From positions 62,001 to 126,000 of the forward strand of contig JAABRO010000001.1 in NCBI GenBank assembly GCA_011390885.1: a stretch of 64,000 nt of DNA, in the 5' to 3' direction. The translations under genes and the position numbers were made by a program. This stretch comes from Gemmatimonas sp. GTDB lineage: Bacteria; Gemmatimonadota; Gemmatimonadetes; Gemmatimonadales; Gemmatimonadaceae. Under the pieces are notes generated by a model that was not told the origin of the DNA, ran no database searches, and worked only from the letters and a program-made list of their open reading frames with translations. Of this stretch, positions 1 through 64,000 are shown in pieces; the first letter of the stretch is position 1; every line of letters starts with the position of its first letter.

Positions 1-1949
1 TGCACGACGTCGTGGAGGACACCGACATCACGGTGGCGGACATCGAGCGCGAGTTCGGCGCGGAGGTCGCGCAGATCGTCGACGGCCTCACGAAGATCGC
101 CAACCTCCCGCTCACGTCGCGGGAGGACCGCCAGGTCGAGAACTACCGCAAGCTGCTGCTGTCGATCGCCAAGGATGCGCGCGTCATCCTGATCAAGCTG
201 GCCGACCGGCTGCACAACATGCGCACGCTCGACTGGCTGCCCCCGGAGAAGCGGCGGCGCATCGCGCAGGAGACGCGCGACCTCTACGCGCCGCTCGCGC
301 ACCGCTTCGGCATGGCCAAGGTGCGCTGGGAACTCGAGGATCTCGCGTTCAAGCACATCGAGCCGGAGGAGTATCGCGCGCTGGCGAAGCTGGTGGCGGC
401 GAAGCGCGGCGAGCGCGAGACGCTCATCTCGCAGATGGCGGAGCCGCTGCTGCGCCGCCTCACCGAGGCCGGCATTCCGGATGTGGACGTGGGCGGACGG
501 CCGAAGCACCTGTGGTCGATCTACAAGAAGATGAAGCAGCGCGAGCGGCCGTACGAGGACATCTACGACCTGCTCGCGATTCGCGTGATCGTGCCCAACG
601 TGCTCGAGTGCTATCACGCGCTCGGCGTGATCCACGACGGCTGGACGCCGGTGCAGGAGCGCATCAAGGACTACATCGCCCAGCCCAAGAGCAACGGCTA
701 CCAGTCGCTGCACACCACGGTGTTCGGCCCGGGCCGGCAGCTGTTCGAGATCCAGATCCGCACGCGCGAGATGCATCGCACCGCGGAGTTCGGCATCGCG
801 GCGCACTGGCTCTACAAGGAGCAGGTGGCGGGGAGCGACGAGCTCGACCGGCAGCTGGCGTGGTTCCGGCAGGTGCTGGAGCTGCAACTCGATGCGGAGA
901 CGCCGGGCGAGTTCCTCGAGTTCCTCAAGCTCGACCTGTACCAGGACGAGATCTTCGTGTTCACCCCAACGGGTGACGTGATCCAGCTGCCCAAGGGCGC
1001 GACGCCGCTCGACTTCGCGTACGCCGTGCACACGCAGGTCGGTTCGCACTGCGCCGGCGCGAAGGTGAACGGCCGCATCGCGCCGCTGTCGCGCGAGCTG
1101 AAGAACTCGGAAACGGTCGAGATCCTCACCAACCCGAATGCGCGGCCGAGTCGCGACTGGCTCGCGCACGTGCGCACGGGGCGCGCGCGCCACAAGATCC
1201 GCCAGTGGCTGCGGCATGAGGAACAGACGTCGGCGGTGCGCCTCGGGCGCGACATTCTCGAGCGCGAGGTCAAGCGGCGGCGCCTGCCGAAGACCGACGA
1301 GGCGGCACTCGGAGCGGCGGCGCGTACGCTGAAGCTCAAGGACGCGACGCACGTGATCGCGTCGATCGGCCAGGGCGACGTGCACGTGATGCAGGTGCTC
1401 AAGCTGCTGCACCCGCAACTCGATTCCGCGCCGGAGCCGGTGAAGGAGCCGAGCACGATCGAGCGCCTCGTGGACCGGGTGCGCGGCACGTCGCGGGGGG
1501 TGCGCATCCAGGGGGCCGATGGCCTGCTCGTGCGCTATGCGCAGTGCTGCCAGCCCGTGCCGGGCGACAAGGTCGTGGGGTACGTGACGCGCGGTCGTGG
1601 CGTCAGCATCCATCGCGGCGACTGCCCGAACCTGCTCTTCCTCGTGAATGAGCCCGAGCGTCGCCTCGAGATCGACTGGCAGGAGGTGGCCGGCGAGCGC
1701 TTCACCGTGCGGCTCGTGCTCGATGGCGTCGACCGGCGTGGGCTCTATGCCGATGTGGCGGCCGCGGTGAGCGCGACGGGCACCGACATTCGCTCGCTCG
1801 AACTGCGCACCACGGACAGCAAGGTGACCGGCGCCGCGCTCGTCGAGGTGGAGAACCTCGCGCACCTCGAGAAGATCATGAAGGCGATGCGCCGCGTGAA
1901 GGGCGTGTCGAGCGTGTCGCGGCGGGAGCGGCTGACGACCGAGGAGTGA
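1..1949 (+). CDS. rel: Bifunctional (p)ppGpp synthetase/hydrolase (RelA/SpoT family), 5'-truncated
   Basis: The stringent-response enzyme that makes and degrades (p)ppGpp. The window opens inside its hydrolase domain: nt 3-32 read HDVVEDTDIT, the family's HD metal-binding motif, and LADRLHNMRTL follows near nt 198-230, so the hydrolase side looks intact. The synthetase domain lies near nt 480-800 (YEDIYDLLAIRV, then KSNGYQSLHTTV). A TGS domain follows at about nt 950-1140 (FTPTGDVIQLPKG), a Cys-containing RIS/zinc-finger segment (YAQCCQPVPGDKV) at about nt 1530-1660, and an ACT domain to the end. Both catalytic halves are conserved, which suggests a single bifunctional Rel/SpoT rather than a monofunctional RelA. 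The GTG at nt 12 is not a start, because coding runs in from upstream. It ends 59 nt before uvrB. Confidence 0.95.
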   Translation, partial: HDVVEDTDITVADIEREFGAEVAQIVDGLTKIANLPLTSREDRQVENYRKLLLSIAKDARVILIKLADRLHNMRTLDWLPPEKRRRIAQETRDLYAPLAHRFGMAKVRWELEDLAFKHIEPEEYRALAKLVAAKRGERETLISQMAEPLLRRLTEAGIPDVDVGGRPKHLWSIYKKMKQRERPYEDIYDLLAIRVIVPNVLECYHALGVIHDGWTPVQERIKDYIAQPKSNGYQSLHTTVFGPGRQLFEIQIRTREMHRTAEFGIAAHWLYKEQVAGSDELDRQLAWFRQVLELQLDAETPGEFLEFLKLDLYQDEIFVFTPTGDVIQLPKGATPLDFAYAVHTQVGSHCAGAKVNGRIAPLSRELKNSETVEILTNPNARPSRDWLAHVRTGRARHKIRQWLRHEEQTSAVRLGRDILEREVKRRRLPKTDEAALGAAARTLKLKDATHVIASIGQGDVHVMQVLKLLHPQLDSAPEPVKEPSTIERLVDRVRGTSRGVRIQGADGLLVRYAQCCQPVPGDKVVGYVTRGRGVSIHRGDCPNLLFLVNEPERRLEIDWQEVAGERFTVRLVLDGVDRRGLYADVAAAVSATGTDIRSLELRTTDSKVTGAALVEVENLAHLEKIMKAMRRVKGVSSVSRRERLTTEE

Positions 1950-1974
1950 GCGGGCCGCGAGCCGGCCGTGCCGA

Positions 1975-2002
1975 TTGCCCGGCACCCCGGGTTCGGTAAT
2001 AT
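1975..2002 (+). promoter_or_regulatory. Putative uvrB promoter, leaderless type
   Basis: TTGCCC (1975-1980) and TAATAT (1997-2002) are separated by 16 nt. The -10 ends only 6 nt before the uvrB ATG at 2009, leaving no room for a ribosome binding site, so the transcript would start at or next to the ATG. The bases after the hexamer (TTCGG) match the pattern seen at other promoters in this window. Confidence 0.5.
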
Positions 2003-2008
2003 TTCGGG

Positions 2009-4119
<2,111 letters not shown>

Positions 4120-4123
<4 letters not shown>

Positions 4124-4554
4124 TCGGAGCGCGCATCGCCGACCTCACGGAGCCGGCGATGGCCGAGTGGGGGCGCGCGTTCGGCGCTGCGCTGCCGCAC
4201 GGGGCCGTGGTGGCGTTGCACGGCGAGCTCGGTGCCGGCAAGACGACGCTCGTGCGCGCCATCGCCGCGGGGCTCGGCGTGCTCGACCTGGCGGAGGTCA
4301 CCAGCCCGACCTACGCGCTCGTGCACGAGTACCGCGCGGCGAACGGCGTCGTGGTGCATGCCGATCTGTATCGCCTGCGGCGGGCGGACGAACTCGACGA
4401 ACTGGGGTGGGAAGAGCTGCTGGCGGGAGCGCGCGCCGCGCTGGTGGAATGGCCGGAGCGCGCCGACGGTCGGCTGCCCGTGACGACGCGGCACCTCGCG
4501 CTGTCGCACCTGCCGACCGATCCCGAGCGGCGCCGCCTGGAGCAGCGGGGCTGA
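4120..4554 (+). CDS. tsaE: tRNA t6A biosynthesis ATPase TsaE
   Basis: P-loop ATPase of the TsaB-TsaD-TsaE complex that makes N6-threonylcarbamoyladenosine at position 37 of ANN-decoding tRNAs. It is 144 aa, normal for the family. Walker A is GELGAGKT at residues 35-42, followed by the family motifs [10 protein letters not shown] and HADLYRL. The GTG start shares four bases with the uvrB stop, indicating translational coupling. Its functional partner tsaB lies 1.6 kb downstream, beyond an HD-GYP gene; tsaD is not in this window. Confidence 0.94.
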
Positions 4555-4604
4555 CGCGGACGGCGCTCGCGTGACCATTGCGCGCCGGTCGTCGTACTCC
4601 TCAG

Positions 4605-7397
4605 GTGAAGACCGACGCGAGTTCGCTCCGCCGCCTGTCGCTCGACGCCATCCCGGCGCCGAGGCCCTCCGCGGTGCGCGCCGCGACCGGGACCCTGCGT
4701 CTGGCCGAAGTGCTGTCCGCGCTCACCTTCGCGCTCGACCATACCGAGGGACAGCGCCCCGGCCACACGCTGCGCACCTGCGTGCTGGCCATGCGGCTGG
4801 GCCGCGCGGTGGGACTGGGGCCGGCGGAGCTCGAGTCGCTGTACTACGCGGCCTTGCTCAAGGACGCGGGCTGCTCCAGCAACGCGGCGCGCTTGGCGGC
4901 GCTCTTCGGAAGCGACGACCAGCAGGTCAAGCGCAATATGCGGCTCGTGGACTGGCACGATCGGTGGCGCCTCGCGATGCGCACGGCGCAGAACTGCCGG
5001 GTCGGCGGGTCGGTGTTCGCACGCCTGCAGCACTTCCTGCTCATCGCGCGCACGCCGAACATGACGCGCGAGATCATCCAGGCGCGCTGCGAGCGTGGCG
5101 CGGCGATCGCGGCGCACCTCGGCTTCCCCACGGCCTCGTCGGAAGCGATCGCCTTCGTGGACGAGCAGTGGTGCGGGCTCGGCCACCCGGTCGGCCTCGC
5201 CGGGACGGAGATCCCGCTGCTCTCGCGCATCCTGCTGCTCGCGCAGACGCTCGAGGTGTACGTGACCGAGGAAGGGCTGGACGCGGGGATGCGCATGGTT
5301 CGGCATCGGCGCGGGCGCTGGTTCGACCCGGAACTCGCGGACCTCGCGATGGCCTGGCGCGGTGACGGCGCCCTCTGGCGCACGCTGGCCGACAGCGCGC
5401 GCCTCGAGGCCACGGTGGTCGCCCTGGAGCCGTCTTCCTCGCCCATGCTCGCCACCGAAGCGCGGCTCGACGCGATCGCGCAGGGGTTCGCCGCCGTGAT
5501 CGACGCGAAGTCTCCGTTCACGGGCACGCACTCCACGAACGTCGCGCGCTACGCTGCCGAGATCGCGCGCGCGACCGGCGGAACACCGGCGTTCGTGCGC
5601 AGCGTGATGCGCGCGGGGCTGCTGCACGACCTCGGCAAGCTCGCGATCTCCAATCGGATTTTGGACAAGCCCGGGCGCCTCGACGACGCGGAGCGGGCGA
5701 TGATCCGCCATCACCCGAAGTGGACGTGGGAGATTCTGCGGGAAGTGCCGTCGTTCGCCTCCGTGGCGGCGTCGGCATCGCTGCATCACGAGCGCATCGA
5801 TGGCCTCGGGTATCCGTGGGGCGTGGCGTGGGGCGCGCTCGACCCCATGGCGCGCATGCTCGCGCTCGCGGATGTGTACGAAGCACTCACGGCCGACCGC
5901 CCCTATCGCGGGCCCATGGGCGCGGCCGAAGCGCTCGCGATCATGGCCAGGGATCGTGGCACGGCCTTCGACCCGGTGCTCTTCGACGTGGTGGAGTCGC
6001 TCGCGCTGGACGGAGCGTTTGCCGCCGTCGCCGATGCGGGGCGTGGCTTCGACCTGCCGGTGCCCGATTTCGGACGCGAACTGCGACGCGACGCGGCCTG
6101 GCGTCCGCCGCCGCCGCGTCGGCGCGGTGGTGGCGCGACCTTGTGTTCCGATGACGCCGCGCGGATAGTCCGGTATGCCCACGCTCCCGTTCTCCGTCGC
6201 GCCGATCGGTCCCGTGCTCGTGATCGAGGCGGCGACGTCGGCCGGTTCGATCGCCCTGCTCGAACGCGAGGACCGTGCCGACCCGTGGCGCGTGGTCTCG
6301 GAAGCGGCCGTGTCCATGGGGAGCGGTCGCGAAGATCTGCTCACGCCCGCGATCAGTGCGCTGCTCGCCGGCGCGGGCCTGTCTCCCGCCGGTCTGTCCG
6401 CGCTCGCGTGCGGTGCCGGGCCCGGCAGCTTCACGTCGCTGCGCATCGCGGCGGCGCTGACGAAGGGACTCGCGTTCTCGCGCGACCTGCCGGTGTTTGC
6501 GCTGCCGTCGCTTCTGCTGGCGATCCCGTCAACGCCGGCCGGTGGGCCGCCGCCGGGCCGGTACCTGGTCGCGCTCGATGCGCTGCGCGGCGAGTGTTTT
6601 GCGCAGCCGGTCGCGGTCACACCGGACCAACGGGTGCTCGTGGACGGTGCAGCGGCGCGTGTGCCGAGGGAGGCGCTCGCCGAGACGGCCGACGGCGCGG
6701 CGCTCGTGGAGATCGCGGTCGAGACGGGCGTGCACCCGGTGGCCTCCGCAGCACGTTGGCTCGGCGACTGGTCGTCCTACGGTCCGGTGGCCCTCGACGG
6801 CTGGGAGCCGACGTACGGCCGGCTGGCGGAGGCGCAGGTCAAGTGGGAGGCCACGCACGGCCGGCCCCTGCCCGCGTCGTGACGTCGGCCTCGCAGGCCT
6901 CGCCGGACGTGCCGCACGCCATTCAGCTGCGTCCGGCCACCGTGGACGATGTGCCGCGGCTGGCCCAACTCGAGCGGGAGGCGTTTCCTGATCCGTGGGA
7001 CGCCGCGGCATTCCGCTCGCTACTTCGCGGCGCGGCCTCGCGTGTCACGGTCGCCGAGGCGGACGGCCTCGTGGTGGGGTACACGGTGCTCGTGCGCGCG
7101 GCCGATGAGGGGGAGTTGGCGAACATCGCCGTCGCCGCCGAGCGTCGTGGATGCGGGCTCGGTCGCCTGCTGCTCGACGACGCGCTCGCGCTCGCGCGCG
7201 CCGAGGCCGTCTCGGCGGTGTATCTCGAAGTCCGCGAATCGAACGCGGCGGCGAGGCACTTGTACGAGACGGCCGGATTCGAGGCGATCGGACGGCGCCG
7301 ACGATACTATCGTGCGCCGGACGAGGATGCGGTGCTCATGCGCTGGCGCCCGCCGGTCGCCGTGTCGGACACTGCGGCGGGCGGTGTGCGTTCCTGA
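4605..7397 (+). CDS. HD-GYP domain protein; reading frame stays open through tsaB to the end of rimI
   Basis: The first ~505 residues are a coherent protein with two HD-type modules. The N-terminal one is degenerate (ALLKDAGC). The second is a full HD-GYP domain: LLHDLGK with His341/Asp342 counted from GTG 4605, then ILDKPG, HHERIDGLGYP, and DVYEALTADRPYR. HD-GYP proteins typically hydrolyse cyclic di-GMP. Recognisable protein ends near nt 6110 (GRELRRDAAW). After that the frame has no stop: it runs through all of tsaB as Arg/Gly/Ala-rich nonsense and continues in phase into rimI, stopping at 7397. Either the real stop was lost (a slip in the CCG run near 6109-6125 would reach TGA 6152 or TAG 6166 in other frames) or a long read-through product exists. 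The start is uncertain: GTG 4605 is preceded by TACTCC, and TTG 4578 is the alternative. The domain call is firm; the 3' boundary is not. Confidence 0.7.
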   Translation: MKTDASSLRRLSLDAIPAPRPSAVRAATGTLRLAEVLSALTFALDHTEGQRPGHTLRTCVLAMRLGRAVGLGPAELESLYYAALLKDAGCSSNAARLAALFGSDDQQVKRNMRLVDWHDRWRLAMRTAQNCRVGGSVFARLQHFLLIARTPNMTREIIQARCERGAAIAAHLGFPTASSEAIAFVDEQWCGLGHPVGLAGTEIPLLSRILLLAQTLEVYVTEEGLDAGMRMVRHRRGRWFDPELADLAMAWRGDGALWRTLADSARLEATVVALEPSSSPMLATEARLDAIAQGFAAVIDAKSPFTGTHSTNVARYAAEIARATGGTPAFVRSVMRAGLLHDLGKLAISNRILDKPGRLDDAERAMIRHHPKWTWEILREVPSFASVAASASLHHERIDGLGYPWGVAWGALDPMARMLALADVYEALTADRPYRGPMGAAEALAIMARDRGTAFDPVLFDVVESLALDGAFAAVADAGRGFDLPVPDFGRELRRDAAWRPPPPRRRGGGATLCSDDAARIVRYAHAPVLRRADRSRARDRGGDVGRFDRPARTRGPCRPVARGLGSGRVHGERSRRSAHARDQCAARRRGPVSRRSVRARVRCRARQLHVAAHRGGADEGTRVLARPAGVCAAVASAGDPVNAGRWAAAGPVPGRARCAARRVFCAAGRGHTGPTGARGRCSGACAEGGARRDGRRRGARGDRGRDGRAPGGLRSTLARRLVVLRSGGPRRLGADVRPAGGGAGQVGGHARPAPARVVTSASQASPDVPHAIQLRPATVDDVPRLAQLEREAFPDPWDAAAFRSLLRGAASRVTVAEADGLVVGYTVLVRAADEGELANIAVAAERRGCGLGRLLLDDALALARAEAVSAVYLEVRESNAAARHLYETAGFEAIGRRRRYYRAPDEDAVLMRWRPPVAVSDTAAGGVRS
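6175..6882 (+). CDS. tsaB: tRNA t6A biosynthesis protein TsaB
   Basis: Scaffold paralogue of TsaD in the t6A37 complex with TsaE. It is 235 aa, normal for TsaB. The ASKHA-fold opening is VLVIEAATSAGSIALLE, and the signature GAGPGSFTSLR lies near residue 80. ATG 6175 follows a TAGTCCGG element, with no clear Shine-Dalgarno sequence. Its stop overlaps the rimI GTG (GTGA, 6879-6882), the usual tsaB-rimI pairing. The gene lies wholly inside the unterminated frame of the HD-GYP gene, in a different phase. Codon use and family motifs show that tsaB is the genuine gene here. Confidence 0.93.
   Translation: MPTLPFSVAPIGPVLVIEAATSAGSIALLEREDRADPWRVVSEAAVSMGSGREDLLTPAISALLAGAGLSPAGLSALACGAGPGSFTSLRIAAALTKGLAFSRDLPVFALPSLLLAIPSTPAGGPPPGRYLVALDALRGECFAQPVAVTPDQRVLVDGAAARVPREALAETADGAALVEIAVETGVHPVASAARWLGDWSSYGPVALDGWEPTYGRLAEAQVKWEATHGRPLPAS
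6879..7397 (+). CDS. rimI: Ribosomal protein S18 alanine N-acetyltransferase-like GNAT
   Basis: GNAT-fold N-acetyltransferase, 172 aa, expected to acetylate the N-terminal alanine of ribosomal protein S18; related GNATs accompany t6A genes. The acetyl-CoA-binding signature RRGCGLGRLLLDDAL and the C-terminal ESNAAARHLYETAGF are present, ending in the typical Tyr/Arg segment (RRRRYYRAP). The GTG start at 6879 is fixed by the GTGA overlap with tsaB. It uses the same phase as the upstream HD-GYP gene with no intervening stop, so automated callers may fuse the two or drop one. The gene ends just before the ssb promoter region. Confidence 0.9.
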   Translation: MTSASQASPDVPHAIQLRPATVDDVPRLAQLEREAFPDPWDAAAFRSLLRGAASRVTVAEADGLVVGYTVLVRAADEGELANIAVAAERRGCGLGRLLLDDALALARAEAVSAVYLEVRESNAAARHLYETAGFEAIGRRRRYYRAPDEDAVLMRWRPPVAVSDTAAGGVRS

Positions 7398-7420
7398 CAC
7401 TGCGCGCGAGGGAATGGTGG

Positions 7421-7486
7421 TAGACTACACGCCAAGTCGTTGTAGGATGCCAGCGTCAACCGCACACCATTTCGTCTGCCAGGAGG
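7421..7486 (+). promoter_or_regulatory. ssb -10-like element and strong Shine-Dalgarno
   Basis: TAGACTACA at 7421-7429 resembles the TACACTACA element upstream of the SDR gene at 57346. No convincing -35 is seen at the right distance. A perfect AGGAGG at 7481-7486 sits 4 nt before the GTG start of ssb, the best ribosome binding site in the window and the reason for choosing that start. Confidence 0.45.
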
Positions 7487-7490
7487 CACC

Positions 7491-7973
7491 GTGAGTCGCA
7501 GTCTGAACAAGGCCACCCTGATCGGGAACGTGGGATCCGATCCCGAAGTCCGGAGCACCGCCAACGGCGGTCGCGTTGCCACCTTCTCGCTCGCCACGAG
7601 CAACGTCTGGAACGACGCCAGCGGCACCCGTCAGGAGAAGACGGAGTGGCATCGCTGCGTGGCGTGGAACCAGGGCAAGCAGACGCTCGCCGATGTGGTG
7701 GAGCGCTACGTGAAGAAGGGCGAGAAGGTGTTCGTCGAAGGCGAGATCCAGTACCGGCAGTGGCAGGACAAGGACGGCCAGACGCGGTACACCACGGAGA
7801 TCAAGGTGCGGGAGTTGATCCTGCTGGGCGGTCGCGGTGGTGCGGGCGACGACGAGGCGCCGCGCCGCAGCAGCGCGCCACGTGCGGCCGGCAAGCCGGC
7901 CGGTGGGGCGAGCGACGACTTCGCCGACTTCCCGGGTGCGCTGCAGGACGAAGACGACGACCTGCCGTTCTAG
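7491..7973 (+). CDS. ssb: Single-stranded DNA-binding protein
   Basis: Binds and protects single-stranded DNA in replication, recombination and repair. It is 160 aa: an OB-fold over about residues 1-108 (LNKATLIGNVGSDPEVR, then EKTEWHRCVAWN), a Gly/Ala-rich flexible linker, and an acidic C-terminal tip DDDLPF that recruits partner proteins. The GTG start is set by AGGAGG four bases upstream. It is monocistronic by position, with its own -10-like element upstream and inverted repeats after the stop. Confidence 0.97.
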   Translation: MSRSLNKATLIGNVGSDPEVRSTANGGRVATFSLATSNVWNDASGTRQEKTEWHRCVAWNQGKQTLADVVERYVKKGEKVFVEGEIQYRQWQDKDGQTRYTTEIKVRELILLGGRGGAGDDEAPRRSSAPRAAGKPAGGASDDFADFPGALQDEDDDLPF

Positions 7974-7993
7974 GCTTCGGTCGACGCGTGCCA

Positions 7994-8047
7994 CGGGAGT
8001 GCGGTGTGGTGCCGGTCGCGTGACGATCGGCGCGTGACCGGCTCCCG
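7994..8047 (+). other. Nested inverted repeats after ssb, possible terminator without T-tract
   Basis: CGGGAG (7994-7999) can pair with CTCCCG (8042-8047), enclosing CCGGTC (8012-8017) and GACCGG (8036-8041). No run of T follows, so Rho-independent termination is doubtful. An RNA structure between ssb and the LysM gene is the modest claim. The rest of 7974-8142 shows only an AGAGAGG ribosome binding site before the next gene. Confidence 0.3.
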
Positions 8048-8142
8048 CGGTGCCGCGTCCCTCTCCCGGAGACCGTAGGACCGGCGGCCATGGGGCCGAC
8101 CGGTGCTGCTCCCGTGTCCCACCGCCCAGAGAGGTTCGAGTC

Positions 8143-9516
8143 ATGCTTCCAGCCCGTCCCCGTCGATCGCTGCCGCACGCCCAGGTGGCGCCGGGTCGCT
8201 CGGCTTCCGTCAGCGAAGCGCAGCAGCTGCTGCTGCCGCTCGTGCTCGCCTTCGTCCTGGCGATGGTGATGGCGTGGCCCAGCCACGTGCGTGCGCAGGG
8301 GGCCGCGGTCACGGCCTCGAGCACGGGCACGCACACGGTGCGCCCCGGTGAGACGCTCTGGAGCCTTGCGGCACGCTACTACGGCAACGGACACAAGTGG
8401 CGCGAGCTCGCAGCGCTCAATGGGCTGGGCGAGGGCGGTGAGCGTGGTGTGGCCGTGGGGCAGGTGCTCCGCCTCCCCACCGACCTGCCGCCGCTCGCCG
8501 CGGCGCGCGCGGCCATGGCCGAGGCGCCGCCTTCGAGCACGCCCCGTGCGGCCGTGAAGCCGGCAGGCGGGGAGCCGACCGTCGACACGGCGCCCGCACC
8601 CGTGGCGGCACCGGTTGCGGTCGTCGCGGAGCCGGCCCCGGTTGCGGTACCCGCGTCGGCACCTGCGCCGGTCGAGGCGCCTGCGACTGCAGCGCCTGCG
8701 GCGGAGCGCGCAACGCGGATCGGTCTCGTGAAGCCGACCGAGCTGTCGGCGGCGCGCGGCCGTGACAACACCACGATCTTCCTCGGGCCGGCCCCGTTCG
8801 ACGCCGACACGATGACGGGCACGATCTGGCTCAACGGCGATGAGAGCTTCGTGGCGCCGGCGGGCCGTCGCATCGGGGAGTTCCAGGCGGCGCCGGTGCC
8901 TGTCGACGAAGCGGCATGGAAGTCCGCGGGACGCATCGCCGCGCGTTCGCAGGCCACGGGAGCGCGCGTGGCCGGCGAGCCGCAGCGCATGCAGCAGCGT
9001 GATCTCGTCGAGCTGGCGCTGCCGTCCGGGGTCGACGCCACGCCGGGTACGCGCCTGGTGGCCGTGACGCAGGGAGCGGATCTCGGGCGCGGTGCGCGTC
9101 TCGCGGTCCCCTCGGGCATCCTGACCGTCGAGGCGCCGCGCAACGGCGTCACCGTGGCGCGCGTCACGCGCATCTACGGCGTGATCGAAGAGGGGCAGGC
9201 GCTGCTGCCGTACGTCGAGGCGCCCGCCGCGCCGGTCGCGAGCGACGTGGCCCCGCTGGAGACCACCGTGCGCTGGATCACCGACGCGCCGCTGCTGCCG
9301 TCGCTGCAGGCGTACCTCGTGCTGGCGCCGTCGGAGCAGGGCATGGAGCCCGGTGATCGCTTCGAACTCGTGTCCTCCGGTGCCTCGGCGTCGCGGGTCG
9401 CGGTGGCGCGCGTGGTGCGCGTGACGCCGGCGGGCGCGACGGCGGTCATTACCCAGCAGTACCAGCCGGCAATCCGCGTCGGCATGACGGCGCGCCGGAC
9501 CGGCCGCGCTCCCTGA
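8143..9516 (+). CDS. LysM domain protein, membrane-anchored or exported
   Basis: A 457-aa protein with an N-terminal hydrophobic segment (about residues 25-45, ending near HVRAQG) followed by one LysM peptidoglycan-binding domain (HTVRPGETLWSLAARYYG and WRELAALNGL, about residues 62-110). After that comes a long Pro/Ala/Val-rich linker and a C-terminal half of about 250 residues that I do not recognise. It probably sits in the periplasm bound to peptidoglycan. ATG 8143 is chosen because AGAGAGG lies 8 nt upstream and the signal-like segment starts soon after. It is the last gene before the promoter of the envelope operon. Function beyond cell-wall binding is unknown. Confidence 0.8.
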   Translation: MLPARPRRSLPHAQVAPGRSASVSEAQQLLLPLVLAFVLAMVMAWPSHVRAQGAAVTASSTGTHTVRPGETLWSLAARYYGNGHKWRELAALNGLGEGGERGVAVGQVLRLPTDLPPLAAARAAMAEAPPSSTPRAAVKPAGGEPTVDTAPAPVAAPVAVVAEPAPVAVPASAPAPVEAPATAAPAAERATRIGLVKPTELSAARGRDNTTIFLGPAPFDADTMTGTIWLNGDESFVAPAGRRIGEFQAAPVPVDEAAWKSAGRIAARSQATGARVAGEPQRMQQRDLVELALPSGVDATPGTRLVAVTQGADLGRGARLAVPSGILTVEAPRNGVTVARVTRIYGVIEEGQALLPYVEAPAAPVASDVAPLETTVRWITDAPLLPSLQAYLVLAPSEQGMEPGDRFELVSSGASASRVAVARVVRVTPAGATAVITQQYQPAIRVGMTARRTGRAP

Positions 9517-9527
9517 GCGTCCGCTCG

Positions 9528-9545
9528 GCGAGCCGCGCGGCTCGC
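9528..9545 (+). terminator. Short palindromic hairpin after the LysM gene
   Basis: A perfect 18-nt palindrome (GCGAGCCG and its complement) begins 11 nt after the stop codon. It can fold into a 7-bp GC stem. There is no T-tract, so it is a weak terminator candidate. The rest of 9517-9725 contains a -10-like TACATTCCG and nothing else recognisable. Confidence 0.3.
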
Positions 9546-9674
9546 GGCTGATACGCTCGAGCACATGAGCGATGCGGGCTCTCCACGGGCGGTGGGGAGC
9601 CCTCGTTGCGTGGTGCCCCCGGCGCAGTGCCGGTTGTGTGACCCGATCCGGGTGTGCCGAGGCGGAACGTCGTG

Positions 9675-9683
9675 TACATTCCG
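9675..9683 (+). promoter_or_regulatory. Putative -10 element of the epimerase/tol operon
   Basis: TACATT followed directly by CCG (9675-9683) matches the recurrent TAnnTT-CCG element of this window. It lies about 45 nt before ATG 9726. No matching -35 is seen. Confidence 0.35.
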
Positions 9684-9725
9684 TCGAATTCACGACCTTT
9701 CCCCCCACCTGCGAGACGCGAATCG

Positions 9726-10694
9726 ATGGGACGCAAGAGCGCACTCGTCACGGGCGGAGCCGGCTTCATCGGTTCGCACGTGGCAGACCGCCTGCTGGCG
9801 GCCGGCTATGATGTGACGATTTTGGACAACCTGTCGAGCGGACGGCGCGAGAACCTCCCTGTCGCCGCCCGGTTCGTCGAGGCCGACATCAGCTCGCCCG
9901 AGGCGGCCGCGCTCGTGCGCGAGGGCGCTTTCGACGTCATGTGCCATCTCGCCGCGCAGATCGACGTGCGGCGCAGCGTGGAGGATCCGGCGTTCGATGC
10001 GCGCGTGAACATCCTCGGCACGCTGAACCTCATGGAGGCGGTGCGCACGCACAGCGCCGCGACGCGCGTGATCTTCTCGAGCACGGGTGGTGCCCTGTAC
10101 GGTGACTTCGCCGCGCCGCCGAGTGGCGAGCTGCTGGCCAAGGATCCCGAGGCGCCCTACGGGATCGCGAAGCTGGCGGTGGAGTACTACCTCGCGTACT
10201 ACGGTCGCGTGCATGGACTCGATACCGTGGCGCTGCGCTACGGCAACGTCTACGGGCCGCGACAGGACCCGCACGGAGAGGCCGGCGTGGTGGCGATCTT
10301 CTGCAACCGCCTGCTCGACGGGCGTGCGCTCACCGTCTTCGGCGATGGCACACAGACGCGCGACTACGTCTATGCCGGCGATGTCGCTGCCGCGAACGTG
10401 CTGGTGGCCGGTGCCTCGCTCCCCGCGCCCGCCCGCCTGGACGCGCGCGCCTTCAACATCGGCACCGGGGTCGAGACCTCGGTGAACGCCCTGGCGGCCT
10501 CGCTGGCCCGCGCGGCCGGCAGCGACGCGCCCATCGAGTATGCCCCGGCGCGCGCCGGTGAACTGCAGCGATCGGCGCTCGACGTGCACAAGGCGCAGGA
10601 GGTGCTTGGCTGGTCGCCGCGTGTGAGCATCGACGAGGGACTGGCCGAGACGTATCGCTGGTTTGCCGCGCACCGCGCGGGTGCGACCGCATGA
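9726..10694 (+). CDS. NAD-dependent sugar epimerase/dehydratase (UDP-glucose 4-epimerase-like)
   Basis: Extended short-chain dehydrogenase acting on a nucleotide sugar, 322 aa. The Rossmann motif GGAGFIGSHVADRLL is near residues 10-24. The catalytic YxxxK is in PYGIAKLAVEYY, the partner Ser/Thr in FSSTGGALYG, and LRYGNVYGPRQ is typical of GalE-like enzymes. ATG 9726 is preferred over an in-frame GTG at 9654, because the Rossmann strand starts just after it and the residues before it look non-coding. Its stop overlaps the tolQ start (ATGA, 10691-10694), which ties a surface-sugar enzyme to the Tol-Pal operon. The exact substrate cannot be told from sequence. Confidence 0.88.
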   Translation: MGRKSALVTGGAGFIGSHVADRLLAAGYDVTILDNLSSGRRENLPVAARFVEADISSPEAAALVREGAFDVMCHLAAQIDVRRSVEDPAFDARVNILGTLNLMEAVRTHSAATRVIFSSTGGALYGDFAAPPSGELLAKDPEAPYGIAKLAVEYYLAYYGRVHGLDTVALRYGNVYGPRQDPHGEAGVVAIFCNRLLDGRALTVFGDGTQTRDYVYAGDVAAANVLVAGASLPAPARLDARAFNIGTGVETSVNALAASLARAAGSDAPIEYAPARAGELQRSALDVHKAQEVLGWSPRVSIDEGLAETYRWFAAHRAGATA

Positions 10695-11446
10695 GCCTCG
10701 CGGCAGCCGGCACCACGTCGGCGGTCCATGCGGCGGTGCAGGTGCTCGCGCAACTCGAGACGGCGACGCCGTCCACCTGGAGCGTGCTCATCACCGATGA
10801 TCCGCTGCACAACGCGGTGCTCGTGCTGCTCGTGGTCCTCTCGTTGTTGAGCTGGGGGATCATGTTCGCGAAGCTGAACGAGTTCCGCCGCGCGGAGAAG
10901 CACGGCTTCGCGTTTCTGAACGAGTTCGAGCGAGCGGCCGGCATCGACGACGCGATGCTCGCGGCGCAGCGGTCCACGCCGAGCCCGTTCACGGCCGTGT
11001 TCGCGCGCGCGGTGCAGTTCCTCAAGCAGACTACGCCGGCACTGGCCGCCTCGCCGGATCGCGGTGCGCGACTGAGCGGCTCGCAGGTCGAGGCGCTGCG
11101 GCTCGTGCTCGACGCCGCCAGCGGCGCGGAGCGGGAGAAGCTCGGGCGCTTCATCCCGTGGCTCGCCACGGTGAGTTCGGTGAGTCCGCTCATCGGACTC
11201 TTCGGCACGGTGCTCGGCGTCATCTCGGCGTTCCAGGGCGTGGTTGCTTCGGGCTCGAGCAACCTGGCGGCCGTGGCGCCCGGCATCGCGCAGGCGCTCA
11301 CGGCCACGGCCGCGGCGCTCGCCGTGGCGATTCCTGCCGCCTTCGGCTTCAACGTCTTTGCGGCCCGGTTGAATCGCTACGACAGCACGCTCGAGGGCTT
11401 CGGCTCGGAGCTCGTGGCCCTGATGGTGCGCGAGGGGCGCATCTGA
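10691..11446 (+). CDS. tolQ: Tol-Pal proton channel subunit TolQ (MotA/TolQ/ExbB family)
   Basis: Inner-membrane proton channel subunit that, with TolR, energises TolA for outer-membrane constriction during division. It is 251 aa with three membrane segments: about residues 35-58 (LVLLVVLSLLSWGIMFAKL), 155-180 (WLATVSSVSPLIGLFGTVLG, the family signature) and 195-220. It lacks features separating TolQ from ExbB, but the tolR, tolA-like, tolB, pal, cpoB order identifies it. The start overlaps the epimerase stop (ATGA), and its own stop overlaps tolR (TGATG). Confidence 0.94.
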   Translation: MSLAAAGTTSAVHAAVQVLAQLETATPSTWSVLITDDPLHNAVLVLLVVLSLLSWGIMFAKLNEFRRAEKHGFAFLNEFERAAGIDDAMLAAQRSTPSPFTAVFARAVQFLKQTTPALAASPDRGARLSGSQVEALRLVLDAASGAEREKLGRFIPWLATVSSVSPLIGLFGTVLGVISAFQGVVASGSSNLAAVAPGIAQALTATAAALAVAIPAAFGFNVFAARLNRYDSTLEGFGSELVALMVREGRI

Positions 11447-11865
11447 TGCACGGCCGCCGCCGTCGCAGCGACCGCATGGCGGTCAACGCCGAGATCAACG
11501 TGGTCAGCCTCATCGACGTGATGATGCTGCTCATGATCGTGTTCATGATCACGGCGCCCATGCTGCAGGGCGGCGTCGACGTGCAGCTCGCGCGCGCGCA
11601 GGGGCAGCCGTTGCAGGCGAAGGGCGGTGTGGTGGTCTCGGTCGATGCGGACGGGACGATCTTCATCGATCGCCAGGCGGTGTCGCTGGTCGAGTTCGAG
11701 GGGAGCATCAAGGCGATCGCCGATCGCGAGGGACGCGACGGCGTGTTCGTGCGCGCCGATGGCCGCACCACGATGGACCAGCTTGCGCCGGTGCTCGCCG
11801 CGCTGTCGGCGAACGGCATTCCGCAGGCCGGACTCGTCTTCGAACCGGTGGGTCGTCCGCGGTGA
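11446..11865 (+). CDS. tolR: Tol-Pal proton channel subunit TolR (ExbD/TolR family)
   Basis: Proton-channel partner of TolQ, 139 aa. There is one N-terminal membrane helix with the essential Asp at its start (SLIDVMMLLMIVFMITAP), then a periplasmic domain ending in the family's typical PQAGLVFEP. ATG 11446 is given by the TGATG overlap with tolQ; a nearby ATG (MAVNAEINV) is an alternative. The stop overlaps the next gene (GTGA, 11862-11865). Confidence 0.94.
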   Translation: MHGRRRRSDRMAVNAEINVVSLIDVMMLLMIVFMITAPMLQGGVDVQLARAQGQPLQAKGGVVVSVDADGTIFIDRQAVSLVEFEGSIKAIADREGRDGVFVRADGRTTMDQLAPVLAALSANGIPQAGLVFEPVGRPR

Positions 11866-12650
11866 GCACCCTCGCCCTTGGCGATGGCCCACGCGGCGGT
11901 GGCGAGCGCGGACCGGCGGGCCGAGGGGACGCGCCGATCGCTCGCTCGCTCGTGATCTCCACGGTGCTGCACCTGCTCGCCGTGCTTGCGGTGGTGTTCT
12001 GGCCGACGGCGGAGCCGCCCGTGCGACCGCCGGTGTACCGGGTGAGCCTGATCGGTGCGCCGACCGGTCCGAAGTCGATCGGTGTCGTCGATCCGACACC
12101 GGCCACGCAGCCGGTGCGACAGGCCGAGGCGCCGAGCGGCATCGAACGGAAGCCGGAAGAACTCGTGGCGCCCACGCCCACGCGGACGCCGCCGAAGCCG
12201 GTGCCGACGGCCACGCCGACACCCTCGCGCACTGCGCAGGCCGGTCAGGCGGAGGGCGCACCGAGGACGGCTGCCACGTCGGCGCCGCGCGCGGGGAGCG
12301 CCACCGGTGGTCGCGGGTCGGATGTGGTCACCGTGAAGACCGACGGGATCGACTTTCCCGCACCTGGGTACCTGAACAACATCGTGCGGCAGGTGGAGGT
12401 CCGGTTCACGCCACCCTCCCGCTTCGAGAACCGTCCGCTGCGCGCGCTGGTGAGCTTCCTCATCCATCGCGACGGCACGGTGTCGGACATCCGGGTCGAG
12501 GAGACTTCCGGCGAGTACGCCTTCGACCTCGAGGGGCGTTCGTCGATCGAGTCGGCCGGCACGGCGAAGGCGTTCGGTCCGCTGCCCGTCGAATGGACCG
12601 ATGACGTGCTTCGCGTCTACTTCAACTTCACTCCCAAGGGAATGCGCTGA
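11862..12650 (+). CDS. tolA: TolA-like protein with TonB C-terminal domain
   Basis: 262 aa: a short cytoplasmic N-terminus, one membrane helix (about residues 28-48, VISTVLHLLAVLAVVFW), a Pro/Thr/Lys-rich periplasm-spanning region (PTPTRTPPKP...), and a C-terminal TonB/TolA-type domain from about residue 165 (RFENRPLRALVSFLIHRDG). Position in the tol operon indicates the TolA role, linking the TolQR motor to Pal/TolB. It is much shorter than E. coli TolA and lacks its long helical domain, so the spacer is TonB-like. The GTG start comes from the GTGA overlap with tolR. Confidence 0.87.
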   Translation: MSTLALGDGPRGGGERGPAGRGDAPIARSLVISTVLHLLAVLAVVFWPTAEPPVRPPVYRVSLIGAPTGPKSIGVVDPTPATQPVRQAEAPSGIERKPEELVAPTPTRTPPKPVPTATPTPSRTAQAGQAEGAPRTAATSAPRAGSATGGRGSDVVTVKTDGIDFPAPGYLNNIVRQVEVRFTPPSRFENRPLRALVSFLIHRDGTVSDIRVEETSGEYAFDLEGRSSIESAGTAKAFGPLPVEWTDDVLRVYFNFTPKGMR

Positions 12651-12654
12651 CCTG

Positions 12655-13995
12655 ATGCCTGCGCTGCCCGTTCGTTTTCCGTCGTTCCCCGCGATCGGGG
12701 CGCCGCGTGTCGTGGCCGCCCTCGCGATCGGTGCCACGCTCCTGCTGGGCGGTGCCCGGCCGGCCGCCGCGCAGGAGCGCCCGTCGGGGGTGAGCCTGAC
12801 GCTCGAGTACCAGCCGGGCCGCCGCGTCGCAATCATGGTGCTGCCCATCCGCGGCGCCGCAGGCGATTCGATCAAGACCATCCTGGAGCGCGACCTCGAC
12901 TTCAGCGATCGCTTTCAGCACGTGCCCGCGATCACCGCGCCGCCGTTCGGGCAGCCGCTCAACTACGCCCTGGTGGCGCGCGCGGGAGCGGCCGGGGTGG
13001 TGCAGGCCGAGCTGCTGCAGTCCGGCTGGCTGCGCGTGCTCCTCCACGACGTGGCGGGCAAGAAGGTGCTGCAGCAGTCCGATTTCCCGCTCCCGACCGC
13101 GGTCAATACCGACGGCTGGCGACTCGGGGTGCACGCGATCGCCGACCAGCTGGAGGAGTGGGTCACCGGACAGAAGGGGATCGCCGCGACGCGAATCGCC
13201 TTCGTGCGCGATGGCCGCGTATGGGTGGTGGACAGCGACGGTGCCAACGCACGGGCAGTGACGCCGCGCGGCATGTCGCCTTCGTGGCATCCGTCGGGCC
13301 GCTACCTCGTGTACCACGTGCTCGAAGATGACCGGCACCGACTGGCCGTGACCGACCTCGTGACCGGTTCGCAGCGTTCGCTCACCAATCAGGGGGGATC
13401 GCTCGACAACTCGCCCGCCATCTCGCCCGATGGTCGGTCGGTGGTGTTCTCCCGAAGTGTCGAGGCCACTGCCGGGCAGACGGACCTGTTCGTCATGCCG
13501 TTCCAGGGCGGAGCCACCACGCGGATCTCCGTGGCTCGGGGGAGCATCAACACCGCCCCCAGCTGGAGCCCCGACGGGCGACGCATCACGTTCAGTTCCG
13601 ACCGCAGTGGTCGCAACGAGATATATATTTCCGATGCGGATGGCACGAACGTCTCGCTGCTGACGGCCGATGCGTTCGGCGAGCGCAACCTTCGGGCCGA
13701 TCCGAGCTGGTCGCCCGACGGTCGCCTCGTGGCGTATTCGTCCGAAGTGGGGGGGCGTCGCCAGATCCTCACGATCAACCTGCGGGATCGCTCGGTGTCG
13801 CAGGTCACGAGTGATGGCCGCAACGATACGCCCGCGTGGGCGCCTGATGGACGGCACCTCGTCTTCACGTCCACCCGTGGCGGCACGGAGCAGTTGTGGG
13901 TCGCGGACACCGAGACCGGCCGCACGCGCCAGCTCACGCGAGGCGCGGGTGCGCGGTTGGCCGAGTGGTCTCCGCGTCTGTCGGTCACACCCTGA
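12655..13995 (+). CDS. tolB: Tol-Pal periplasmic beta-propeller TolB
   Basis: Periplasmic propeller that binds Pal and is recycled by TolA. It is 446 aa, standard length. The signal peptide covers residues 1-39 (ending RPAAAQ). A TolB N-terminal domain follows, then five or six PD40/WD40-like repeats with the recurring motif P-S-W-S-P-D-G-R. ATG 12655 lies 4 nt after the previous stop and gives a good signal peptide. Odd: codons at 13621-13629 read ATA TAT ATT, an AT-rich run including the rare ATA codon that also matches this window's -10 element (see findings). Confidence 0.96.
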   Translation: MPALPVRFPSFPAIGAPRVVAALAIGATLLLGGARPAAAQERPSGVSLTLEYQPGRRVAIMVLPIRGAAGDSIKTILERDLDFSDRFQHVPAITAPPFGQPLNYALVARAGAAGVVQAELLQSGWLRVLLHDVAGKKVLQQSDFPLPTAVNTDGWRLGVHAIADQLEEWVTGQKGIAATRIAFVRDGRVWVVDSDGANARAVTPRGMSPSWHPSGRYLVYHVLEDDRHRLAVTDLVTGSQRSLTNQGGSLDNSPAISPDGRSVVFSRSVEATAGQTDLFVMPFQGGATTRISVARGSINTAPSWSPDGRRITFSSDRSGRNEIYISDADGTNVSLLTADAFGERNLRADPSWSPDGRLVAYSSEVGGRRQILTINLRDRSVSQVTSDGRNDTPAWAPDGRHLVFTSTRGGTEQLWVADTETGRTRQLTRGAGARLAEWSPRLSVTP

Positions 13996-14087
13996 GGTTG
14001 CTTGGCGCGGCGGCCGGCCGCGTCGTGTTCGCTCGTTCCTTTCGCTGGCTCGCATCACCTCGTCCCACTCCTCAGGAGAGATCCAGA

Positions 14088-14648
14088 ATGCCCCGTCTGT
14101 CGCGTGTTGCCGTGCTGCTGCTCGCCGTTCCCCTCGCGCTCGGTGCCTGCAAGAAGAAGCCCGTGGCGGTGGAACCGGAGCCACAGCTGCCCGCTCAGCC
14201 GGTCACGCCGCCGCAGCAGCCGGTGGATGACGAAGCGGCGAGGCGCGCCGAAGAGGAGCGCATGCGCCGCGCGATCGAGATGGCCCGGTCGGCGCTGCTG
14301 CAGGTCATCTACTACGACTACGACTCGGACGAGCTGCGCAGCGACGCGCGCGCAACGCTCGACGACAAGCTCCGCGTGCTCAACGCCAACCCGTCGCTGC
14401 GCATCCGCATCGAGGGACACTGCGACGAGCGGGGCACGGATCAGTACAACCTCGCCCTCGGCCGTCGTCGCGCCGACCAGGCCAAGCGCTACCTGACCGA
14501 CCGCGGCATCGACGCGTCGCGCATCGAGACCACGAGCTTCGGCCGTGAGCGTCCGGCGGTGACCGGATCGAATGAAGAGGCGTGGGCCCAGAACCGCCGC
14601 GGCGAGTTCCAGATCGTCGCCGGCGGCACCGAGCTGCGCGCGCCGTGA
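14088..14648 (+). CDS. pal: Peptidoglycan-associated lipoprotein Pal
   Basis: Outer-membrane lipoprotein that grips peptidoglycan through an OmpA-like domain and binds TolB/TolA. It is 186 aa. The lipobox LALGAC puts the lipidated Cys at residue 21. After a Pro/Gln-rich spacer comes the OmpA-like domain (about residues 75-180) with YYDYDSDELRSDA and the DAP-binding region (HCDERGTDQYNLALGRRRA). ATG 14088 has a good ribosome binding site (CAGGAGAG, 7-8 nt upstream). The stop overlaps the cpoB start (GTGA, 14645-14648). Confidence 0.96.
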   Translation: MPRLSRVAVLLLAVPLALGACKKKPVAVEPEPQLPAQPVTPPQQPVDDEAARRAEEERMRRAIEMARSALLQVIYYDYDSDELRSDARATLDDKLRVLNANPSLRIRIEGHCDERGTDQYNLALGRRRADQAKRYLTDRGIDASRIETTSFGRERPAVTGSNEEAWAQNRRGEFQIVAGGTELRAP

Positions 14649-15499
14649 TCGGCACACGGTCGGGACTCGGACGTCGGCTCCTCGCGCTGGGAGGCGTCAC
14701 CGTGCTGCTCACCGGCAGCACGGGGTGCTTCGCGACGCGCGCCGACATGCGCATCCTGCAGGGTGATATCAATACGGTGCGCAGCGAGTCGCAGCGCAGC
14801 GCGCAGGCGCAGGCACAGGCGCTCGCGGAGACCGCGCGGATCCTGCAGGCCGTGAGCGATTCGCTCACCCGCCTGTCGAGCCGTCAGCTCGCGTTCGAGG
14901 GTGATGTGCGCGGTGAGCTGCGTCGCGTGAACGAACAGCTCATCCAGGTGCAGCAGCTGCTTGGCCAGAGCGCCTCGATCGTGCGGGCGCTGCGGGCCGA
15001 CCTCGAGACGGCCGGCCGCACGCCCATCCCGACGCCCGCGACGGTGGACACGTCCGCCGCCCCCGCCCGTGGCACGCCGCCCGCAACGGCGGCCGCCACG
15101 CCGCCCGCCGGCGGTCCGGCGCTGCCGGGCCCCAACCAGCTGTACCAGGACGGCATGGACCACCTGCGGCGCAGCAGCTACGCGTCGGCGCGCATCGCGT
15201 TCGGTGACCTCCTGCTCAACTATCCCGGCACGGACGTGGCGCCCGAGGCGCAGTACCTGATCGCCGAGTCGTACGCGGCCGAGCGCAACCTCACCGCCGC
15301 CGAAACGGCGTATGCGGCGGTGGTGAGCAAGTACCCGGATCACCCGCGCGCGCCGGAAGCGATGTACAAGCGGGCCCGCATCTTCATCGAGCAGGGCAAC
15401 ACGGCGGCTGCGCGGCCGCTCCTCGAGCAGATCATCAAGCTGTATCCGCGCGCCGACGTGGCGGAGTTCGCCAAGGAGCGACTGGCGACGCTTCCGTAA
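14645..15499 (+). CDS. cpoB: Tol-Pal cell division coordinator CpoB (YbgF)
   Basis: Periplasmic TPR protein that couples Tol-Pal action to septal peptidoglycan synthesis. It is 284 aa. The N-terminus carries a lipobox-like GSTGC at about residue 25, so unlike E. coli CpoB it is probably a lipoprotein. A coiled coil follows (about residues 35-115, rich in Gln/Ala/Arg heptads), then a Thr/Pro/Ala linker, then three C-terminal TPR repeats (LYQDGMDHLRRSSYASARIAF onward). GTG 14645 is set by the overlap with pal. Confidence 0.88.
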   Translation: MIGTRSGLGRRLLALGGVTVLLTGSTGCFATRADMRILQGDINTVRSESQRSAQAQAQALAETARILQAVSDSLTRLSSRQLAFEGDVRGELRRVNEQLIQVQQLLGQSASIVRALRADLETAGRTPIPTPATVDTSAAPARGTPPATAAATPPAGGPALPGPNQLYQDGMDHLRRSSYASARIAFGDLLLNYPGTDVAPEAQYLIAESYAAERNLTAAETAYAAVVSKYPDHPRAPEAMYKRARIFIEQGNTAAARPLLEQIIKLYPRADVAEFAKERLATLP

Positions 15500-15527
15500 G
15501 GGGGCGCGACCCGTCAGGTATCACGCT

Positions 15528-16313
15528 GTGGCAGCCACGACACCGAAGTCCACGCCGGAAGAGATGCCGTTCCTCGATCACCTCGAGGAACTGCGCTGGC
15601 GTCTGTTCAAGGTGATCCTCGCCCTCGGCGGCGGATTCGTCCTCGCGTTCGTGCTGTTGTCCACCAAGTCCATCGACCTGCTCAGCTACCTGCAGCGTCC
15701 GCTGCAGGCGATCAGTGCGCAACAGTTGGTGTACACGAGCCCAACGGACCCATTCAACGTCGTGATCTCGGCGTCCTTCGGGCTCGGGTTCTTCTTCTCG
15801 CTGCCCGTCATCTGCTATCAGATCTGGGCGTTCCTGTCGCCGGCGCTGTACCAGCACGAGAAGCGCGTGGTGATCCCGGTGATGACGGGGGCCACGCTCC
15901 TCTTCGCTGCGGGTGTGTCGCTGGCGTTCTACTTCGCCGTGCCCGTCACGCTCCGGTTCCTGCTCGGCTTCCAGACGCAGGCCTTCACGGCCATGCTCAC
16001 GGTGAAGGAGTACTTCGGGTTCCTGTTCGGCATGTGCCTCGCGTTCGGCGCGGCGTTCGAGCTGCCGATTCTCATCCTGGCGCTGACCGCGTTCGGGCTC
16101 GTCACGCCGCAGCTGCTGAGCAAGTTCCGTCGGCATGCGATCATCGCGTGCCTCGGGCTCTCGGCGATCATCACGCCCGGTGACGCGGTGAGCGCCATGA
16201 TCCTGCTGGCGATCCCGCTGTACTTCCTGTACGAAGGCGGCATCCTGCTCTCGCGGCTCGTCGTGCGGCGGCGCGCGCGCGCCGAGTCCATTCGGGGCGA
16301 GGCGATCGCGTGA
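15528..16313 (+). CDS. tatC: Sec-independent protein translocase TatC
   Basis: Polytopic receptor of the twin-arginine export pathway, recognising RR signal peptides. It is 261 aa with six predicted membrane segments. The N-terminal signature EMPFLDHLEELRWRL is conserved, as is FKVILALGGGF after it. GTG 15528 has no clear ribosome binding site, though TATCAC lies 3 nt upstream. Its partner tatA lies 14 kb downstream at 29983. The stop overlaps the lptD start (GTGA, 16310-16313), which puts Tat, Tol and LPS export in one transcription unit. Confidence 0.96.
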   Translation: MAATTPKSTPEEMPFLDHLEELRWRLFKVILALGGGFVLAFVLLSTKSIDLLSYLQRPLQAISAQQLVYTSPTDPFNVVISASFGLGFFFSLPVICYQIWAFLSPALYQHEKRVVIPVMTGATLLFAAGVSLAFYFAVPVTLRFLLGFQTQAFTAMLTVKEYFGFLFGMCLAFGAAFELPILILALTAFGLVTPQLLSKFRRHAIIACLGLSAIITPGDAVSAMILLAIPLYFLYEGGILLSRLVVRRRARAESIRGEAIA

Positions 16314-19300
16314 GCGACGTCGCCAGTCCGGCGACCGGTTCGTGTGCGGGGCTGAGCGGCTGGTCCCACGTCGCTCCGTTTGTGCGTCGATGGGCGCGCG
16401 GGCTGGCAGTCCTGCTCGCGCTGGCGGTCACCGTCGACGCCGCCGCGGCGCAGGCGCGCCCGGTGGCGCAACCGCCCGTGGGCGCCCCTCCTGCCGCCCC
16501 GCGAACCGGCGAGGAGCCGCCGACCCTCAGCCGCGACCGCGTCCTGGTGGAGTGGGCCGAACCCGACTCCGTCATGCGCGAACTGCTCGAGCGCAGTGGC
16601 TACCGCACCGTGCAGTACCAGGGCGACCGCGTGCGCTTCGAGGCGTCCACCAAGCAGCTCGTCATGCAGGGCAAGCCGTCGGCGGTGCGGCGTGACGAGA
16701 CGATCCTGGTGGGCGACACGATCATCTACGACGACGAGTCGAAGATCGTGGACGCGCTCGGCGACACCGTGTTCCTGCGCGATCCCACGAACGATGAGGG
16801 CGACGACTTCGTGGCGCGCGGCCGCATTCGCTACGACCTCGAGACCGGCGAGGGCACCACGAGCGCGTTCTCGACGTCGGTGATGTCGGGGCAGCGGCTG
16901 TACGTGACCGCGAAGTCCGGCACGCTGTACAATGACACCACGCTCGTGGGCGGGCGGCGCGTCTTCTTCCACGACGCCGACTTCACCTACTGCGACCACG
17001 CCGAACCGCATTTCCACTTCACGGCGCGCGATATCAAGTTCGTGGCCGAGCAGGTCGTCGTGGGCCGGTCGGCGGTGCTGTACATCGGCGAGGTGCCGGT
17101 GTTCTGGCTGCCGTTCATGTTCCAGGATGCGCGCTCGGGGCGGCGCAGCGGCCTGCTCACGCCGCGCTTCGGCGTGGCGGAGCTGTTCCGCAACAGCTCG
17201 AACTACCAGCGAACCGTGGAGAACGTGGGCTGGTTCTTCGCGCTCAACGACTACCTCGACTCCGAAGTCTCCATGGACTGGCGCTCCGGCGGCAGCGGCA
17301 ATGGCTTCGATCAGGGGTGGCTGCGCGGCAACACCGACATCCGCTACAAGTGGCTGTCCCGCTTCATCGAGGGCAACCTCGCCGTGTCGTACCTGGGGCA
17401 GCAGGACGGCCAGAAGAACACGTCGATCACCTGGCGGCACAGCCAGAGCTTCAACAAGGATACGCGGCTCACCGCCAACCTGAACTGGGTGCAGAGCACC
17501 ACGGTGCAGCGGCAGACGACGTTCAACCCGACGGCGTCGCTGGCCACCATCGTGTCGCAGCTCAACTACCAGACGCGCGTCGGCCCCGCGCGCATCAGCG
17601 TGGGCGGGACGCGCAAGCAGTACCCCGGGCGACAGCAGACCGACATGGATCTGCCCAACCTGAACCTCACGGCCGGCACGCTGGCCTTCGGTCCGGTGGA
17701 GTGGACGCCGAGTGTGCGCTTCAACCAGTCGCGCTCGGACAACATCGATCAGGGCATCCAGTTCGGGTTCGTGTATGGCAGGGACACGGTGGGCGCGCTC
17801 GACAGCACGCGGGTACGCGCCTCGCGGCGCAACACGAACTTCGGGTTCGATACGCCGATCAAGATCGGGGACTTCCAGCTCGGCAACAGCGTCACCATCA
17901 CCGAGCGCTTCGACGACTATCCCGAGCAGCGCATCGTGCGCGATGTGCGCGACACGTCGCTGACCACCACGCGCGTGTTCGCGCAGCGCTACTTCACGAG
18001 CATCGACTGGACGCCGTCGTTCAACCTGCCGCGCTTCTTCCAGGGCACGTGGAACGTGTCGCCGAACGCGCGGCTGGTGAACGTGGACCAGGCCGCCGGC
18101 CTCATCGTGCGCTCCGAGCTGAGCGGCGGGCGCTACGTGTCGCAGCGCAAGCGGCTCGAGTACGGCCTGTCGGCGGCGCCGACGTTCTACGGCCGCTTCC
18201 CCGGACTCGGTCCGGTGGAGCTGATCCGGCACTCGGTCAGCCCCTCCATCTCGTACAACCTCTCGCCGGCCGCCGAGGTGACCGACGAGTTCCTGCAGGC
18301 GACCGGTCGCACGCGCGTGGGTTATCTGGGCGCGCTGCCGCGCAACGCGATCTCGCTGTCGCTGGCGACCACGATCGAGGGCAAGCTGCGCGCGAAGCCG
18401 GTGGCGGAGGGGGCGACCGCCGACAGCGCCGCGGCCGACTCGCTGGACGTGCCTGGGTCGGGGCCGCGTCGTCCCGCGGCGGCGCCGGAAGGGCAGAAGA
18501 TCCGCCTGCTCGCGCTCAACTTCTCGTCGCTCTCGTACGACTTCATCCGCGCCGACACGGCCTCGTCCGGGCTCGTGGAGCAGAACTTCACGATCTCGGC
18601 GCGAACCGACCTGCTGCCGAACCTCGACTTCCGGCTCGGCTACGAGCTGTTTCAGGGTGATCCGCTCAGCGACACGGCCGTATTCAAGCCGTTCCGCAGC
18701 GACATCGGCGTGAACTTCTCGCTCGACGGCAAGTCGGGGCTCGTGGCGCTGATCGGACGGCTGTTCGGCCGCCGCGGCGACATCGAGGCGGCTGGCAGCG
18801 CCGACTCGCTGACGGTGGCGCGTCGGAGCGACTTCTCGCAGCGCGGCGGTGGGCTGTCGGCCGCCGGCGCCGGTGCGCGCGGTGCCCCGATGTCGCTGCC
18901 GCAGGCGGGGCAGGGGTGGCAGCTGTCGCTCACGTACAACTCGAGCCGGCAGCGTCCGCCCACCGGCGGCACGCAGATCGCCATCGACCCGGCAGCGCAG
19001 TGCGGCAACCTGTTCCAGCCGAACACCTTCGAGTTCGACAACTGCGTGCTCACCGCCAACCAGTCGCCACCCGCAGGGTTCGAGCCCGGCGGGTTCACGA
19101 CGCCAGGCGGACCGATCTTTCTGCGTCCCACGAACGAGAACGTGAGCGGCAACCTCTCGTTCGGGCTGACGCCGAACTGGAGCACGACCATGACGGCGCA
19201 GTACGACATGGTGCGCCGCGACTTCGGGTCGCTGCAGGTGGGACTGCAACGTGAACTGCACGACTGGAACGCCGTGTTCTCCTTCACGCGTGCGCCGAAC

Positions 19301-19384
19301 GGCAACTTCGCGTTCAACTTCTTCATCGCGCTGAAGGCGTCGCCCGAGATCAAGTTCAACTACGATCGCCGGTCCGTGCGATGA
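16310..19384 (+). CDS. lptD: LPS-assembly protein LptD (OstA) homologue
   Basis: Outer-membrane beta-barrel translocon that inserts LPS into the outer leaflet. It is 1024 aa, longer than the ~780 of E. coli LptD. A basic N-terminus leads into a signal peptide (about residues 31-48, ending DAAAAQA). A periplasmic OstA-like jellyroll follows (about 85-260, with strand repeats and TYCDHAEPHFHF). Then comes a long barrel of alternating aromatic strands up to the C-terminus ([11 protein letters not shown]). Ala/Gly-rich low-complexity inserts near residues 695-730 and 820-870 account for the extra length. The start overlaps tatC (GTGA) and the stop overlaps hutH (ATGA). LptE was not seen. Confidence 0.85.
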   Translation: MSDVASPATGSCAGLSGWSHVAPFVRRWARGLAVLLALAVTVDAAAAQARPVAQPPVGAPPAAPRTGEEPPTLSRDRVLVEWAEPDSVMRELLERSGYRTVQYQGDRVRFEASTKQLVMQGKPSAVRRDETILVGDTIIYDDESKIVDALGDTVFLRDPTNDEGDDFVARGRIRYDLETGEGTTSAFSTSVMSGQRLYVTAKSGTLYNDTTLVGGRRVFFHDADFTYCDHAEPHFHFTARDIKFVAEQVVVGRSAVLYIGEVPVFWLPFMFQDARSGRRSGLLTPRFGVAELFRNSSNYQRTVENVGWFFALNDYLDSEVSMDWRSGGSGNGFDQGWLRGNTDIRYKWLSRFIEGNLAVSYLGQQDGQKNTSITWRHSQSFNKDTRLTANLNWVQSTTVQRQTTFNPTASLATIVSQLNYQTRVGPARISVGGTRKQYPGRQQTDMDLPNLNLTAGTLAFGPVEWTPSVRFNQSRSDNIDQGIQFGFVYGRDTVGALDSTRVRASRRNTNFGFDTPIKIGDFQLGNSVTITERFDDYPEQRIVRDVRDTSLTTTRVFAQRYFTSIDWTPSFNLPRFFQGTWNVSPNARLVNVDQAAGLIVRSELSGGRYVSQRKRLEYGLSAAPTFYGRFPGLGPVELIRHSVSPSISYNLSPAAEVTDEFLQATGRTRVGYLGALPRNAISLSLATTIEGKLRAKPVAEGATADSAAADSLDVPGSGPRRPAAAPEGQKIRLLALNFSSLSYDFIRADTASSGLVEQNFTISARTDLLPNLDFRLGYELFQGDPLSDTAVFKPFRSDIGVNFSLDGKSGLVALIGRLFGRRGDIEAAGSADSLTVARRSDFSQRGGGLSAAGAGARGAPMSLPQAGQGWQLSLTYNSSRQRPPTGGTQIAIDPAAQCGNLFQPNTFEFDNCVLTANQSPPAGFEPGGFTTPGGPIFLRPTNENVSGNLSFGLTPNWSTTMTAQYDMVRRDFGSLQVGLQRELHDWNAVFSFTRAPNGNFAFNFFIALKASPEIKFNYDRRSVR

Positions 19385-20931
19385 GCGCGCCGGCGGTGAA
19401 GGCGCCTGCGACGTGGGCGCTCGACGGACGCACGCTGTCCCTCGAGATCGTCGAGGCGGTGGCGCACGGCCGCTGCCGGGTGACGCTCGCCGAGGAGGCC
19501 TCGGCCCGCATGGCACGCACGCGCGCGGTGGTGGAGCGCGCGGTCGAGGCCGGCACGCCGGTGTACGGCGTGAACACCGGCTTCGGCAAGCTGTCCGAGG
19601 TGGCGATCGCCCGCGACGACCTGGCCGCGCTGCAGCGCAACCTGGTGCGCAGCCACGCCGCGGGTGTGGGACGCGCGCTGCCGGACCACGAGGTGCGTGC
19701 GATGATGCTGCTGCGCGCCAACGTGCTCGCCACCGGCTTCGCCGGTGCGCGCCCGGGGCTCGTGCAGCTGCTGCTCGACATGCTCGCGGCCGGCGTCACG
19801 CCGGTGATTCCGGAGCAGGGGAGCGTGGGAGCCAGTGGCGACCTCGCGCCACTCGCGCACCTGGCGCTCGTGCTCATCGGCGAGGGACGCGCGCGGTACG
19901 CGGGCGAGGAGGGTGTCGGTGCGGCGATGCTCGCCAAGGCGGGGCTGTCGCCGGTCGTGCTCGAGGCCAAGGAGGGACTCGCGCTCATCAACGGCACTCA
20001 AGCGCACACGGCGATCGCGGCGCTCGCCACGACGGAGCTCGGGCGCCTGTGGCGCCAGGCACACGTGATCGGGGCCATGACGCTGGACGCCCTGCTCGGC
20101 ACCCCCGACGCGTTCGACGCACGCATCCAGGAGGCGCGCGGTCAGGAGGGACAGCGGGAGTCGGCCGCGCTCCTGCGCCGCGTGCTGGCCGGCAGCGCGC
20201 TGCGCGAATCGCACCGTGAAGGTGACCCGCGGGTGCAGGACGCGTACGCGCTGCGCTGCATGCCGCAGGTGTTCGGGCCCGCGCTCGACGCGTGGCGCTT
20301 CGCAGCCGGCCTCGTGTCGCGAGAACTCAATGCCGCAACCGACAACCCGCTCGTGCTCGAGAGCGGCGAGCTGCTGAGCGGCGGCAACTTCCACGGGCAG
20401 GCGGTGGCGATGGCCGCCGATGTGCTCGCCATCGTGTGCGCCAACCTCGCCGTGATGAGCGAACGCCGCACCGACCGCCTTGTGCACCCCGACTTCAATC
20501 ATGGGTTGCCGGCGTTCCTTGCGCAGCAGCCGGGACTCGAGTCCGGGCTCATGATGGCGCAGGTGACGGCCGCGGCGCTCGCGAGCGACCTCAAGCGGCT
20601 GGCCACGCCGGCGAGCGTCGACTCGGTGCCCACCGACGGCAACAAGGAAGACGTCGTGCCCATGGCGATGGGCGCCGCCCTCAAGCTGCGCGACAGCGTG
20701 CACGGGCTTCGCTACGTGCTGGCGGTGGAGTTGCACTGCGCCTCCGTCGCGCTCGATCTGCGCCATCCGCTTGCCAGCAGCCCCGCCGTCGAGCGCGCGC
20801 ACGCCGCCGTGCGGGCGCTCGTGCCGCCGCTGCGCGGTGACCGGCCACCGTCGCCCGACCTGATGCGGCTGGCAGAGGCGCTGGCCGCCGGTGTCTTCGA
20901 TCCGGGCCCGGGGCCCGAGGAGCCCGCATGA
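19381..20931 (+). CDS. hutH: Histidine ammonia-lyase
   Basis: Deaminates L-histidine to urocanate, the first step of histidine degradation. It is 516 aa, typical. The autocatalytic MIO cofactor comes from Ala151-Ser152-Gly153 in [21 protein letters not shown] near the N-terminus and GNFHGQ further on are active-site motifs of the aromatic lyase family. MIO lyases can also act on Tyr or Phe, but adjacency to hutU and hutI settles the histidine assignment. ATG 19381 overlaps the lptD stop (ATGA), and the stop overlaps hutU (ATGA, 20928-20931). Confidence 0.95.
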
Positions 20932-22604
20932 ATGCGTCCGTGACGGAATCGGCCACCGCGCGCCTCGTCCGCGCGCCGCGCGGCACCGAGCTGACATGCA
21001 AGGGCTGGCTGCAGGAAGCCGCGCTGCGCATGCTCATGAACAACCTCGATCCCGAGGTGGCGGAGCGCCCCGACGAGCTGGTCGTGTACGGCGGCACGGG
21101 CAAGGCAGCGCGCAGCTGGGACGCGTTCGATGCGATCGTGCGCACGCTGCGCACCCTCGAGCACGACGAGACGCTGCTGGTGCAGAGCGGCAAGCCGGTG
21201 GCCGTGTTCCGTACGCACGCCGATGCGCCACGTGTGCTGATCGCGAATGCGAACCTCGTGGGACGCTGGGCCACGTGGGACGAGTTCCGCCGTCTCGAGC
21301 GGCTGGGGCTCACCATGTACGGCCAGATGACCGCGGGCTCGTGGATCTACATCGGCTCGCAGGGAATCGTGCAGGGCACGTACGAGACGTTCGGTGCGGT
21401 CGCCACGCGCCACTTCGGCGGCACGCTCGCCGGACGACTCGTGGTCACGGCCGGCCTCGGCGGCATGGGCGGCGCGCAGCCGCTGGCGGCCACGATGCAC
21501 GGCGCCGCGATCCTTGCCGTGGAGGTCGATCCGGCACGCATCGCCAAGCGCCTGGAGACCGGCTACTGCGACCGCATGGCCACCGACCTCGATGACGCGC
21601 TTGCGCAGCTGCGGGCCGCGCAGGCGAGCGGCACCGGGCTGTCCGTCGCGCTGCTCGGGAACGCGGCCGACGTGCTGCCGGCGCTCGTCGCGCGTGGCAT
21701 CACGCCCGATGTCGTGACCGACCAGACCAGCGCCCACGACCTGCTCGTGGGGTACATCCCGAGCGGGCTGTCGCTGGCGGAGGCGGATGTCATGCGTCGC
21801 GACGATCCGGACCTCTACCTCGATCGCGTGCGCACATCGGTGGTGCGACACGTGCGCGCGATGCGGTCCATGCAGGACGCCGGGGCGATCGTCTTCGACT
21901 ACGGCAACAACCTGCGCACGGTGGCCTTCGACGCCGGCTACGACGAGGCCTTCCGCATTCCCGGCTTCGTGCCGGAGTACGTGCGGCCCCTGTTCTGCGA
22001 AGGGAAGGGGCCGTTCCGCTGGGTCGCGCTCTCCGGCGACCCCGCCGACATTCACCGCACCGACGACCTGCTGCTCGAACTCTTCCCCGACGACGCGCAC
22101 CTCGCGCGCTGGGTGCGGCTGGCCCGCGAGCGCATCCAGTTCCAGGGACTGCCGGCGCGCATCTGCTGGCTGGGGCAGGGCGCGCGCGCGCGCTTCGGGC
22201 TCGCGCTCAACGAACTCGTGGCGCGCGGCGACGTGCGTGCCCCGATCGTGATCGGGCGCGATCATCTCGACACCGGCAGCGTCGCCTCGCCGTTTCGCGA
22301 GACCGAGGCCATGCGCGACGGCTCCGATGCGATCGCGGATTGGGCGATTCTCAACGCACTGCTGAACGTGGCCAGCGGCGCCTCGTGGGTGTCGTTTCAC
22401 CACGGCGGCGGCGTGGGGATCGGCAACTCGCTGCACGCCGGTCAGGTCATCGTGGCGGACGGCACGCCGGCGGCCGCGGCGCGCATCGAGCGCGTGCTCA
22501 CCAACGATCCGGGGATCGGGGTGGCGCGTCACGCCGACGCGGGCTACGATCTCGCACGCGCGACTGCTCGTCGCGAGGGACTTCACCTCCCGATGCTCGA
22601 CTGA
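20928..22604 (+). CDS. hutU: Urocanate hydratase
   Basis: Converts urocanate to 4-imidazolone-5-propionate using tightly bound NAD+. It is 558 aa, full length. It shows [10 protein letters not shown] near the start, an NAD-binding [18 protein letters not shown] in the middle, and the catalytic-Cys region [13 protein letters not shown] (Cys413 by count). The C-terminus carries [11 protein letters not shown]. The start overlaps hutH and the stop overlaps the radical SAM gene (TGATG, 22602-22606). Confidence 0.97.
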
Positions 22605-23590
22605 TGCTGAGCTCCCGCTACCGTCCGTGGCATGTGCCCTTGTTCATGGGCAAGTACGCGCTGCTGCGGCTGCGCCGCCGTCCGGTACTGCTGAACCTCG
22701 AAGTCACCATGCGGTGCAACGCGCGCTGCGGCTTCTGCGACTACTGGAAGACGCCGGCGGCGGCCAAGGCCGAGGAGCTGCAGGAGTTCGCCTCGATCGC
22801 GCGGCGCTTCAACCCCATGATGATCACCTTCACCGGTGGCGAGCCCACGCTGCGGAAGGATCTCGAGGACATCGTGGCGACGGTGCGAGACGCGACCTCG
22901 CTGTCATACCTCGCCATGATCACGCACGGCGGCATGCTCACCGTGGAGCGGGCAAAGTCGCTCTGGGACGCCGGACTCGACCAGTTCAACATCTCGCTCG
23001 ACTATCTCGACGGACGGCACGACACGGCGCGTGGCATTCCCGGGCTCACGGCGAAGATCCTCGACACGGTGCCGCGCATGAAGGCGGCCGGCATCGGCAG
23101 CGTGCGGTTCAACACCGTCATCAAGAACGACAACCTCGACCAGCTGCTGCCGATCGTGCATACGGCCTCGCGCATGGGCGCCGGCGTGAACTTCTCGGTC
23201 TACACCGACGCGAAGAACGGCAACGCGCAGCACCTGCTCGCCGAGGAGCAGCGCCGCCAGCTCGACGAGGCGATCGCGGCGCTGCTGGCGTACAAGCGGG
23301 CGCGTCGCGGCGTGATCACCAACTCCGATCACTATCTCTCCGAGATTCCGCGCTGGGTGCGCGGGGAGCTCACGGAGCCGTGCCCCAGTGGCACCACGAC
23401 GGTGCACGTCGATCCGAACGGCAAGGTGCGTCGGTGTCCCGATTTCCCGCCCGATGTCGATTGGACGCAATGGAAGCCGTACGAGGCCATCGCCTGCGAC
23501 GACTGCTTCTACGCGTGCCGCGGCGAGGCGCAGGCGCCCATGCGCTTCTCCCGCGTGCTCGACGTGATGGCGCGGCCGCGCCCGTCCTGA
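22604..23590 (+). CDS. Radical SAM protein inside the hut operon
   Basis: A 328-aa radical SAM enzyme. The 4Fe-4S-binding CxxxCxxC is CNARCGFC (Cys38, 42, 45), followed by the SAM-binding FTGGEPTLRKDL. The C-terminal part has further Cys residues (PCPSG, RRCPDF, ACDDCFYACRGE), a pattern like the auxiliary clusters of SPASM/twitch proteins. A VHVDPNGKVRRCPD segment is typical of these domains. The N-terminus is basic and partly hydrophobic. ATG 22604 is given by the TGATG overlap with hutU. Position between hutU and hutI suggests a task linked to histidine breakdown or its regulation, but the reaction is unknown and I do not assign one. Confidence 0.85.
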   Translation: MLSSRYRPWHVPLFMGKYALLRLRRRPVLLNLEVTMRCNARCGFCDYWKTPAAAKAEELQEFASIARRFNPMMITFTGGEPTLRKDLEDIVATVRDATSLSYLAMITHGGMLTVERAKSLWDAGLDQFNISLDYLDGRHDTARGIPGLTAKILDTVPRMKAAGIGSVRFNTVIKNDNLDQLLPIVHTASRMGAGVNFSVYTDAKNGNAQHLLAEEQRRQLDEAIAALLAYKRARRGVITNSDHYLSEIPRWVRGELTEPCPSGTTTVHVDPNGKVRRCPDFPPDVDWTQWKPYEAIACDDCFYACRGEAQAPMRFSRVLDVMARPRPS

Positions 23591-23627
23591 ACGGCACCAT
23601 CACAGCTCGCGACGGGAGCACGCGTCC

Positions 23628-24887
23628 ATGACCGGCCAGGCGACCCTGTTCGTGAACGCGGCGCAGACCGTGACCTGCGCCGGCCCTGCCGCGGCCCGCC
23701 GCGGCAGCGGCATGGCCGATGCCGGCGTACGCACCGGTGTCGGCGTGGCGGTGATCGGTGAGCAGATCGCGATGGTCGCGCCCGACGATCGGCTGCGACA
23801 GCGCTTTCCGCACGCCGACGAGGTGGACTGCGACCGTGGCCTGCTCGCGCCGGGGTTCGTGGACTCGCACACGCACGCCGTGTTCGGTGCCGCTCGCTAC
23901 GCGGAGCACGAGCTGCGTGCGACCGGCGTGCCGTACCTCGAGATCGCGGCGCGCGGCGGCGGCATTCATGCGTCGGTGCGCAGCCTGCGCGAGACGTCCG
24001 ACGACGCGCTGCTCGCGCTGGCCACGGAGCGCATCGCGCGGCTCGTCGCTGGCGGCGTGACCACGCTCGAGGTCAAGTCGGGGTATGGGCTCTCGGTGGC
24101 GGAGGAGCTGCGCACCTTGCGCGTGATCCGTCGGCTGCGCGACGCGCTGGCCGTGCGCGTGGAGGCCACGTGCCTCGGGGCGCACGAGGTGCCACGGGAA
24201 CACCGCGAGGTCGCTGGCGGGCGCGAGGCGTGGCTCGCAGCGCTCGAGGAGGAGTTGCACCCGGCGGTGGCCCGCGAAGGGCTCGCACGCTTTGCGGACG
24301 TGTTCTGCGAGCCGGGGGTGTTCACGGCGGCGGAGTCGCGACGCGTGCTGCAGGGCGCGCGCGCCGCGGGGCTCGAACTCAAGCTGCATGCCGATGAGTT
24401 GCACGACGGCGGCGGCGCCGAGCTGGCGGCCTCGCTCGGCGCCGTGTCGGCCGATCACCTGGCCGCCGTGTCCGATGCCGGCATCGCCGCGCTGGCCTCG
24501 AGCGAGACGGTGGCCACGCTGTTGCCGGCCACGATGCTCTTTCTTGGCACGGGGCGTCAGGCGCCGGCGCGGCGGCTGATCGAGGCCGGCGCGGCGGTGG
24601 CGCTGGCCACCGACTTCAATCCCGGCACCTCGCCGCTCACGAGCTTTCCCCTGCTGCTCACGCTGGCCGTGAGCGAGCTGCGCCTGTCGGCGGCGGAGGC
24701 GTGGGTCGCCGCCACCGTGAACGGCGCGGCCGCGCTCGGCCTCGCGGGCGTGACCGGTCAGCTCGCACCGGGGTTTTCGGCCGATCTCGCCGTGCATGCG
24801 GTGGACGACCATCGCGCGTTGCCTTACTGGTTCGGCGAGCGTCTCTGCCGAGTGGCGTGGAGTCGCGGTCGTGCTTGTCACCCCTAG
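23628..24887 (+). CDS. hutI: Imidazolonepropionase
   Basis: Hydrolyses 4-imidazolone-5-propionate to N-formimino-L-glutamate, the third step of histidine degradation. It is a 419-aa amidohydrolase. The metal-binding start of the TIM barrel is APGFVDSHTHAVFG. LKLHADELHDGGGAELAA and ALATDFNPGTSP carry further metal and substrate residues. ATG 23628 follows CGGGAG about 10 nt upstream. No hutG/hutF or formiminotransferase gene occurs in the window, so formiminoglutamate must be processed by a gene elsewhere. Its stop codon lies inside the promoter of the next gene. Confidence 0.96.
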   Translation: MTGQATLFVNAAQTVTCAGPAAARRGSGMADAGVRTGVGVAVIGEQIAMVAPDDRLRQRFPHADEVDCDRGLLAPGFVDSHTHAVFGAARYAEHELRATGVPYLEIAARGGGIHASVRSLRETSDDALLALATERIARLVAGGVTTLEVKSGYGLSVAEELRTLRVIRRLRDALAVRVEATCLGAHEVPREHREVAGGREAWLAALEEELHPAVAREGLARFADVFCEPGVFTAAESRRVLQGARAAGLELKLHADELHDGGGAELAASLGAVSADHLAAVSDAGIAALASSETVATLLPATMLFLGTGRQAPARRLIEAGAAVALATDFNPGTSPLTSFPLLLTLAVSELRLSAAEAWVAATVNGAAALGLAGVTGQLAPGFSADLAVHAVDDHRALPYWFGERLCRVAWSRGRACHP

Positions 24888-24903
24888 GGTGGCGGCGTAG
24901 CTT
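24875..24903 (+). promoter_or_regulatory. Promoter of the TPR/polyprenyl synthase/tatA operon
   Basis: TTGTCA (24875-24880), a 17-nt spacer, and TAGCTT (24898-24903) followed by CCG. This is one of the two best matches to the recurrent promoter shape. The spacer contains the hutI stop codon. Transcription would start near 24911, giving a leader of about 70 nt that carries GGGAG 14 nt before ATG 24981. Confidence 0.6.
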
Positions 24904-24980
24904 CCGCGTCCGTCGCCCACCGCCGTCGTCCGTCGGACGAGCCCTGTCGCGCGACCTCCACGGGAGAACGCCTCGAGCCG

Positions 24981-27900
24981 ATGTCGATCGCCGCGAAGCA
25001 CAAGAAGAGAGCGGCCGAGTTCGAGTTGCAGAAGCAGTTCGACAAGGCAGTCGCGAGTTACATGCGCGCCATCGAGGCCGGCGACGCCGAGGGCGCCGAA
25101 GTCGATGTGGCGGTCCTCAACAAGCTGGGGGACCTGACGCTGCGCCTCGGGCGCGTCGCCGAAGCCGTGGCCTCGTACGAACGGGCCGTCGAGCACTACG
25201 CGTCGGTCGGGCTGTTCAACAACGCGATCGCGCTCTGCAACAAGATCCTGCGACACGCGCCGGGGCGCGCGGGCGTGTATCTCACGCTCGGCCGCATCTG
25301 CGCGCGCAAGGGCATGCGGGGGGACGCCACGCGCAACCTGCTCGAGTACGCCTCGCGCATGAAGCAGGAGGGGCGCACCGACGAGGCCATGCGCTCGCTC
25401 GCGGAGGTCGCGAACCTCATGCCGGAGCTCGAGGAAGTGCGGCGCCTCGTGACCGAGCATGCGGAACGCGCCGGCATCGCGCTGTCGTCGGGGGTGGAGG
25501 CAGCGGCGGCGGCACCGCAGGGCGGCGCGGCGGACAGCCTCGTCTTTCTGGATATCGACTACGACGCGCCGACGCTCCTCACGCCGCCGATTGGCGCGAC
25601 CTCGATTCCGCCAATGGGAGCGCCGCTTGCTCCCGCCTCGCCGCCGGAGCCCCCGCCGCGCACGCGCTCGCTCGACGACCTGCTCATCTTCGACCCCACC
25701 ACCGAGGAGCCCGACGTAGACGTCGGTGGACCGGTCGATGGGTTCGAGGCGACGGTCGAAGCAGCCCTCGACGAACCGGTGCCGTCGCTGCTCACGCCAC
25801 CGCCAGTGCTTGCCGTCGACGCCGAGTCCGTGGCCTCCCCCGATGGGCTGACCGATGCCCTCGGCTTCGGCCTGCTGGAGTCGGTGGACTCGCCCGCGAT
25901 CGATGCGCTCGACGGCCTCGTGTCGGATGACGTCGCGACGCCGTTGCTGCCGGACCCGTCGCTGATCGACGAGCCGGAGCCCGTGCGCGCCGATCTCGAT
26001 GTGGTTGCAGGCGAGTCGGAGGCCGTGCGCTCCGATCTCGATGTGGTTGCAGGAGATCAGGAGGTAGAGGTTGTCTGGCTTGAGGTTGCGGCAGATGACC
26101 TCACGTCGGGTGTGAACATCGAGGCGGAGCTCGTCACGGAGTCGCCCTTCGTCGCGGACGTGGAGCCGGAGCCGAGCGGCGAGGGCGGCGAGCTGACCTG
26201 GCTCGTCGACGCGAATGGCGAGACGCACACGCCGGCGGCGCTCGATGGCGTCGAGGCCGTCGAAGCCGTTGAAGTGGTCGAGGCCGTCGACGTGTTCGAG
26301 GCGGTCGAGGCCGGTGACGTCGACGGTGCCATCGAACCCGAGCCGGAGTCCATCGAGGTGCTCGGCGCAGCGGACGCCTTCGCGCAGCTCGACGACGTGC
26401 CGCGGATCGACATCCTGGACGTGGGCGACATGATCGAGGTGGTCCACGACGCCGGTGCGGCGTATGAGGTCGTCGACGTCGTCGCGGATGTCGAGGTCGT
26501 CGACGTCGTCGCGGATGTCGAGGTCGTCGACGTCGTCGCAGATGTCGAGGTCGTCGACGTCGTCGCGGATGTCGAGGTCGTCGATGCCGTCGCAGATGTC
26601 GAGGTCGTCGACGTCGTCGCGGATGTCGAGGTCCTCGATGCCGTCGCAGATGTCGAGGTCCTCGATGCCGTCGCAGATGTCGAGGTCGTCGACGTCGTGG
26701 ACACCGGCGATGCGGTCGACGTGGTCCCCGAAGAGTCGAGCGAGCCCCTGCCGTTCCTCGTGATCACGCCGGCGGGGACCTCGCAGACGCCGATCGATTC
26801 GGCAGCGAGCATCGAAGTTGTCGAGGGCATCGTTGCGAAGTTGCCCGTCGAGGAGCTGGCCGTCGAGGAGATCGACACGATTGAGTCCACCCTCGAGGTG
26901 ATCGAGGTGGGCCAGGTCGACGTGGACAGCGCCATCGTGGAGGGTCTCGAACTCGCCGCCGAGGAGGAGGATGAGGGCTCGCTGGCCGATCATGTCGCGC
27001 TGCAGATGGACGTCGAGGTCGACGCCGACGCCGCCGACGTGGTCGCGCACGAATCGCTTGCGATCATCGCCGAGCCGGAGGTCGACCGCGGACTGGACGT
27101 CGAATCACGCGAGCGCGTGGCTGACGAGCACCACGCCGTGCTGGTCGATGACGAGGCCATCGGCGTCGAGGCGTTCGGCGACGAGGTGCCTGGCGACGAG
27201 GCGCTGGACGATGTGCTGGCCGGGGTCGTGCCGCTGCACGGGGTGGAGTTGGCCGCGCCGTCCAACCCGTTCCGGGAGCCGGTGGCTGCGCGCCCGATCC
27301 CGCGGCTGAACCCGCATGACTTCATCCTGCCGGGTGAACTGCCGCCGATCGTGCTCCCGGACGCGATGCTGGGGATCGCGCGCCCCGACCTCGCGGAGCC
27401 CGGTGAGACGCCAGAGCGCGGTGCGTCGGCCATCGAAGCGCAGCCCGTCGAGGCGCAGCCCGTCGAGGCACCGGCCGTCGAGGCACCAGCCGTCGAGGCA
27501 CCGCCTGTCGACGCGCAGGCGGTCGAGACCGCGGAGGCCGCGGATGAACCCGCGCCGGCTCCCGAGCACGATCCGCTCGATGGGGCGCTCGAAGGGGCCT
27601 TCGTGCGAGCCTTCTCCGGCGTCTACGACGCGATCCGCGACTCCGACGAGGTGGACGCGCAGCTGTCGCCGCCGCGTACCACGGCCGCCGTCGTCAACCT
27701 CGCCCTCGAGCGCTGCCGTCGCCTGCGCGAGGAGGTCGAAGCGCACCCCGGTGACTGGGCGCGCCGCCGCCGGCTGGCCGAGGCGCTCCTCGAGGCCGGC
27801 GAGCTCGAGACCGGTTTGCAAGAGCTCGCCGCCACGGCGCTCGCGCTCGAGCTCGAGGGCGCGCTCCCCGGCGCCATGAGCGTGCTCGACGACATCGTGC

Positions 27901-28685
27901 GTCTGGCGCCCGAGGAGGTGTCGCATCACCAGAAGCGTGTCGAACTCGCCGTGCGCATGGGCGATCGGGAGCGGCTGCGCGAGAGCTACCTCGACCTCGC
28001 CGACACCCTCGTCCGGTCGGGACAGTCGGCACGCGCCGAGCCGGTGTACGTGCGCGTGCTGGAGCTGGACCCCTGGGACGATCGGGCTCGGTCTGCCCTC
28101 GGCGATGCCGCTCCGCCGCCGCCGGCGCATCGGCCGCCGCCCGCGCGTGCGGACGATGGCTACGTCAGCTTCTCCGACTGGATGGCCGAGGACGACGAGC
28201 CGCGTGACACCCGCATGCGCGTGCAGGAGCCCACCGCCACAGGCGACGAGGACGCCGATTTCGACCGCCTCCTGCAGCACTTCCGCGAAGGAGTCGCGCG
28301 CAGCCTTGGCGATGACGATTTCGACAGCCACTACGATCTCGGCGTCGCGTACAAGGAGATGGGGCTGCTGGATGATGCCATCGCGGAGTTCCAGCGCGCT
28401 CTGCGCAGCCCGTCCCATCGCCTGCCGGCGTACGAGGCACTCGGCCAGTGCTTCCTGGAGCAAGGGAGCTTTCCGGTGGCCGTGACCGTTCTCTCTCGGG
28501 CACTGCATGAGCCGGGTCTGGATGACGCCCAGCGCATTGGCGTGCTCTACCTGTTGGGCTATGCGTGCGAAGCCCTGCAGCGCCGGGACGAGGCACGGAG
28601 CTATTATCAACGCGTGTATTCCACCGACCAATTTTTCCGAGACGTCGCCGAGCGACTGGCTGCCCTCGACCGGGGCGCGCAATGA
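24981..28685 (+). CDS. Giant TPR protein with acidic repeat region
   Basis: A 1234-aa protein with no signal peptide or membrane segment. TPR-like helical repeats occupy about residues 1-170 (AAEFELQKQFDKAVASYMRAIE onward) and again about 890-1234 (SHYDLGVAYKEMGLLDDAI near the end). Between them lies a roughly 700-residue acidic, low-complexity region rich in Val, Asp, Glu, Ala and Pro. It includes eight perfect-length 9-residue repeats (VVDVVADVE type, residues 497-568) and a 14-residue duplication (VRADLDVVAGESE, VRSDLDVVAGDQE) just before. The layout suggests a cytoplasmic scaffold whose TPR ends bind partners. Its stop overlaps the polyprenyl synthase start (ATGA), so it is co-expressed with isoprenoid and Tat genes. 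Function unknown. Confidence 0.8.
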   Translation: MSIAAKHKKRAAEFELQKQFDKAVASYMRAIEAGDAEGAEVDVAVLNKLGDLTLRLGRVAEAVASYERAVEHYASVGLFNNAIALCNKILRHAPGRAGVYLTLGRICARKGMRGDATRNLLEYASRMKQEGRTDEAMRSLAEVANLMPELEEVRRLVTEHAERAGIALSSGVEAAAAAPQGGAADSLVFLDIDYDAPTLLTPPIGATSIPPMGAPLAPASPPEPPPRTRSLDDLLIFDPTTEEPDVDVGGPVDGFEATVEAALDEPVPSLLTPPPVLAVDAESVASPDGLTDALGFGLLESVDSPAIDALDGLVSDDVATPLLPDPSLIDEPEPVRADLDVVAGESEAVRSDLDVVAGDQEVEVVWLEVAADDLTSGVNIEAELVTESPFVADVEPEPSGEGGELTWLVDANGETHTPAALDGVEAVEAVEVVEAVDVFEAVEAGDVDGAIEPEPESIEVLGAADAFAQLDDVPRIDILDVGDMIEVVHDAGAAYEVVDVVADVEVVDVVADVEVVDVVADVEVVDVVADVEVVDAVADVEVVDVVADVEVLDAVADVEVLDAVADVEVVDVVDTGDAVDVVPEESSEPLPFLVITPAGTSQTPIDSAASIEVVEGIVAKLPVEELAVEEIDTIESTLEVIEVGQVDVDSAIVEGLELAAEEEDEGSLADHVALQMDVEVDADAADVVAHESLAIIAEPEVDRGLDVESRERVADEHHAVLVDDEAIGVEAFGDEVPGDEALDDVLAGVVPLHGVELAAPSNPFREPVAARPIPRLNPHDFILPGELPPIVLPDAMLGIARPDLAEPGETPERGASAIEAQPVEAQPVEAPAVEAPAVEAPPVDAQAVETAEAADEPAPAPEHDPLDGALEGAFVRAFSGVYDAIRDSDEVDAQLSPPRTTAAVVNLALERCRRLREEVEAHPGDWARRRRLAEALLEAGELETGLQELAATALALELEGALPGAMSVLDDIVRLAPEEVSHHQKRVELAVRMGDRERLRESYLDLADTLVRSGQSARAEPVYVRVLELDPWDDRARSALGDAAPPPPAHRPPPARADDGYVSFSDWMAEDDEPRDTRMRVQEPTATGDEDADFDRLLQHFREGVARSLGDDDFDSHYDLGVAYKEMGLLDDAIAEFQRALRSPSHRLPAYEALGQCFLEQGSFPVAVTVLSRALHEPGLDDAQRIGVLYLLGYACEALQRRDEARSYYQRVYSTDQFFRDVAERLAALDRGAQ
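26469..26699 (+). repeat. 27-bp tandem repeat in the TPR gene
   Basis: Eight head-to-tail copies of a 27-nt unit (26469-26684), encoding VVDVVADVE with Val/Leu and Val/Ala variants, followed by a partial ninth copy to 26699. All copies stay in frame. The first four copies differ only by synonymous changes, which suggests recent expansion by slippage or unequal exchange. Confidence 0.95.
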
Positions 28686-29689
28686 CCGTATCTGCGCGCA
28701 CCCCGTCGGCGCTGGCCGCCGCGCTCCGTGACATTCAGGCCCCCGTCCAGCGGGAGCTCGAACTGGTGCCGGCCGAGATCCGGCGCATCGTGACCGCCGA
28801 CGTTCCGCTCGTGAACGAGGTGGGGAGCCATCTGCTGGGCATGAAAGGCAAGCTGCTCCGCCCCACGCTCGTGCTCCTCTCGAGTGCGGTCGAGGAGCAG
28901 ATGGAGCCCACGCGCGCGGTGACGTGCGCGGCCGTGGTCGAGCTGCTCCATCTGGCCACCCTGATTCACGACGACGCGGTCGATCATTCGGTGCTGCGGC
29001 GCGGGATGCCCACGGTCAACGCGCTCTTCAGCCACCAGATCTCGGTGATCATGGGGGACTTCCTGTACTCCCGCGTCATGCGCGAGCTGGTGGCCCTCGG
29101 CGACATCGAAGTGATGCGGGCGGTCTCCAACGCCTCCGACTCCATGACGCTCGGCGAGATGCGGCAGCTGGCCGCGTTCGACGCGCTGGCCTTCACGGAG
29201 GACGACTACGAGCACCTCATCCGGGCCAAGACCGCGGGGCTCTTCGTGGCCGCCTGCTCGGTCGGCGCGCTGTGCGGCGCCCGCCAGCATCATGCGGCGC
29301 TCGCGCGGTACGGAGAGCGGCTGGGCATGGCGTTCCAGGTGGCGGACGACCTGCTCGACTACACCGAGACGGCGGCCATGACGGGCAAGCCGAGCGGGCT
29401 CGACCTGCGGGAGCACAAGGTCACCTTGCCGCTCATCGCGGCCCTGCGGAACATCACGCCCGCGGCGCGGTCTCAAGTGGAAGCGCTGTTCGCCACGCCG
29501 GAGCCCGACGAGGAGGCGGTCGCGGAGGTGATCGGTCTGGTGCGCGAGGCGGGCGGCCTGGAGTATGCGCGGCGGCGGGCGGAGCAGTTCGCGCAGGAAG
29601 CCGAGGAGGCGTTGTCTGGCATTCCGCACGGTGCGGCGCGCTCAGCCTTGTACGACGCCATCGGCTACGCTGTCGATCGGCGCTGGTGA
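28682..29689 (+). CDS. Polyprenyl diphosphate synthase
   Basis: Trans-prenyltransferase that elongates farnesyl diphosphate with isopentenyl diphosphate, probably for the menaquinone/ubiquinone side chain. It is 335 aa. The first Asp-rich motif is DDAVD at residues 97-101 and the second is DDLLD at 222-226. GKLLRPTLVLLSS near residue 57 matches the IPP-binding region. Lack of bulky residues just before the first motif fits a long-chain (C35-C40) IspB/HepT-type enzyme, though chain length is inference. ATG 28682 overlaps the TPR gene stop (ATGA), and the stop overlaps the next ORF (TGATG). Confidence 0.92.
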   Translation: MTVSARTPSALAAALRDIQAPVQRELELVPAEIRRIVTADVPLVNEVGSHLLGMKGKLLRPTLVLLSSAVEEQMEPTRAVTCAAVVELLHLATLIHDDAVDHSVLRRGMPTVNALFSHQISVIMGDFLYSRVMRELVALGDIEVMRAVSNASDSMTLGEMRQLAAFDALAFTEDDYEHLIRAKTAGLFVAACSVGALCGARQHHAALARYGERLGMAFQVADDLLDYTETAAMTGKPSGLDLREHKVTLPLIAALRNITPAARSQVEALFATPEPDEEAVAEVIGLVREAGGLEYARRRAEQFAQEAEEALSGIPHGAARSALYDAIGYAVDRRW

Positions 29690-29967
29690 TGGCCAAGGGA
29701 CCGTCGAAGCATCGGCCGCTCTTCCACTTGCTCGTGCTCGGCTCGGGGTTCGTGGCGGGCGGACTGATGGCGCAGGTGGCGCGCCGCTTCCTGCCACCGG
29801 GTGCGGTGAAGGAGTTCCTGACCATGGGCGTGCAGCCGTCAGTTGGCCCGCTGCCTATCGACTTGATTATATTGAAAGTTGCGCTTGGGCCGATCGCGCT
29901 CGACGTGTCGTTGCTCAGCCTGGTGGGTGTGCTGATCGCCTACCTCATCGCTCGCTCCCTGTTCTAA
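29689..29967 (+). CDS. Small membrane protein, DUF4321-like
   Basis: A 92-aa protein with two hydrophobic helices, about residues 13-31 (LLVLGSGFVAGGLMAQVA) and 70-90 (LSLLVGVLIAYLIARSLF type). Between them a short loop ends in GPLPIDLIILKVALGPIALDVS. Size, topology and the loop pattern resemble DUF4321 proteins, which have no known function. ATG 29689 is given by the TGATG overlap with the prenyl synthase. tatA follows 15 nt after its stop. Confidence 0.7.
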   Translation: MAKGPSKHRPLFHLLVLGSGFVAGGLMAQVARRFLPPGAVKEFLTMGVQPSVGPLPIDLIILKVALGPIALDVSLLSLVGVLIAYLIARSLF

Positions 29968-29982
29968 GTACCAGGAGTCATC

Positions 29983-30243
29983 ATGGGCCTCCAAGGCATC
30001 GGCTTCACCGAGATCCTCATTCTGCTGGTGGTCGTGCTGCTGCTCTTCGGGGCCAAGCGGATCCCGGAGATCGCCGGCTCGTTCGGCAAGGGGATCACCG
30101 AGTTCAAGCGCAACCTGAACGACGCGCAAAAGGCCATCACCGAGCCGCCGCGCGCCGATCGTGCGGTGGGAGCGGCGCCGCCGACCACCGAGCCGGTGGC
30201 TCGCGAGGAAGATCGCCCCGAGCCCAAGCGGCTGCTCAACTGA
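29983..30243 (+). CDS. tatA: Twin-arginine translocase subunit TatA
   Basis: Pore-forming component of Tat protein export. It is 86 aa: a short N-terminal membrane helix (residues 9-22, EILILLVVVLLLFG), the FGAKRIPE hinge, an amphipathic helix with GKGITEFKRNL, and an acidic/basic tail. A clear ribosome binding site (CCAGGAG, 7 nt before ATG) fixes the start. It works with tatC at 15528. It is the last gene of its operon and is followed by a strong terminator. Confidence 0.95.
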   Translation: MGLQGIGFTEILILLVVVLLLFGAKRIPEIAGSFGKGITEFKRNLNDAQKAITEPPRADRAVGAAPPTTEPVAREEDRPEPKRLLN

Positions 30244-30300
30244 TCGGCCGTTGGTGAGCGCCACGCCCCCTCGGGGCTCAGCGTCTTCGGCAGGGAAAAC

Positions 30301-30340
30301 GAAAGCGCCCCCGACGTCTCTCGACGTCGGGGGCGCTTTC
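30301..30340. terminator. Bidirectional terminator between tatA and the PpiD-like gene
   Basis: An 18-bp perfect stem (30301-30318 pairing with 30323-30340) with a TCTC loop. The stem ends in GAAAGC/GCTTTC, giving T-rich 3' sides on both strands, and an A-rich stretch (GGGAAAAC) lies just outside. It sits between convergent genes and should stop transcription from both. Confidence 0.9.
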
Positions 30341-30358
30341 GCGTGCGGCCGCGGCAGC

Positions 30359-32194
30359 TCAGAGCAGCGTGGCCTGACGGCGGAGGGTGGCCTGAATCTT
30401 CTTGCGATCGTCCTTGATCGTGGCCGCGTCACGCAGCCCCGCGAGGTACTGCTGCACCCGCTCGGACTTGAGCCCCTGGACGGTCTGCATGCGGAACACG
30501 TCCTTGAGCAGGGCGAAGTCGGCGCTGTCGGCGGGGGTGAGTGCGTCGAGCCGCAGCACGAAGACGCCCTCGTCGGTCACGATCGGCTCGCTGATGCCGC
30601 CGACCGGCAGCCCGAAGGCCGCGCCGACCGCTTCGGTGAACTGGCCGAGCCCGGGTACGAGCGAGCTGCGCGTGAAGGGGCCAGCCTGCTCGATCGACCG
30701 GCTGGCCGCACTGGCCGCGTCGGCCAGCGAGGTGCTGCGCGCGGCCGCTGCGAGCTGCTGCGCGGTCGGCACCAGCGCCTTGATGCGCGCCTCACGCTCG
30801 AGACGACGGCGAATGTCGTCCTTGACGTCGGCGAGCGGAGCGGTGCCACCGGCGCGCAGCGAGTCGAGGCGGGCGATGTAGTAAGCCTCGGGCGCATCCT
30901 GCAGGTCGCTCGACTCGCCCACGGTGACACCGCTGAACGCCCACGCGCTCACGCCCGGCACGTACCGGCCGGCGAAGCTGAGCGGCTCGTCTTCGATCAC
31001 GACGACCGACGAGATCGGCAGGCCGAGTTCGGCCGCCGCACTGTCGAAGGCGGCCGGATCCGTCGCGCCGGAGGCCACGGCGGCGAGGCGGTCTGCCTGA
31101 CGGTCCGTGGCGGCCGACGACGAGTCGCTCTGCTGGACCGTGATGAGGATGTGCCGCAGGTCGAGCGTGTCCGCCCGCTTGCGGTCCACCTGGATCAGGT
31201 GCCAGCCGAAGGGGGAGAGCACCGGCTGCGAGAGTTCCCCCTCGCGCAGGGCGTACGCCGCGTCCTCGAAGGCGGGCACGAACCGGCCACGCACGCCGCG
31301 GCCAAGCTCACCGCCCTGAGCCCCGGAGGCCGAGTCTTCCGACGCACGCATCGCCACATCGGCGAAGCTGGCACCGGCCACGATCTCGGCGCGCAGCGCG
31401 TCGATGCGCGCCCGGGCCGCGGCGGAGTCGACGCCAGTGATGGCACGCTCGACGGCCAGCAGCGACACGACCGCGCGGCTCGGCCGCTCGAAGAGCTTCG
31501 GGTTCGCGTTGTAGAAGGCCGAGATCTCGGCGTCCGTGACGGCCGGCGCGGCGCCGGTGGAGGTTTCGGGACGGAACGCCACGAAGCTCACCGAGGCCGA
31601 GTCGTTGCGATCGCGATAGATCTGCCAGAGGCGCGCGTCCGAGACCCACACGTCGGACGAGACCTGGTCGAACAGCTTCTGCTTGGGGATCTCCGACCGG
31701 TAGTACGACTCGAGGCCGATGAGCAGTCCCTGCTGCCGGGCGATCGGGCTGGCGAGGAAGCGCTGGTACTTCTCGAGGTCGAACCGCCCCTCGGTCTGGA
31801 ACTCCGGATTCTGCTCGACGCCGGGGGGCGGGCTCTGCCGTGCGGCGTCGCGAATCTCCTCATCCGTGACGGAGATGCCCCTACGCTCGTACTCCTGTCG
31901 AAGCAGGACTTCATTCACGAGTTCGTCGAAGGCCCGCTGCTCGAGTTCGCGGCGTTCGTCGAGCGTCAGCCCCCGGCCGAGTCGCTGCGACTCCTGCTGG
32001 TCGAGGTTGGCGACGGCGTTCTCCCACGTCATGTAGAGAATGTCCTCACCGTTGACCGTGGCCACGACGGTATTCGTGGTCACGGGAGCACGTCCCAGCA
32101 GTCCCGAGCTGTCGACCAGCAGGAAACCACCGACGAACGCGATGATGAGCACGATCCAGACGTATTTCGCAGCGCTCCGCATGGATTGCAGCAC
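30359..32194 (-). CDS. ppiD: PpiD/SurA-like periplasmic peptidyl-prolyl isomerase
   Basis: Membrane-anchored chaperone assisting outer-membrane and periplasmic protein folding. It is 611 aa. One N-terminal membrane helix (about residues 12-30, YVWIVLIIAFVGGFLLV) precedes a SurA_N-like region (VNGEDILYMTWENAV, about 45-200). A parvulin PPIC domain follows (about 250-350, with FVPAFEDAAYALREGELSQP and GWHLIQVD), then a second, degenerate PPIC-like segment to the C-terminus. The GTG start at 32194 is chosen because GGAG lies 9 nt upstream; an ATG four codons later (MRSAAK) is the alternative. It is monocistronic and divergent from the second TPR gene. Confidence 0.88.
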   Translation of the reverse strand: MLQSMRSAAKYVWIVLIIAFVGGFLLVDSSGLLGRAPVTTNTVVATVNGEDILYMTWENAVANLDQQESQRLGRGLTLDERRELEQRAFDELVNEVLLRQEYERRGISVTDEEIRDAARQSPPPGVEQNPEFQTEGRFDLEKYQRFLASPIARQQGLLIGLESYYRSEIPKQKLFDQVSSDVWVSDARLWQIYRDRNDSASVSFVAFRPETSTGAAPAVTDAEISAFYNANPKLFERPSRAVVSLLAVERAITGVDSAAARARIDALRAEIVAGASFADVAMRASEDSASGAQGGELGRGVRGRFVPAFEDAAYALREGELSQPVLSPFGWHLIQVDRKRADTLDLRHILITVQQSDSSSAATDRQADRLAAVASGATDPAAFDSAAAELGLPISSVVVIEDEPLSFAGRYVPGVSAWAFSGVTVGESSDLQDAPEAYYIARLDSLRAGGTAPLADVKDDIRRRLEREARIKALVPTAQQLAAAARSTSLADAASAASRSIEQAGPFTRSSLVPGLGQFTEAVGAAFGLPVGGISEPIVTDEGVFVLRLDALTPADSADFALLKDVFRMQTVQGLKSERVQQYLAGLRDAATIKDDRKKIQATLRRQATLL

Positions 32195-32307
32195 GGGGCG
32201 GGACTCCTTCGAACGGGGAGGGTGGTGACGCGTTGGTGACGCGCCCGATCGGACACGGTGCGCCGCGCTCGATGCGCGACGCGTCAACCGTCGGGGACAA
32301 GCTGGGA

Positions 32308-32337
32308 AAAGTAGGGGACGCGAGAGTGTAAAGGCAA
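32308..32337 (-). promoter_or_regulatory. Promoter of the PpiD-like gene
   Basis: On the minus strand, TTGCCT (32337 to 32332), an 18-nt spacer, and TACTTT (32313 to 32308) followed by TCCC. It fits the recurrent TTGnCn - TAnnTT-TCC shape and lies about 110 nt upstream of the GTG start. Confidence 0.55.
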
Positions 32338-32368
32338 GTGACGTCGTCACTTCACGTGTCCATCACGA

Positions 32369-32401
32369 TTGACTTCCTGAGACGGCGCGAGGTACGTTCC
32401 G
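32369..32401 (+). promoter_or_regulatory. Promoter of the second TPR/aroQ/acc operon
   Basis: TTGACT (32369-32374), an 18-nt spacer, and TACGTT (32393-32398) followed by CCG. It is back-to-back with the PpiD-like gene's promoter, the two -35 elements being about 30 nt apart. The rest of the 251-nt divergent intergenic region (32195-32445) holds nothing else recognisable. Confidence 0.6.
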
Positions 32402-32445
32402 CAGATGGACCGCGCCGGGAACACCACCCCATGGGGACAGACCGG

Positions 32446-35391
32446 ATGAGCACCGCCGCCCGGATTGACGAGCTCCTGAGCAAGTTCGACGAGAACCCGC
32501 GCCGATACTTCGCGCCGCTCGCAAACGAGTACCGCAAGGCCGGCGATCTCGCGCAGGCCATCGCCCTGTGCCGCGAGCATCTGCCCAAGCAGCCCGGGCA
32601 CATGAGCGGGCATATCGTCTTTGGCCAGGCGCTGTATGAGCACGGCGACCTCGCCGAGGCACAGACCGTGTTCGAATCGGCGCTCGCGCTCGATCCGGAA
32701 AACCTGATCGCGCTCCGTCACCTCGGCGACATCGCGCGCGCGCGCGGCGATGCGCACGGCGCGCGGCGGTGGTACGGCCGCGTGCTCGACGCCGATCCGC
32801 GCAACGACGACATCGCGGCGCTGCTGGCGTCGCTCGCGCAGCGCGCGACCCCGGCGTTCGTGGAGCCCGTGGCCGCGGCGGCGCCGCTCGACGCAGGGGC
32901 GCCGGAGCATCCCGCGGGGTTCCTCGACGAACCGGCGTGGCACACGCCTACGATTCCGGACGGCACGAGTGCCGTGGCCGAGCCCGCGGGCGCGGCCCCC
33001 GAGGTCGTGGTCGCCGCCGCCGAGGTCGAACTGCTCGACCTCGACGTCCCGGTGGAGCGCGCGAGCGAGGCGTATGCGCCCGCGCATCTCGCGCGCGCTG
33101 ATGTCGCGAACGCGGATGTCGCGCATATGGACGCGTCGAATGCCGATGTCGATGACGCGTTGCTCGTGAGCGAACAGCCTGCCGCGGAGCATCTCGCGAT
33201 GGAGCCGCCGGCCGACGAGCCGCTCCCTGTGGAGCCGGAGGCTGCGGGTGACGAGTCGATCGAGTTGCCGACGTTTCTCGACGCCTTCGAGCCGACGAGC
33301 GTGACCGACGTCGCGGCTGCGGCGGACGTGCCGGTGGAGCAGGGACTCGACGTCTTCGCGCCGGTGCCCGCGGAGGAGCCCGGCCTGGCGCCCGAGTGGC
33401 TCGACGCCACGGAGGTGACTGCGTCGGATGCGTCCGCATCTGCGGCCGAATGGATCGACGTGACGACCGTGAGTGAGTCGGAGGCGCCGGTCGGGGCAGC
33501 CGACTGGATCGACGTCGCGGACGCGAGCGATTCGGAACCGCCCGTGGGTGCGGCCGAACGAGTCGACCCCGTGGTCGAGACCGATTGGGTCGATGACGCG
33601 ACGGACGCGTTCGGGGGCGCAGCGCTGGAGCCGCAGGCCGCTGAGGCGCGGGCCGCTGAGGCGCAGGCCTTTGAGCCGCAGGCCGCTGAGGCGCAGGCCG
33701 CTGAGACCGAGCCGGTGCCGGACGCGTCGGTCGTGGAGGAGGCGCCGGAGTCGTACGAGCCCGCGGTGGATGTGGACGCGGGGCCGCGGTCGCTGTCCGA
33801 CGCGCTCGGCGCGTTTGCGTCGCACGATCCGCTCGACAGCATCGATGCGCTGCCTTTGCCGGATGCGCTCGAACGCATGGCGGCGGCGGAGGCGGTCGGC
33901 GAGCTGGTCGCGTCCGGCGACGAGGGGGTGTTCGCGTCGAGCGACGACTTCGAGGAAGGGTTGATAGCGCTCGAGTGGCCCGATGCGAGCCTGCTCGCCG
34001 TGCGTCCGCCCACGCCGCCGCGCCCGGCGACGCCGGTGGCGAGCTGGGAGCCGGTCGCCGAGGGCGAGGCCGACCTGCCGTCTGAGGAACTCGCACTCCC
34101 GGAGACGTCCACGATCGAGTCCGAGCCGTCGCTCGCTGGAGAGCCGGTGGAGCAGGAGCCGGTGGAGCAGGAGCCGGTGGAAGCGGAGCTGGCGGAAGCG
34201 GAGGCGGCGGAAGCAGTCGCGGCGGAAGCCGTCGCGCCCGCCGAGGACGTCGAGGCAGTCGAAGCCGTCGCGGAACACGTGGACATTGAGTCGGCCGATG
34301 ACGCCGAGGATCTCGAGGCCTTCGCGCCCGTCGCGTGGACGGCGGAGGCCGATGCCTCGGACGAGGCCCTGCTCGACGAGGACCAGCTGGACGAGGACCC
34401 GCCGCTCAGCGCGGCCGAAATCCCCTGGCTCGCCGAGGAGGAGGAGCACGAGGTCGACGCGTTCGTCGAGCCGGAGGCGTCGCATGCGACCCCCCGTCCC
34501 GCGTTCGTGACCGAGACGATGGCCGAGCTGCTGGTGGCGCAGGGGTTCGTCTCGCGAGCGATCGGCGTGTACGAGGAGCTCGTGGCGCGTCGGCCGTACG
34601 ATGTGGTGCTCGCCAGCCGCCTCGATGAGCTGCGTGGAATGGTCGCGGAATCCGAGCCGGTCGTCGATGTGACGCCCGTCGAGTCTGCCACACCGATCGC
34701 GTCGGCGACGCCCGTCCGCCCCGTCACGCCGGTCTTCGCGGCCACGCCGATCGCGTCGGCCACGCCGATCGCGTCGGCCACGCCGATCGCGTCGGCCACG
34801 CCGATCGCGTCGGCCACGCCGATTCGCGCGGCCACGCCGATTCGCGCGGCCACGCCGATTCGCGCGGCCACGCCGGTGAGCGTGCCGCTTGTCGCGCCCG
34901 CGCCCAGCCGGACCGCCCGCGAGTGGCTGGCGGCGGTGGCGGCCATGCGCGTGCAGCGCCGCACTCCAGTGCTTGGCGTGACGACGGTCGCCGCGCCGAC
35001 GCCCGCCGACGGCCTGTCGAGCCTGTTCAGTGCCGAGCCGACGGCGGCCGACGATGTGGCGGCGCGCTCGCTCGCCTCGGCGTTCGGCGCGTCCGCCCCG
35101 GTGGATCACGCGTCGGCGCTCTTCGACGCGGTGGCCCGTGAGCCGGAGCGTGCGCCCGTGGCGCCGCCGGCCGCGCGTGCGGCCACCCCCGCCGCTGGCG
35201 GGGCGCTCTACTCCTTCGACCGGTTCTTCCCCGATCCGGCCACCGCCGATGCGTCCATGGCCGCCCCGGCGCCCACGAGCGAGGCCGCGACGGGGCCAGG
35301 CACTTCCGCCCCGACGGCCGGCTCGCCGTCCGAGGCCGGCGCCGACCTCGCGCAGTTCGCGAGCTGGCTGAAGGGGCTCTCCAACCCGTGA
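32446..35391 (+). CDS. Second large TPR protein with repetitive acidic region
   Basis: About 981 aa, no signal peptide. The N-terminal 150 residues are TPR repeats (YFAPLANEYRKAGDLAQAIALC, then LGDIARARGDAHGARRWYGRVL). A roughly 520-residue acidic Ala/Glu/Asp/Val-rich region follows, with short repeats (EPVEQ, QAAEA). Near residues 685-730 there is a TPR-like segment (LLVAQGFVSRAIGVYEELV), then 6-residue ATPIAS/ATPIRA repeats, then a C-terminal Ala/Pro-rich tail ending FASWLKGLSNP. ATG 32446 has GGGGA 8 nt upstream; ATG 32431 is an alternative. The FxxWLKGL tail resembles a docking peptide. It lies 4 nt upstream of aroQ. Function unknown. Confidence 0.78.
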   Translation: MSTAARIDELLSKFDENPRRYFAPLANEYRKAGDLAQAIALCREHLPKQPGHMSGHIVFGQALYEHGDLAEAQTVFESALALDPENLIALRHLGDIARARGDAHGARRWYGRVLDADPRNDDIAALLASLAQRATPAFVEPVAAAAPLDAGAPEHPAGFLDEPAWHTPTIPDGTSAVAEPAGAAPEVVVAAAEVELLDLDVPVERASEAYAPAHLARADVANADVAHMDASNADVDDALLVSEQPAAEHLAMEPPADEPLPVEPEAAGDESIELPTFLDAFEPTSVTDVAAAADVPVEQGLDVFAPVPAEEPGLAPEWLDATEVTASDASASAAEWIDVTTVSESEAPVGAADWIDVADASDSEPPVGAAERVDPVVETDWVDDATDAFGGAALEPQAAEARAAEAQAFEPQAAEAQAAETEPVPDASVVEEAPESYEPAVDVDAGPRSLSDALGAFASHDPLDSIDALPLPDALERMAAAEAVGELVASGDEGVFASSDDFEEGLIALEWPDASLLAVRPPTPPRPATPVASWEPVAEGEADLPSEELALPETSTIESEPSLAGEPVEQEPVEQEPVEAELAEAEAAEAVAAEAVAPAEDVEAVEAVAEHVDIESADDAEDLEAFAPVAWTAEADASDEALLDEDQLDEDPPLSAAEIPWLAEEEEHEVDAFVEPEASHATPRPAFVTETMAELLVAQGFVSRAIGVYEELVARRPYDVVLASRLDELRGMVAESEPVVDVTPVESATPIASATPVRPVTPVFAATPIASATPIASATPIASATPIASATPIRAATPIRAATPIRAATPVSVPLVAPAPSRTAREWLAAVAAMRVQRRTPVLGVTTVAAPTPADGLSSLFSAEPTAADDVAARSLASAFGASAPVDHASALFDAVAREPERAPVAPPAARAATPAAGGALYSFDRFFPDPATADASMAAPAPTSEAATGPGTSAPTAGSPSEAGADLAQFASWLKGLSNP
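34741..34866 (+). repeat. 18-bp tandem repeat in the second TPR gene
   Basis: Seven in-frame 18-nt units: four copies encoding ATPIAS (34741-34812) and three encoding ATPIRA (34813-34866). Copies within each block are identical at the DNA level. Degenerate copies flank the array on both sides (ATPVRP, VTPVFA, ATPVSV). Confidence 0.95.
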
Positions 35392-35395
35392 GACC

Positions 35396-35854
35396 ATGGT
35401 GCAGATCGGCGTCCTGAACGGCCCGAACCTCAACCTGCTTGGCACGCGTGAGCCGGCGCTCTACGGCCGGACCACGCTCGCCGACATCGACGCCCGGCTC
35501 GCCGAGGTGGCGCGCGAACTCGGCATCACGCTGCGCTCGGCGCAGCGGAACGGGGAAGGGGAGCTGATCGATCTGCTGCACGGCTGGCGTGGCGAGGTGC
35601 AGGGCGTCGTGCTCAACGCCGGCGCCTACACGCACACCAGCCTGGCCCTGCGGGACGCGCTCGCCGCGATTGCGGTGCCATTCGTCGAGGTGCACCTCAC
35701 CAACATCTACGCCCGGGAGCCGGAGCGCCGGCACTCGATGCTGGCGGCGGCCGCGATCGGCTCCATCTGCGGCCTGGGCGCAGCCGGCTACGAGTATGCG
35801 CTGCGCGGGCTCGTGGCGCACCTGCGCGAGCGCACGCCGCCCGCTGCGGCATGA
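35396..35854 (+). CDS. aroQ: 3-dehydroquinate dehydratase, type II
   Basis: Dehydrates 3-dehydroquinate to 3-dehydroshikimate in the shikimate pathway. It is 152 aa, the usual size of the dodecameric type II enzyme. The N-terminal NGPNLNLLGTREPALYG carries the catalytic Arg and Tyr of the lid. NAGAYTHTS and EVHLTNIYAREPER hold the substrate-binding Asn and catalytic His regions. ATG 35396 lies 4 nt after the TPR gene stop, and the stop overlaps pepP (ATGA). Confidence 0.97.
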   Translation: MVQIGVLNGPNLNLLGTREPALYGRTTLADIDARLAEVARELGITLRSAQRNGEGELIDLLHGWRGEVQGVVLNAGAYTHTSLALRDALAAIAVPFVEVHLTNIYAREPERRHSMLAAAAIGSICGLGAAGYEYALRGLVAHLRERTPPAAA

Positions 35855-36960
35855 CGGCCGGGCGACCGGCGTCGTCCGATCCGCGCAGCGTGCGGCTTGG
35901 CGCCCTGCGGGACGCGCTCGCCACCGCCGACCTCGACGCGCTGCTCGTTTCGAGTCTCGCGAGCATCCGCTGGCTCACCGGGTTTTCCGGGAGCAGCGGT
36001 CTCGTGGTCGCGACCGCGAAGGAGCTGGTGCTGCTCACCGACTTCCGCTACGCCACGCAGGTCGAGTCGGAAGTCGGGGGCGCGGCGCGCGTCGTGATCG
36101 TGTCGCAGAGCCTCTGGACGGCGCTCTGGGAGGTGCTGGGCGGCATGTCCACGGTGCAGCGCGTGGGCTTCGAGTCCATGCACCTGCTGCACCGCGACTT
36201 CCAGCGGCTGCTGGAGCAGGGTGGGCGCTGGCAGTGGCGTCCGACCACCGACGTGCTGGAGCTGCTGCGGGAGCGCAAGGACGCCACCGAAGTGGCGGCC
36301 ATCCGCCGCGCCATTGGGATGGCCGAGCAGGCGCTCGCGGTGGTGCTGGAGTCGCTGGCACCCGGACTGACCGAGACGCAGGTGGCCGGGCGACTCGAGG
36401 CGGCACTGCGGGATGCGGGCAGTGAAGGGTTTCCGTTTCCGTCCATCGTGGCGAGCGGCGAGCGGTCGGCGCTGCCGCACGCGCGGGCCGGCGACCGACG
36501 GCTGGCGGTCGGCGACTTGGTGCTGCTCGATTTCGGGGCCATCGCCGACGGGTATTGCTCCGACATCACGCGCACGGTCGTGCTGGGCCGCGCCTCGCCG
36601 GAACAGGTCGACGTGTACGAGATCGTCCGGGAGGCGAACGCCCGGGCCGCCGCCGCCGTGCGCCCCGGAATGCGGGGGATGGATGCCGATGCGGTCGCGC
36701 GAGAGTACATTGACGCGCGCGGCTTTGGCGAGGCATTCGGACACAGCCTCGGGCACGGGATCGGGCTCGAGGTGCACGAGGGCCCTCGCCTCGCCAGGAC
36801 CGCGGACGGTGTGCTGCCCCCAGGCGCCGTCGTGACCATTGAACCCGGGATCTACCGGCCGGGTTGGGGCGGCATTCGCATCGAGGACGACGTCCTTCTC
36901 ACGGAGGAGGGGTCGGTGGTCCTCAGCGGCTTCCGTCGCGACCTGCTGGAGATCGCGTAA
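35851..36960 (+). CDS. pepP: Xaa-Pro aminopeptidase (M24B)
   Basis: Dinuclear-metal peptidase that removes N-terminal residues preceding proline. It is 369 aa with a creatinase-like N-terminal domain and a pita-bread catalytic domain. Metal ligands by count are Asp227, Asp238, His302, Glu331 and Glu345, in LLDFGAIADGYCSDITRT, GHSLGHGIGLEVHE, TIEPGIY and IEDDVLL. The start overlaps aroQ (ATGA). In many bacteria aroQ, pepP, efp, accB and accC are neighbours; here efp is absent and only 70 nt separate pepP from accB. Confidence 0.94.
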   Translation: MTAGRPASSDPRSVRLGALRDALATADLDALLVSSLASIRWLTGFSGSSGLVVATAKELVLLTDFRYATQVESEVGGAARVVIVSQSLWTALWEVLGGMSTVQRVGFESMHLLHRDFQRLLEQGGRWQWRPTTDVLELLRERKDATEVAAIRRAIGMAEQALAVVLESLAPGLTETQVAGRLEAALRDAGSEGFPFPSIVASGERSALPHARAGDRRLAVGDLVLLDFGAIADGYCSDITRTVVLGRASPEQVDVYEIVREANARAAAAVRPGMRGMDADAVAREYIDARGFGEAFGHSLGHGIGLEVHEGPRLARTADGVLPPGAVVTIEPGIYRPGWGGIRIEDDVLLTEEGSVVLSGFRRDLLEIA

Positions 36961-37030
36961 CCGCTGGAGCGGTGCCGGCATGAAGGTGCCGTCGTCGCTC
37001 CGCCCGACCGCGTCGTCGAGACCGCCAGAC

Positions 37031-37537
37031 ATGATTGATCTTCGCTATGTGAAGAAACTCATCGAGATGCTCGATGCCTCCTCCGTGGACTCCATCGAGA
37101 TCTCCTCGGACAAGGGCATGAAGCTGCGCATCTCGAAGAGCCCGCAGCAGCGGGGCGCCACGGTGCAGATGGCCGCGCCGCTTGCCGCTCCGATGGCCGC
37201 CGCTCCGGCGGTGTTGCCTTCCGCCCCGGCGGCGCGTCCTGCCGACGAAGGGGGGCGTTCGGACGCACCGAAGGCCGAGGCACCGAAGGCCTCCCTGCTC
37301 GAGATCAAGTCGCCGATGGTGGGCACCTTCTACCAGTCGCCCGAGCCGACCGCCAAGCCGTATGTCTCGGTGGGCGACCGGATCGCGAAAGGGCAGATCG
37401 TCTGCATCATCGAAGCGATGAAGATCATGAACGAGCTCGAGTCCGAGGTCGACGGCGTGGTGCGCGAGTTGAACGTGCAGGACGCGCATCCGGTCGAGTA
37501 CGGACAGGTGCTCTTCCGCATCGACCCGAACGGCTGA
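37031..37537 (+). CDS. accB: Acetyl-CoA carboxylase biotin carboxyl carrier protein
   Basis: Carries biotin between the carboxylase and transcarboxylase sites in the first step of fatty acid synthesis. It is 168 aa: an N-terminal helical domain (YVKKLIEMLDASSVDSIEIS), an Ala/Pro-rich linker, and a C-terminal biotinyl domain with the canonical EAMKIMNE, biotinylated Lys131. SPMVGTFYQSPEP with the thumb-containing region is also present. ATG 37031 follows the 70-nt gap after pepP. pilT begins 10 nt after its stop, separating it from accC. Confidence 0.96.
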   Translation: MIDLRYVKKLIEMLDASSVDSIEISSDKGMKLRISKSPQQRGATVQMAAPLAAPMAAAPAVLPSAPAARPADEGGRSDAPKAEAPKASLLEIKSPMVGTFYQSPEPTAKPYVSVGDRIAKGQIVCIIEAMKIMNELESEVDGVVRELNVQDAHPVEYGQVLFRIDPNG

Positions 37538-37547
37538 GATCCTTCCC

Positions 37548-38714
37548 ATGACGATGGTCTCCGGCGCACAACCCCGCACTGCAGCGCCGGCTGGCCTCGA
37601 TCTGAAGGCGGCGCTTCAGCGCATGGTCACCGAGGGCGCGTCCGACCTGCATCTCAAGGTCGGGCGCCCACCCACGCTGCGCCTGCATGGCGACCTCGTC
37701 GCCCTCCCCATGCCGCCCCTGCGTCCCGAGGAACTGCGGACGCTTGCGGAGCACCTGCTGCCGCCCGCCCAGCTCCGCGAGTTCGTGGAGATGCGCGAGG
37801 CGGACTTCGCGATCAACGTGCCGGGCATCGGGCGTTTTCGCGTGAACGTGTACCAGCAGAAGGGCACGGTGGCCTTCGCCATGCGCGCCATCGCGCACGC
37901 GGCGAACTCCATCCGGGAGCTCAACCTGCCGCCGGTGCTCGAGCAGATCGCCCTCAAGCCGCGTGGCCTCGTGCTCGTCACCGGCGTCACCGGCTCGGGC
38001 AAGAGCACCGCGCTGGCCGCGATGGTGCACCACATCAACGAGCGACGGGCCGCGAACATCATCACGATCGAGGATCCGATCGAGTTCGTGCACCGCGACG
38101 TGAAGAGTCACATCAACCAGCGCGAAGTGGGGACCGACACGGCCACCTTCGCGCAGGCGCTGCGCCGCGTTCTGCGTCAGGACCCGGACGTGGTCATGAT
38201 CGGTGAGATTCGAGACCTCGAGACGCTCGACGTGGCCCTCAAGGCCGCCGGCACCGGTCACCTGGTGTTCTCCACGCTGCACACCACCGACGCGACGCTC
38301 ACGATCAACCGCATTCTCTCGTTCTACCCGCCGCACCAGCAGAACGAGGTGCGCTTCGCGCTGGCGAATGCGCTCGAGGCGATCGTCTCCCTGCGCCTCG
38401 TGCCGCGGGCCGACCACGCCGGCCGTGTGCCGGCGTGCGAGGTGCTCGTGAACACGGGCGCCGTGCGCGACCAGATCCGCGACCTCGAAGCCACGCTCAA
38501 CATCCCGGACCTGATCCGCGAAGGCAGCGTGGCGTACGGCATGCAGACGTTCGACCAGTCGCTCATGACCTGGTACAGCAAGGGCGTGATCTCGTACGAC
38601 AACGCGATGTTCTACGCGTCCAGCCCGGCCGAGTTCGCGCTCAAGACGCAGGGCGTCAGCGCCGCCAGCGACTCGGAGTTCGACGGCTTCCGTCCGGGCT
38701 CCGGCGCGGCCTGA
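37548..38714 (+). CDS. pilT: Twitching motility ATPase PilT
   Basis: Hexameric ATPase that retracts type IV pili. It is 388 aa. The N-terminal PAS-like domain includes GASDLHLKVGRPPTLRL. Walker A is GVTGSGKS at residues 146-153. The Asp box, Walker B (DPDVVMIGEIRDLETLDVAL) and His box (TGHLVFSTLHTTDA) are intact. The C-terminal retraction motif region reads NIPDLIREG, a variant of the usual AIRNLIRE. ATG 37548 lies 10 nt after accB. Location between accB and accC is unusual for a pilus gene; no other pilus gene occurs in the window. Confidence 0.94.
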   Translation: MTMVSGAQPRTAAPAGLDLKAALQRMVTEGASDLHLKVGRPPTLRLHGDLVALPMPPLRPEELRTLAEHLLPPAQLREFVEMREADFAINVPGIGRFRVNVYQQKGTVAFAMRAIAHAANSIRELNLPPVLEQIALKPRGLVLVTGVTGSGKSTALAAMVHHINERRAANIITIEDPIEFVHRDVKSHINQREVGTDTATFAQALRRVLRQDPDVVMIGEIRDLETLDVALKAAGTGHLVFSTLHTTDATLTINRILSFYPPHQQNEVRFALANALEAIVSLRLVPRADHAGRVPACEVLVNTGAVRDQIRDLEATLNIPDLIREGSVAYGMQTFDQSLMTWYSKGVISYDNAMFYASSPAEFALKTQGVSAASDSEFDGFRPGSGAA

Positions 38715-38913
38715 TCGGCCGTCGGCACCGCCGGCGGCCCGAGTGCCGCCTCGCGCGGATTGCCGTGCATGACTGGCGGGGAGGGGGGGCTTCTCGCCAC
38801 CATTCGGCGTGCTGCGCCACCGTCGGCCGATTCGCCGACGCCGTGCCTCGCGCGGCACGCAGCAGTCCCGGGCGGCGAGGGTCGCCCGGCGCGTCGGCCC
38901 CCTGCCCATCGCC

Positions 38914-40272
38914 ATGTTCAAAAAGGTCCTGATCGCCAACCGCGGTGAGATCGCCCTGCGTGTCATCCGGGCGTGCCGTGAGCTCGGCATTCAAACCGTC
39001 GCCGTGTATTCCGAGGCGGACCGCGAGTCCCTGCACGTGCGCTTCGCCGACGATGATGTCTGCATCGGCCCGCCGGCCAGCCGCGACTCCTACCTGCGCA
39101 TTCCGCGCCTGATCGCCGCGGCCGAGATCACAGGTGCGGACGCCATTCATCCCGGCTACGGCTTCCTCGCGGAGAACGCGGAGTTCGCCGAGACGTGTGC
39201 CGCCTCGGGGATCACGTTCATCGGACCGACGCCCGAGCAGATCCGGGTGATGGGTGACAAGGCGTCGGCCCGTCGCGCCATGGCCGAGGTCGGCGTGCCG
39301 ATCGTGCCGGGCACCCCTGGTCCCGTGGAAGACGTGGACGAAGCGCTCGGCTTCGCGCGCGAGATCGGATTCCCCGTGATCATCAAGGCGGCGGCCGGCG
39401 GCGGCGGCAAGGGCATGCGCGTGGCGCGTGATCCCGACGACTTCGCCCGCTCGTTCCAGCTCGCGCGCAGTGAGGCGCTCAGCGCCTTCGGCAACGGTGA
39501 TGTGTACGTGGAGAAGTTCCTGGAGCGCCCGCGGCACGTGGAGTTCCAGGTGCTCGGTGACTCGAAGGGCAAGGTCATCCACCTCGGCGAGCGCGACTGC
39601 TCCGTGCAGCGGCGCCACCAGAAGCTGATCGAGGAAGCGCCGTGCCCCGTCATGACGCCTGAACTGCGCGAGCGCATGGGCGAAGCCGCCGTGCGCGGGG
39701 CGCAGGCGATCAACTACGTGGGGGCGGGCACCGTCGAGATGCTGCTCGACACCGATGGCTCGTTCTACTTCATGGAGATGAACACGCGCATCCAGGTGGA
39801 GCATCCGGTCACCGAGATGCTCACGGGCGTGGACCTCGTGAAGGAGCAGATCCGCGCCGCGGCCGGCGAGCCGCTGACGGTGAGCGAGCTGCCGATCTTC
39901 CGTGGTCACGTGATCGAGTGCCGCGTGAACGCCGAAGATCCCGCCCGCAACTTTCAGCCGTCGCCGGGGCAGATTCACACGTTCCATCCGCCCGGCGGAC
40001 CGGGCGTGCGCGTGGACACGCACGTGTACGCCGGCTACAAGGTGCCGCCGTACTACGATTCGCTGCTGGCCAAGCTGATCGTGCAGGGGCGCGACCGCGC
40101 CGAGGCGATCCGCCGCATGCAGATCGCGCTCGAGAGCTTCGTCGTGGAAGGCGTGACGACCACGATTCCGTTCCTCGCGCGTGTGATGCAGCACCCCAAC
40201 TTCCTCGCCGGCGACGTGCACACGAAGTTCCTCGAGTTCGAGGGAGCGGACCTGCTCAAGGAGCCCACCTAG
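38914..40272 (+). CDS. accC: Acetyl-CoA carboxylase, biotin carboxylase subunit
   Basis: ATP-dependent carboxylation of biotin on AccB. It is 452 aa, standard. The N-terminal [20 protein letters not shown] is diagnostic. The ATP-grasp domain carries [13 protein letters not shown], and [14 protein letters not shown] holds the catalytic Arg/Glu region. ATG 38914 is chosen because homologous sequence begins exactly there. The 199 nt between pilT and accC hold GC-rich inverted repeats (for example GGGCG/CGCCC near 38868-38885) but no recognisable promoter or riboswitch. The stop overlaps comB (TAGTG, 40270-40274). Confidence 0.97.
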
Positions 40273-41018
40273 TGCGACTGGACGTGCTGCTCGGCGAGTC
40301 GCTCCCGACACCCGCCGACGTAGCCGGTCGCGTGGTGGTGGTGATCGATGTGCTGCGCGCCTCCACGACCATGGTGGAGGCGCTGGCGAACGGAGCGCGG
40401 GCCGTGGTGCCTTTCGCGGAGGTCGACGACGTCGTGACGGCAGCGAAGCGGTACGGACGCAACGAGGTGTGCCTCGCCGGCGAGCGGCGCAGCCGGGTGA
40501 TTCCGGGCTTCGACGCCGGCAACTCGCCGCGTGAGATGACGGCCGAGCGCGTGGCTGGTCGCACGCTGCTCATGACGACGACCAACGGCACGGCGGCGCT
40601 GCTGGCGACGCATGGCGCCTGGCGCACGTACGTGGGCGCGTTCGTGAATCTCTCCGTGACGGCGGCGCGGGTGTCGGAGGCGCTGCGCGCCGGCCGTGAT
40701 GCCATGCTGGTGTGCGCGGGGCAGGATCGTCGGTTCGCCCTCGAGGACGCGGCGTGCGCCGGCGTGCTCGTCGCGCGCATCGCGAAGGGGGTGCGCGGCG
40801 CGGCCTTGGGCGACGCCGCGCGCATGGTGCGCCGCATGGCGCGCCGGTACTCGACCGACGTGCAGGCGCTGGCCACGGATGCCGCGCACGCGCGCACGCT
40901 CGCGGAAGCAGGCTTCGCGGACGACGTGGCGTTCTGCCTCGCGCATGATCGCACGTCCGTGCTCGCCACGTACGCCGACCGACAGGTGACCGGTGAGCGG
41001 ATCGACGCTGCGGCGTGA
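40272..41018 (+). CDS. comB: 2-phosphosulfolactate phosphatase ComB
   Basis: Mg-dependent phosphatase of the ComB family, known from coenzyme M/sulfolactate synthesis, where it removes phosphate from 2-phospho-3-sulfolactate. It is 248 aa. Family motifs VVVVIDVLRASTTMV near the N-terminus, EVCLAGERRSRVIPGFDAGNSP, and LLMTTTNGTAAL are all present. The GTG start at 40272 comes from the TAGTG overlap with accC. No comA or comC partner is in the window, so the physiological substrate is uncertain. Its 3' end overlaps ftsK by 26 nt. Confidence 0.88.
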   Translation: MRLDVLLGESLPTPADVAGRVVVVIDVLRASTTMVEALANGARAVVPFAEVDDVVTAAKRYGRNEVCLAGERRSRVIPGFDAGNSPREMTAERVAGRTLLMTTTNGTAALLATHGAWRTYVGAFVNLSVTAARVSEALRAGRDAMLVCAGQDRRFALEDAACAGVLVARIAKGVRGAALGDAARMVRRMARRYSTDVQALATDAAHARTLAEAGFADDVAFCLAHDRTSVLATYADRQVTGERIDAAA

Positions 41019-43350
41019 ACTGGCGAGCGTCGCGCTCGCGCTCTTCGCCGTCTTCCTCGTGGGGGCGCTCGCGTTCCAGCGACCGCCGGCGGGCGGAGCG
41101 TGCATGGATGCGACCGGCCTCTTCGGGCCGGTTGGCACCGGGGTGCGCTGCCTGTTCGTGGGCGCGGTCGGCGTGCCGGGGGCCCTGCTCGTCTCGCTGG
41201 CCTGCCTGCTTGTGGCGCTGCGACTCGTCGGACGCTTCGCCTCGACGACCTCGCTCTATGCCGCGCGTGCGTCACTGCTCGCGGTCGGCATCGTGCTGCT
41301 CGTGCCGGTCGCGATCGGGCTGGCGACCGGTGGGTCGCCCGAGTCGACCACAGCGTCCGGCCTCTGGGGCGCCTTCCTCTCGCACTACCTGCGGAAGTTC
41401 CTGGGCGCTGCCGGCGGTTGGATCGTGTGGCTGCTGGCCGCAAGCGCGCTGACCGTGCTCACGCTGCGATGGAATCCGTTGCGCGTGGTCATGGCGCCGT
41501 CGTTGCCGCGACGCGTGCGCGCGGGTGCGGAGGTCGCGCGCCAGACACTTGCCGAACGGCTCGCCCCCGAGCCGGAGGAGCTGCCGGCCATCGATCCCGC
41601 GCTCGCGCGCGACGTGCTGCGGGGCACGAAGGGGGCGGCCGAGAGCGACGCGATGGAGACACCGGGCGAGAGCGCCGGCGCTGGGCGCGGCGCACGCAAG
41701 TCGCGCAAGCCGCTCAAGGCCGACGCGGCGTCCGGCGACCTGTTCGCGGACGTGGCTGGCGGCGAGGCTGGCGCCGAGCCGGATGCGGCGGACGACGAGC
41801 TGCCGCCCACCACGCTGCTGGCCGCCCCGCCGGCGCGTCGTGAGGACGGCGGACGCGAGGCGCTCGATCAGGCCGGCGCCAAGCTCATGGCCACCCTGCG
41901 CACCTTCAAGGTGGACGGTGAACTCGTGGGGCGGACCACCGGCCCCACGGTCACGCAGTTCGAGATCGAGCCGGCGGCCGGCGTGAAGGTGCGGCAGATC
42001 GCCGCGCTCGCCGATGACCTCGCGCTGGCCATGCGTGCGCCGAGCATCCGGATCGTGGCGCCGATTCCGGGGCGCGGCGCCGTCGGCGTGGAGGTCCCGA
42101 ACCCGTCGCCCGAGATGGTGGCGCTGCGCGAGGTGGTGGAGTCGCGCGAGTTCCAGGGCGCACGCGCGGCGCTGCCGATCGCACTCGGCAAGGACCTGGA
42201 AGGGCGCCCCGTGGTCGCGGACCTCGCCAAGATGCCGCACCTGCTCATTGCCGGTGCGACGGGCAGCGGCAAGTCGGTGTGCGTGAACACCATCATCACC
42301 AGCCTCGTGTACCGCCACACGCCGCGCACGCTGCGGTTCCTCATGGTGGACCCGAAGATGGTGGAGCTCAGCGTGTACAACACGCTGCCGCACCTGCGGC
42401 ACAAGGTCATCACCGACAACCGCGATGCCGCCGCCGTGCTCAAGTGGGCGGTGCTGGAAATGCAGGAGCGCTACCGGCTGCTCGAGGCGAACGCCTGCCG
42501 CAACCTGCAGGAGTTCAACAAGCGCGCGCACGCGCACGCCGCGGGCGAGGGGCCGGCGCTCAAGACGCCGCGCTCGCCCGACGTGGCCTTCGAGGATCGC
42601 ACGTACACCGGTGGCGCGCTGCCGTACATCGTGGTCGTGATCGACGAAATGGCCGACCTCATGATGACGGTGCAGGGAGAGGTGGAGACGCCGATCGCGA
42701 TGCTCGCGCAGAAGGCGCGCGCCATTGGCATCCACCTGATCCTGGCCACGCAGCGACCGAGCGTGAACGTGATCACGGGGCTGATCAAGGCCAACTTCCC
42801 GTGTCGCATCGCCTTCCGCGTGGCGTCGCAGGTGGACAGCCGCACGATCATCGATGGCGCCGGCGCCGAGGCGCTGCTTGGCAACGGGGACATGCTGTTC
42901 ATCCCGCCCGGCCGGTCCGAGCCGTCACGACTGCAGGGCGCGTATCTCTCCAGTGAGGAAACGGAGCAGCTGCTCGGCTGGTACGTGGCGCAGCGCGAGC
43001 GCCGGCTGGCGGGGCATGACGCGGCCGAGCTGCCGGCTGCCGAACCGGACATTCTGGAAACCGTGCGGGCGCTCGACGCACGCGGCGACGAAGATGACGC
43101 CGACAGTGGACCGGAAGGGGATCGGGACAGCCGTTTCCGCGAAGCCGCGGAACTCGTGCTGCAGCAGCGGCAGGGATCGACCTCGCTGCTGCAGCGTCGC
43201 ATGAAGATCGGCTACGGCCGGGCGGCGCGAATCATCGACCAGCTCGAGGACGCCGGCATTCTGTCGCCTTCGGAGGGGGCGTCCAAGCCACGCGACGTGC
43301 TGATCGGTGCGCAGGATCTCGATCGCATCTGCGGTCGGCAGGGGGATTGA
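40993..43350 (+). CDS. ftsK: DNA translocase FtsK/SpoIIIE
   Basis: Septal DNA pump that clears and dimer-resolves chromosomes at division. It is 785 aa. The N-terminal ~165 residues hold four hydrophobic segments, followed by a short charged linker (about 170-285, far shorter than in E. coli). The motor domain follows with Walker A GATGSGKSVC near residue 421 and Walker B YIVVVIDEMADLMM. A C-terminal winged-helix gamma domain (about 710-785, QGSTSLLQRRMKIGYGRAARI) recognises KOPS-type sites. The start is GTG 40993, overlapping comB by 26 nt; no better start precedes the first hydrophobic segment. Confidence 0.95.
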   Translation: MSGSTLRRELASVALALFAVFLVGALAFQRPPAGGACMDATGLFGPVGTGVRCLFVGAVGVPGALLVSLACLLVALRLVGRFASTTSLYAARASLLAVGIVLLVPVAIGLATGGSPESTTASGLWGAFLSHYLRKFLGAAGGWIVWLLAASALTVLTLRWNPLRVVMAPSLPRRVRAGAEVARQTLAERLAPEPEELPAIDPALARDVLRGTKGAAESDAMETPGESAGAGRGARKSRKPLKADAASGDLFADVAGGEAGAEPDAADDELPPTTLLAAPPARREDGGREALDQAGAKLMATLRTFKVDGELVGRTTGPTVTQFEIEPAAGVKVRQIAALADDLALAMRAPSIRIVAPIPGRGAVGVEVPNPSPEMVALREVVESREFQGARAALPIALGKDLEGRPVVADLAKMPHLLIAGATGSGKSVCVNTIITSLVYRHTPRTLRFLMVDPKMVELSVYNTLPHLRHKVITDNRDAAAVLKWAVLEMQERYRLLEANACRNLQEFNKRAHAHAAGEGPALKTPRSPDVAFEDRTYTGGALPYIVVVIDEMADLMMTVQGEVETPIAMLAQKARAIGIHLILATQRPSVNVITGLIKANFPCRIAFRVASQVDSRTIIDGAGAEALLGNGDMLFIPPGRSEPSRLQGAYLSSEETEQLLGWYVAQRERRLAGHDAAELPAAEPDILETVRALDARGDEDDADSGPEGDRDSRFREAAELVLQQRQGSTSLLQRRMKIGYGRAARIIDQLEDAGILSPSEGASKPRDVLIGAQDLDRICGRQGD

Positions 43351-43452
43351 CGCGCCCACAGGGGAATGGGGGGTGGGGATATTGACGGCGCGCTGCACGA
43401 TCACGATTGTTTCGCATTCGCGACGAAGCGAACTCTGCGGTACCGTTGTCCG

Positions 43453-43530
43453 ATGCAGGTGGTGGTCGATGCCCGCTGGCCGCGTGACGGCTTCCGCGGC
43501 CGTGTCGACATGGTGACTTTCCTCCCTTGA
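43453..43530 (+). CDS. Candidate 25-codon leader ORF upstream of the TonB-dependent receptor
   Basis: ATG 43453 to TGA 43528-43530 encodes 25 residues (begins MQVVVDARWPRDG). TACCGTTGTCCG ends directly before the ATG, like the leaderless promoters elsewhere in this window. The stop codon abuts the GAGG ribosome binding site of the receptor gene, 8 nt before its ATG, an arrangement typical of leader peptides. An imperfect inverted repeat (43411-43420 with 43424-43432) lies upstream. No homology is known to me, so it may be chance. Confidence 0.25.
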   Translation: MQVVVDARWPRDGFRGRVDMVTFLP

Positions 43531-43538
43531 GGTGCGCG

Positions 43539-46514
43539 ATGTCTCTTCGCTTCCCTCGCCGTCTGGCAGTGGCGTTGTCCCTGCTCCTCGGCGTCCTCGT
43601 GACGACGGCCCGGCCCGCTCATGCGCAGGCCGGCAGCATCCGTGGCGTCGTGACCGACGCGGCCACCGGTGCGCCCGTTGCCGCCGCGCAGGTGCAGGTT
43701 GCGGGCCTGGGACTCGGTACCGTCTCGGGCGACGACGGCACGTATCGCATTGCCAACGTACCGGCCGGTACGCACGTGCTCATCACGCGCCGCATCGGCT
43801 ATGTCGAGCAGCGCACCGCGGCCATCATGGTCACGGCGGGCGAGACGGCCGTCGCGAACATCGCCATGCGTGAGAATGAAAACATTCTCACCGCCGTCGC
43901 CGTCACGGGCACCCGCAACCAGCCGGAGAAGCTGCTCGAGTCGCCCAGCCAGATCAGCGTGATCTCGAGCGAGCGCATCGCCGAACGGCCGGCGGTCACG
44001 GTCGCGGACAACCTGAAGGCCACACCTGGCGTGGACATCAATCGCGGCGGCATCGCCCAGGCCAACATCGTGGCCCGCGGCTTCAACAACGCCTTCTCCG
44101 GCAGCATGCTCATGCTGCAGGATTACCGCTTCGCGGGCGTGCCCTCGCTCCGTGTGAACGTGCCGTTCCTGTTCACCGGCACGAACGAGGACATCGAGCG
44201 CATGGAGGTGCTGCTCGGCCCCGCATCCACGCTGTACGGCCCGAACTCGGCCAACGGCGTGCTGCACGTCATCACGAAGTCGCCCTTCACGTCGCAGGGC
44301 ACCACCGTGAGCGTGGACGGCGGCGAGCGTTCGGTGCTGCGCGCCGGCCTCCGGCACGCCGGCACCTTCAATGACAAGGTGGGCTACAAGGTCTCCGGCG
44401 AGGTGATGCGCGGCAATGACTGGGAGTACACCGACCGCGGCGAGCCCGTCACGTTCTCGCAGTTCGCCCCCCCGGGGCGCCAGGGCCAGCCCAACGTGCG
44501 TGACTTCAATCTCGAACGGTTCACCGGCGAGGCGCGCCTCGACGTGCGCCCGAAGGAGGGCATGGAGTTCATCACCACGCTTGGCCACACCAACGTGGGC
44601 AGCGGCATCGAACTCACCGGCGCCAACGGCAGTGCGCAGATCAAGAACTGGACGTACACCAACGTGCAGCAGCGCTTCCGTTGGGACCGCCTCTTCGCAC
44701 AGGCGTTCGTGAACTTCAGCGATGCCGGCAATGACAGCGGCACGTCCAGCGCGGGCACGTACCTGCTGCGCTCCGGCCAGCCGATCGCGGACAAGTCGAA
44801 GGTGGCCGCGTTCCAGCTCCAGCACGGCTTCGACGTGGCCGATCGCAAGCAGTCGTTCACCTACGGTTTGGACTACATCTGGACCAATCCGCAGACGTTG
44901 AACACGATCAACGGGGCGAACGAGGACGTCGACAACGTCACGGAGGTCGGCGGCTACCTCCAGTCCACGACGCGTCCGACCGAGCAGCTCGACATCCTGC
45001 TCTCCGCCCGCATCGACGGCAACAACGTGATCGACGGCACGTTCTTCTCGCCGCGCGCTGCCGTGGTGTACAAGCCCTCGCCGTCGCAGAACTTCCGGTT
45101 CAGCTACAATCGCGCGTTCAGCACGCCGGCCAACTTCTCGTTCTTCCTCGACCTGATCAACTCCCCCAACATCGGCGGCTCGGGCTACGATGTACGCGCG
45201 CTCGGCAACCGGCCCAAGGAAGGGTGGAGCTTCAAGCGCGGCGCCGACTGCGCCGGCAGCGCGTTCGGCGACTTCTGCATGAAGTCGCCGCTCGTGGGTG
45301 GTGGCCAGTACGTGCCGGCGCGCGCGGCCTCGGCCTTCGCGCCGCTCGTGACGGCCAATGGCGCGAACATCCGCAATGGGATCACGCCGGCACTGATCGG
45401 CGCCCTGCAGCAGGCCGGTTTCCCCGCCGCCAACGCCCAGGCGCTCGGTGGCGCGCTGGCGCAGGGGCTGGTCTCGCACCTGGGGTCGCGCACGCCGAGC
45501 GACGCGGAACTCACGACGCGCGTGGCGCTGCTCTCCAGCGCGCTCACCAACCTCACGCCCGGCGACGTGCCGGATGTGTCGCCGCTCCAGGCCTCGTTCA
45601 ACAACACCTTCGAGCTCGGGTACAAGGGCGTGATCGGCAAGCGCGCCACCGTCGACGTGGCCTTGTGGCGTCAGCAGCGGGGGGACGTGGGCACGTCGGC
45701 GGCCCTCGTGACGCCGAGCGTGTTCTTCAATGGGGCGAACCTCGGCCAGTACATCGGTGGGCAGGTCGGCGCCTACACCACGCAGTTCCTCATGCAGCAG
45801 GCAGGGCTTCCAATGGCGCAGGCGCAGCAGCTCGCCGGCGCGATCGCCGGTGGCCTCGCCCCGACGCTTGCCGGCCAGCTCGCACCCGCGCCGCTCGGTA
45901 CAGTCACGTTCGACGGCGACATCATTCGCCCGAACGCGGTGTACGCCACGTACTTCTCGGTGAATGAGGAGATCTGGGTCACGGGTCTCGACCTCGGCGC
46001 GAGCTTTACCGCCACGGACCGCGTCACCTTCGACGCCACCTACAGCCACATGAACCGGAACGTCTTCGACGGGATTCCGGGAGGCAACGGCCTTCCGCTC
46101 ATGGCGAACTCGCCGAAGAACCGCGGCACGCTCGGCGTGCGCTTCGACGATGGGGTGCGTGGCCTCACCCTCGAGGCGCGCGGGCGCTACAGCGAATCGC
46201 ATCCGGTCAACTCCGGCGTCTACGCCACGGGTGTGGCATTCGCCATCCCGCAGGGCAGCCCGGGCTTCCAGGCCGGCGCACAGGCCGGCCCCGGGCTCTG
46301 CAATCCCGCGCCGCCCGCCGGCACGTACTGCTACGAGGACGTGCCCGAGATCTTCACGCTCGACCTGCAGGTGGCCAAGACTTTCAACATCGGCCTGCAG
46401 AAGCTGCTCTGGTCGGTGAACGCGCAGAACGTGCTCGACAACAAGGTGCGTACGTTCCCCGGCGCGCCGCAGATCGGGCGCCTCGTCATGACGCGCCTGC
46501 AGTACAGCTTCTGA
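43539..46514 (+). CDS. TonB-dependent outer-membrane receptor with carboxypeptidase-regulatory-like domain
   Basis: A 991-aa outer-membrane importer. The signal peptide covers residues 1-30 (ending RPAHAQA). A CarboxypepD-reg-like beta-sandwich follows (GSIRGVVTDAATGAPVAAAQV, about 31-115), then the plug (ISVISSERIAERPAVTVADNL and PASTLYGPNSANGVLHVITKSP, about 135-250), then a long barrel ending in aromatic QYSF. Two Ala/Gln-rich, helix-like inserts with similar sequence (about residues 620-650 and 750-780) interrupt the barrel. GAGG 7 nt upstream supports ATG 43539. It is flanked by its own terminator, with no neighbour that tells the substrate. Confidence 0.9.
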   Translation: MSLRFPRRLAVALSLLLGVLVTTARPAHAQAGSIRGVVTDAATGAPVAAAQVQVAGLGLGTVSGDDGTYRIANVPAGTHVLITRRIGYVEQRTAAIMVTAGETAVANIAMRENENILTAVAVTGTRNQPEKLLESPSQISVISSERIAERPAVTVADNLKATPGVDINRGGIAQANIVARGFNNAFSGSMLMLQDYRFAGVPSLRVNVPFLFTGTNEDIERMEVLLGPASTLYGPNSANGVLHVITKSPFTSQGTTVSVDGGERSVLRAGLRHAGTFNDKVGYKVSGEVMRGNDWEYTDRGEPVTFSQFAPPGRQGQPNVRDFNLERFTGEARLDVRPKEGMEFITTLGHTNVGSGIELTGANGSAQIKNWTYTNVQQRFRWDRLFAQAFVNFSDAGNDSGTSSAGTYLLRSGQPIADKSKVAAFQLQHGFDVADRKQSFTYGLDYIWTNPQTLNTINGANEDVDNVTEVGGYLQSTTRPTEQLDILLSARIDGNNVIDGTFFSPRAAVVYKPSPSQNFRFSYNRAFSTPANFSFFLDLINSPNIGGSGYDVRALGNRPKEGWSFKRGADCAGSAFGDFCMKSPLVGGGQYVPARAASAFAPLVTANGANIRNGITPALIGALQQAGFPAANAQALGGALAQGLVSHLGSRTPSDAELTTRVALLSSALTNLTPGDVPDVSPLQASFNNTFELGYKGVIGKRATVDVALWRQQRGDVGTSAALVTPSVFFNGANLGQYIGGQVGAYTTQFLMQQAGLPMAQAQQLAGAIAGGLAPTLAGQLAPAPLGTVTFDGDIIRPNAVYATYFSVNEEIWVTGLDLGASFTATDRVTFDATYSHMNRNVFDGIPGGNGLPLMANSPKNRGTLGVRFDDGVRGLTLEARGRYSESHPVNSGVYATGVAFAIPQGSPGFQAGAQAGPGLCNPAPPAGTYCYEDVPEIFTLDLQVAKTFNIGLQKLLWSVNAQNVLDNKVRTFPGAPQIGRLVMTRLQYSF

Positions 46515-46564
46515 TCGCGCCGTAGCGCACGCCGCCGGCACACGCCGCGGCTGGCGCAGTTGGA

Positions 46565-46600
46565 CGGGGCGGGGCACCGGCACGGTGCCTCGCCCCGTTT
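46565..46600 (+). terminator. Terminator of the TonB-dependent receptor gene
   Basis: A 15-bp stem (46565-46579 with 46583-46597, one G-T pair), a 3-nt GCA loop, then TTT. It begins 50 nt after the receptor stop and ends 10 nt before the -10 of the next gene. Confidence 0.8.
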
Positions 46601-46609
46601 GCGATTCGC

Positions 46610-46619
46610 TAGCTTTCCG
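46610..46619 (+). promoter_or_regulatory. Putative -10 of the glycerophosphodiesterase gene, leaderless type
   Basis: TAGCTT (46610-46615) followed by TCCG, 8 nt before ATG 46624. It is the same element as at 24898. No clear -35, since the terminator stem occupies that space. Confidence 0.5.
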
Positions 46620-46623
46620 GAAC

Positions 46624-47391
46624 ATGTCGATCCTGCTCGATCCCGACGCGCGACCGGTCATCGGACATCGTGGCAACCGCGCCCACTCCCCCGAGGACAC
46701 CCTCGAGTCCATGCTCGAAGCGGTCGCGCTCGGCGTGGATGCGCTGGAGTTCGACGTGCACGTCACGCGCGACGGGGTGCCGGTGGTGCACCACGACGTC
46801 ACGCTCGATCGCACGACGAACGCGTCGGGGCCGCTGGCGGCGCGCTCGCTCGCGGAACTCGCTCACGTGGACGCCGGTCACCGCTTCACCGTCGACGCGG
46901 GGCGCAGCTACCCGTGGCGTGCTCGCGGCGTGCGCATCCCAACGCTCGATGCCGTGCTGGGCGCTTTCCCCACGCTGCCGCTGATCATCGAGCTCAAGAC
47001 GCCCCGCGCCACGCAGGCGGCGCGCGAGGTGATCGCCCGCCACGCCGCCGAACGGCGCGTGATCGTGGCGGGCTTCGAAGCCGCCAGCGTGCGGCCGCTC
47101 GCCCGTGGCCCCATTCCGCTCGGCGCCTGCACGGCCGATCTCGTCCGGCTGCTGCCAGCCGCGTTGCTCGGCCTGCGTGGCCCCTCCGCGCCGTTCGTGG
47201 CCGCGTGCATTCCCCCGACGCACAACGGCCTGCCCGTGCCGATCGGTGCCTACGCGCGGCTCATGCGCAAACGCGGCGGTGTGGTCCACGTGTGGACGGT
47301 GAACACCGCCGCCGAGGCGCGGCGCCTGTGGTCGTTGGGCGTGCAGGGCATCATCAGCGACGACCCGGCCGTGATTCTTGCCGCGCGCTGA
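46624..47391 (+). CDS. Glycerophosphodiester phosphodiesterase
   Basis: Cleaves glycerophosphodiesters to glycerol-3-phosphate and an alcohol. It is a 255-aa TIM-barrel GDPD domain. Catalytic and metal-binding motifs are IGHRGNRAHSPEDT (His/Arg), EFDVHVTRDGVPVVHHD (Glu/Asp and second His) and LIIELKTP. The C-terminus has VWTVNTAAEARRLWSLGVQGIISDDP. No signal peptide is seen, so it is probably cytoplasmic and acts in lipid turnover. The start is ATG 46624, with no Shine-Dalgarno sequence. Its 3' end is 27 nt from the convergent membrane-protein gene. Confidence 0.94.
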   Translation: MSILLDPDARPVIGHRGNRAHSPEDTLESMLEAVALGVDALEFDVHVTRDGVPVVHHDVTLDRTTNASGPLAARSLAELAHVDAGHRFTVDAGRSYPWRARGVRIPTLDAVLGAFPTLPLIIELKTPRATQAAREVIARHAAERRVIVAGFEAASVRPLARGPIPLGACTADLVRLLPAALLGLRGPSAPFVAACIPPTHNGLPVPIGAYARLMRKRGGVVHVWTVNTAAEARRLWSLGVQGIISDDPAVILAAR

Positions 47392-47418
47392 ACGGCGGCG
47401 CCGGGCGAGGCGGCCGGT

Positions 47419-47748
47419 CTAGCGGTCGTGCAGCAGGAACGCCGCCGAGCCGGCGAGCACGCCCGCGAACAGCACCGTGACCGACAGCAGTATCCAGGTC
47501 GGCGCCGGGATCGCACCGCCGATCGACGCCGCCAGCCGGCCGAACGTTGGATGGGTCGCCTGGTAGGCGAGCAGCGCGCCCCACGCCAGCATCGCGCCGA
47601 TCGCCGCCTCCTGAGTCACGCGAACACGTCGCGCGCTGCGACGCATCATGGCGTACGCGGCACCGCACAGCGGCACCGTCCACCAGCCCGCGACCCACGT
47701 CGCCGCCGCGACGACCAACGCCAACACCACTACGCGCACGATGTTCAC
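47419..47748 (-). CDS. Small multi-pass membrane protein, unknown
   Basis: A 109-aa protein with three or four hydrophobic helices (VVVLALVVAAATWVAGWW, AIGAMLAWGALLAY and a last one near the C-terminus, ILLSVTVLFAGVLAGSAAFLL). A short basic loop (RRSARRVRV) lies between the first and second. The start is GTG 47748, with a strong GGAGG 4 nt upstream, and it overlaps the stop of the penicillin-acylase-family gene (GTGA on the minus strand). I do not recognise a family; coupling suggests it serves or tolerates the hydrolase. Confidence 0.65.
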   Translation of the reverse strand: MNIVRVVVLALVVAAATWVAGWWTVPLCGAAYAMMRRSARRVRVTQEAAIGAMLAWGALLAYQATHPTFGRLAASIGGAIPAPTWILLSVTVLFAGVLAGSAAFLLHDR

Positions 47749-50234
47749 GGAGCCTCCGGGGCCAGCGTCAGTTCGGCGCGACGCTGCGCGGCCGGCAGTT
47801 CGTTCGGGGTCCGCGGCACGCGAAGCGTATCGAGGCGCCCCTCGGACCACGCCGCGAGGCGGTCGTCGTATCGCACGCTGGCCGGATGTCCGGATTGTCC
47901 CCCGGGGTACGTGGCCTGGGCCCGCACCTCGTCACCCAGCTCCACGACCATGCGCCAGCTCGCGCCATGCGTGCCAGGGCCGGTCGATGGGTTGAGGGTG
48001 CCGCTGCCGCCCTGCATCGGAATGCCCGTGCGACTCATCGAGGGGATGCGCAGGAGGTGGTTGATGGTCGCGGTGCGGTGCGCCGACCATTGCCACTTGC
48101 CCTCCTCGACCGGCCCGAGGCGCTCCACGAGCTCGTCGAAGGCGGCCTCGAGCGCATCGGCCAGGATGTCGTCGCGCGTCTCGATCATGCTCGTGCCGCG
48201 TTGGTCCCACCACGCGCTGCTGGGCGCATCGAGCAGCACGGCCGTCATCATGTCGCTCGGCATGGGAGCGGGCGTCGCGTTCTCGTCGTCCGAGCGGAAC
48301 TCGTCCCACAGGCGGCGCGAGAGTTCGGTCATCGCCGCCTCGAAGAGCACGGCCCGCTCGTTGTCGCGCGTGTAGCGACGGTCCCAGTCGGCGAGCAGCT
48401 GCCCCGCGCGCACGAGCGACGGTTTCGGCGGACCGTTGCGTGCCGCCGTCACGAAGACGGGAACGAACGCATCGGCGCGCGCGCTGCGCGGCTCGGTCTG
48501 CCAGGCCCGCAGGTCCTCGGGTGTGGCCTTGTCCGTCTCGCGCAGCAGTTCGTTGATGCGAATGGCGCGCCAGGGCCGCTCCCAGTCGGTGCCCATGTAG
48601 CGGGGCTCCACGAGCGGATCCATCGGTTGCTGGTTGGCCGAGGCGAGGTAACCCTGGGCCGGCGCGAACGCCTGCGGGTACTCGGAGATCGCCCAGTTGC
48701 CGAGCCAGTCGCTGCGCCGCGTGGTGCCGTCGCGCAGCACGTCACCGCGTCCGCTGTCGGGCCGGATCGGGTACCGGCCGGTGGAGCGGATCGCGATCAG
48801 CCCGTCGCGATCGGCCACGAGCATGTTCTGCGCCGGGGCCTGATAGCGCGAGGCCATCTCGTCGAGCAGCTCGCGTCCGGTGCGTGCGCGCGCCGCGCGG
48901 TCGAAGACTTCCGTCTCTTCACCGTCGCCCTCGAGCACGGTCCAGCGGTGCGAAATCCAGCGGTCGTTCACGCGTCGCATGGGGCCGCGGTGCGTGTAGC
49001 GGAGCGTGTCTTCCGCGAGCAGGCGTCCGTCGCCATCGAGGTAGCGCTCCACGCGGCGGCCGAGCTCGGCCCATTCGCCATCGAGGCGATACTGCGTGGG
49101 GCTGCGCTCGTCATCGACCTCCTCGAGGTAGAAGTCCATCACGTCGGCACCGACGTTCGTGAACGTCCACGCGACATCGCGGTTGAAGCCGATCACGATG
49201 CCGGGCAATCCGGGAATTGTCACGCCGTACACGTCGAAGGAATCGGGGACGACCAGGTGGGCTTCGTACCAGATCGATGGCAGCGTCAGCTCGAGGTGCG
49301 GGTCGCCGGCGAGCAGCGCGCGACCGCTCGCCGATCGCGCCGGCGCGACCGCCCAGTTGTTGCTGCCGACCGCATCCGGACCGCGCTCGGGCAGACCGAA
49401 GGCGAGGCGCAAGTCCGCGTTGCCCAGCGATTCGAGCAGCGCCACCGACTCGGCGTCCGGCGCACCCGGCGCGGGCAGCGCGAGCGTGGTGCGGCGTGGC
49501 GTGCGCTGTCCGTTCGGCTGAATGGGTTCGACGATCGGCGAGTGCGGCGTGAAGAGTGCGAGCGCCGCCTCGCGTCCCACGCGCGCTGCGGCGCGCACCT
49601 GCCGCAACTCATCCTCCGACGAGGCGAGCGTGTAGCCCATGCGGTTGAGCAGGTGCATCATGTCGACCGGGCCGTACGGCCGCGGGTCCCGACCGAGCAG
49701 CTTGTACTCGAGCGGATAGTCGCGGTAGGAGAGCCCGCGGGAGAAGGCGTTCACGCCGTCGGCATATGCCGCCGCCATGCGCCAGGCCGGCGTCGTCGTG
49801 TCGGCGTTGGCGACCCGCTGCTCGGCGGCCCGCGGCATGCCGAGGGCACGTGTGGCGCGGTCGAGTGGCAGCGCGCGCTCCCCCACGAGTTCGGTGAGCG
49901 TGCCGCCGCCAGCACGCGTCTGCATCTCGATCTGGAACAGGCGATCCCGCGCCACGACGTAGCCGAGCGCGCGGTAGGCGTCGAGGGTGCTGGTCGCGAA
50001 AATGTGCGGGACGCCGCGGTCGTCGTAGGTGACGCGCACGGCCCCCGACAGCCCGGGAAGGGCCTCATTCGCCTCGGCGGCGAGTTCGGTCGACTGCACC
50101 GAGGCCCAGAGACCGTTGGCAGGATCGAGCAGCGGGCCGAGCGCCGGCAGCGGGCCGACGGGACGAGCGCCGAGATAACCGGTGACGCCCAGCAGGAGCA
50201 GGGCGCCCGTCGAGCCAAGCCGGGAACGGGGCAT
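47745..50234 (-). CDS. Penicillin acylase family (Ntn) hydrolase
   Basis: Amidase made as a precursor that self-cleaves to alpha and beta chains. It is 829 aa. The N-terminal hydrophobic segment (residues 6-22) fits a signal peptide or anchor. The alpha part carries VTYDDRGVPHIFA and ALGYVVARDRLFQIE. The beta-chain nucleophile is Ser291 in GSNNWAV, with DPHLELTLPSIWYE and PGLPGIVIGFNRDVAWTFTN after it, all typical of the family. Substrates of relatives include beta-lactams and acyl-homoserine lactones; sequence alone cannot choose. The start is ATG 50234. It forms a two-gene minus-strand unit with the small membrane protein. Confidence 0.92.
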   Translation of the reverse strand: MPRSRLGSTGALLLLGVTGYLGARPVGPLPALGPLLDPANGLWASVQSTELAAEANEALPGLSGAVRVTYDDRGVPHIFATSTLDAYRALGYVVARDRLFQIEMQTRAGGGTLTELVGERALPLDRATRALGMPRAAEQRVANADTTTPAWRMAAAYADGVNAFSRGLSYRDYPLEYKLLGRDPRPYGPVDMMHLLNRMGYTLASSEDELRQVRAAARVGREAALALFTPHSPIVEPIQPNGQRTPRRTTLALPAPGAPDAESVALLESLGNADLRLAFGLPERGPDAVGSNNWAVAPARSASGRALLAGDPHLELTLPSIWYEAHLVVPDSFDVYGVTIPGLPGIVIGFNRDVAWTFTNVGADVMDFYLEEVDDERSPTQYRLDGEWAELGRRVERYLDGDGRLLAEDTLRYTHRGPMRRVNDRWISHRWTVLEGDGEETEVFDRAARARTGRELLDEMASRYQAPAQNMLVADRDGLIAIRSTGRYPIRPDSGRGDVLRDGTTRRSDWLGNWAISEYPQAFAPAQGYLASANQQPMDPLVEPRYMGTDWERPWRAIRINELLRETDKATPEDLRAWQTEPRSARADAFVPVFVTAARNGPPKPSLVRAGQLLADWDRRYTRDNERAVLFEAAMTELSRRLWDEFRSDDENATPAPMPSDMMTAVLLDAPSSAWWDQRGTSMIETRDDILADALEAAFDELVERLGPVEEGKWQWSAHRTATINHLLRIPSMSRTGIPMQGGSGTLNPSTGPGTHGASWRMVVELGDEVRAQATYPGGQSGHPASVRYDDRLAAWSEGRLDTLRVPRTPNELPAAQRRAELTLAPEAP

Positions 50235-50353
50235 GACGTGTGGGGCGAAGTGGACGGGGGGCAACGTCGGCAGATGCCGCGGTGCCCGATAGTCGAAACG
50301 TGACCTGCGGCAGCGGGCTGGGCAATACGATGCGGCCGGCGTGAAAACGGTGA

Positions 50354-50381
50354 TGGACGGCGGCCGCCTCCGCGCTAGTCT
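50354..50381 (+). promoter_or_regulatory. Putative yraN promoter, leaderless type
   Basis: TGGACG (50354-50359) and TAGTCT (50376-50381) are 16 nt apart, and ATG 50388 lies 6 nt after the -10. The -35 is a weak match. The rest of the divergent region 50235-50387 shows no other signal. Confidence 0.4.
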
Positions 50382-50387
50382 GCTCCC

Positions 50388-50759
50388 ATGAGCAACGCAC
50401 GGCAGCGGCTCGGTCTGGAGGGAGAGCGGATCGCGGCGCGCTGGCTGCTTCGCGCCGGCTGGGCGCTGGTCGCGCACCGCTGGCGAAGCGGCCATCGGGA
50501 CATCGATCTGGTCATGCGCCAGGGCACGCTGGTGGCCTTCGTGGAAGTGAAGGCGAGGCGGGGCACGTCGTTCGGCTCGCCGCTGGAGGCGGTGCATTGG
50601 CGCAAGCGCCGCGAGCTGGTGCGGTCGGCGCAGGTGTGGGTGGACCGGTGCGGCGCCGCGGGCGACCGGTACCGGTTCGATGTGGTCGGGGTGCTGCTCG
50701 ATGGTGACCGGGTTCGGATCCGCCATGTGGCGGACGCCTTCCGGCTGTCAGACGGGTAG
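50388..50759 (+). CDS. yraN: YraN/UPF0102 family endonuclease-like protein
   Basis: A 123-aa protein of the YraN family, which has a restriction-endonuclease fold resembling Holliday-junction resolvases. The N-terminal QRLGLEGERIAARWLLRAGW and the catalytic-type core HRDIDLVMRQGTLVAFVEVKAR (Asp, then Glu-x-Lys) are present. Function in vivo is not established. ATG 50388 directly follows a -10-like element. It lies just upstream of recA, separated by 140 nt. Confidence 0.9.
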   Translation: MSNARQRLGLEGERIAARWLLRAGWALVAHRWRSGHRDIDLVMRQGTLVAFVEVKARRGTSFGSPLEAVHWRKRRELVRSAQVWVDRCGAAGDRYRFDVVGVLLDGDRVRIRHVADAFRLSDG

Positions 50760-50767
50760 CGTAGTAA

Positions 50768-50853
50768 TGTGGATAAGTCCGGGGTTGTCCACGGGACCGG
50801 AGTTTCGTACTTTGTTCGGGTCTTGGCCGAATTCAGGGGCGGGGTAGATTCCG
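50768..50853 (+). promoter_or_regulatory. recA upstream region: DnaA box and promoter
   Basis: TGTGGATAA (50768-50776) is an exact reverse-complement DnaA box. A recurrent-type promoter follows: TTGGCC (50823-50828), 16-nt spacer, TAGATT (50845-50850), then CCG. The leader to ATG 50900 is about 40 nt. A near-palindrome CGTAC-TTT-GTTCG (50806-50818) resembles a LexA-type box but is imperfect and one base too short. Confidence 0.5.
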
Positions 50854-50899
50854 CTCTGCCAGGGCATCGCACCTCACCTTCACCAACACGGGTGGAATC

Positions 50900-51946
<1,047 letters not shown>

Positions 51947-51987
51947 TCGAGGCGTCCGCGCGACATGCGCGATGCCGGAAGGCGAGG

Positions 51988-52063
51988 GCCGAGGGGTCGC
52001 TCGCGGTGTGAAGTGGTGCCCGGATCACCACGGCTCATCGTGAGTAGCCCCTCGGCTCTTTTT
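51988..52063 (+). terminator. Structured attenuator-like terminator between recA and recX
   Basis: GCCGAGGGG (51988-51996) pairs perfectly with CCCCTCGGC (52048-52056), followed by TC and TTTTT (52059-52063). Smaller hairpins lie inside the loop: GTGGTG/CACCAC near 52013-52031 and CTCA/TGAG near 52034-52044. In E. coli a hairpin between recA and recX terminates most transcripts; this looks like the same arrangement. The 3' arm and T-tract overlap the first recX codons, so partial read-through is expected. Confidence 0.5.
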
Positions 52064-52729
52064 CCGCCCGGGACGCCCGGCGTCCTGCGCGCCGTGAGCG
52101 AGCACCCGCGCAAGCCCGGGCGCTACCGCGTGCGTCTCGTCGATGATCGCGCGTGGCTCGTGGACGCCGAGGCGATCGGCGCGCTCCCGTCGCTGCGCGA
52201 GGGCACGCCGCTCGAAGCGATGGCCGTCGAGGCGCTCGAGCGCGCGCATCGGTTCATCGCCAGCCTCGACCGAGCGCTCGGCGCGGTGGCGCGCGCGCGC
52301 CGGTCGAGGCGCGAACTGGGACGAAAGCTCGCGCGACTCGAGCCCGACGCCGAACTCGTCGAGCGTGTGCTCGCCCGTCTGGAGGCGCTCGGCCTGCTCG
52401 ACGATGCAGACGTCGCGCGTGCCGAGGCCCGCTCCCGCCTCAAGCGCGGCGAGGGGGCCGGCAAGGTGCGCCAGTCGCTCATGCGAAAGGGGGTGGACCG
52501 CTCCACCATCGACACCGCCGTGCGCGAGGTGGTGGACGAGGAGTCCATCGACGATGGCGCGAGTTGCCGGGCCGCGGCAGAGAAACGGATGCGCGCGCTG
52601 CGCGCGTACGCGCCGGATGTCCAGCGCCGCCGCCTCACCGGCTTCCTGCTGCGCCGCGGCTTCTCGGGGGCGGTCGTCTCCGAAACCGTACGCGCGGTCC
52701 TGCGCGGCATGCCGGAATCCGACGAGTAG
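52040..52729 (+). CDS. recX: Regulatory protein RecX
   Basis: Inhibitor of RecA filament growth. About 229 aa of three-helix repeats: SRRELGRKLARLEPDAELVERVLARLEALGLLDDADVA and its partial repeats (LMRKGVDRSTIDTAV, LTGFLLRRGFSGAVV) are typical RecX modules. The N-terminal strand region GVLRAVSEHPRKPGRYRVRLVDD matches the start of the family. GTG 52040 is preferred; ATG 51965 would add 25 Arg/Gly-rich residues that look non-coding. It follows recA through an attenuator-like structure. 80 nt separate it from alaS. Confidence 0.85.
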   Translation: MSSPSALFPPGTPGVLRAVSEHPRKPGRYRVRLVDDRAWLVDAEAIGALPSLREGTPLEAMAVEALERAHRFIASLDRALGAVARARRSRRELGRKLARLEPDAELVERVLARLEALGLLDDADVARAEARSRLKRGEGAGKVRQSLMRKGVDRSTIDTAVREVVDEESIDDGASCRAAAEKRMRALRAYAPDVQRRRLTGFLLRRGFSGAVVSETVRAVLRGMPESDE

Positions 52730-52794
52730 CGCGGACAGCCGCGGGGCTCGGTGCATCGCGACGCGATGGGGCACACGACGGCGCCGGGGACACA

Positions 52795-52803
52795 TATATT
52801 TCC
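52795..52803 (+). promoter_or_regulatory. Putative alaS -10 element, leaderless type
   Basis: TATATT (52795-52800) followed by TCC, 9 nt before ATG 52810. It stands out strongly against the surrounding GC-rich sequence. No good -35 is seen. Confidence 0.5.
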
Positions 52804-52809
52804 CCGCCT

Positions 52810-55584
52810 ATGCAATCGTCCGAGATCCGCTCCCGCTTCCTCGCGTTCTTCGAACGCCACGGCCACGCCATCCGACCGTCGTCCTCGCTGGTTCCTGGCG
52901 ACGACCCGACGCTGCTCTTCACGAACGCCGGCATGGTGCCGTTCAAGAAGGTGTTCCTCGGCCTCGAGGAACCCGGCTTCGGACGGCGCGCGACCACGTC
53001 GCAGAAGTGCGTGCGGGCCGGGGGCAAGCACAACGACCTCGAGCAGGTGGGGCATACCGCCCGGCACCACACCTTCTTCGAGATGCTCGGCAACTTCTCG
53101 TTCGGCGACTACTTCAAGCGCGACGCGATCCGCTTCGCCTGGGAGTTCGTTACGCAGGAGCTGGGGCTGCCGCCGGAGCACCTGCGCGTGACCGTCTTCT
53201 ACGAGGACGACGAAGCGCGGGCCCTCTGGCGCGAGATCTCGGGGATGCCGGAGCACCGCATTTACGGACTCGGCCACAAGGACAACTTCTGGCAGATGGC
53301 CGACACCGGGCCGTGCGGCCCGTGCTCCGAGATCTACGTGGACCTCGCGGCGCTCGCCAAGGATTGGGCGGTGCCGCAGGGGGCCGAAGGCGCCTGGACC
53401 GACAGTGCGGTGTCCGACTTCTCGCAGGACGATTTCGTGGAAGGCGCCGAGGCCGGCCGCTTCCTCGAGATCTGGAACCTCGTGTTCATGCAGTACGACC
53501 GGCAGGCCGATGGCACGCTCGTGCCGCTGCCCAAGCCGAGCGTGGACACCGGCGCGGGGCTCGAGCGCATCGCCGCCGTCAAGCAGGGCGTCACGAACAA
53601 CTTCCACACCGATCTCTTCCGCCCCTACATCACCAAGGTGGAGGAGCTCGTCGGCATTCCGTATCCGTGGCGACCCGGGACCGGCGACGGCACTGCGTCC
53701 ACGGCGGACGGTCGCGTGGTCGACTCGGCCTCGTATCGCGTGCTCGCGGATCACGCGCGCGCGGTGGCGTTCCTGCTGGCCGATGGCGTCTTCCCGAGCA
53801 ACGAGGGGCGCGGCTATGTGCTGCGTCGCATCCTGCGACGCGCGGTGCGTCACGCGTGGCTGCTCGGTCGCCGCGAGCCCACGCTGGTGCACGTCGTCGA
53901 GGCCGTGATCGACCACATGCGCGACCTGTACCCCGAGCTGCAGCAGCGTCGCTCGCACCTGCTCGCCACCACGCGCGCGGAGGAGGAGCGCTTCCTCGCC
54001 ACGATCGACGGCGGCATGGCGCGCTTCGACGAACTCGCGCCGATCGGCTCCACACAGGGCTCGACCGCGGTGCGCGGGTCCATCGCCGGCGAGGATGTGT
54101 TCCGCCTGTACGACACGTTCGGCTTCCCGGTCGACCTCACCGAGCTGATGGCGCGCGAGCGCGGCTATCTGGTGGACATCGCCGGCTTCGAGGCCGCGCT
54201 CTCGGCGCAGCGCAAGCTGTCGCAGGATGACCGCAAGGCGCGCGGACTGACGGTTGCGGCGGACGATTTCGCCGATCCGGCCGCGTGGGAGCGGGCCGGT
54301 GAGAACTCGCTCGAGGGCGCGTTCGTGGGCTACGTGACCACGCAGGTGCTCTCCGACGTCACTGCCGTGCGCACGCTGGAGGACGGTCGGGTGGCCGTGA
54401 TGCTGCGCGAGTCGCCGTTCTACGCCGAGTCGGGCGGACAGGTGTCCGACCAGGGCGAGATCGTGGGCGACGGCTGGCGCGTGGAGGTGAGCGACGTGAA
54501 GAAGGCCGACGGGCGGATTGCGGCCATCGGCACGCTCACCGGCACGATCACCTTCGGCACGGCGACGGCCATCGTGCCCGCAGGCCGACGCAAGGACACC
54601 GAGCGCAACCACACCGCCACCCACCTGCTGCACGCCGTGCTGCGGGCGCAGCTGGGCGAACACGTGCATCAGGCCGGCTCGCTGGTGGCACCGGACCGCC
54701 TGCGCTTCGACTTCACGCATCACGGCCCGATCGACGCCGAGCAGCTGGCGCGCATCGAGCAGCTGGTGAACGAGGGGATCTGGCAGGGCGTCCCGCTCGA
54801 CATCACCGAGCGCAGCTATGACGACGCCGTGGCCTCGGGCGCGATGGCGCTGTTCGGCGAGAAGTATGGCGACGTGGTGCGCGTGGTGAACATCCCCGGC
54901 CTCAGCATGGAGCTGTGCGGCGGCACCCACGTGCGCAACACGGCGGAGATCGGGCTCTTCCGCATCGTGAGCGAGGGCGGCGTGGCCGCCGGCGTGCGTC
55001 GCATCGAGGCCGTGACCGGACGCCGCGCCTTCGCGCTGCTCGGCGAGCGCGATCGCACGCTGGTGCAGGTGGCCCAGAAGCTCAAGGTGAACCTGGGCGG
55101 TGGCACGGCCGGACTCGAGTCGCTCGAACGCAAGGTGGAGTCGGTGCTCGAGGAGCGCCGGTCGCTCGAGAAGCGGCTCGACGAGGCACTGCGGGGCGGA
55201 GGCACTGGCGGCGGGGCGCTCGGCTCGCTGCTGGCCGCGAAGCAGGATGCCAACGGCATCCCGCTGGTCGTCTCGCGGGTGGCGTCGCCCGATGCCAAGT
55301 CGCTGCAGGCCATGGGTGATGCGGTGCGCGATGGGCTGGGTTCCGGCGTGGGCGTGCTGGGCGCCGACTTCGGCGATGGCAAGGCGGCGTTGCTGGTGGT
55401 CGTGACTGACGACCTCCGGGAACGCGGCCTGCGTGCCGATGCGCTGGTGCGCGACATCGCACTCACCGTGGGCGGCCGGGGCGGCGGCAAGCCGCACATG
55501 GCGCAGGCGGGGCTCCCCGATCCGACGCGCCTGGATGAAGCGCTGGCGGGCGCCGCGGCCATCGTCGGGAGTGCCGGCGCGTGA
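52810..55584 (+). CDS. alaS: Alanyl-tRNA synthetase
   Basis: Charges tRNA-Ala and clears mischarged Ser/Gly through its editing domain. It is 924 aa, a little longer than the usual ~875. The class II core begins at residue 1 (EIRSRFLAFFERHGH, then FTNAGMVPFK and DTGPCGPCSEI). The editing domain carries the zinc motifs HTATHLLH and CGGTHV. A C-Ala coiled-coil/oligomerisation domain with LGSLLAAKQDANG and GGRGGGKPHMAQAG ends the protein. ATG 52810 lies just after a -10-like element, so a leaderless message is likely. The stop overlaps the next gene (GTGA, 55581-55584). Confidence 0.97.
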   Translation: MQSSEIRSRFLAFFERHGHAIRPSSSLVPGDDPTLLFTNAGMVPFKKVFLGLEEPGFGRRATTSQKCVRAGGKHNDLEQVGHTARHHTFFEMLGNFSFGDYFKRDAIRFAWEFVTQELGLPPEHLRVTVFYEDDEARALWREISGMPEHRIYGLGHKDNFWQMADTGPCGPCSEIYVDLAALAKDWAVPQGAEGAWTDSAVSDFSQDDFVEGAEAGRFLEIWNLVFMQYDRQADGTLVPLPKPSVDTGAGLERIAAVKQGVTNNFHTDLFRPYITKVEELVGIPYPWRPGTGDGTASTADGRVVDSASYRVLADHARAVAFLLADGVFPSNEGRGYVLRRILRRAVRHAWLLGRREPTLVHVVEAVIDHMRDLYPELQQRRSHLLATTRAEEERFLATIDGGMARFDELAPIGSTQGSTAVRGSIAGEDVFRLYDTFGFPVDLTELMARERGYLVDIAGFEAALSAQRKLSQDDRKARGLTVAADDFADPAAWERAGENSLEGAFVGYVTTQVLSDVTAVRTLEDGRVAVMLRESPFYAESGGQVSDQGEIVGDGWRVEVSDVKKADGRIAAIGTLTGTITFGTATAIVPAGRRKDTERNHTATHLLHAVLRAQLGEHVHQAGSLVAPDRLRFDFTHHGPIDAEQLARIEQLVNEGIWQGVPLDITERSYDDAVASGAMALFGEKYGDVVRVVNIPGLSMELCGGTHVRNTAEIGLFRIVSEGGVAAGVRRIEAVTGRRAFALLGERDRTLVQVAQKLKVNLGGGTAGLESLERKVESVLEERRSLEKRLDEALRGGGTGGGALGSLLAAKQDANGIPLVVSRVASPDAKSLQAMGDAVRDGLGSGVGVLGADFGDGKAALLVVVTDDLRERGLRADALVRDIALTVGGRGGGKPHMAQAGLPDPTRLDEALAGAAAIVGSAGA

Positions 55585-55907
55585 GCGGGCAGACCGTCGC
55601 GAGCTGGCTGGAACGCCTCGAACCGCAGCCCCCCGTGGCGCTGCATGCGCGGCTCCGGGAGCTGCTGGCCGACCATGCGGATCGTCCGGTCCACGATGTG
55701 CCCGCCGCGTGCCTCGCGGCGGGTGAGGCGCGGCTGGCCACGCTGCTGGCCGAACGGGCCACGAATCGGGCCTCTGCGCTCGACCTGCTCGCCATCGACG
55801 CGCTCGTGACGTACGCGTTCGAGGCGGCCGCCGCGGAGCCCGAGTCGATGGAACGGCTCGCGGCGGACGCCATGACCCGGATCGCGGAGATTCCGGAGGC
55901 GCCCTGA
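55581..55907 (+). CDS. Small conserved-looking protein between alaS and a PHP phosphatase
   Basis: A 108-aa, Ala/Leu/Glu-rich, all-helical-looking protein with no signal peptide or membrane helix. It reads as one coherent open frame with the genome's usual codon bias (WLERLEPQPPVALHARLRELL, LLAIDALVTYAFEAAA). I do not recognise a family. The start (GTG) overlaps the alaS stop and its own stop overlaps the CTG start of the PHP gene. The last codons contain the GGAGG used as that gene's ribosome binding site. Confidence 0.6.
   Translation: MSGQTVASWLERLEPQPPVALHARLRELLADHADRPVHDVPAACLAAGEARLATLLAERATNRASALDLLAIDALVTYAFEAAAAEPESMERLAADAMTRIAEIPEAP
55895..55906 (+). promoter_or_regulatory. Shine-Dalgarno and CTG start codon of the PHP phosphatase gene
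   Basis: GGAGG (55895-55899), four bases, then CTG (55904-55906). The 4-nt spacing matches that of ssb and of the small minus-strand membrane-protein gene. The CTG overlaps the upstream stop as CTGA. No ATG, GTG or TTG lies in frame between the upstream coding region and the essential His-x-His motif. Confidence 0.7.
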
Positions 55908-56650
55908 TCGACCTGCACACGCACCTCCTGCCCGGTGTCGACGACGGTTCGCCGTCGCTGGACGTGAGTGTGCCCATCCTCGAGCGGTTCCGGGACGAGG
56001 GCGTCTCGGTCGTCGTGTGTACCCCGCACCTTGACGCCTCGAAGGCGCAGGCGGCGCCGGTGGCGGGGCATCGCGAGAAGCTGGCGGCGCTGCAGGAGGC
56101 GGTGCCCGGGATCACGCTCGCGCTCGGCTGGGAGATCATGCTCGATCAGCCCGGCGTCGACCTGTCCGACCCCGCACTCACCCTCGGCGACTCACGCGCG
56201 TTGCTGGTGGAGTTCAGCCTCGGTGGGGTGCCTCGGGGGGCGATCACCGAGTTGCGTCGCCTCGCGAGGAGCGGCCGCACACCGATCCTGGCGCATCCTG
56301 AGCGTTACTACGGGTGCACGGCCGAACTGGTGCGGGCGTTCCGGAAGGTCGGCGTCGTGATCCAGACGGACGTGTCGGTACTCATGGGCCGGGGCGGTCC
56401 GAGCGAGATGGCGCGCACGCTGCTCGCCGAGGGGTTGGTCGATGTCCTGGCCTCCGACAACCATGGGGACCGCCGCTCGCTCGTGGCGGGACGCGCCTGG
56501 CTTCAGGAGCAGGGCGCGAGCGAGGCGCAGCTGGCGCTCCTGACGCACCAGAATGCCGAGTTCCTGCTGCACGACGAGGATCCCGAGCCGGTGCCGCCGC
56601 TGGCGCTCGGTGGCCCGCTGCATCGGCTCAAGCGCCTGTTCGGCCGCTGA
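55904..56650 (+). CDS. PHP-domain tyrosine-protein phosphatase (CpsB/YwqE-like)
   Basis: Metal-dependent phosphatase of the PHP superfamily, usually reversing tyrosine phosphorylation on capsule-synthesis kinases. It is 248 aa from the CTG. The first residues IDLHTHLLPGVDDG hold the metal-binding His-x-His. CTPHLD, LAHPERY, and ASDNHGDRR supply further ligands. Starting at the next standard codon (GTG 55964) would delete the first motif and inactivate the enzyme, so the CTG start is favoured. Coupled upstream to a small unknown gene. The next gene, gmhA, also serves surface glycans. No kinase partner is in the window. Confidence 0.85.
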   Translation: MIDLHTHLLPGVDDGSPSLDVSVPILERFRDEGVSVVVCTPHLDASKAQAAPVAGHREKLAALQEAVPGITLALGWEIMLDQPGVDLSDPALTLGDSRALLVEFSLGGVPRGAITELRRLARSGRTPILAHPERYYGCTAELVRAFRKVGVVIQTDVSVLMGRGGPSEMARTLLAEGLVDVLASDNHGDRRSLVAGRAWLQEQGASEAQLALLTHQNAEFLLHDEDPEPVPPLALGGPLHRLKRLFGR

Positions 56651-56672
56651 GCGCGCCGCCCGCCCGCTTCGC

Positions 56673-56681
56673 CATATTCCG
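56673..56681 (+). promoter_or_regulatory. Putative -10 of gmhA
   Basis: CATATT followed by CCG (56673-56681), about 55 nt before ATG 56735, resembling the recurrent element. No -35 is evident. Confidence 0.35.
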
Positions 56682-56734
56682 CGTGCCGCCCGATCGTGCG
56701 GTGCCGGCCATCCTTCCCCGTTTGCCCGACCGAC

Positions 56735-57298
56735 ATGTCCTCATCGCTCACTTCGGCGCTGCTCGAGCTCGCGGAGACCGCGCGCCGCACCGCCGAGCAG
56801 CTTGGCCCGCAGATCGAGCAGGCCGCCGCCCTGGTGCGCCGCACGCTCGCGGGCGGCGGCACGCTCTTCTTCTGCGGCAACGGTGGCTCGGCCGCCGACG
56901 CGCAGCACATGGCCACCGAGTACGTGGTGCGCTACATGAAGAACCGGCGGGCGTATCCGGCGATCGCGCTGACCACCGACACCTCGCTGCTGACAGCGGC
57001 GGGCAACGACATTGGCTTCGATCACATTTTCTCTCGACAGATCGAAGCGCTCGCCAAGGAATGTGATCTGCTGATCATTCACTCCACATCGGGCAACTCA
57101 CCCAATGTGCTGGAGGCCGCGAAGGCGGCACGGTCCAAGGGAGTGCCGGTGCTGTCGCTGGCCGCGAAGGATGGCGGCCAGCTCGCCGCGCTGAGCGACC
57201 TGATCCTCATCGTGCCCACGGATCGCACGGATCGCGCCCAGGAAGTACATCTCTGCCTGCAGCATCTGATCTGCGAATCGGTCGAAGGGACGATCTGA
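56735..57298 (+). CDS. gmhA: Sedoheptulose-7-phosphate isomerase
   Basis: First step of ADP-heptose synthesis for the LPS inner core: isomerises sedoheptulose 7-phosphate to D-glycero-D-manno-heptose 7-phosphate. It is 187 aa with a single SIS domain. Sugar-phosphate-binding motifs are FCGNGGSAADAQHMATEYV and HSTSGNSPNVL. The C-terminus carries AQEVHLCLQHLICE with the active-site Glu/His. ATG 56735 is chosen to match the family start; a GTG or ATG further upstream would add unrelated residues. It fits the presence of lptD in the window. Confidence 0.93.
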   Translation: MSSSLTSALLELAETARRTAEQLGPQIEQAAALVRRTLAGGGTLFFCGNGGSAADAQHMATEYVVRYMKNRRAYPAIALTTDTSLLTAAGNDIGFDHIFSRQIEALAKECDLLIIHSTSGNSPNVLEAAKAARSKGVPVLSLAAKDGGQLAALSDLILIVPTDRTDRAQEVHLCLQHLICESVEGTI

Positions 57299-57300
57299 TC

Positions 57301-57375
57301 ACTCGCTGTATATGCACGACATTAATGCATTCATTTAGATAGCGTTACACTACATCATCTCACGTGATATCTGAC
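57301..57375 (+). promoter_or_regulatory. AT-rich intergenic segment upstream of the SDR gene, probable promoter
   Basis: About 39% GC against about 70% around it. It contains CATTAATG and ATGCAT palindromes, and a possible promoter TTAATG (57322-57327), 18 nt, TACACT (57346-57351). TACACTACA resembles the ssb element TAGACTACA. Transcription would start just before the SDR gene. Confidence 0.4.
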
Positions 57376-58143
57376 ATGACGACTCCGCTGCTCTCCCTGC
57401 TTGGCAAGCGTGCCGTGATCACCGGCGGATCCCGCGGCATCGGCGCCGCCACGGCCGAACTGCTCGCGCGCGCCGGTGCCAACGTCGTCATCGCCTACCG
57501 CAGTCGCGCCGCGGAAGCGAACGAGGTGGCCATGCGGTGCGCCTCCCACGGCGTGCTCGCTTTTCCACATTCGTCAGACTTGTCCACAAAGCAGGGGAAT
57601 GAGTCGCTCTTCGACTTCGCCCAATCGCAACTGGGCGGTGTGGATATCTATGTGGGAAACTCCGGCGTCTGGCCCGATAATCCGGTGCCTGTGGAAAACT
57701 TGGACGACGATCGGTGGCGTTCCACAATGGCGCTCAACCTCGACGGCATCTTCTATGGATGCCGTCTCGCATCCAGTCGGCTCAGCCGCGGCGGGCGGAT
57801 CGTGCTCGTCTCCAGCACGGCGGGGCAGCGGGGGGAGGCGTTCCACGCCGACTACGCGGCCACCAAGGGGGCCATGATCTCCTTCGTGAAGTCGCTGGCG
57901 GTGGAGCTCGCGCCGCGCGACATCACCGTGAACACCGTGGCCCCCGGCTGGGTGGATACCGAGGCGGTCTCACGTCCGTTCGCCGGCGCGGGACGTGAGC
58001 GCATCGAGGCGGCCATTCCGCTCGGCCGAGTGGCGGCGCCCGCCGACATCGCCGGCCCGATCGCCTTTCTCTGCTCGGACCTCGCCCGACACATCACGGG
58101 CGAGGTGCTGAACGTGAACGGCGGGAGCGTCCTCTGCGGCTGA
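57376..58143 (+). CDS. Short-chain dehydrogenase/reductase (FabG-like)
   Basis: NAD(P)-dependent oxidoreductase, 255 aa. The cofactor motif GGSRGIGAATAELL is at about residues 17-30. The catalytic Ser is in LVSSTAGQRG, and YxxxK is in DYAATKGAMISF. VAPGWVDTEAV and the C-terminal ITGEVLNVNGGSVLCG are typical of FabG-type SDRs. The substrate is unknown. Its first half is less GC-rich than neighbours (about 57% over 57541-57720) and uses more A/T-ending codons, and an AT-rich segment lies upstream, so acquisition by transfer is possible. ATG 57376 is preferred; GTG 57364 is in frame. Confidence 0.88.
   Translation: MTTPLLSLLGKRAVITGGSRGIGAATAELLARAGANVVIAYRSRAAEANEVAMRCASHGVLAFPHSSDLSTKQGNESLFDFAQSQLGGVDIYVGNSGVWPDNPVPVENLDDDRWRSTMALNLDGIFYGCRLASSRLSRGGRIVLVSSTAGQRGEAFHADYAATKGAMISFVKSLAVELAPRDITVNTVAPGWVDTEAVSRPFAGAGRERIEAAIPLGRVAAPADIAGPIAFLCSDLARHITGEVLNVNGGSVLCG
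57561..57698. other. Cluster of DnaA-box-like 9-mers inside the SDR gene
   Basis: TTTTCCACA (57561-57569) and its reverse complement TGTGGAAAA (57690-57698) fit TTWTNCACA exactly. TTGTCCACA (57580-57588) and TGTGGATAT (57639-57647, reverse) each differ by one base. All lie within 138 bp, 190 bp downstream of the AT-rich segment. Whether DnaA binds here is not known; they are within coding sequence. Confidence 0.35.
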
Positions 58144-58172
58144 CCCCGGCCGCGGCGCTGCGGCCCCCTCGG

Positions 58173-59453
58173 GTGGTGCTGGACATCGCCCGCACCCTCG
58201 TGCGCGCCGGTCACGAGACCTGGTGCGTGGGCGGCGCCGTGCGCGACGCACTGCTGGGCATCGAGCACCTCGACTGGGACCTCGCCACCTCGGCGCGCCC
58301 GGAGGTCGTCCGCCGGCTATTCAGGCGCACCGTGCCGATCGGGATCCAGTTCGGCACGATCGGCGTGCTGGACCCGGAGGGGCGCATGCACGAGGTCACC
58401 ACCTTTCGCCGCGACGTGCACACCGATGGCCGGCACGCCGTCGTGGAGTTCGGCGTCTCGCTGCACGACGACCTCGCCCGGCGCGACCTGACCATCAACG
58501 CCATTGCCTGGGACCCGCTCGAGGAGCGACTCGAGGACCCGTTCGACGGACAGGGCGATCTCGAGCGCCGGCTGGTTCGCGCGGTCGGGCATCCGGACGC
58601 GCGATTCGAAGAGGATCGGCTGCGGGCGCTGCGCGCCATCCGGTTCGCGGCCCGGTTCGATTTCGAGATCGAGACGGAGACGTGGGGGGCGATCTGCCGG
58701 TCGGCGCCGCACCTCGGGCGGCTGTCGGCGGAGCGGGTGAAGCAGGAACTGGAAAAGACCATGGAGCAGGTGCGCCGACCCTCCGCCGCGCTGCGGCTCT
58801 GGCGGACGAGCGGCGCCTTCGCGACGCTCGCCCCGGCGCTTGCCACCGTGCCCGACCAGCACCTGCTCGCCACGGACGCGCTGCCGCTCCCGGGTCCGCC
58901 CACGCGTCCGCTCCGGGTCACGCTGCGTCTCGCCGCCCTGTTCGCGTCGCTCACGCCGGTGGCCGCGCAGCGACTGATGCGAGATCTCAAGTTCTCGAAT
59001 GTGGAAATCTCCACCGTCGGAACACTTGTGTCCCTGTGGGAGGCGCTGGGGCGGACGATCGGGCGTCGCCTGCTGGACGGGGAGCCGCTTGCGGACGGGG
59101 AGCTGCGGCAGTGGGCCGCGCGCATCGGTCGCCTGCGCGTGGCCGCGTTCGGGCGTCTCGCGGCGGCGCTCTGGTGGGCGGCGAGCGAGTGTGGTGACCC
59201 GGCACCAGCCCCTCGGCAGTGGCGGCAGCTGCATCGGGCCCTCCTGATCGTGGCGTTCCGCGACCCCTTGGACATCGCGGATCTGGCCGTGGACGGGGAC
59301 GACCTGCGCCGCGCTGGCATTCCGCACGGCCCGGCGCTCGGCCGCGTGCTGCAGGGGCTGGTGGCCTTCGTGCTGGAGGACCCGACGCGCAACACGGCCG
59401 AGCAGCTGCTCCCCGAGGCCACGCGGCTTGCCGCCACGTCGAGCAGCGCATGA
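58173..59453 (+). CDS. cca: CCA tRNA nucleotidyltransferase / poly(A) polymerase family
   Basis: Adds CCA to tRNA 3' ends (class II nucleotidyltransferase). It is 426 aa from GTG 58173. The nucleotidyltransferase signature is VGGAVRDALLG then DWDLAT with the catalytic Asp pair. RRDLTINAIAWD and the RNA-binding head region LRALRAIRFAARF follow. The tRNA-Val in this window lacks an encoded CCA, so such activity is needed. An in-frame CTG at 58140 overlaps the SDR stop (CTGA) and would add 11 residues that also fit the family, so the start is uncertain. Confidence 0.93.
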   Translation: MVLDIARTLVRAGHETWCVGGAVRDALLGIEHLDWDLATSARPEVVRRLFRRTVPIGIQFGTIGVLDPEGRMHEVTTFRRDVHTDGRHAVVEFGVSLHDDLARRDLTINAIAWDPLEERLEDPFDGQGDLERRLVRAVGHPDARFEEDRLRALRAIRFAARFDFEIETETWGAICRSAPHLGRLSAERVKQELEKTMEQVRRPSAALRLWRTSGAFATLAPALATVPDQHLLATDALPLPGPPTRPLRVTLRLAALFASLTPVAAQRLMRDLKFSNVEISTVGTLVSLWEALGRTIGRRLLDGEPLADGELRQWAARIGRLRVAAFGRLAAALWWAASECGDPAPAPRQWRQLHRALLIVAFRDPLDIADLAVDGDDLRRAGIPHGPALGRVLQGLVAFVLEDPTRNTAEQLLPEATRLAATSSSA

Positions 59454-59974
59454 CCGACGCGCGCGAGACGCTCGAGCTGCAGGTGCCGCGCTTTCGACCC
59501 GTGCCGGACTGGTACGTGACACGACAGCGCGCGGGACTCGTGGAGTGCTTCGTCTGGAGCCCTGCCGAACGGCTGCTGCGTACCTATCTCTCGCTGCTCG
59601 CGCAGCTCGACGATGAGGTCGACCTCGCGATCGAGTCGGCGAGAGACGACCGGCGCTGGCGCGGGGAGCGGCTGGCGCGTGAGGAAGTGCGCGCGGCGCT
59701 CACCCCGTTGCAGCGCGCGCTCACGCGGCATGGCGGCGTGGAGCTCAGCGTGTACACGCCCGACGACCAGCTCACGATCACCCCCGAGATGGCGCTGGTG
59801 ATCTATGCCCGCTCCGATCGGTGGCTGTATCTGCTCGACGCGGCCGGCTTCGTGGAACGCGCCGAGGTGCCACCCGCGGACTGGCGAGCCACGTCGGAGA
59901 CGCGCCCACCGGTGCCGACGCTCGCGCAGCTGCTCGACGAGGTCGCGGGCCGTCTCGATTTGCACCCCGGCTGA
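59450..59974 (+). CDS. Unknown protein coupled to cca and rarA
   Basis: A 174-aa soluble protein with no recognised domain. It is rich in charged residues and looks mixed alpha/beta (FRPVPDWYVTRQRAGLVECFVW, YTPDDQLTITPEMALVIYARSDRWLYLL). The ATG overlaps the cca stop (ATGA), and rarA starts 3 nt after its stop, so it is made together with tRNA maturation and replication-repair proteins. Normal codon bias supports it being real. Confidence 0.65.
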   Translation: MTDARETLELQVPRFRPVPDWYVTRQRAGLVECFVWSPAERLLRTYLSLLAQLDDEVDLAIESARDDRRWRGERLAREEVRAALTPLQRALTRHGGVELSVYTPDDQLTITPEMALVIYARSDRWLYLLDAAGFVERAEVPPADWRATSETRPPVPTLAQLLDEVAGRLDLHPG

Positions 59975-59977
59975 TCG

Positions 59978-61363
59978 ATGAGCTCGCTCTTCTCCACGCA
60001 GCTGCCCGAGCCGCTGGCCTCGCGTCTCCGGCCGCGCTCGCTCGACGAGTTCGTCGGGCAGGCGCAGCTGCTTGGCCCCGGAGCGCCGCTGCGCGCCGCG
60101 CTCGACCGCCGTGTGGTGGACTCCATGATTCTCTGGGGACCGCCGGGGGTGGGGAAGACCACGCTCGCCCGCCTGCTGGCCCACGCCACCGACGCCGAGT
60201 TCGTGGCGTTCTCCGCAGTAAGCGACGGAGTGGCGCGGGTTCGGGAAGTGGTGGCGGAGGCGGCGCGCCGACGGGAGTTCGGCCGCGCGACGCTGTTGTT
60301 CGTGGACGAGATCCATCGCTTCAATCGCGCGCAGCAGGATGCCTTCCTGCCGCACGTCGAGGCCGGCACGGTTGTGCTCGTGGGGGCCACCACCGAGAAC
60401 CCGTCGTTCGCGCTCACGGGCGCGCTGCTCTCCCGCGCGCGCGTCGTGGTGCTGCAGGCGCTGACGCCTGGCGACCTCGGCACGCTCGTCCGGCGCGCTC
60501 TCGCGGACCAGGATCGTGGACTCGGGGCCCGGCTCCTCACCATGGCCGATGACGTCATCGGGCAGCTGGCCGAGCTGGCCGACGGGGATGCGCGGCGCAT
60601 GCTCGGCGTGCTCGAGGCCGCGGCGGCGCTCGTGTCCGACGGGTCGGCCATCACGATGGAGCACGTGACGCATGCCGCCCAGCGGCGCATGCCGCGGTAC
60701 GACCGGTCCGGGGAGGAGCACTATAACCTCATCTCCGCGCTGCACAAGGCGCTGCGCGGCAGCGATCCGCAGGGGGCGCTCTACTGGCTGGCGCGCATGA
60801 TCGAGGGCGGGGAGGACCCGCGCTTCATCGGGCGACGCATGGTGCGCATGGCCACCGAGGACATCGGCCTGGCCGACCCGCAGGCGCTGCCACTCGCGCT
60901 CGCCGCGGTGCAGACGTACGAACGGCTCGGTTCCCCGGAGGGGGAACTCGCGATCGCCGAGGCGGCGGTGTACCTCGCGACGGCGCCCAAGTCCAACCGC
61001 GTGTACACGGCATGGAAGGCGGCGCTCGACGCGGCGCGCGCCACGCCGGCGGCCCCGGTGCCGTTGCACCTGCGCAATGCGCCGACCGGCCTCATGAAGG
61101 AACTCGGCTACGGGCACGGGTACCAGTACGCATTCGAGTCGCCCGACGCGTACGTGCCGCAGGACTACCTCCCGCCCGAGGTGAAGATGCGTACGTTCTA
61201 TGAAGCGGGGCCGTTCGGCTTCGAGAAGGACATCGGCAAGCGACTCGCATGGTGGCAGCAGATGCGCGAGCGGGCGACCGCCGACACGCCGCCGTCCGGC
61301 AAGTCGCCCTCCGGCGACGCCGGCGCAGGATCACCCCAGGGAGAACCAGAACATGAGAGGTAG
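59978..61363 (+). CDS. rarA: Replication-associated recombination protein RarA (MgsA) AAA+ ATPase
   Basis: AAA+ ATPase acting at stalled replication forks, related to the clamp loader. It is 461 aa. Walker A is GPPGVGKTTLA, Walker B and the following stretch are FVDEIHRFNRAQQDAFLPHVE, and sensor 1 is VLVGATTENPSF, a hallmark of RarA. The C-terminal tetramerisation domain (YNLISALHKALRGSDPQGALYW onward) is intact. The tail of ~25 residues is low-complexity Ser/Gly/Pro. ATG 59978 lies 3 nt after the preceding stop. Its 3' end overlaps the next gene by 11 nt. Confidence 0.95.
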   Translation: MSSLFSTQLPEPLASRLRPRSLDEFVGQAQLLGPGAPLRAALDRRVVDSMILWGPPGVGKTTLARLLAHATDAEFVAFSAVSDGVARVREVVAEAARRREFGRATLLFVDEIHRFNRAQQDAFLPHVEAGTVVLVGATTENPSFALTGALLSRARVVVLQALTPGDLGTLVRRALADQDRGLGARLLTMADDVIGQLAELADGDARRMLGVLEAAAALVSDGSAITMEHVTHAAQRRMPRYDRSGEEHYNLISALHKALRGSDPQGALYWLARMIEGGEDPRFIGRRMVRMATEDIGLADPQALPLALAAVQTYERLGSPEGELAIAEAAVYLATAPKSNRVYTAWKAALDAARATPAAPVPLHLRNAPTGLMKELGYGHGYQYAFESPDAYVPQDYLPPEVKMRTFYEAGPFGFEKDIGKRLAWWQQMRERATADTPPSGKSPSGDAGAGSPQGEPEHER

Positions 61364-61856
61364 CAGCGCCCGCGCTCGGACGTTTCGGCGTGCCGCCATG
61401 TGGATCGCTTCGGCGCTGGTCGTGGCCACGGCCGGCTGCGCCGCACTCGGCCGCGCGACCTTCTCCGAGCCGCTCGTGGAGCTGCGCGAGGTGCAGGTCG
61501 TCGGGCTCGGCCTGGACGGCGGCAACCTCGACGTGATCCTCTCGGTGTACAACCCGAACCGGTTCGCGCTCGACGCCACGCGCCTCACGTATCGCGTGGA
61601 CATCGACTCGATCCAGCTCGGCAGCGGCGCGCTCGACTCGCGCTTCTCCGTGGCGCGGGGCGACTCGTCGCTCGTTCGCCTGCCGATCCGCTTCACCTAC
61701 CGCGGCCTCGGGGCCGCGGGGCGGCAGCTCCTGAACACGGGCAGCGTCAACTACCGCGTACGCGGTGACCTGGGCGTGTCCACCCCAATCGGCAACTTCA
61801 CGCGCCCCTACGATCGCAGCGGACGCTTCAACACCGTCGTCAACCCGAGCCGCTGA
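61353..61856 (+). CDS. LEA14/WHy-domain lipoprotein-like protein
   Basis: A 167-aa protein with an N-terminal signal ending in TAGC (a lipobox-like site, Cys about residue 29), followed by a LEA type 2/WHy-like beta-sandwich (LREVQVVGLGLDGGNLDV and VYNPNRFALDATRLTYRV, the characteristic N-P-N segment). Such domains occur in desiccation- and stress-related proteins; the role here is unknown. GGGAG about 10 nt upstream supports ATG 61353, which lies inside the end of rarA. It is probably anchored in the periplasm. Confidence 0.8.
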   Translation: MRGSSARARTFRRAAMWIASALVVATAGCAALGRATFSEPLVELREVQVVGLGLDGGNLDVILSVYNPNRFALDATRLTYRVDIDSIQLGSGALDSRFSVARGDSSLVRLPIRFTYRGLGAAGRQLLNTGSVNYRVRGDLGVSTPIGNFTRPYDRSGRFNTVVNPSR

Positions 61857-61925
61857 CCGCGGTTCACGAGGACCCGCCAGATCTCCAGACTCCCCATTTC
61901 CCTTACGCCTCCCGTCGAGAAGGCC

Positions 61926-63182
61926 ATGCTCGTGGGCGCGCCGCGCAAACGGAGCGCCGCCCGCCTGCACGTGGACGAGCACCTCGAGGAACTTGCCCGC
62001 CTGGTGGACACCGCCGGTGCGGAGGTCGTCGGCACGCTCACGCAACTGGTCGATCGCCCGCATCCGGGCACGTACCTCGGCAGCGGCAAGCTCGACGAGC
62101 TCACGCTCCGCATCAAGGAACTCGGTGCCACGCTCATCGTCTTCGACGACGAACTCACGCCGGCGCAGTCGCGCAACATCGAGCTGGCCACGGGCACGCG
62201 CGTCATGGACCGCGCCGAGCTCATTCTCGACATCTTCGCCACGCGCGCGCGGTCGGCGGAGGCGCGGCTGCAGGTGGAGCTCGCACAGCTCGAGTACACG
62301 CTGCCGCGCCTGACGCGCATGTGGACCCACCTCGACACCATGAAGGGCGGCATCGGCATGCGTGGCCCGGGTGAAACGCAGCTCGAAACCGACCGGCGGC
62401 TCATCCAGCATCGCATCAAGGTGATCAAGGAGCGGCTGGTCGATGTGGAGCGCGCCCGCGAGGTGCAGCGTCGCCAGCGCAGCGGCCTGTTCAAGGTCGC
62501 GCTGGTCGGCTACACGAACGCGGGCAAGTCGTCGATCCTGCGGTCCATGGCCGACGATCGCGAGGTGTTCGTGGAGGACCGGCTCTTCGCCACGCTCGAT
62601 CCGCTCACCCGCGAGGTGGAGGTGGGCGAAGGGTACACGGTGCTGCTCACCGACACGGTCGGTTTCATTCGCAAGCTGCCTCACCACCTGGTCGCGTCGT
62701 TCCGCGCCACGCTCGCCGAGGCGCGCGAGGCGGATCTGCTGCTGCACGTGGTGGACGCCAGCCATCCCTCGTGGGAGGAACATCGCGAGGTGGTGGACGA
62801 GGTGCTCGCCGACCTCGGGCTGCAACTGCGGCCAACGCTGCTCGTATGCAACAAGATGGATGCCGTGCCCGAGGCCGAGCGGGCGGGCGTCGAGGAGCGC
62901 GTGCACAACCTGGTGCCCGACGCGCTCTTCGTCTCGGCGCACGCGGCGGGCGGGCTCGAGACGCTGCGCGCGGCGCTCGTACAGGGCATCCGGAAGCTGC
63001 GCCCGCTCGTGGAGGTGCGTGTGGGCGCGCATCAGGGCGCGGTGCTGGCCTCGCTGCATCGCGACGGCGAGGTGGTGGACCAGAAGGCCGACGGCTCCGA
63101 CCTGCTCGTGACCGTGCGCGTGGACGAGAAGCTGGCCGGACGCCTGCGGCAAGCCGGTCTGGAGCTGAGCACGGTGCGCTGA
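61926..63182 (+). CDS. hflX: GTPase HflX
   Basis: Ribosome-binding GTPase that splits stalled ribosomes, notably under heat stress. It is 418 aa from ATG 61926. The N-terminal HflX domain contains HPGTYLGSGKLDEL and VFDDELTPAQSRNIE. A helical linker includes GGIGMRGPGETQLETDRR. The G domain has G1 GYTNAGKSS, G3 DTVGFI, and NKMD. Frame-consistent sequence upstream (PVEKAMLVG) also resembles the family, so translation may begin earlier at a non-standard codon. A strong terminator follows. Confidence 0.95.
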   Translation: MLVGAPRKRSAARLHVDEHLEELARLVDTAGAEVVGTLTQLVDRPHPGTYLGSGKLDELTLRIKELGATLIVFDDELTPAQSRNIELATGTRVMDRAELILDIFATRARSAEARLQVELAQLEYTLPRLTRMWTHLDTMKGGIGMRGPGETQLETDRRLIQHRIKVIKERLVDVERAREVQRRQRSGLFKVALVGYTNAGKSSILRSMADDREVFVEDRLFATLDPLTREVEVGEGYTVLLTDTVGFIRKLPHHLVASFRATLAEAREADLLLHVVDASHPSWEEHREVVDEVLADLGLQLRPTLLVCNKMDAVPEAERAGVEERVHNLVPDALFVSAHAAGGLETLRAALVQGIRKLRPLVEVRVGAHQGAVLASLHRDGEVVDQKADGSDLLVTVRVDEKLAGRLRQAGLELSTVR

Positions 63183-63232
63183 CCGCCGCGCGTCCGCTCC
63201 GCGCTGCGGACGGCGCGACCGACGGAAACGAA

Positions 63233-63273
63233 AACGCGGCCGGATGCAGGAGCATCCGGCCGCGTTCTTGTTT
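63233..63273. terminator. Terminator between hflX and tRNA-Val, bidirectional
   Basis: A 15-bp perfect stem (63233-63247 with 63252-63266), AGGA loop, then a T-rich tail (CTTGTTT) for hflX. On the other strand the stem is followed by TTTTCGTTT, so it can also terminate the minus-strand tRNA transcript. Confidence 0.9.
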
Positions 63274-63279
63274 GTACAG

Positions 63280-63353
63280 TGGGCGTGCAGGGACTCGAAC
63301 CCCGGACCTCTGCTGTGTGAAAGCAGCGCTCTAACCAGCTGAGCTACACGCCC
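63280..63353 (-). tRNA. tRNA-Val (anticodon CAC)
   Basis: On the minus strand the sequence folds into a full cloverleaf: 7-bp acceptor stem GGGCGTG/CACGCCC, D arm GCTC/GAGC, anticodon stem CTGCT/AGCAG with loop TTCACAC (anticodon CAC, reading GTG codons), and T arm CGGGG/CCCTG-type with the TTCGAGT loop. The discriminator is A. CCA is not encoded (CTG follows), so it must be added by the cca product. Confidence 0.96.
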
Positions 63354-63375
63354 GTTCTGCTGGGCGAACCCGGCA

Positions 63376-63453
63376 GACCCGTACAGTAAACGGGTCCACG
63401 AACTCGCGCCAGTGGCCCTGCCGAGGTCGTGTGATCGCGACCTCGGCAGGGCC
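63376..63453 (-). terminator. Two hairpins between the UPF0182 gene and tRNA-Val
   Basis: The first (63414-63429 with 63438-63453) is a perfect 16-bp stem with an 8-nt loop, starting 10 nt after the UPF0182 stop. The second (63376-63382 with 63390-63396) is a 7-bp stem. Neither has a T-tract, so they may terminate weakly or protect the mRNA 3' end. Confidence 0.5.
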
Positions 63454-63463
63454 GATCCGGGCG

Positions 63464-64000
63464 TTACGGACGAGGCGGGCGCGCGGCCTCGAGGCGTTCG
63501 AGCAGCTGGCCCAGCTGGCGCAGCTCTTCGCCGTAGCGCGCCCAGTCGCCCTCGCGCTGCGCGTCGATCGCGGCCTGGTAACGTCGGCGTGCCTCCACGA
63601 TGAGCGCCTGCGCGTCAGGGCTCGTCGCCTCGGCCTCCGCTTCCGGCTCGCCGAGCGGAATCGGCCGAGTGGCCGGTGCGTCCGCATCGGAGCCGAAGAG
63701 CGCCTCGAGCGCGCCTTCGAGCGACTCGCGCATGACCACCCGGTCGCCGAACGCAACCACGACGCGCTGCAGCTCGGGAATGCGGCCACCCTCTGCCTGC
63801 AGGTAGATCGGCTGCACGTACAGCAGCGCCTGCTCGATCGGGATCACGAGCAGGTCGCCCTTGATGACCTCGGAGCCACGCTGGTCCCAGAGCGAGAGCT
63901 GCCGGGAGATCTCGGGGTTCTGGCTGATGCGGTTCTCGATCTGTCGAGGACCGAACACCAGGCTCTGACGCGGGAACTGGTACACCCGCAGCGTGCCGTA
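63464..64000 (-). CDS. UPF0182 family membrane protein, C-terminal part only
   Basis: The last 178 residues of a large protein that continues beyond the window edge; the reading frame is open to nt 64000 (YGTLRVYQFPRQ). FGPRQIENRISQNPEISRQLSLWDQRGSEVIKGDLLVIPIE and VQPIYLQAEGG, quoted in part, are hallmark segments of UPF0182, whose full-length members have about seven N-terminal membrane helices and an extracytoplasmic domain. The tail is a charged, helical segment (QALIVEARRRYQAAIDAQREGD). Function unknown in the family. The GTG near 63985 is internal. Confidence 0.9.
   Translation of the reverse strand, partial: YGTLRVYQFPRQSLVFGPRQIENRISQNPEISRQLSLWDQRGSEVIKGDLLVIPIEQALLYVQPIYLQAEGGRIPELQRVVVAFGDRVVMRESLEGALEALFGSDADAPATRPIPLGEPEAEAEATSPDAQALIVEARRRYQAAIDAQREGDWARYGEELRQLGQLLERLEAARPPRP

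What the first reader, a model, noticed from the sequence alone, without database searches (positions are those of the whole stretch)
55895..55964. CTG start codon for the PHP phosphatase, with Shine-Dalgarno and stop-overlap support
The conserved opening IDLHTHLLPGVDDG, which contains metal-ligand histidines, lies upstream of the first ATG/GTG/TTG (GTG 55964). The only start candidate before it is CTG 55904, placed 4 nt after GGAGG and overlapping the upstream stop as CTGA, in parallel to the many ATGA/GTGA junctions in this window. Standard gene callers would truncate and thus seem to inactivate the enzyme.
Basis: partly seen in the sequence, partly recalled or inferred. Interest (0 to 1): 0.6.

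Follow-up and report, generated by a model that had tools for sequence, protein, structure and literature searches.

The report
CTG start codon of CpsB-type phosphatase
A bacterial phosphatase gene in this window very probably begins with the rare start codon CTG, kept in all four related species in which the gene could be read, so usual gene finders would cut off its catalytic front end; a neighbouring gene (hflX) turned out to use another rare start across a whole bacterial class.

Summary
In detail: GGAGG 55895-55899, 4 nt, CTG 55904-55906, overlapping the upstream TGA as CTGA. The first ATG/GTG/TTG in frame is GTG 55964. The protein is a CpsB/CapC (YwqE-type) PHP phosphatase whose CTG aligns with the Met1 of solved relatives. 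All four genus members in which the gene was found carry CTG there, with GGAGG and the 4-nt overlap. All 66 orthologues examined from other genera carry ATG, GTG or TTG at exactly that codon; ten of those have the same overlap, as ATGA or GTGA. Codons 2-20 differ almost only at third positions, so they are translated; a start at GTG 55964 alone is excluded. The one serious rival is ATC 55907, one codon on (7-nt spacing), because this genus starts infC and hflX with ATC/ATT. The kind is known (infC AUU, pcnB AUU, sigR GTC, plasmid FIB rep CTG), so this is a rare new member. Following the lead gave something more surprising: hflX (ATC 61881) has an ATC/ATT/ATA start at the homologous codon in 35 of 46 family genomes, and in other orders of the class, with Shine-Dalgarno support. 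I found no report of it in the library searched. Initiation itself is untested.

The parts
55581..55907 (+). ORF of 108 aa (GTG start), conserved upstream partner; its last codons carry the Shine-Dalgarno sequence and its TGA overlaps the CTG
   Evidence: homologue found in 67 of 70 orthologous loci, directly upstream in most, some 700 nt away in about ten; last 8 codons: 3 of 7 synonymous columns vary versus 47 of 50 in the rest, Fisher p = 0.0027
55895..55899 (+). Shine-Dalgarno GGAGG
   Evidence: GGAGG and its 4-nt spacer present in all 4 genus members
55904..55906 (+). CTG start codon (best-supported start)
   Evidence: aligns with Met1 of YwqE and CpsB
55904..55907 (+). CTGA: 4-nt overlap of start and upstream stop
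   Evidence: same geometry in 4/4 genus members and, as ATGA/GTGA, in 10 other loci
55907..55909 (+). ATC codon 2: rival start candidate (7 nt after GGAGG, TGATC overlap)
   Evidence: rival because infC and hflX use ATC/ATT here
55904..56650 (+). Full-length CpsB/CapC-type PHP phosphatase, 248 aa, stop 56648-56650
   Evidence: PF19567 residues 1-191, 118.1 bits versus cutoff 27; YwqE 3qy6 E = 2.7e-14 and CpsB 2wjd E = 2.7e-12, both aligned from residue 1
55964..55966 (+). GTG: first canonical in-frame start, would remove residues 1-20 including IDLHTH
   Evidence: rejected as sole start by third-position-only divergence upstream of it
61881..61883 (+). ATC start codon of hflX (found in passing; GAGGA at 61868-61872, 8-nt spacer)
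   Evidence: PF13167/PF16360/PF01926 for the protein

Best explanation
The gene at 55904-56650 encodes a 248-aa CpsB/CapC-type PHP (metal-dependent tyrosine) phosphatase and is initiated by fMet at CTG 55904. Shown by sequence: the protein is conserved from codon 2 on, the CTG stands exactly where every examined relative outside the genus has ATG/GTG/TTG, and a GGAGG in the tail of the upstream 108-aa ORF precedes it. Inferred: ribosomes finishing the 108-aa ORF at TGA 55905-55907 are held by the GGAGG and restart on the overlapping CTG (termination-reinitiation); the weak codon keeps output low, as for other CUG/AUH starts; the CTG arose once in the ancestor of this genus by a one-base change of an ATG/GTG/TTG start and has been kept since.
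For: CTG in 4/4 genus members versus ATG/GTG/TTG in 66/66 other orthologues at the same codon. No ATG/GTG/TTG between the in-frame stop at -39 and the CTG in the three relatives. Near-exclusive third-position divergence in codons 2-20. Pfam and solved-structure matches begin at the CTG codon. GGAGG and spacer length conserved in 4/4, with reduced synonymous change in the last codons of the upstream ORF. Ten other loci with the identical 4-nt overlap start at the same codon with ATG or GTG. A 4-nt spacer occurs at 2 of 9 strong Shine-Dalgarno matches of canonical genes on this contig. The first base of CTG is the free third base of the upstream Pro/Ser codon (CCC/TCC), so ATG, GTG or TTG would be one synonymous change away, yet C is kept in 4/4 while 47 of 50 other synonymous columns vary. 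Precedent: FIB plasmid rep uses CTG, proved by N-terminal analysis and mutation, and is misannotated at a GTG 14 codons downstream (PMC11983097).
Against: No proteomic, ribosome-profiling or reporter data. ATC 55907 has a more usual 7-nt spacing and this genus uses ATC/ATT starts. T and G of the CTG are also fixed by the upstream TGA, and C may be favoured by high G+C, so its conservation is not proof of selection on a weak start. CTGA junctions occur elsewhere on the contig without proof of use. Coupling and low expression are inferred. The predicted local RNA fold is not stronger than shuffled sequence (z = +1.83), so a sequestering hairpin is not supported.
Confidence: 0.8

Rival explanations
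1. Initiation occurs one codon later, at ATC 55907 (ATA in G001), an AUH start like those of infC and hflX in the same genus, with TGATC resembling the common TGATG junction. The protein would be M-DLHTH instead of M-IDLHTH.
For: GGAGG-to-ATC spacing is 7 nt versus 4 nt to CTG. infC in all four genus members reads GGAG + 8 nt + ATC and hflX of the window reads GAGGA + 8 nt + ATC.
Against: Canonical starts lie at the CTG column in 66/66 other orthologues. In all ten other 4-nt overlaps with the same upstream gene the start is the NTG of NTGA. Ile2 is conserved as a residue in relatives that start before it. G001 has ATA at this codon.
Confidence: 0.15
2. The protein starts at GTG 55964 and the upstream sequence is untranslated (the usual gene-caller reading); the enzyme is truncated or inactive.
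For: GTG 55964 is the first ATG/GTG/TTG, and one relative has a GTG at the same place.
Against: Third-position-only divergence of codons 2-20 among four genomes. The next canonical start is not conserved in place (60, 60, 66 and 9 nt). It would delete the HxH metal motif that Pfam and solved structures include.
Confidence: 0.02
3. The phosphatase N-terminus is made by a -1 ribosomal frameshift from the upstream 108-aa ORF at its stop, giving a fusion protein.
For: The frames are in the -1 relation and the end of the upstream frame is conserved.
Against: The sequence before the stop (GCG CCC TGA, GCG TCC TGA, GCA TCC TGA) has no X XXY YYZ slippery heptamer. In other genera the two genes are separate and the phosphatase has its own ATG/GTG.
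Confidence: 0.03

Closest known systems
Plasmid FIB replicon rep gene, CTG start (PMC11983097)
   Same: CTG start after a good Shine-Dalgarno; downstream GTG wrongly annotated as start; the CTG was shown by mutation to set a low level
   Different: Plasmid replication protein, experimentally proven; here a chromosomal enzyme gene in a 4-nt overlap with the upstream gene
Streptomyces sigR, GTC start repressed by IF3 (PMC5472188)
   Same: Rare start kept across a genus behind a strong ribosome-binding site; missed by ATG/GTG/TTG gene finders
   Different: GTC codon, sigma factor, IF3 control shown; here IF3 control is untested
infC (IF3) AUU/AUC/AUA start and E. coli pcnB AUU start
   Same: Rare start at a conserved place as a translational brake; infC is ATC in this genus and ATT in several other genera of the family
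   Different: AUH codon and, for infC, proven autoregulation; cpsB is CUG and encodes an enzyme
S. aureus cvfC1 (AUU), ccpN (AUA) (PMC13009471)
   Same: Conserved non-canonical starts with strong Shine-Dalgarno
   Different: Mapped by ribosome profiling; no CUG case
CpsB / YwqE PHP tyrosine phosphatases (2wjd, 3qy6)
   Same: Same protein family and N-terminal MIDxHxH
   Different: Met1 there stands where Leu(CTG) stands here; identity is low (E about 1e-14 to 1e-12)

Membership tests
CpsB/CapC PHP phosphatase (PF19567) | Profile match above gathering score, starting at the N-terminus | tested here: met
   118.1 bits versus 27, residues 1-191
CpsB/CapC PHP phosphatase (PF19567) | N-terminal HxH metal motif of PHP proteins | tested here: met
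   IDLHTH directly after the CTG, aligned with MIDIHxH of 3qy6 and 2wjd; role of these His as metal ligands is established knowledge
Cps4B equivalog (NF041488) | NCBIfam curated cutoff of 400 bits | tested here: not met
   55.2 bits: same superfamily, not this equivalog
CpsB/CapC PHP phosphatase (PF19567) | Tyrosine phosphatase activity | not testable with these tools
   needs enzyme assay
Genes with a non-canonical start codon | No ATG/GTG/TTG between in-frame stop and the conserved N-terminus | tested here: met
   4 of 4 genomes
Genes with a non-canonical start codon | Orthologues have canonical starts at that very codon | tested here: met
   66 of 66
Genes with a non-canonical start codon | Coding-type divergence immediately after the codon | tested here: met
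Genes with a non-canonical start codon | Demonstrated initiation (N-terminal peptide, profiling, mutation) | not testable with these tools
   no expression data available
IF3-repressed starts (infC, sigR) | Expression rises when IF3 fidelity is reduced | not testable with these tools
   needs infC fidelity mutants
Termination-reinitiation coupled gene pairs | 4-nt (NTGA) or 1-nt overlap of co-directed genes | tested here: met
   CTGA in 4/4; ATGA/GTGA in 10 other loci
Termination-reinitiation coupled gene pairs | Downstream translation depends on upstream translation | not testable with these tools
   needs premature-stop reporter

The most novel reading that the evidence does not exclude
In the class Gemmatimonadetes a small set of genes is held under weak, IF3-discriminated start codons: not only infC but also hflX (AUC/AUU/AUA at a class-wide conserved position), with cpsB (CUG) added in this genus and perhaps a tRNA-nucleotidyltransferase (pcnB/cca-like) gene. 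For hflX this would tie synthesis of a ribosome-splitting GTPase to the supply of IF3, the other factor that keeps subunits apart: low IF3 lets AUH starts through, raising both IF3 and HflX. The start codons are well supported by comparison; the IF3 link is inferred from infC and sigR.
Probability: 0.35. Interest if true: 0.75.

Novelty: new member of a known kind. Interest (0 to 1): 0.47.

Why it matters
Switches to CUG are very rare in evolution: 2 of 61,358 ancestral AUG starts and 1 of 5,080 GUG starts in one reconstruction (PMC5622118), and only 20 of about 85,000 genes in model genomes are annotated with CTG (quoted in PMC11983097). A genus-wide conserved chromosomal case shows that rule-based gene calling can cut the active-site motif off an enzyme, and gives a natural test of whether weak starts are kept by selection. 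The hflX case is larger: one rare start kept across a bacterial class in a ribosome-splitting factor makes a direct link between IF3 levels and ribosome rescue testable.

Tried and rejected
Start at GTG 55964: rejected. Sequencing or assembly error: rejected, four separate genomes agree. Upstream canonical start in frame: none; stop at -39 in three relatives. Frameshift fusion with the upstream ORF: no slippery site, and the genes are separate elsewhere. A sequestering RNA hairpin at the start: the consensus pairs GGAGG with CCUCC, but one of four genomes breaks a pair and the window folds less well than 198 of 200 shuffles. No sigma-70-like promoter was found between 54400 and 57000, which neither helps nor harms the coupling idea. 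The search for other non-canonical starts on the 133-kb contig by third-position bias first flagged antisense shadow ORFs (o724, o475), rejected by composition. A stricter screen of 72 conserved ORFs left cpsB, hflX and the pcnB/cca-like gene after noisy calls were set aside by eye. The fifth genus member (64% complete) lacks a match and says nothing. The paper with start strengths for all 64 codons is not in the library.

Full report
What is there. Frame, stop overlap and first canonical start (GTG 55964) are as described. The protein read from CTG matches PF19567 (CpsB_CapC) from residue 1, 118 bits against a cutoff of 27. It matches the solved tyrosine phosphatases YwqE and CpsB from their Met1. 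It falls far below the cutoff of the Cps4B equivalog, so it is a CpsB/YwqE-type PHP phosphatase by family, not a proven capsule regulator.

Where it comes from. The window lies in a 4.07-Mb draft genome. Three congeners match public contigs of the same lengths: JAABRL010000001.1 and JAABRT010000015.1 (Gemmatimonas sp. MAGs) and JALHNZ010000021.1 (Gemmatimonadaceae bacterium MAG). In the window the order is an alanyl-tRNA-synthetase-like ORF (identified from its sequence by eye), the 108-aa ORF, cpsB and a SIS-domain gene.

The decisive comparison. Four of five genomes of the genus have the gene; the fifth is 64% complete. All four carry GGAGG-NNNN-CTG-A with the upstream TGA overlapping; in the three relatives an in-frame stop at -39 leaves no ATG/GTG/TTG before the conserved protein. 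In 66 orthologues from other genera of the family the same codon is ATG (42), GTG (22) or TTG (2). Between the window and its relatives, codons 2-20 differ at codon positions [0,0,8], [0,0,8] and [2,0,8], the mark of translated sequence. A start at GTG 55964 alone is therefore excluded. More distant family matches (35-50% identity) were not examined for their start codons.

The upstream gene and the overlap. The 108-aa ORF has no Pfam family, but a homologue was found in 67 of 70 loci. It overlaps cpsB by exactly 4 nt in the four genus members (CTGA) and in ten others (seven ATGA, three GTGA); in the rest the two are mostly 0-110 nt apart, and in about ten some 700 nt. The CTG is thus the one-base equivalent of ordinary ATGA/GTGA junctions at the same place. 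The changed base is the free third base of the upstream CCC/TCC codon, so nothing in the upstream protein forbids a canonical start. C is nevertheless kept in 4 of 4, while 47 of 50 other synonymous columns in that ORF vary, and the last eight codons as a whole vary less (3 of 7; Fisher p = 0.0027). I read this as selection on the Shine-Dalgarno sequence and, less surely, on the weak start; high G+C could also favour C.

The rival start. This genus appears to use ATC as a start: infC has GGAG + 8 nt + ATC in all four members, and hflX has ATC or ATT. In cpsB the codon after CTG is ATC (ATA in one), 7 nt from GGAGG. The CTG column is favoured because canonical starts in all other genera, including the ten identical overlaps, stand there and not one codon later. 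A 4-nt spacer also occurs at 2 of 9 strong Shine-Dalgarno matches on the contig.

Mechanism. Most likely ribosomes that finish the 108-aa ORF are held by GGAGG and restart at CTG with fMet-tRNA. Output is probably low, as for S. aureus non-canonical starts at about 10% of AUG (PMC13009471), and probably sensitive to IF3, as for sigR (PMC5472188). The coupling, the low output and the IF3 sensitivity are inferences. No special RNA fold is supported.

Known or new. CUG starts are known but very rare (PMC5622118; PMC11983097). The closest parallel is FIB rep, where a true CTG was long annotated as a GTG 14 codons downstream. I found no earlier report for a cpsB gene, but the literature search covered open papers only.

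What the lead opened up: hflX. In a screen of 72 conserved ORFs on the contig for genes without a canonical start near the onset of conservation, cpsB, hflX and a pcnB/cca-like gene remained after noisy calls were set aside by eye. For hflX, 46 family loci were compared. The column 15 codons before the LVGAP motif is ATC/ATT/ATA in 35, ATG/GTG/TTG in 9, ACG in 1 and CCT in 1, while the columns beside it hold such codons in only a few genomes. A 4-nt Shine-Dalgarno match lies upstream of that column in 32 of 46, against 0-8 at shifted control positions. Other families and orders of the class show ATC/ATT/ATA at the corresponding place in many genomes, with ATG exactly there in G264. Five genomes of another class have a normal ATG, and E. 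coli hflX starts with TTG. A full-text search for hflX with 'start codon' and 'AUU' found nothing. The AUH start of hflX is thus a class-wide trait resembling that of infC; that IF3 reads it is a hypothesis.

A third, weaker case. The pcnB/cca-like gene (first canonical GTG at 58173) keeps an L-x-P-P motif upstream of that GTG. At the 4-nt overlap with the preceding SDR gene (58140 in the window) it has CTG, ATA, GTA and ATA in the four genus members, ATA in one sister genome and GTG in another. The true start is uncertain.

Limits. Everything rests on sequence comparison; I had no expression data for these genomes. The genus is represented by four usable genomes. The genome-wide frequency of CTG starts was not measured.

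Noticed in passing
window 61881-63182 (+), ATC at 61881-61883, GAGGA at 61868-61872; loci L100-L130, L137-L194, L229-L233: hflX has an ATC/ATT/ATA start at the homologous codon in 35 of 46 Gemmatimonadaceae loci (9 have ATG/GTG/TTG there) and in other orders of the class, with Shine-Dalgarno support; another class of the phylum has ATG. A class-wide infC-like rare start for a ribosome-splitting GTPase, not found in the open literature searched.
   Followed up: yes
window 58140-58173 (+); loci L234-L263, L096, L098: A pcnB/cca-like nucleotidyltransferase gene lacks a clear canonical start before its conserved LxPP motif in this genus; the 4-nt overlap codon is CTG, ATA, GTA or ATA in the four members, GTG in one sister genome.
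   Followed up: partly
L206, L208, L209, L214 (infC of the genus); L195, L198, L200, L207 (sister family): infC starts with ATC in this genus and ATT in several other genera of the family; in the sister family f2 the start-like codon behind the Shine-Dalgarno sequence appears to be CTG, a change of rare start codon within an autoregulated gene.
   Followed up: partly
window 55581-55907 (+): A 108-aa protein without a Pfam family, found with cpsB in 67 of 70 loci of the family (usually directly upstream), ends in a strongly conserved RIAEIPEA in this genus.
   Followed up: partly
window 55895-55930 (+): GGAGG could pair with CCUCC in codons 8-10 of cpsB in 3 of 4 genus members; the overall fold is weaker than shuffles, so this is only a lead.
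   Followed up: partly
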